DNA of 12,956 bases from the NCBI GenBank assembly GCA_008501785.1, contig QQUD01000898.1, forward strand, positions 1 to 12,956, given 5' to 3'. Positions 1-12,956 of the stretch are shown in pieces; position 1 is the stretch's first letter; every line of letters begins with the position of its first letter. A program made the translations under genes and the position numbers. The DNA is from Chloroflexota bacterium (GTDB lineage: Bacteria; Chloroflexota; Anaerolineae; Promineifilales; Promineifilaceae). The notes below the pieces were generated by a model that saw only the letters and a list, made by a program, of their open reading frames with translations, did not search any database and had not been told where the DNA came from.

Positions 1-138
1 TTTCCAGCAGAGATGAGTCAAGCAACCATCATGCGTATCGGCTTTTTTGATCCGTATAGCTGTGAACCTGGTCCCTGCCAAAATTTGTTGACTGAAACAG
101 GCAACCCTTTCCTCCTGCTGCCATTGCAACTTCCTTAG
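1..138 (+). other. Open frame entering from the left edge, unidentified
   Basis: Frame 1 is open from the first base to a TAG at 136-138, giving 45 residues that end in NPFLLLPLQLP. It could be the 3' end of an upstream gene lying ahead of pheA, but I recognise no family and the stretch is short enough to be open by chance. No terminator hairpin follows it. The remaining bases up to pheA (139-279) hold no gene that I can support. Confidence 0.2.
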
Positions 139-229
139 GGGGCTGTCCAACGAAGGCTGTTTTGTGGATGCTCACTAAGCATCGGGTATACTTCCCATTC
201 AATATGACGAAATGATGATGCTTGATACG

Positions 230-261
230 ATTCGTGAGATTCGTCTATTCGTCCAATTCGT
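230..261 (+). repeat. ATTCGT iterated four times upstream of pheA
   Basis: The hexamer ATTCGT starts at 230, 239, 247 and 256, so it recurs every 8-9 bases. The array ends just before the pheA ribosome binding site. It may be a degenerate short tandem repeat or a set of stacked protein sites in the pheA leader. Similar iterated words occur in other gaps of this window. Confidence 0.5.
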
Positions 262-279
262 GATGCAAAGGAAAACCAT

Positions 280-1137
280 ATGAACAATCCAGACACCGTA
301 ATCGCATTCCAAGGAGAACCGGGGGCTTACTCAGAGCAAGCAATTCGGGATCATTTTGGCCCAGAAATATCGACGATGCCTTGTCGTGATTTTACGGAGT
401 TGTTTGCCACGCTGATAGACGGCCGTTCCACCCACGCCATGCTCCCGGTAGAAAACTCACTGGCCGGAACCGTGATGCCAGCCTACGATTTGCTGATCGA
501 TCATGATTTACGCGTGCAGGCCGAATTTATTTTGCGTGTTGAACATTGTTTAATGGCTCCAGCGGGTACCACTATTAGCGATATTAAGCGTGTGCAATCT
601 CATTATCAGGCGTTGGCTCAATGCGAACAAAATATTCGTCGCATGGGGTGGGATGCACTCGATTATTACGATACGGCAGGCGCGGCGCGTGATTTAGCCG
701 CCAGCCCAGAGCGAGGTGTAGCCGCCATTGCCAGCGAACTGGCTGCCCAAACCTACAATCTCGAAATCTTGCAGCGCAACTTTGAAGATTTAGACTACAA
801 CTACACGCGCTTTTTCGTGCTAGGACGTACCGATCCCCCTCGAAAAGAACCCAGCAAAACATCCATCGTTTTTACCACACGGCATATTCCTGGTGCGCTG
901 TATTTGGTCATGGGTGAATTAGCCAGCCGCAAAATTAACCTGACGAAAATTGAATCACGTCCGCGTCGAAATCGGCCGTGGCACTACTTGTTTTACGTAG
1001 ACATTGAAGGGCATGAGGATGATGATCACATCCAAGCGGCATTGCTCGGCATTCTCAAACAATCATCATTTTTGAAAGTGTTAGGCTCTTACCCAGCGGC
1101 AACGGCCGTGGGCATGATGGGGACTGTGGCTCAATAA
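280..1137 (+). CDS. pheA: Prephenate dehydratase (monofunctional, PDT-ACT)
   Basis: This cytoplasmic enzyme decarboxylates and dehydrates prephenate to phenylpyruvate in phenylalanine synthesis. The 285 residues match the usual monofunctional length. The catalytic PDT part shows QGEPGAYSEQA (11-21), PVENSLAGTV (56-65), DTAGAA (131-136) and the NYTRF signature (174-178), whose Thr176 is the family's catalytic threonine. A regulatory ACT domain follows from about 195, with GALY (205-208) and ESRP (225-228), the two motifs that bind phenylalanine in feedback inhibition. No chorismate mutase domain is fused. The ATG is preceded by an AAGGAAA-type Shine-Dalgarno at good spacing. One oddity is SHYQALAQC at 107-115, where the family normally has SHPQALAQC. 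The gene contains two copies of ACGGCCGT (419 and 1102). It converges on the DUF3592 gene with only 8 bases between, and no terminator is visible. Confidence 0.96.
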   Translation: MNNPDTVIAFQGEPGAYSEQAIRDHFGPEISTMPCRDFTELFATLIDGRSTHAMLPVENSLAGTVMPAYDLLIDHDLRVQAEFILRVEHCLMAPAGTTISDIKRVQSHYQALAQCEQNIRRMGWDALDYYDTAGAARDLAASPERGVAAIASELAAQTYNLEILQRNFEDLDYNYTRFFVLGRTDPPRKEPSKTSIVFTTRHIPGALYLVMGELASRKINLTKIESRPRRNRPWHYLFYVDIEGHEDDDHIQAALLGILKQSSFLKVLGSYPAATAVGMMGTVAQ

Positions 1138-1145
1138 AGTGATAG

Positions 1146-1643
1146 CTAGATACGGCGGCGTTTCAAGTTGTAGTAAATGGATGGAGAGAGAATAGACGGA
1201 ACGATAAACATACACATTCCTGCGAATATTAAAGAAAATGATGACAACGATAAGCCTGGTTCCAGGATGACTGTAGTGTGGTCATCTGGTTTGTAATATA
1301 CCACTACCTGTCGGCCAACAGGGTAACGGTCCACAAGCGCAGTTGCCTCATTAGAACTCATGTTTACATGCTGTGCCAATCTTATTTGGCGCGACTCGTA
1401 GACTTGACCATAAATCACATAAGAATATCGAATATCTGGGTATTTTTTGGGTAAATCAACGTTAGTTTCTCTTAAGGTAGATTGAACGATCTGGCCCTCA
1501 ACTGTAGGCCAGCTTGAACTCAAATATGAATGATATACAACGCTACTTCCCCAAACAAAAACCCCCATTCCAGCTAATAAATAGAACAATCCAAATAAAA
1601 ATATTTTTATTAAGTTGCTGGTAGATTGTGGATAAAAATGCAT
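1146..1643 (-). CDS. DUF3592-family membrane protein
   Basis: The 165-residue protein has two predicted membrane helices (about 11-33 and 134-156) around a soluble beta-rich segment. The segment carries the family's usual features: WPTVEGQIVQS (45-55), YSYVIYGQVYES (73-84) and YPVGRQVVVYYKPDDHTTVI followed by LEPG (107-130). The tail KRRRI is basic and probably cytoplasmic. No molecular function is established for the family. The Shine-Dalgarno at the ATG is weak (AAGAAG only 3 nt away), but a short upstream reading frame with a perfect AGGAGG ends 10 nt before it, so translation may be coupled. The gene looks AT-richer than pheA and typA, which may mean recent acquisition. Assignment is by motif recognition. 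Confidence 0.8.
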   Translation of the reverse strand: MHFYPQSTSNLIKIFLFGLFYLLAGMGVFVWGSSVVYHSYLSSSWPTVEGQIVQSTLRETNVDLPKKYPDIRYSYVIYGQVYESRQIRLAQHVNMSSNEATALVDRYPVGRQVVVYYKPDDHTTVILEPGLSLSSFSLIFAGMCMFIVPSILSPSIYYNLKRRRI

Positions 1644-1653
1644 AGACTTCTTG

Positions 1654-1725
1654 CTAACGATATGATGTGTTTTTCAAAGCACCATGGTACAGGTTAAAAT
1701 CGTCAACATAGATGTTTGCTTTCAA
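1654..1725 (-). pseudogene. 5' remnant of a NYN-domain (LabA/DUF88-like) gene, 21 codons
   Basis: Reading the minus strand from TTG at 1725 gives (M)KANIYVDDFNLYHGALKN, then TSYR and a TAG at 1654-1656. This closely resembles the N-terminus of NYN-domain proteins, which typically begin MxxNVYVDGFNLYYGALK and carry the first catalytic aspartate in this stretch. A perfect AGGAGG (1731-1736) sits 5 nt upstream of the TTG, so the start appears functional. After 21 codons the homology stops and the DUF3592 gene begins 10 nt on. The simplest reading is a gene whose 3' part was lost when the DUF3592 segment arrived. It may still be translated as a leader peptide that feeds ribosomes into the DUF3592 gene. 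The frame is too short for automated calling. Confidence 0.6.
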
Positions 1726-1748
1726 GAGAACCTCCTATAAACACAGAA

Positions 1749-1766
1749 GCCGTCCATTTGGACGGC
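1749..1766. other. GC-rich hairpin between typA and the NYN remnant
   Basis: GCCGTCC (1749-1755) and GGACGGC (1760-1766) form a perfect 7-bp stem with a 4-nt loop. On the minus strand it follows typA and is trailed by TTCTGTGTTTAT, a poor U-tract, so it is at best a weak typA terminator. It lies in a GC-rich block (to about 1797, including a run of seven G) that could fold further and lead into the AGGAGG of the NYN remnant. I could not match it to a riboswitch class. Confidence 0.45.
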
Positions 1767-1843
1767 CTCGCACCCTTTCGCCGAAGCTACCGGGGGGGAT
1801 ATGCAAAAACTATTCCACAAAAGCTAAACAAATGGGCATATTT

Positions 1844-3682
1844 TTATTTTGTGGCATTCTTTGCGCGTTTAATGTCGCGTTGGCGCGTGCTGTGGTCTAG
1901 GTTCTTTTTGCGAATGCGTAGTGCCGAAGGTGTTACCTCCAGCAGTTCATCATTGCTCAAATATTCAATTGATTCGTCTAAAGACATGCGGCGTGGTGAA
2001 GATAGGGCATCGGTGATGGCTTTGGGTACTGCGCGATGGCCGGTGAGGTTTTTCGTGCGGCAGACGTTCATAATTAGTTCTTCGTCTCGAATGTGCTGCC
2101 CCACGACCTGTCCAGAGTAAATATCTTCACCTGGAGCCACAAAAAATGTGCCACGTGATTGTAAATGTTGCAAGGCGTAGGCGCTGACGGGACCACTTTC
2201 GACTGCAACCAATGAACCCACTTCTTGCATTTCGATGTCGCCTTTGTATGATTCGTAGTCGTGGAAAAGTGTGTGGTAAATGCCGGTTCCTCGTGTGGCG
2301 GTCAAAAATGGTTGACGAAAACCCAAGATGCCACGTGTGGGAACCTGATATTCTGCATAAACTGTGCCATCATCACCATATTTGATATTGATGGTTTGCG
2401 CACGTCGCTTACCCAGCATTTCACTAACTGGTCCAAAGTAGTCGGTGTGAACTTCTACATAAACCGTTTCGATAGGTTCGCGTCGGCCTTCATCCGTTTC
2501 TTGGAAGATGACTTCGGGACGACTGACTGAGAATTCATACCCTTCGCGGCGCATGGTTTCGATGAGAATGGCTAGATGCAGTTCGCCACGTCCTGAGACT
2601 GTGAATTCACCCGCTTTGCCGGTCTCTTCGACTTTAAGCGCTACATTGCGTTCCAATTCTTTCATCAGCCGTTCGCGAATTTGGCGCGTGGTGACGTATT
2701 TGCCATCTCGCCCTGAAAATGGGCTGTCGTTGATTTTGAAGGCCATGCGGACGGTTGGCTCTTCAACAGTGATGGGTGGTAGTGGCTGTGGATTATCTGG
2801 ATCGGTTAAGGTGTCGCCAATGCCCACATTGGGAATCCCAGCAACGGCAACAATGTTCCCGGCGTTGACCATGTCGCGCTCTTGACGCTTCAGGTTGCTG
2901 AAGGTGTATAGTTTGGTGACTTTGCCAGGTATCGATTCACCTTTGGCGGTGACTTGCATGATGGGTTGTCCGGCTTTGATGGTTCCCTGCGTGAGTCGGC
3001 CCACAGCAATTTTGCCGACGTAGCTGCTGTATTCGAGGGTGGTGACGAGCAGCTGGGTGGGGCCTTCGAGATCGACAACGGGTGCTGGTAATCGTTCGAG
3101 AATGGTGTCGAATAACGGCCGTAAATTATCCTCCAACTCATCAGCAGAAGTACCTGCTTTTCCTTCTAAAGCCTTTGTGAAAATAACTGGGAAATCTGCT
3201 TGCTCCTCAGATGCACCCAAATCAATGAACAAATCGAAGGTGGCATCAACGGCAAAGTCTGGACGGGCAGCTGGGCGGTCGATCTTGTTGACAACCACAA
3301 CGACCTGGCATCCTTTTTGCAACGCCTGTCGCAGTACAAAGCGCGTTTGGGGCATTGGGCCTTCAACAGCATCAACGAGCAGCAGCACGCCGTCAACCAT
3401 ATTTACAATTCGTTCAACTTCGCCGCCAAAGTCAGCGTGACCGGGTGTATCGACGATATTAATGGTGACATCTTCGTACACAATGCTTGTGTTTTTTGCC
3501 AGAATTGTGATACCGCGTTCGCGTTCCAAATCGTTGGAGTCGAGAACGCGTTCGGCAACTGCCTGATTGGTGCGGAATACGTTGGTTTGTTGCAACATGC
3601 CGTCTACGAGTGTTGTTTTGCCGTGATCGACATGGGCAATAATGGCGATGTTTCGTACATCTGTCCGTGGTTTTAGAGCCAT
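1844..3682 (-). CDS. typA: Ribosome-associated translational GTPase TypA/BipA
   Basis: TypA/BipA is an EF-G-like GTPase that binds the 70S ribosome and supports 50S assembly, growth at low temperature and stress adaptation. The 612 residues match the family. The GTPase motifs are in order: G1 AHVDHGKT (16-23), G2 RGITI (56-60), G3 DTPGH (78-82) and G4 NKID (132-135). Elongation-factor domain II, the domain III/V segments ([32 protein letters not shown]) and the TypA-specific C-terminal domain ([20 protein letters not shown] onward) follow. The basic tail ([14 protein letters not shown]) is typical. The ATG at 3682 has an AGGA at 9 nt. Upstream are a consensus -35 element and several palindromes described separately. 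One ACGGCCGT lies inside the gene (3115). Confidence 0.97.
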
Positions 3683-3698
3683 AGTTTTTTATCCTAAG

Positions 3699-3728
3699 TC
3701 ACATATTGTGATAGATCACTTATTGTGA
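3699..3728 (-). promoter_or_regulatory. Two tandem operator-like sites in the typA leader
   Basis: On the plus strand TCACATATTGTGA (3699-3711) and TCACTTATTGTGA (3716-3728) differ by one base. Each has inverted arms around a 3-base spacer and their centres are 17 bp apart. The junction also gives GTGAT-AG-ATCAC. The half-site TGTGA recalls CRP/FNR-family sites, but the spacer (3 rather than 6) is not CRP-like. They lie 17-46 bases ahead of the typA start, downstream of the predicted promoter, a position suited to repression. The binding protein is unknown. Confidence 0.5.
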
Positions 3729-3739
3729 TAATCGTGGGT

Positions 3740-3776
3740 AACGATAAATCGTTTGCGAGCTGTTTTTAAATGTCAA
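3740..3776 (-). promoter_or_regulatory. Predicted typA promoter overlapping a 14-bp palindrome
   Basis: On the minus strand a perfect TTGACA -35 (3776-3771) is followed after 17 nt by AACGAT (3753-3748) as a weak -10. The -10 is one arm of the palindrome AACGAT-AA-ATCGTT (3740-3753), so a dimeric regulator could bind over it. This would start transcription near 3741, about 60 bases before the typA ATG. The -35 is convincing and the -10 is poor. Confidence 0.4.
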
Positions 3777-3807
3777 AAAAAGACCCGACGCATGTTTAGG
3801 TGTCGGG
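3775..3807 (-). terminator. Rho-independent terminator on the minus strand with no gene upstream
   Basis: Reading the minus strand, CCCGACAC and GCGTCGGG (3800-3807 with 3784-3791) pair as an 8-bp stem with one G-U, around an 8-nt loop. They are followed by TCTTTTTTT (3783-3775). This is a good intrinsic terminator pointing toward typA. It lies just upstream of the predicted typA promoter, and the 340 bases before it carry no convincing minus-strand gene. It may end an unannotated small RNA, act as an attenuator if typA has a more distal promoter, or block antisense transcription from the dehydrogenase side. Confidence 0.65.
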
Positions 3808-3833
3808 CGCTTGAGCGTTCGTTACTGTGTTTA

Positions 3834-3864
3834 TTGAACCAGTTCAATTGAAGTAAGTTCAATT
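3834..3864. repeat. Overlapping TTGAA/TTCAA palindromes in the typA-dehydrogenase gap
   Basis: TTGAACCAGTTCAA (3834-3847; arms TTGAAC/GTTCAA) overlaps AATTGAAGTAAGTTCAATT (3846-3864; 7-bp arms, 5-base spacer). The shared TTGAA half-site occurs in alternating orientation, as expected of paired dimer operators. It lies between the divergent genes and could serve either. The rest of the 464-bp gap (3683-4146) holds the elements listed separately and no gene that I can support. Confidence 0.4.
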
Positions 3865-4074
3865 TATTGATCAAACGGGAAGAATTGTATGCTCTACTGG
3901 AGAAGAAAGCAAAGATTGGTTGATTCTTTCTTGGGAAACGCTAATTCTCACTTTATGACAACCTTTTAGCATTGACTGACGGCGCTCTACGACAGATAAT
4001 CGGGAAATAGATCGTTATTCCATAAAAATTCGTTGGTCGATATTCAATATCAGCCAGCATGGGTAAGCATCATC

Positions 4075-4121
4075 CCGGAAATTTGATTAAAAAACCGACT
4101 TGATTTCAGATAAATTTCCGG
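4075..4121 (+). promoter_or_regulatory. 10-bp perfect inverted repeat ahead of the dehydrogenase
   Basis: CCGGAAATTT (4075-4084) is exactly complementary to AAATTTCCGG (4112-4121), with 27 bases between. The right arm ends 13 bases before the AAGGAG Shine-Dalgarno (4135-4140). It could be an operator pair about 37 bp centre to centre, or a leader hairpin that influences translation. It is not a terminator, as no T-run follows. Confidence 0.45.
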
Positions 4122-4146
4122 AAGATTATTTGCAAAGGAGTTTAGC

Positions 4147-5043
4147 ATGAGCGAGACGATTGGATTTATTGGTTTAGGCATTATGGGCAAGGGGATGGTT
4201 CAGAATTTACTGAATGCAGGCTTTAACCTGTATGTTTGGAATCGTTCACCGCAAAAGATGGATGCTTTGATTGAAGCAGGCGCTCATGCGGCCAGCAGTC
4301 CGGCTGATGTGGCGGCGCATTCGTCGATTGTGATTACCTGTGTGAGCGATACGCAGGATGTGGATGAGGTGATTCTGCGGGAAAATGGCGCGATTTATGG
4401 GTTGAATGAGGGTGATTTGGTGATTGATATGAGCACGATCAGCCCAGAGAAGACGCGCTATATTGCTGGCTGCCTGGAGCAAAAAGGGGTGCATATGCTG
4501 GATGCGCCAATTAGCGGTGGCAGTGAAGGTGCGGCCAGAGGCACACTCAGCATTATGGTTGGCGGTGATGCTGCTCAAGTAGAACGAGCCATGTCTGCTT
4601 TTCAGGCGATGGGCAGCAAGATTACACATGTGGGACCAATTGGTGCAGGGCAAACTGTAAAGTTAGTGAACCAGATTTTGGTCGTGGTGACGATGATGGG
4701 CGTTGGTGAAGCACTGCTGTTTGCGGAGGCGGGTGGCCTTGATTTGAATAAGACGCTGGAAGCGGTTTCGGCTGGCGCAGCGGGCAGCTGGATGTTGAGT
4801 AATCGAGGGCCACAGGTGGTGGAGCGTGATTGGCGGCCAGGCTTTACGATTGATTTGCAGCAGAAGGATTTGCGGCTGGTGCTGGAAGCAGCGGACCAGA
4901 TGGGTGTGCCGGTGTTGGGTACGAGCATGGTGTTTAATTTGTATCGCACGCTGCAAAAGCAGGGGTTGGGCGGTGACGGAAATCATGCGCTGGTGAAGGC
5001 GTTGGAGCATTTGGCGGATATGGAGGTGGGGGAGGAGAGCTAG
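4147..5043 (+). CDS. NAD(P)-dependent beta-hydroxyacid dehydrogenase (3-hydroxyisobutyrate / tartronate semialdehyde reductase family)
   Basis: A 298-residue cytoplasmic oxidoreductase of the beta-hydroxyacid dehydrogenase family, which interconverts beta-hydroxy acids and semialdehydes with NAD(H) or NADP(H). The Rossmann motif GFIGLGIMG is at 6-14. The substrate-binding signature DAPISGGSEGAARGTLSIMV is at 119-138. The catalytic lysine is K172 in GAGQTVKLVNQ, and FTIDLQQKD (233-241) supplies the second conserved lysine, K240. The residue after the second beta strand (WNRSP, 31-35) suggests NADP(H), as in GarR/GlxR-type enzymes, but the substrate cannot be decided among 3-hydroxyisobutyrate, tartronate semialdehyde and related compounds. 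An AAGGAG Shine-Dalgarno lies 6 nt before the ATG. It appears monocistronic: an inverted repeat precedes it and a strong terminator follows 33 bases after the stop. Confidence 0.9.
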   Translation: MSETIGFIGLGIMGKGMVQNLLNAGFNLYVWNRSPQKMDALIEAGAHAASSPADVAAHSSIVITCVSDTQDVDEVILRENGAIYGLNEGDLVIDMSTISPEKTRYIAGCLEQKGVHMLDAPISGGSEGAARGTLSIMVGGDAAQVERAMSAFQAMGSKITHVGPIGAGQTVKLVNQILVVVTMMGVGEALLFAEAGGLDLNKTLEAVSAGAAGSWMLSNRGPQVVERDWRPGFTIDLQQKDLRLVLEAADQMGVPVLGTSMVFNLYRTLQKQGLGGDGNHALVKALEHLADMEVGEES

Positions 5044-5076
5044 AGGATAGAGCGAGAGATAGAGGAAGAGGGTGGG

Positions 5077-5109
5077 AAACGGCCGTATTGTGGAATACGG
5101 CCGTTTTTT
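5077..5109 (+). terminator. Strong intrinsic terminator after the dehydrogenase
   Basis: AAACGGCCGTATT (5077-5089) pairs perfectly over 13 bp with AATACGGCCGTTT (5094-5106) around a GTGG loop, followed by more T (5107-5109). Each arm contains one copy of the dispersed octamer ACGGCCGT. The nearly A-flanked arms could also stop minus-strand transcription leaving the pseudouridine synthase gene. The bases from here to 5181 hold nothing else convincing. Confidence 0.85.
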
Positions 5110-5993
5110 ATGCAACAATCTTATACAACAATGGTTGATCTGGCAAAGCTGCCGGAGTTGGATGATTTAGGTGGTTTTGTTTTAACATTCGGCGGATTGG
5201 AGGAATGACTCTATATCATCGGGCATAGGAGCCTCGATCAAACAGGTTTCACCGGTGTGGGGGTGTTGGAAGCTGGTGGCGGCGCAATGAAGTGCCTGCC
5301 TTTCTAGTAACAAACGGCCGTTTTCCTCCCTTATCCTCTCATCATCAATACCATACCGTTTATCTCCCACAATTGGATGTCCCAGTGCTTTTGTGTGTAC
5401 GCGCAGTTGGTGTGTCCGTCCTGTTTTTGGCGTTAATTGCAATAATGAAATCTCTTCTCCATGATGAATCTTGCAGGTATGCAAGGTTTCGTAGTGGGTA
5501 ACGGCCGTTTTCCCCCTCACCGCATCAATCCCAAAATGATTCCCTTTGCTCGGTGCATCAACTTTGCCAATGGGCAGATCAATCGTGCCAGACGCGGGGC
5601 TGGGCGTACCATGCACAATTGCCAGATAGGTTTTGGTAACGTCGCCGATGGCGAATTGGCGGCTCATGTGGCGCAGCGTCTCTTTATCTTTGGCGAGCAT
5701 AATCACGCCAGACGTTTCTTTGTCGAGCCGGTTGACCAGGTTCACATGGGGCAGTGGTGGATTGTGGTAGGTGCGCAGTTGGTAGATGAGGTTTTCGCGC
5801 ACGTAGCGCCCTTTGGCGTGGACGAGCAGGGTGCCCGGTTTGTTGATGCCTAGCAGCCAGTCGTCTTCGTAGAGGACGGTGTATTCGAGTTGTGGCGGCT
5901 TGTCGGGGTCTGGCATGTGGTAGGTGACGATGTCGCCTTGGGTGACGATGGTGTTGGTGGTGCAGGGGAGGGTGTTGTGGGTTAAACGGCCGT
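5079..5993. repeat. Densest cluster of the dispersed palindrome ACGGCCGT
   Basis: Five copies start at 5079, 5097, 5314, 5501 and 5986. The whole window has 14 exact copies, the others starting at 419, 1102, 3115, 7897, 8904, 9885, 11406, 12376 and 12944. Twelve lie in coding regions and two form the terminator stem. The flanks are biased: AAACGGCCGTTTTCC-like contexts recur at 5312, 5984 and 7895, and G-rich sequence often precedes. With equal base use about 0.2 copies would be expected. Near misses (TCGGCCGT at 972, GCGGCCGT at 7459) are fewer than exact copies, so the octamer itself appears to be favoured. Confidence 0.9.
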
Positions 5994-6105
5994 TTTCCAC
6001 CCGCTCCCGCCATTCATCTACCGACAAATACGTAAATCGCGCCGCCAGATACTCTATAATTGGCACTTGTTTGAACTGCGCCGGTACTTTTGATGAAACA
6101 ACCAT
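5182..6105 (-). CDS. RluA-family pseudouridine synthase
   Basis: This enzyme isomerises specific uridines in rRNA or tRNA to pseudouridine. The 307 residues begin with an S4-like RNA-binding segment (about 14-60). The RluA catalytic domain follows: GINKP (86-90), NRLDKETSG (125-133) with catalytic Asp128, and GRTHQLRVH (229-237). NRLD replaces the more common HRLD, which occurs in family members. The target base cannot be inferred. The Shine-Dalgarno at the ATG is weak. Three copies of ACGGCCGT lie in the gene. Two encode the same tripeptide NGR (38-40 and 262-264) in variable positions, as if the octamer were tolerated in loops. It is the last gene of the minus-strand series, 95 bases after the lipoprotein gene. 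Confidence 0.92.
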   Translation of the reverse strand: MVVSSKVPAQFKQVPIIEYLAARFTYLSVDEWRERVENGRLTHNTLPCTTNTIVTQGDIVTYHMPDPDKPPQLEYTVLYEDDWLLGINKPGTLLVHAKGRYVRENLIYQLRTYHNPPLPHVNLVNRLDKETSGVIMLAKDKETLRHMSRQFAIGDVTKTYLAIVHGTPSPASGTIDLPIGKVDAPSKGNHFGIDAVRGKTAVTHYETLHTCKIHHGEEISLLQLTPKTGRTHQLRVHTKALGHPIVGDKRYGIDDERIREENGRLLLERQALHCAATSFQHPHTGETCLIEAPMPDDIESFLQSAEC

Positions 6106-6120
6106 GCTTCTATTGTAAGC

Positions 6121-6141
6121 TGTCAGGTGTCAGGTGTCAGG
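6121..6141. repeat. Three tandem copies of TGTCAGG
   Basis: The heptamer TGTCAGG is repeated exactly three times in the gap between the pseudouridine synthase and lipoprotein genes, 16 bases upstream of the synthase start. Heptameric short tandem repeats of this kind are known in intergenic DNA of several bacteria. Copy number probably varies between strains. The remainder of the 95-base gap shows no terminator. Confidence 0.7.
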
Positions 6142-6200
6142 TAAAAGCTAAATGCTAATACATGATACTATGGATTTTGAAAATTGGTTTTGTATATGAA

Positions 6201-6794
6201 TTATTCTAACGGGCTAAAACTAGCAACAATGTCGTCAAAATCTCTATGATAGCTTGTGAAATATTCCTTATCGACAATCATAGTAATCATAATCATGTCT
6301 TGTTCGCGAGCGATAAGGATTTCCTCAACCTTAAGAAAATTACTCGATAAGGTATATTGACGCCTCATAATTGGGTAACCATTAATTTCATCTTCTTCCA
6401 ACAAAATCTCTTCGAAACCATATCCCTTGGTAGGACCAGCACGAATCCAATCCAGGTATTCATCACTCCAATCAATGACATCCTGTAAATCCGGACTTTC
6501 CATTGCTCTAGATTCAATCCGAATTGCAAATGTAGAAGGATCATGTCGGAATATTGCAGGACGGCTGATGATTAATCGAGTATCCTTATCGCCTTTGTAA
6601 CCGTTTTCATCAAATACTTGAGTAACCCATTTCGTTGGATAATCTACGGAAAAATTGAATTGCTCATTCGTAACCGTTTTCCACTCGTGGTCGGTATCTT
6701 CAAGGTATTTTCCACTGCATGAAGCTATCAACATCGCTAAAACGAATCCTACAACGCTCCAAACCCTGAGATGAAAATCTGTTTTCTTGGGCAT
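6201..6794 (-). CDS. Putative lipoprotein, PsbP/DUF1795-like fold
   Basis: The 197-residue product starts with a lipoprotein signal: basic n-region PKKTDFHLR, a hydrophobic stretch and the lipobox IASC, so Cys26 would be lipidated and the protein anchored outside the cytoplasmic membrane. The mature part shows NFSVDYPTKW near its start and ends FDDIVASFSPLE. This layout is typical of PsbP/DUF1795-like proteins (a YPxxW strand first and a 'SF' strand last), but no function follows from it. I chose the ATG at 6794. A GTG at 6824 would add ten residues before the signal peptide and overlap the preceding gene. The ATG lies 11 nt after the stop of the thioredoxin-like gene, suggesting joint translation. 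The region looks AT-richer than the neighbouring enzymes. Confidence 0.75.
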   Translation of the reverse strand: MPKKTDFHLRVWSVVGFVLAMLIASCSGKYLEDTDHEWKTVTNEQFNFSVDYPTKWVTQVFDENGYKGDKDTRLIISRPAIFRHDPSTFAIRIESRAMESPDLQDVIDWSDEYLDWIRAGPTKGYGFEEILLEEDEINGYPIMRRQYTLSSNFLKVEEILIAREQDMIMITMIVDKEYFTSYHRDFDDIVASFSPLE

Positions 6795-6805
6795 AATGAA
6801 TCCAG

Positions 6806-7207
6806 TTATTCTTCCAGACGCCACATCTCAAGGAACTCAACGAATTTGACTTCATCATAGTTTTTGCCTATTTCCAGTTCAAGCATGTCTTGCGTATGGA
6901 GGGATGTGCCATCTGCATCCAATACGAAAATGTGCGGATAGCCGGGGATTTCTGGGTATTGTGTGAGGAACTTTTTGTTTTCGTTTTCTTTGCTGACGTT
7001 GACTTTGACGATGATGTAGTTTTTGGTGAGTAGATTGGTGACGGCTTCGGTGTTGTGCATGAAAGTCGCCAGGATTTCACACCAGATGCACCAATCGCCG
7101 CCAGCGATAAGCAAAATACGCTTGTTTTCGGCTTGTGCTTTGGTTACAGCAGCTGCAACATCAGCAAAAGGGTCACGTTCGGGATCGTATTTAGAAGATA
7201 TGTACAT
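6806..7207 (-). CDS. Thioredoxin-like protein with a WCIWC active site
   Basis: The 133-residue product has a thioredoxin fold with GGDWCIWCE, placing the redox pair at Cys40 and Cys43, and the cis-proline loop in GYPHIFVLDADG. The N-terminus (YDPERDPFADVAAAVTKAQA) is typical of the thioredoxin_7/DUF255-like group, in which a long helix precedes the active-site strand. No signal peptide is visible, so it should be cytoplasmic and may be a thiol-disulfide reductase or a chaperone-like protein. I chose the ATG at 7207, which has AGGTAG about 8 nt upstream. A TTG at 7234 would add nine residues with no better ribosome site. It is closely followed by the lipoprotein gene. Confidence 0.85.
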   Translation of the reverse strand: MYISSKYDPERDPFADVAAAVTKAQAENKRILLIAGGDWCIWCEILATFMHNTEAVTNLLTKNYIIVKVNVSKENENKKFLTQYPEIPGYPHIFVLDADGTSLHTQDMLELEIGKNYDEVKFVEFLEMWRLEE

Positions 7208-7283
7208 AGATTTATCTACCTGTGTGCAAACCAATCATTAACCATTCACCAATTCACAAATTAATTATTTTCTTCATTCTTCA

Positions 7284-8480
7284 CTATGTTTGCATCGATT
7301 GCACAACATCAATTAATCGTGCCGTTGGTTTTTCATCAGGCGTGTAATTTGGGTCGCGCCAGCGGGTTAATTTTATTATCCAAGGGGCAATCGTAAAGCC
7401 GAAGCGCACAAAGCGCGGGAATTTTGGCATCAGGTAGGCAAATTTGGCGAGGCGGGTGCGGCCGTCAAGATGTTTAAATAGGGGATCGTTACGCACGATG
7501 TCGCCATAGCTGGCAAAGCTGAAATCTTGATGCGTAAACGCATCGTTGATGGCTTTCGTTGCCACTTCGCCATAGCCCAACGCAAACGAAATGCCTTCAC
7601 CAAACAGCGGGTCGGCTCCGGCCGCATCGCCTACTAAAATGACGCGTGGCTGTGAGAATTTGGCTTTGGTGCTCCACCAACGGATCGGATGCCCTTTGAG
7701 TTTGTAGTCATCGAGATTGCGGTTTCGGGTTTGTAGTGAATCGCGCAGGGTTTGTTTGAGGTTGGCTTTGGGTAGGTCGGGGCGGGCGCGGCTGTCGAAG
7801 AGGCCGCGATTCATGAATGGCTGACCCTGGATGACGCTGGGGAAGTCCCAGTAATATCCTTGTAAGCCGTTGTCGGTCATGGGGGTGAAGTCGAAAACGG
7901 CCGTTTTCTCTCGAAATTCAGGCGTGGTTGCTGCATTTTCAGGCGTTAATATTTCTAATAGACGAGCCACTTGCGTATTGTCTTGCCATTTCAACGCACG
8001 GCGCACGTAGCTTTTCGATCCATCTGCTCCTACCAAAACTTTTGCATGAAAGGTGCGCTTTTCGGTGACAACCTCTACAAAATCATCGTGGGGTGTAATT
8101 GTTTTTACCGCTTCGCCTTGATGGACAGTCACACCAAGTTGTGTACACGTTTTCACTAGCCAATGGTCAAATTCATCACGGCGCACAATGCGAAAAACAG
8201 GGTTGCCAAAAAACGAGTAGCCTTTGTCTTTATAAACGAGGCGGACTTCTCTCACATCGAAGCTGTTTGGTTCAATTTCCAGCCCCAATCGTGCCAAAAT
8301 ATTTTGCCCCAGATGCGTAATGCCGCCGCCGCACAGCTTTTCACGTGGATGAATGGCTTTGTCTACCATCACAATCCGGTTTGCCCACGCTGGATTGCTT
8401 TTAATTAAATGTAATGCGGTTGATGTTCCCGATGGTCCTGTCCCCACAATGAGAATGTCGATCTTCTCAGCCTCTGCCAT
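7284..8480 (-). CDS. FAD-dependent oxidoreductase, geranylgeranyl reductase-like
   Basis: The 398-residue flavoprotein belongs to the PHBH-type fold. It has the dinucleotide-binding GTGPSG (13-18), KLCGGGI (48-54), VGADGS (150-155) and the FAD-binding GDAAGADPLFGEGI (284-297). KxCGGG near the first motif and PxxGEGI near the second mark the geranylgeranyl reductase family, whose members saturate isoprenoid double bonds of lipids, quinones or chlorophyll side chains. The substrate here is unknown. Related halogenases and monooxygenases share the fold, but the CGGG motif favours a reductase. The C-terminus (about 350-375) has a hydrophobic amphipathic stretch suggesting membrane contact. I chose the ATG at 8480, which has GGAGG 9 nt upstream. 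A TTG at 8489 would abut that site directly. It contains ACGGCCGT at 7897 and follows the amidase gene. Confidence 0.85.
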   Translation of the reverse strand: MAEAEKIDILIVGTGPSGTSTALHLIKSNPAWANRIVMVDKAIHPREKLCGGGITHLGQNILARLGLEIEPNSFDVREVRLVYKDKGYSFFGNPVFRIVRRDEFDHWLVKTCTQLGVTVHQGEAVKTITPHDDFVEVVTEKRTFHAKVLVGADGSKSYVRRALKWQDNTQVARLLEILTPENAATTPEFREKTAVFDFTPMTDNGLQGYYWDFPSVIQGQPFMNRGLFDSRARPDLPKANLKQTLRDSLQTRNRNLDDYKLKGHPIRWWSTKAKFSQPRVILVGDAAGADPLFGEGISFALGYGEVATKAINDAFTHQDFSFASYGDIVRNDPLFKHLDGRTRLAKFAYLMPKFPRFVRFGFTIAPWIIKLTRWRDPNYTPDEKPTARLIDVVQSMQT

Positions 8481-8501
8481 TTTCTGCAACCTCCGAATTT
8501 G

Positions 8502-8579
8502 GTAATCGGTAGTCGGTAAACGATAATCGGTAAGTTAAGCTTTCTCATTGCCGATTATCGTTTACTGTTCACCGATTAC
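8502..8579. repeat. Long imperfect inverted repeat built from AATCGGT words
   Basis: GTAAACGATAATCGG (8516-8530) is exactly complementary to CCGATTATCGTTTAC (8551-8565). An outer pair, GTAATCGGT (8502-8510) with ACCGATTAC (8571-8579), extends the stem across a 5x5 internal loop. The hairpin loop is 20 nt. It fills most of the gap between the amidase and FAD-enzyme genes and includes the amidase stop codon. No T-run follows on the minus strand, so it is not a classical terminator. It may be a REP/MITE-like element, an mRNA-processing hairpin, or an array of the iterated word GGTAATCGGTA. Confidence 0.75.
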
Positions 8580-10846
8580 TTCTTAATCATCGGCAGCATT
8601 ATAGCATGAGGCAGGTCTATTGCCTCTGCTGTACTCAGGTCAGGCTCAGTTTTTATTTCTATATTTCCGGCATGGTCAGTAGCGATGATGTGGAATTCGT
8701 AGGTTTGTTCAGGGTCAGGTGGGGTGAAGGTCGCGGATGTGTTCACTGTTGTCGTCAGCCAACTGGTCCAGGTGGTTTCACTGATGGTACGATAAGCAAC
8801 GTTGTAACCAGCGATGCCGGAGAGTTCATCCGTGCCGGTCCAGACAAGGTTGTATACATCGGTGACATTTTTTGTGTAGATGAGTTGGGCGGTGGAGGTG
8901 GGAACGGCCGTGTCTACCCCAAACTTGCTCACCGACGTGACCAACGAATCCTGTGTGCCTGTTAGTACAACCGAAGTTTGCCAATATAATGTGACATTTT
9001 CAGTAAACATATGCGTATAACTCACCACATTACCTGGAATCGTTTCTTCAAGTACTAAATTAGTTAAGTCGGTGTCGGTGGCAACTTTTAACGTAGTTGT
9101 TTGGGGGGGGCTACTGTTGCTTAATTGCCAGACAAATTCCACATCAGGGTTGTTTGTCCAGCCTTCTTCTGTGGGTGAACTTGCTTTTAGTTCAGGTGAC
9201 ACTTCAATCAAGCGCATGTCATCAAACCAGACCCCTTTCCCCTCGTCGGTCGTGGTCAAATTTGTGAGACGGACCGTTGTGCTATCGTCTGCGTGCAAAT
9301 AATAAACACCAAGGTCCATCCACACGCCTAATTGATCGTTGTGGCTGAGAATAACTGTGTCCGTGCCATTGGCGTGATTGATTGTGTAGGTAGCACCATC
9401 GGTTTCTCCTCGGCCTGTGTAGCAATAAGGTGCGCGCACTTCAATGCGATAATATCCCGCTTCTGTGATGGGTGGCTGCCATTTACCCCAACGAATGGGT
9501 GAGTCTGGGTTTGTGGTAGACCATGCGTAAAAAGAATGCCCATTTGTGCCACATTCATTGGGGCCTTCGTACCAGCTTGTGTTGCTGCGCGTAAAGTAGG
9601 GGCCAGCCTCGTCAACAATGAGATATTCGTTGGTTAGCCCAATATTGGCAGCGATGCGGTCACGAATTTCAGGTAATAAAGCATGTGCCTGATCACCGGG
9701 GCATTCTGTTGTGCCATAGGCATCGCGGTGTCCCATTAAGTGTGGCAATCCCCATCCTACATTGGGCAGTGTGTTGCTGGCATCATAGACATCAATGTCA
9801 CGCTGGTCTGCTTTCCAAGAAAGTAGGTTAACCAGTGAATCGACCATTGGTTCTGGCGGTTTGATGCCGGGCAAGGCGTGGTCAACGGCCGTAAACGTAC
9901 CCAACAGTGAAACGCCCATGCTGCCTAAATTAGCACCAGATGCGTGCGTTCCTGCCACGTCTAAATTCTCGTAATCTTCATTCAGATGGCCTTCGTAAAT
10001 CAGCCCATCGACATCAATCAAGTAGTTATAGCCAATGTCGCCCCACTCATTTGTATAGGTGTGATAGGACCAGATGGCACGAACGGTGGCGGCCCAATTT
10101 GTACCCCCATTGGCAGAAACTGTATGGTGAATGACCATGTGTGTTGCTGGTGAATATTCTAATCCATCGGTGTAGTCGCAATCATCATAGAAGCACCACA
10201 CTTCGCGGCTAATAATTGTGGGTCGTGGATGACCGGTTGTGAGATAGGAGGTGTTGTTTTGATTTGCATCTAAAGCTTGTTGTTGGGCGACAAGCTCTGC
10301 CGTTGTGGGACCAGAGGTGGCGTCGATAAAAGTAAATACCATCTCTTCCAAAACAGGCGCGGCGAGGGAGATGTTGCGTCCCATGCTTACTGAAAATTGG
10401 ACATGTGAATGGCGTTTGTCAATTTCAGGTACAGAAATCATGTTTCCGGAGATTAAATTGCTTCCTGCAACGGTTAAGTCGTGGTCTTCTTGCATCACAA
10501 ACCAGTCACTCCAGGGGCCGTTTGAGGTACGGGTGCGTACTTGAATGGTGATGCTGGTACCTTTGGGCTGTGTTGCATCCCATTGGGGAACAACGACATT
10601 AAAGGGTAAGGACGCTTCAATGTCTGGTGAGGTATAAACGGCGGTTAATTCATTATCGGCAATGGTTAATCCATTGGTTGAAACGGCGAACCCTGTGCCG
10701 CTGCCAGATGCGAAATCTGTGCCAGTAAAATGTATTTTGTCGTGAATGGGTTCTTCATACCCTTGAGCGGGCTTGACATGCGAGGAAAATCCGATGGCTG
10801 TCAATAATCCTATGAAGATGACTAGGGTCCAAGCTTTTAACTGCAT
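8576..10846 (-). CDS. Secreted PGRP/amidase_2 protein with Golvesin-like and Ig-like domains
   Basis: The 756-residue secreted protein probably binds or cleaves the amide bond between N-acetylmuramate and L-alanine in peptidoglycan. A signal peptide (MQLKAWTLVIFIGLLTAIGF) is followed by a beta-rich domain (about 40-175). The PGRP/amidase domain (about 208-400) has its zinc ligands in place: H240 of IHHTVSANGG, H373 of GHRDAYG and C382 of ECPGD. Y273 and T380 sit where the family keeps catalytic residues. A Golvesin/Xly-type binding domain (about 406-548; SWYEGPN, AGYYRIEVRAPY, GVWMDLGVYYL) and two Ig/FnIII-like repeats (about 555-645 and 650-740) follow. The C-terminus ends LPHAIMLPMIKK. I chose the ATG at 10846 because GGGAG lies 5 nt upstream. 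The ATG at 10858 has no ribosome site and would break up the signal peptide's n-region. Two ACGGCCGT copies lie inside. Confidence 0.88.
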   Translation of the reverse strand: MQLKAWTLVIFIGLLTAIGFSSHVKPAQGYEEPIHDKIHFTGTDFASGSGTGFAVSTNGLTIADNELTAVYTSPDIEASLPFNVVVPQWDATQPKGTSITIQVRTRTSNGPWSDWFVMQEDHDLTVAGSNLISGNMISVPEIDKRHSHVQFSVSMGRNISLAAPVLEEMVFTFIDATSGPTTAELVAQQQALDANQNNTSYLTTGHPRPTIISREVWCFYDDCDYTDGLEYSPATHMVIHHTVSANGGTNWAATVRAIWSYHTYTNEWGDIGYNYLIDVDGLIYEGHLNEDYENLDVAGTHASGANLGSMGVSLLGTFTAVDHALPGIKPPEPMVDSLVNLLSWKADQRDIDVYDASNTLPNVGWGLPHLMGHRDAYGTTECPGDQAHALLPEIRDRIAANIGLTNEYLIVDEAGPYFTRSNTSWYEGPNECGTNGHSFYAWSTTNPDSPIRWGKWQPPITEAGYYRIEVRAPYCYTGRGETDGATYTINHANGTDTVILSHNDQLGVWMDLGVYYLHADDSTTVRLTNLTTTDEGKGVWFDDMRLIEVSPELKASSPTEEGWTNNPDVEFVWQLSNSSPPQTTTLKVATDTDLTNLVLEETIPGNVVSYTHMFTENVTLYWQTSVVLTGTQDSLVTSVSKFGVDTAVPTSTAQLIYTKNVTDVYNLVWTGTDELSGIAGYNVAYRTISETTWTSWLTTTVNTSATFTPPDPEQTYEFHIIATDHAGNIEIKTEPDLSTAEAIDLPHAIMLPMIKK

Positions 10847-10872
10847 GTTTGCTCCCATATTTGTTTTTTTGA

Positions 10873-10944
10873 AACTATACAGGTCTTCGACGACTCGACT
10901 GAGATCGCCGAAGTCAAGCTCAGACCGCGACGCATTGTATAGTT
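10873..10944 (+). terminator. Large hairpin with downstream T-run, upstream of the amidase
   Basis: AACTATACA (10873-10881) pairs exactly with TGTATAGTT (10936-10944). GGTCT (10882-10886) then pairs with AGACC (10922-10926) across a one-sided bulge. The plus strand continues GCTTTTTTT (10945-10953), so it resembles an intrinsic terminator pointing right, although no plus-strand gene precedes it. On the minus strand it would lie in the amidase leader. The core (10898-10914) contains a motif repeated at 12847. It may instead be a small mobile or REP-like palindrome inserted here. Confidence 0.45.
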
Positions 10945-10953
10945 GCTTTTTTT

Positions 10954-11194
10954 AATTTGTTTTGTGTGCTCCAATATGATCTTTCAGTCCTTTCCAAAGT
11001 TGGTACATGATAGCAAGTGTGTTGGTGGTCAATGGTGTAAAACCTGTGAATTTTTTCGTGATATTTGGTAAATTTTGTGAAATGATGACCAGGGTCCTAT
11101 TCTTCTTTCTTATTGAACAGGATTACTTTTTTATGTTATTCTGGCAGCGAGTTTTTATTTATGTATGATTAATTTTATAAAGGTTTGATTTGTT
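10954..11194 (+). promoter_or_regulatory. AT-rich gap with a possible promoter for the GT87 gene
   Basis: These 241 bases separate the divergent amidase and GT87-like genes and hold no gene that I can support. TTGAAC (11113-11118), a 17-base spacer and TTATTC (11136-11141) make a weak promoter candidate reading into the GT87 gene, about 50 bases before its start. The Shine-Dalgarno AAAGG (11179-11183) is 11 nt from the ATG, slightly far. Confidence 0.3.
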
Positions 11195-12457
11195 ATGTCG
11201 TTTGTTCGCAGAGATTCGGTAAGAATAGGGATGGGGGGTCTGTTTTTATTTGTTTTTATGGTCGTGGCGACCTATTACACATTTGTGATACACGCCCCTG
11301 GTGCGAATGATTTTTTCCCACGGTGGAAGGGTGCGCAGGTGTTTTGGTTGGAGGGTATTGACCCTTATTCAGATGAGGCGACGGAGGCGATACAGAGGGT
11401 CATTTACGGCCGTTTAGCACAACCAACCGAAGATCAAGTCTTGTTTGTGTATCCGTTTTACACAGTCTTTTTATTACTGCCGTTGGTGGGGCTTCCTTAC
11501 CTGTGGGTGCAAGCCATTTGGCTGGTGACGCTTATGTTTTCCCTGTTTGTGGGGACGATTTTATGTTTGCGTCTTGTTTTGTGGCGACCATCGCTGTGGT
11601 TAATGAGTGTGATCATTTTGTGGTCACTATTACTCTATAATGGCACACGCACCGTTATTTTAGGACAATTTGCAGGATTGATATTTTTGTGGCTGGTGGG
11701 GAGCCTTTTAGCCTTATACAATGGCAAAGATGTGAGTGCTGCTGCCTTATTGGCACTAACAACAATCAAGCCGCAAATGAGCTTTTTGATTATTCCTGCC
11801 TTGTTAATATGGGGAATTGGGCAGCGGCGATGGCGATTTTTGTGGGCGTTTGTGATAAGTATGGGAATATTAGCAGGCATATCATTTTTACTGTCGCCTC
11901 GCTGGTTGTTGAGTTTTGTTGAACAAGTGATGGCTTACCCTGGGTATACGGTTGAAGGGTCTCCCATTTACATTGTGACCCGAATTTATTGGTCCCAACT
12001 TGGGCGCACTGTAGAAGTTTTATTGTTTGTGAGCCTGGTTGGATATTTGCTATACCATTGGTGGCAATTGCCTCGTTTGCAAATTGGTTCTTCTGAGTTT
12101 TTAATGGCGATTTGTGTGACGTTGGTTGTTACAAATTTATTGGTAAGCCGCACGGCAACGACGAATTATGTTGTGCTGTATTTGCCGATTTTGTGGACAT
12201 TGAAGCAGATTGCCATGAAGTGGCAATGGGGCGAATGGGCTGCTGCTGTTGCGCTAGTGCTTTCGGCTGTGGGGATGTGGTGGCTGTTTTTGGGCACGAT
12301 TTCTGGGTCTGCGGAAAGTGCTGTCATGTATTTGCCGTTACCGTTTGGGTTGTTGCTGATTTTGTTGGTGGCGAGACGGCCGTTACTCAACAACCCCTTA
12401 CAAATTAATTTATCTCGTGTGGAGGGGAATGCCGATTATGAAGAAATATCAAACTAG
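11195..12457 (+). CDS. Polytopic membrane glycosyltransferase-like protein (GT87/DUF2029 family)
   Basis: The 420-residue protein is mostly hydrophobic, with roughly ten membrane helices. It looks like a GT-C glycosyltransferase of the GT87/DUF2029 group, which uses polyprenyl-phosphate sugars on the outer face of the membrane in making mannolipids and cell-envelope glycans. Family-like marks are an aspartate in the first extracytoplasmic loop (ND at 38-39, followed by FFPRWKGAQVF), ILGQFAGL with GQ at 157-158, and TIKPQ (190-194) at the start of a helix. The donor and acceptor sugars cannot be told. It contains two ACGGCCGT copies (11406 and 12376). The next gene starts inside its last 20 bases, so the two are translated together. 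Confidence 0.8.
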   Translation: MSFVRRDSVRIGMGGLFLFVFMVVATYYTFVIHAPGANDFFPRWKGAQVFWLEGIDPYSDEATEAIQRVIYGRLAQPTEDQVLFVYPFYTVFLLLPLVGLPYLWVQAIWLVTLMFSLFVGTILCLRLVLWRPSLWLMSVIILWSLLLYNGTRTVILGQFAGLIFLWLVGSLLALYNGKDVSAAALLALTTIKPQMSFLIIPALLIWGIGQRRWRFLWAFVISMGILAGISFLLSPRWLLSFVEQVMAYPGYTVEGSPIYIVTRIYWSQLGRTVEVLLFVSLVGYLLYHWWQLPRLQIGSSEFLMAICVTLVVTNLLVSRTATTNYVVLYLPILWTLKQIAMKWQWGEWAAAVALVLSAVGMWWLFLGTISGSAESAVMYLPLPFGLLLILLVARRPLLNNPLQINLSRVEGNADYEEISN

Positions 12458-12956
12458 CATTTGGTTGCGTTGGGTATTCATTGCGCTGTTTGTGGCGTGG
12501 TTTTTCTTTGCGATTGCCAGTTATTTTGTGGTGTATAAGCCGTTTAGTCCGCTGCTGGTGGCGCAGTTGGCAGAGTTGAAGTGGTTGCCATTGGGAAATG
12601 ATTGGTCTGTGCTGGGGCAGGCTGTAGTGGATGTGCTGGTTGCGTTGTGGTTGGGGGTGATGGCGCTGGGGGTTGGGTTGTGGATTTGGGATGGGATTTT
12701 TTTATTACAAAGGAACAAAGAAGCAAAGGAAGAAAAGGGAAGAGAAGAGGGATTAGAGAGAGTTTTGTTTGGATTTGGGATGGGGTTTGGGGTTGTGGGG
12801 TTGATTGTGTTGTTTGTTGGTTTGTTGGGGTGGTTGAATACGGCCACTTCGACTGTGCTCAGTACAGGCGTTTTAACCACAATCCCCATCATTTTAACTG
12901 CTGTTGGGCTGCCGAAATTGGTGCGCTTGCGGGTGGGGTGGAAACGGCCGTCTCGT
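12438..12956 (+). CDS. Membrane protein of unknown function, cut by the right edge
   Basis: From ATG at 12438 the frame is open for 173 codons to the end of the window. GGAGGGG (12421-12427) lies 10 nt upstream, and the start overlaps the end of the GT87-like gene by 20 bases. The product begins MKKYQTSIWLRWVFIALFVA and has about four hydrophobic helices. A highly charged, probably cytoplasmic loop (QRNKEAKEEKGREEGLERV) separates the second and third. I do not recognise the family. Overlap with a GT-C type enzyme suggests a role in the same envelope-glycan pathway. It carries an ACTTCG...CTCAGT motif (12847-12863) and an ACGGCCGT near the edge (12944). Confidence 0.8.
   Translation, partial: MKKYQTSIWLRWVFIALFVAWFFFAIASYFVVYKPFSPLLVAQLAELKWLPLGNDWSVLGQAVVDVLVALWLGVMALGVGLWIWDGIFLLQRNKEAKEEKGREEGLERVLFGFGMGFGVVGLIVLFVGLLGWLNTATSTVLSTGVLTTIPIILTAVGLPKLVRLRVGWKRPSR
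12847..12863 (+). repeat. ACTTCG-N-CTCAGT motif, second copy in the window
   Basis: The stretch around 12846-12863 reads ACTTCGACTGTGCTCAGT. On the minus strand at 10914-10898 the sequence is ACTTCGGCGATCTCAGT, which shares ACTTCG and CTCAGT with a spacer one base shorter. One copy is inside a membrane-protein gene and the other is in an intergenic hairpin. Short repeats with this TTCG...CTCAGT pattern are seen dispersed in many bacterial genomes. Confidence 0.45.

Follow-up and report, generated by a model that had tools for sequence, protein, structure and literature searches.

A palindrome with a CGGCCG core seems to be held in place in the genomes of one Chloroflexota order

The stretch of DNA analysed here (12,956 nucleotides, referred to as the window) belongs to the Chloroflexota and raises a simple question: why does one palindromic octamer, ACGGCCGT, recur in it so often, and what keeps it there? 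A preliminary description counted 14 exact copies where about 0.2 would be expected, and both figures stand. All starts were recovered as listed, while dinucleotide shuffles yield a mean of 0.18 copies and a maximum of 2, with none of 200 shuffles reaching 14. ACGGCCGT is the most frequent 8-mer in the window, and its inner hexamer CGGCCG is found 17 times against 2.69 expected. The sites are as follows:

419..426, unstranded, copy 1, prephenate dehydratase ORF; not conserved in the relative G416
1102..1109, unstranded, copy 2, prephenate dehydratase ORF
3115..3122, unstranded, copy 3, TypA/BipA gene; the codon-alignment column reads CGGCCG in 22 other genomes
5079..5086, unstranded, copy 4, intergenic, left arm of a hairpin
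5097..5104, unstranded, copy 5, right arm of the hairpin whose left arm is 5079..5086
5314..5321, unstranded, copy 6, pseudouridine synthase ORF; exact AAACGGCCGTTTTCC from 5312
5501..5508, unstranded, copy 7, pseudouridine synthase ORF
5986..5993, unstranded, copy 8, pseudouridine synthase ORF; exact AAACGGCCGTTTTCC from 5984
7897..7904, unstranded, copy 9, FAD oxidoreductase ORF
8904..8911, unstranded, copy 10, amidase ORF; at the same place in G416
9885..9892, unstranded, copy 11, amidase ORF; not conserved in G416
11406..11413, unstranded, copy 12, GT87 ORF; at the same place in G416
12376..12383, unstranded, copy 13, GT87 ORF
12944..12951, unstranded, copy 14, outside the 10 ORFs
973..978, unstranded, CGGCCG core within the outer-base variant TCGGCCGT at 972
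7459..7464, unstranded, CGGCCG core within the outer-base variant GCGGCCGT at 7458
7619..7624, unstranded, CGGCCG core, both outer bases different from ACGGCCGT

Taking the 10 ORFs as the genes of the window, 11 of the 14 copies lie inside six of them, in line with the earlier remark that most copies are genic, and these use all three frames (5, 4 and 2 copies). The other three (5079, 5097 and 12944) lie outside the ORFs; the first two pair into a terminator-like hairpin. Four one-mismatch neighbours are present, at 972, 7458, 10638 and 11476. Several copies were also said to extend to AAACGGCCGTTTTCC: the exact string does occur, but only twice, together with seven near-matches with one or two mismatches, some of which are the same site read on the opposite strand.

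The palindrome is GC-rich and mostly genic, as would suit an origin in codon usage, in base composition or in the insertion of a repeat family. Synonymous codon shuffling of the 10 ORFs, however, leaves a mean of 0.75 copies and a maximum of 3 (500 shuffles) against 11 observed, and in L086 4.74 against 45. Codon usage and composition are ruled out as the cause by these and the dinucleotide shuffles; the preliminary description would have yielded to an explanation by codon usage alone, and the copies do not allow it. Composition is also contradicted by GGGCCC, AGGCCT and CGCGCG, which fall under expectation in all nine sequence sets. Bases flanking the sites show weak preferences only and no long flank is common to them, which rules out repeat insertion. 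Altogether, we give this group of explanations practically no chance.

Similar abundance is seen in whole genomes. Complete counts in 22 related genomes gave 2,984 to 14,867 copies of ACGGCCGT, against 40 to 459 for the reversed control (6,888 against 40 in the 4.6 Mb of G001; 14,867 against 185 in the 7.7 Mb of G375). This amounts to approximately 990 to 2,100 copies per Mb, with genome sizes rounded. A comparison with Markov models, proposed earlier as a check, is far from expectation: 777 copies are observed against 10.2 for a first-order model (about 76-fold) and 18.2 for a second-order model (about 43-fold). Among the class members sampled, high counts are confined to one order: at least 1,000 copies occur in 22 of 396 genomes, every one of them belonging to the same order, represented by 56 genomes. 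Within this order CGGCCG outnumbers GCCGGC in 52 of 56 genomes, so the site is not avoided as a restriction-modification site would be; in other Anaerolineae CGGCCG is depleted (191 against 460). No enrichment of CGGCCG is seen in G410, G002, G409 and G321, and the motif has apparently been lost within the order in G002, which is part of the TypA tree, and in G410, which lies outside it. A literature search returned no paper on the ACGGCCGT palindrome in Chloroflexota; judging by title, the papers that hold the string do not concern genome palindromes.

Whereas the core CGGCCG is constant, the outer base depends on the lineage, giving ACGGCCGT, TCGGCCGA, GCGGCCGC or no preference. The TCGGCCGA form accounts for 81 of the 114 CGGCCG sites of G407 and for 100 of the 125 of G110, and the GCGGCCGC form for 57 of 63 in G197; in several lineages the core persists and its outer base shows a weak preference or none. 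One TypA column reads CGGCCG in 23 sequences, 18 of them with ACGGCCGT and three with GCGGCCGC. One-off variants are enriched at the outer bases (TCGGCCGT 5.5-fold, GCGGCCGT 3.9-fold). Core one-offs sum to 134 against 158 expected, which indicates that near-misses are not visibly being converted; at 0.85 of expectation they are no scarcer than in other Anaerolineae (0.79). Conversion of mismatches by a Vsr-like activity is unlikely because C-to-T one-offs in the core show no deficit either (1.18, 1.35 and 1.31 of expectation for ATGGCCGT, ACAGCCGT and ACGACCGT).

An active mechanism of spreading or maintenance had been proposed, and the two can be told apart in orthologous DNA. Over four genomes at 84 to 88% identity, the site is unchanged at its position in 228 of 252 comparisons, whereas control octamers are so in 1,306 of 3,423. 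A single difference is seen in 6 of 252 sites and 1,222 of 3,423 controls, a single-step change that is about 15-fold rarer in the sites; three or more bases differ in 14 of 252. Four-fold degenerate third bases inside the sites (first stretch only) are identical in 68 of 68, 79 of 81, 68 of 69, 71 of 71 and 58 of 67 cases, whereas the same codons elsewhere reach 54 to 79%. Maintenance of the sites is strongly supported. Spreading finds no such backing: there are no long shared flanks, and the orthologue comparison suggested for detecting gains at non-homologous positions found that most sites stay put. Clear turnover appears only at larger distance than 84 to 88% DNA identity. Of four sites that can be aligned between the window and G416, two differ, and the window lacks three sites of G416.

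Cells of these bacteria thus seem to hold the palindrome in place. Our preferred reading, to which we assign a probability of roughly 0.6, is that the order has a highly iterated palindrome (HIP) in its genomes, with a CGGCCG core and a lineage-specific outer base, read by a trans-acting factor and with its sites kept by selection. Observed directly are the genome-wide abundance, the confinement of high ACGGCCGT counts to one order among the sampled class members, the conservation in place (at degenerate codon positions too), the outer-base dialects and the motif in some tailed phages; the factor and the selection are inferred. The factor, which would read the core, is likely to be a symmetric DNA-binding protein, or a complex with a role in chromosome structure, repair or self-recognition. 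Most sites would be kept because their loss costs fitness, and where the outer-base preference of the factor shifts, the sites would shift along. Phages would carry the form of their host, their DNA being exposed to the factor as well. Several observations weigh against this proposal: keeping thousands of eight-base sites under selection simultaneously asks a great deal, the analysis turned up no candidate for the factor, the outer preference is weak or missing in several lineages, and retention drops from 144 of 153 identical sites in the first stretch to 84 of 99 in the second. With single-step change about 15-fold rarer in the sites and an enrichment of 43- to 76-fold, retention may also be insufficient by itself. 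The sites that differ by three or more bases and the turnover towards G416 point the same way.

A bound protein might instead shield the site from mutation, making it a nearly absorbing state without any effect on fitness. The rarity of single-step changes and core near-misses close to expectation agree with this. However, a 15-fold lower loss falls short of that enrichment unless sites are also gained more often; the idea that lower loss alone explains the abundance was dropped once more sites gave a 15-fold reduction rather than one of about 90-fold. Densities of 3.5 per kb in some phages are also left unexplained, and we consider such shielding quite improbable.

Methylation-coupled repair is a model put forward for HIP1, and HIP1 and its alternates accompany methyltransferases (PMC4390886). 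Applied to these genomes, a methyltransferase would modify CGGCCG, strand choice in mismatch repair would favour the bases that complete the octamer, and the octamer would be a by-product. The enriched outer-base variants fit, as they do for HIP1. MutS domain I is present in 45 of 56 genomes, so an attempt to refute the repair model by missing mismatch repair fails. The methyltransferase search, another of the checks suggested earlier, covered PF00145, PF01555 and PF02086 in the 56 genomes, some of whose assemblies may be incomplete, and none of the three is found in every palindrome-rich genome. PF00145 (the C5 family) matches in 14 of 27 ACGGCCGT genomes, and at E<=1e-20 PF01555 matches in 21 and PF02086 in 24. 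All 27 match at least one of the families at E<=1e-20, so different enzymes may serve different lineages. The 30 PF02086 proteins read comprise at least two unlike kinds, which we take to resemble GATC enzymes, and the family also occurs in G410, G002, G409 and G321, where enrichment of CGGCCG is lacking; with orthology judged by eye on these 30 proteins, no single orthologous methyltransferase emerged from the three families. G219, with 25,568 CGGCCG and an assembly that may be incomplete, matches none of them. A GmeC rule, as read here, predicts GCGGCCGC or no outer preference rather than A/T, and core near-misses are not depleted. The supposed link to methylation therefore receives no support from what could be tested, and we hold the repair model to be unlikely.

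The motif is also present in some tailed phages. Four phage records with virion genes carry 1.2 to 3.5 copies of ACGGCCGT per kb, and one of them, the 65.5 kb record G423, has 227 copies along with matches to portal, terminase and endolysin families. The T or G dialect is seen in three viral fragments. Some phages are denser in the motif than the chromosomes. Their hosts are inferred, and since they were found through the motif itself, phages of these hosts without it would be missed. A tentative and rather doubtful extension is that the CGGCCG-core sites form a self-signal in lineage dialects, read by a host machine that would distinguish resident from foreign DNA and that phages escape by matching the dialect; phages would then carry the host dialect at equal or higher density, as in the A-dialect tailed phages with up to 3.5 per kb and the viral fragments with the T and G dialects. 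If true, this would be a sequence-based and possibly methylation-free marking of self across whole chromosomes.

Among related systems, the known Chi sites are oriented, non-palindromic octamers, whereas ACGGCCGT is its own reverse complement and cannot be oriented. They are nonetheless comparable in being short, over-represented sequences that a DNA machine of the host reads (PMC4390886).

Biased uptake or recombination, by analogy with the DNA uptake sequences of Neisseriaceae, might have produced palindromic sites with dialects. Those sequences occur about once per kb, inverted pairs of them act as terminators, and the paired copy in the window forms a comparable hairpin. They are not known to be palindromic, however, and are linked to a pilus receptor (ComP), while the motif here is dense in some phages, beyond the chromosomes, which uptake of kin DNA does not predict. 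Uptake sequences do come in lineage dialects (PMC3630211), but we see very little likelihood in this origin.

The Chloroflexota palindrome belongs with HIP1 of cyanobacteria among the highly iterated palindromes and has a different core. Across whole genomes it far exceeds expectation, with roughly one copy per kb. It is scattered in genes without a common flanking element, and its one-offs are concentrated at the outer bases that surround a hexamer core. The label HIP1-like was thus well chosen, resting as it does on genome-wide abundance, a core with a variable outer base, outer one-offs and dispersal in genes. Calling HIP1 the only parallel was too narrow, given alternate HIPs in cyanobacteria, Chi sites and DNA uptake sequences (PMC4390886). 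HIP1 (GCGATCGC) is likewise a palindromic octamer with a hexamer core in genes; outside group C1, most cyanobacteria carry it at 300 to 2,700 per Mb, a range that includes the density found here, it has derivative octamers on a shared core (TCGATCGA, as TCGGCCGA here), and its one-offs are greatest at the outer bases (PMC4390886). The motif is not HIP1 itself: the core is CGGCCG rather than CGATCG (0 in the window against 2.3 expected), the phylum is different, no methyltransferase is consistent among the three families, and presence in phages is recorded here. The description of HIP1 dates from 1995, and by 2015 little was yet known about its significance (PMC4390886); selection on it was treated by Xu et al. 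2018 (as cited in PMC6604393). A second case of the HIP1 type in another phylum, with a different core, lineage switches of the outer base, apparent losses and motif-bearing phages, makes the role of such palindromes testable by comparison, through genes that covary with dialect and through the match between phage and host dialects. The dialects could also be of use in finding the hosts of uncultivated phages.

All fourteen copies of ACGGCCGT counted in the preliminary description are exact and correctly placed. Their over-representation is confirmed as well: dinucleotide shuffles of the window contain 0.18 copies on average and 2 at most, and ACGGCCGT is the window's commonest 8-mer. Open reading frames (ORFs) hold 11 of the 14 copies. 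Codon usage was rejected as their source, as synonymous codon shuffling (10 ORFs, 500 shuffles) gave a mean of 0.75 and a maximum of 3 against 11. The genes are all ordinary in kind:

Genes of the window
Prephenate dehydratase
DUF3592
TypA
3-hydroxyisobutyrate-dehydrogenase-like protein
Pseudouridine synthase
PsbP-like
Thioredoxin-like
FAD oxidoreductase
Amidase with golvesin domain
GT87

Copies 4 and 5, 18 bases apart, fold into a hairpin (window 5068-5115, -27.8 kcal/mol, z -8.2) between two convergent genes, with a T run on the 3' side; the two copies are used here in a terminator-like way. Genome G416 has a similar pair (L237, 827-854), and these are the two of 23 close pairs compared in which the inward pairing is extended by 3 bases. 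Elsewhere, at 8502-8579, an intergenic stretch forms an inverted repeat made of short repeated words; its arms are 32 bases long and 84% complementary.

Abundance of the palindrome differs strongly between genomes. Among the 16 genomes behind the TypA loci, nine hold 2,982 to 12,866 ACGGCCGT copies and seven 0 to 516. In a class sample of 396 members, evenly drawn from a larger group, counts of 1,000 or more occur in 22 genomes, counts of 400 to 660 in seven, and lower ones in the rest. All 22 belong to the 56-genome order (handles matched by eye), which may correspond to GTDB Promineifilales. Counted in assemblies of rounded size and unstated completeness, CGGCCG outnumbers the reversed control GCCGGC in 52 of these 56 genomes, for example 21,019 against 132 (G167) and 13,814 against 51 (G197), and in a few the excess is narrow (e.g. 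G304, 16,185 against 14,460). The four without excess are G410 (447 against 7,315), G002 (3,159 against 8,497), G409 and G321. Site spacing is near random: the 744 gaps average 607 (median 404), and those shorter than 50 bases are mildly under-represented.

The outer base preferred by a lineage, its dialect, was read from local sequence of the order's genomes, minus a few unreadable loci; for G405, G406, G411, G412 and G416 local sequence is the only basis. In most of them the dialect is ACGGCCGT. TCGGCCGA makes up 81 of 114 CGGCCG in G407 and 100 of 125 in G110, GCGGCCGC makes up 57 of 63 in G197, and G418, G419, G364, G219, G167 and others show little or no outer-base preference. Aligned TypA sequences share CGGCCG at one column in 23 cases (18 ACGGCCGT, 2 mixed and 3 GCGGCCGC, the last in G007, G130 and G197) and at a second column in 27. 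Separately, TGGCCA is about 2.3-fold enriched (144 against 62.5) in G001, G003, G004 and G009, where GGGCCC and AGGCCT are depleted.

Across 520 kb of sequence, taken from the window and 26 ACGGCCGT genomes, the palindrome ACGGCCGT was observed 777 times against 10.2 expected under a first-order and 18.2 under a second-order model. Outer-base one-offs are also enriched (111 against 20.4, 134 against 34.8 and 46 against 29.2), and the nine core one-offs stand at 0.46-1.35 of expectation (summed, 134 against 158). Controls were 59 loci of Anaerolineae and other Chloroflexota, five of 64 (L017-L080) being excluded and one from the order being retained (L075, of G409). CGGCCG is depleted there (191 against 460 expected) and core one-offs behave likewise (212 against 269); since these are alike in both sets, no conversion of near-misses into the motif is visible. 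At the flanks, the base adjoining the site is preferentially T (49%), and C is favoured at position 3 (46%) and position 4 (52%); the longer string noticed earlier thus survives as an extended preference, though a weak one.

The sites are held in place, probably by something reading CGGCCG. For two 20-kb stretches of G375, which contain 80 sites, the orthologous DNA of four relatives served for comparison. Of the 252 resulting site comparisons, non-independent owing to the single common reference, 228 are identical (144/153 in the first stretch, 84/99 in the second), 6 one base off, 4 two off and 14 three or more. Control octamers of equal CpG number and G+C (n = 3,423) gave 1,306, 1,222, 563 and 332, respectively. 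Against the more distant G358, 33 of 51 sites are identical and 58 of 665 controls. In the first stretch, degenerate third bases within sites are nearly invariant. Among ACGGCCGT genomes, 348 of 660 ordered pairs of TypA sites are identical (controls 3,986/30,827). In no-preference genomes CGGCCG is identical in 70/170 comparisons at depth (controls 32/542) and 136/172 in close clades (controls 700/1,246); in outgroups the figure is 0/6 (controls 218/1,251). Between the window and G416 (65% identity) 2 of 4 alignable sites are kept, against 4 of 83 controls, and three G416 sites have no counterpart site in the window. Of the two processes proposed earlier, maintenance is thus upheld by sites identical in place, and spreading by copying is not supported. 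That the sites merely mutate less is quite improbable; we favour selection, which would keep them via a DNA-reading factor.

Methylation-coupled repair producing the palindrome is an unlikely alternative reading. Of the families PF00145, PF01555 and PF02086, searched in 27 ACGGCCGT genomes (the 26 of the variant count plus G183), at least one is matched at E<=1e-20 in every genome, and no one family is present in all 27. PF02086 is nearest to universal (24/27 at E<=1e-20), followed by PF01555 (21/27 at E<=1e-20) and PF00145 (any match, 14/27). However, the 30 PF02086 proteins examined fall into two or more dissimilar kinds, most of them carrying NGL(C/Y/F)R and FNVP(F/M)G motifs as in GATC enzymes. 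The family also occurs in all four order genomes without CGGCCG enrichment, and the CGGCCG-rich G219 matches none of the three. According to section 4.2 of Elhai (PMC4390886), PF02086 includes both GATC and GGCC enzymes of cyanobacteria. Motif-bearing phage records carry DNA methyltransferase-like proteins of PF02086 or PF01555 (L559 9604-10473, L567 3830-5488, L570 17613-18278).

Phages, with these bacteria as putative hosts, carry the motif too, in a search by motif that favours motif-rich phages. Scanning IMG/VR for two ACGGCCGT copies within 30 bases returned at least 120 stretches; among the matches listed, a density of 0.8 copies per kb or more is reached by 34 of 120 loci, some being short so that two copies are enough. 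Whole-record counts covered 13 records, those containing the 14 densest among the first 83 loci read, and gave densities of 1.1-3.5 copies per kb and between 0 and 7 control matches per record. The four records checked for virion genes (G423, G422, G424, G428) all have proteins matching portal, terminase or head protease; G421 looks more mixed (partition, anti-repressor, transglycosylase, FtsK-like proteins). Scans for other dialects returned at least 120, at least 120 and 41 stretches, and few fragments stand out among the matches listed: L731 (9/10 CGGCCG) and L535 (11/13) of TCGGCCGA type and L653 (13/15) of GCGGCCGC type, all putative viral fragments. Records G428 (L568-L569) and G433 (L570-L572) look closely related, sharing ORF lengths of 462, 594, 439, 297, 630, 960, 832, 280 and 330 residues. 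Dispersed repeats of about 50-70 bases (L086 7218-7272; L573 3287-3340, 13550-13606, 16763-16833) have many matches in G249, G269, G405 and G406, among the matches listed.

The best TypA relatives of the window are Chloroflexota (identity up to 78%). In a maximum-likelihood tree of 52 rows, with dialect labels assigned by hand, its TypA falls within a 16-row group with support (8 ACGGCCGT, 7 no-preference, 1 weak), nested in a 33-row clade with all 23 ACGGCCGT rows, 7 no-preference, 2 weak and the GCGGCCGC genome. The closest match, G416, reaches 92% over residues 1-125 only and was omitted as partial. The TypA tree is no species tree, and part of the order has a TypA closer to Anaerolineales. 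The TypA of G010 (L220) contains a single in-frame TAG, perhaps an assembly error.

The likeness to HIP1 drawn in the preliminary description holds: the CGGCCG-core palindrome belongs with the iterated palindromes of HIP type, with a core other than that of HIP1.
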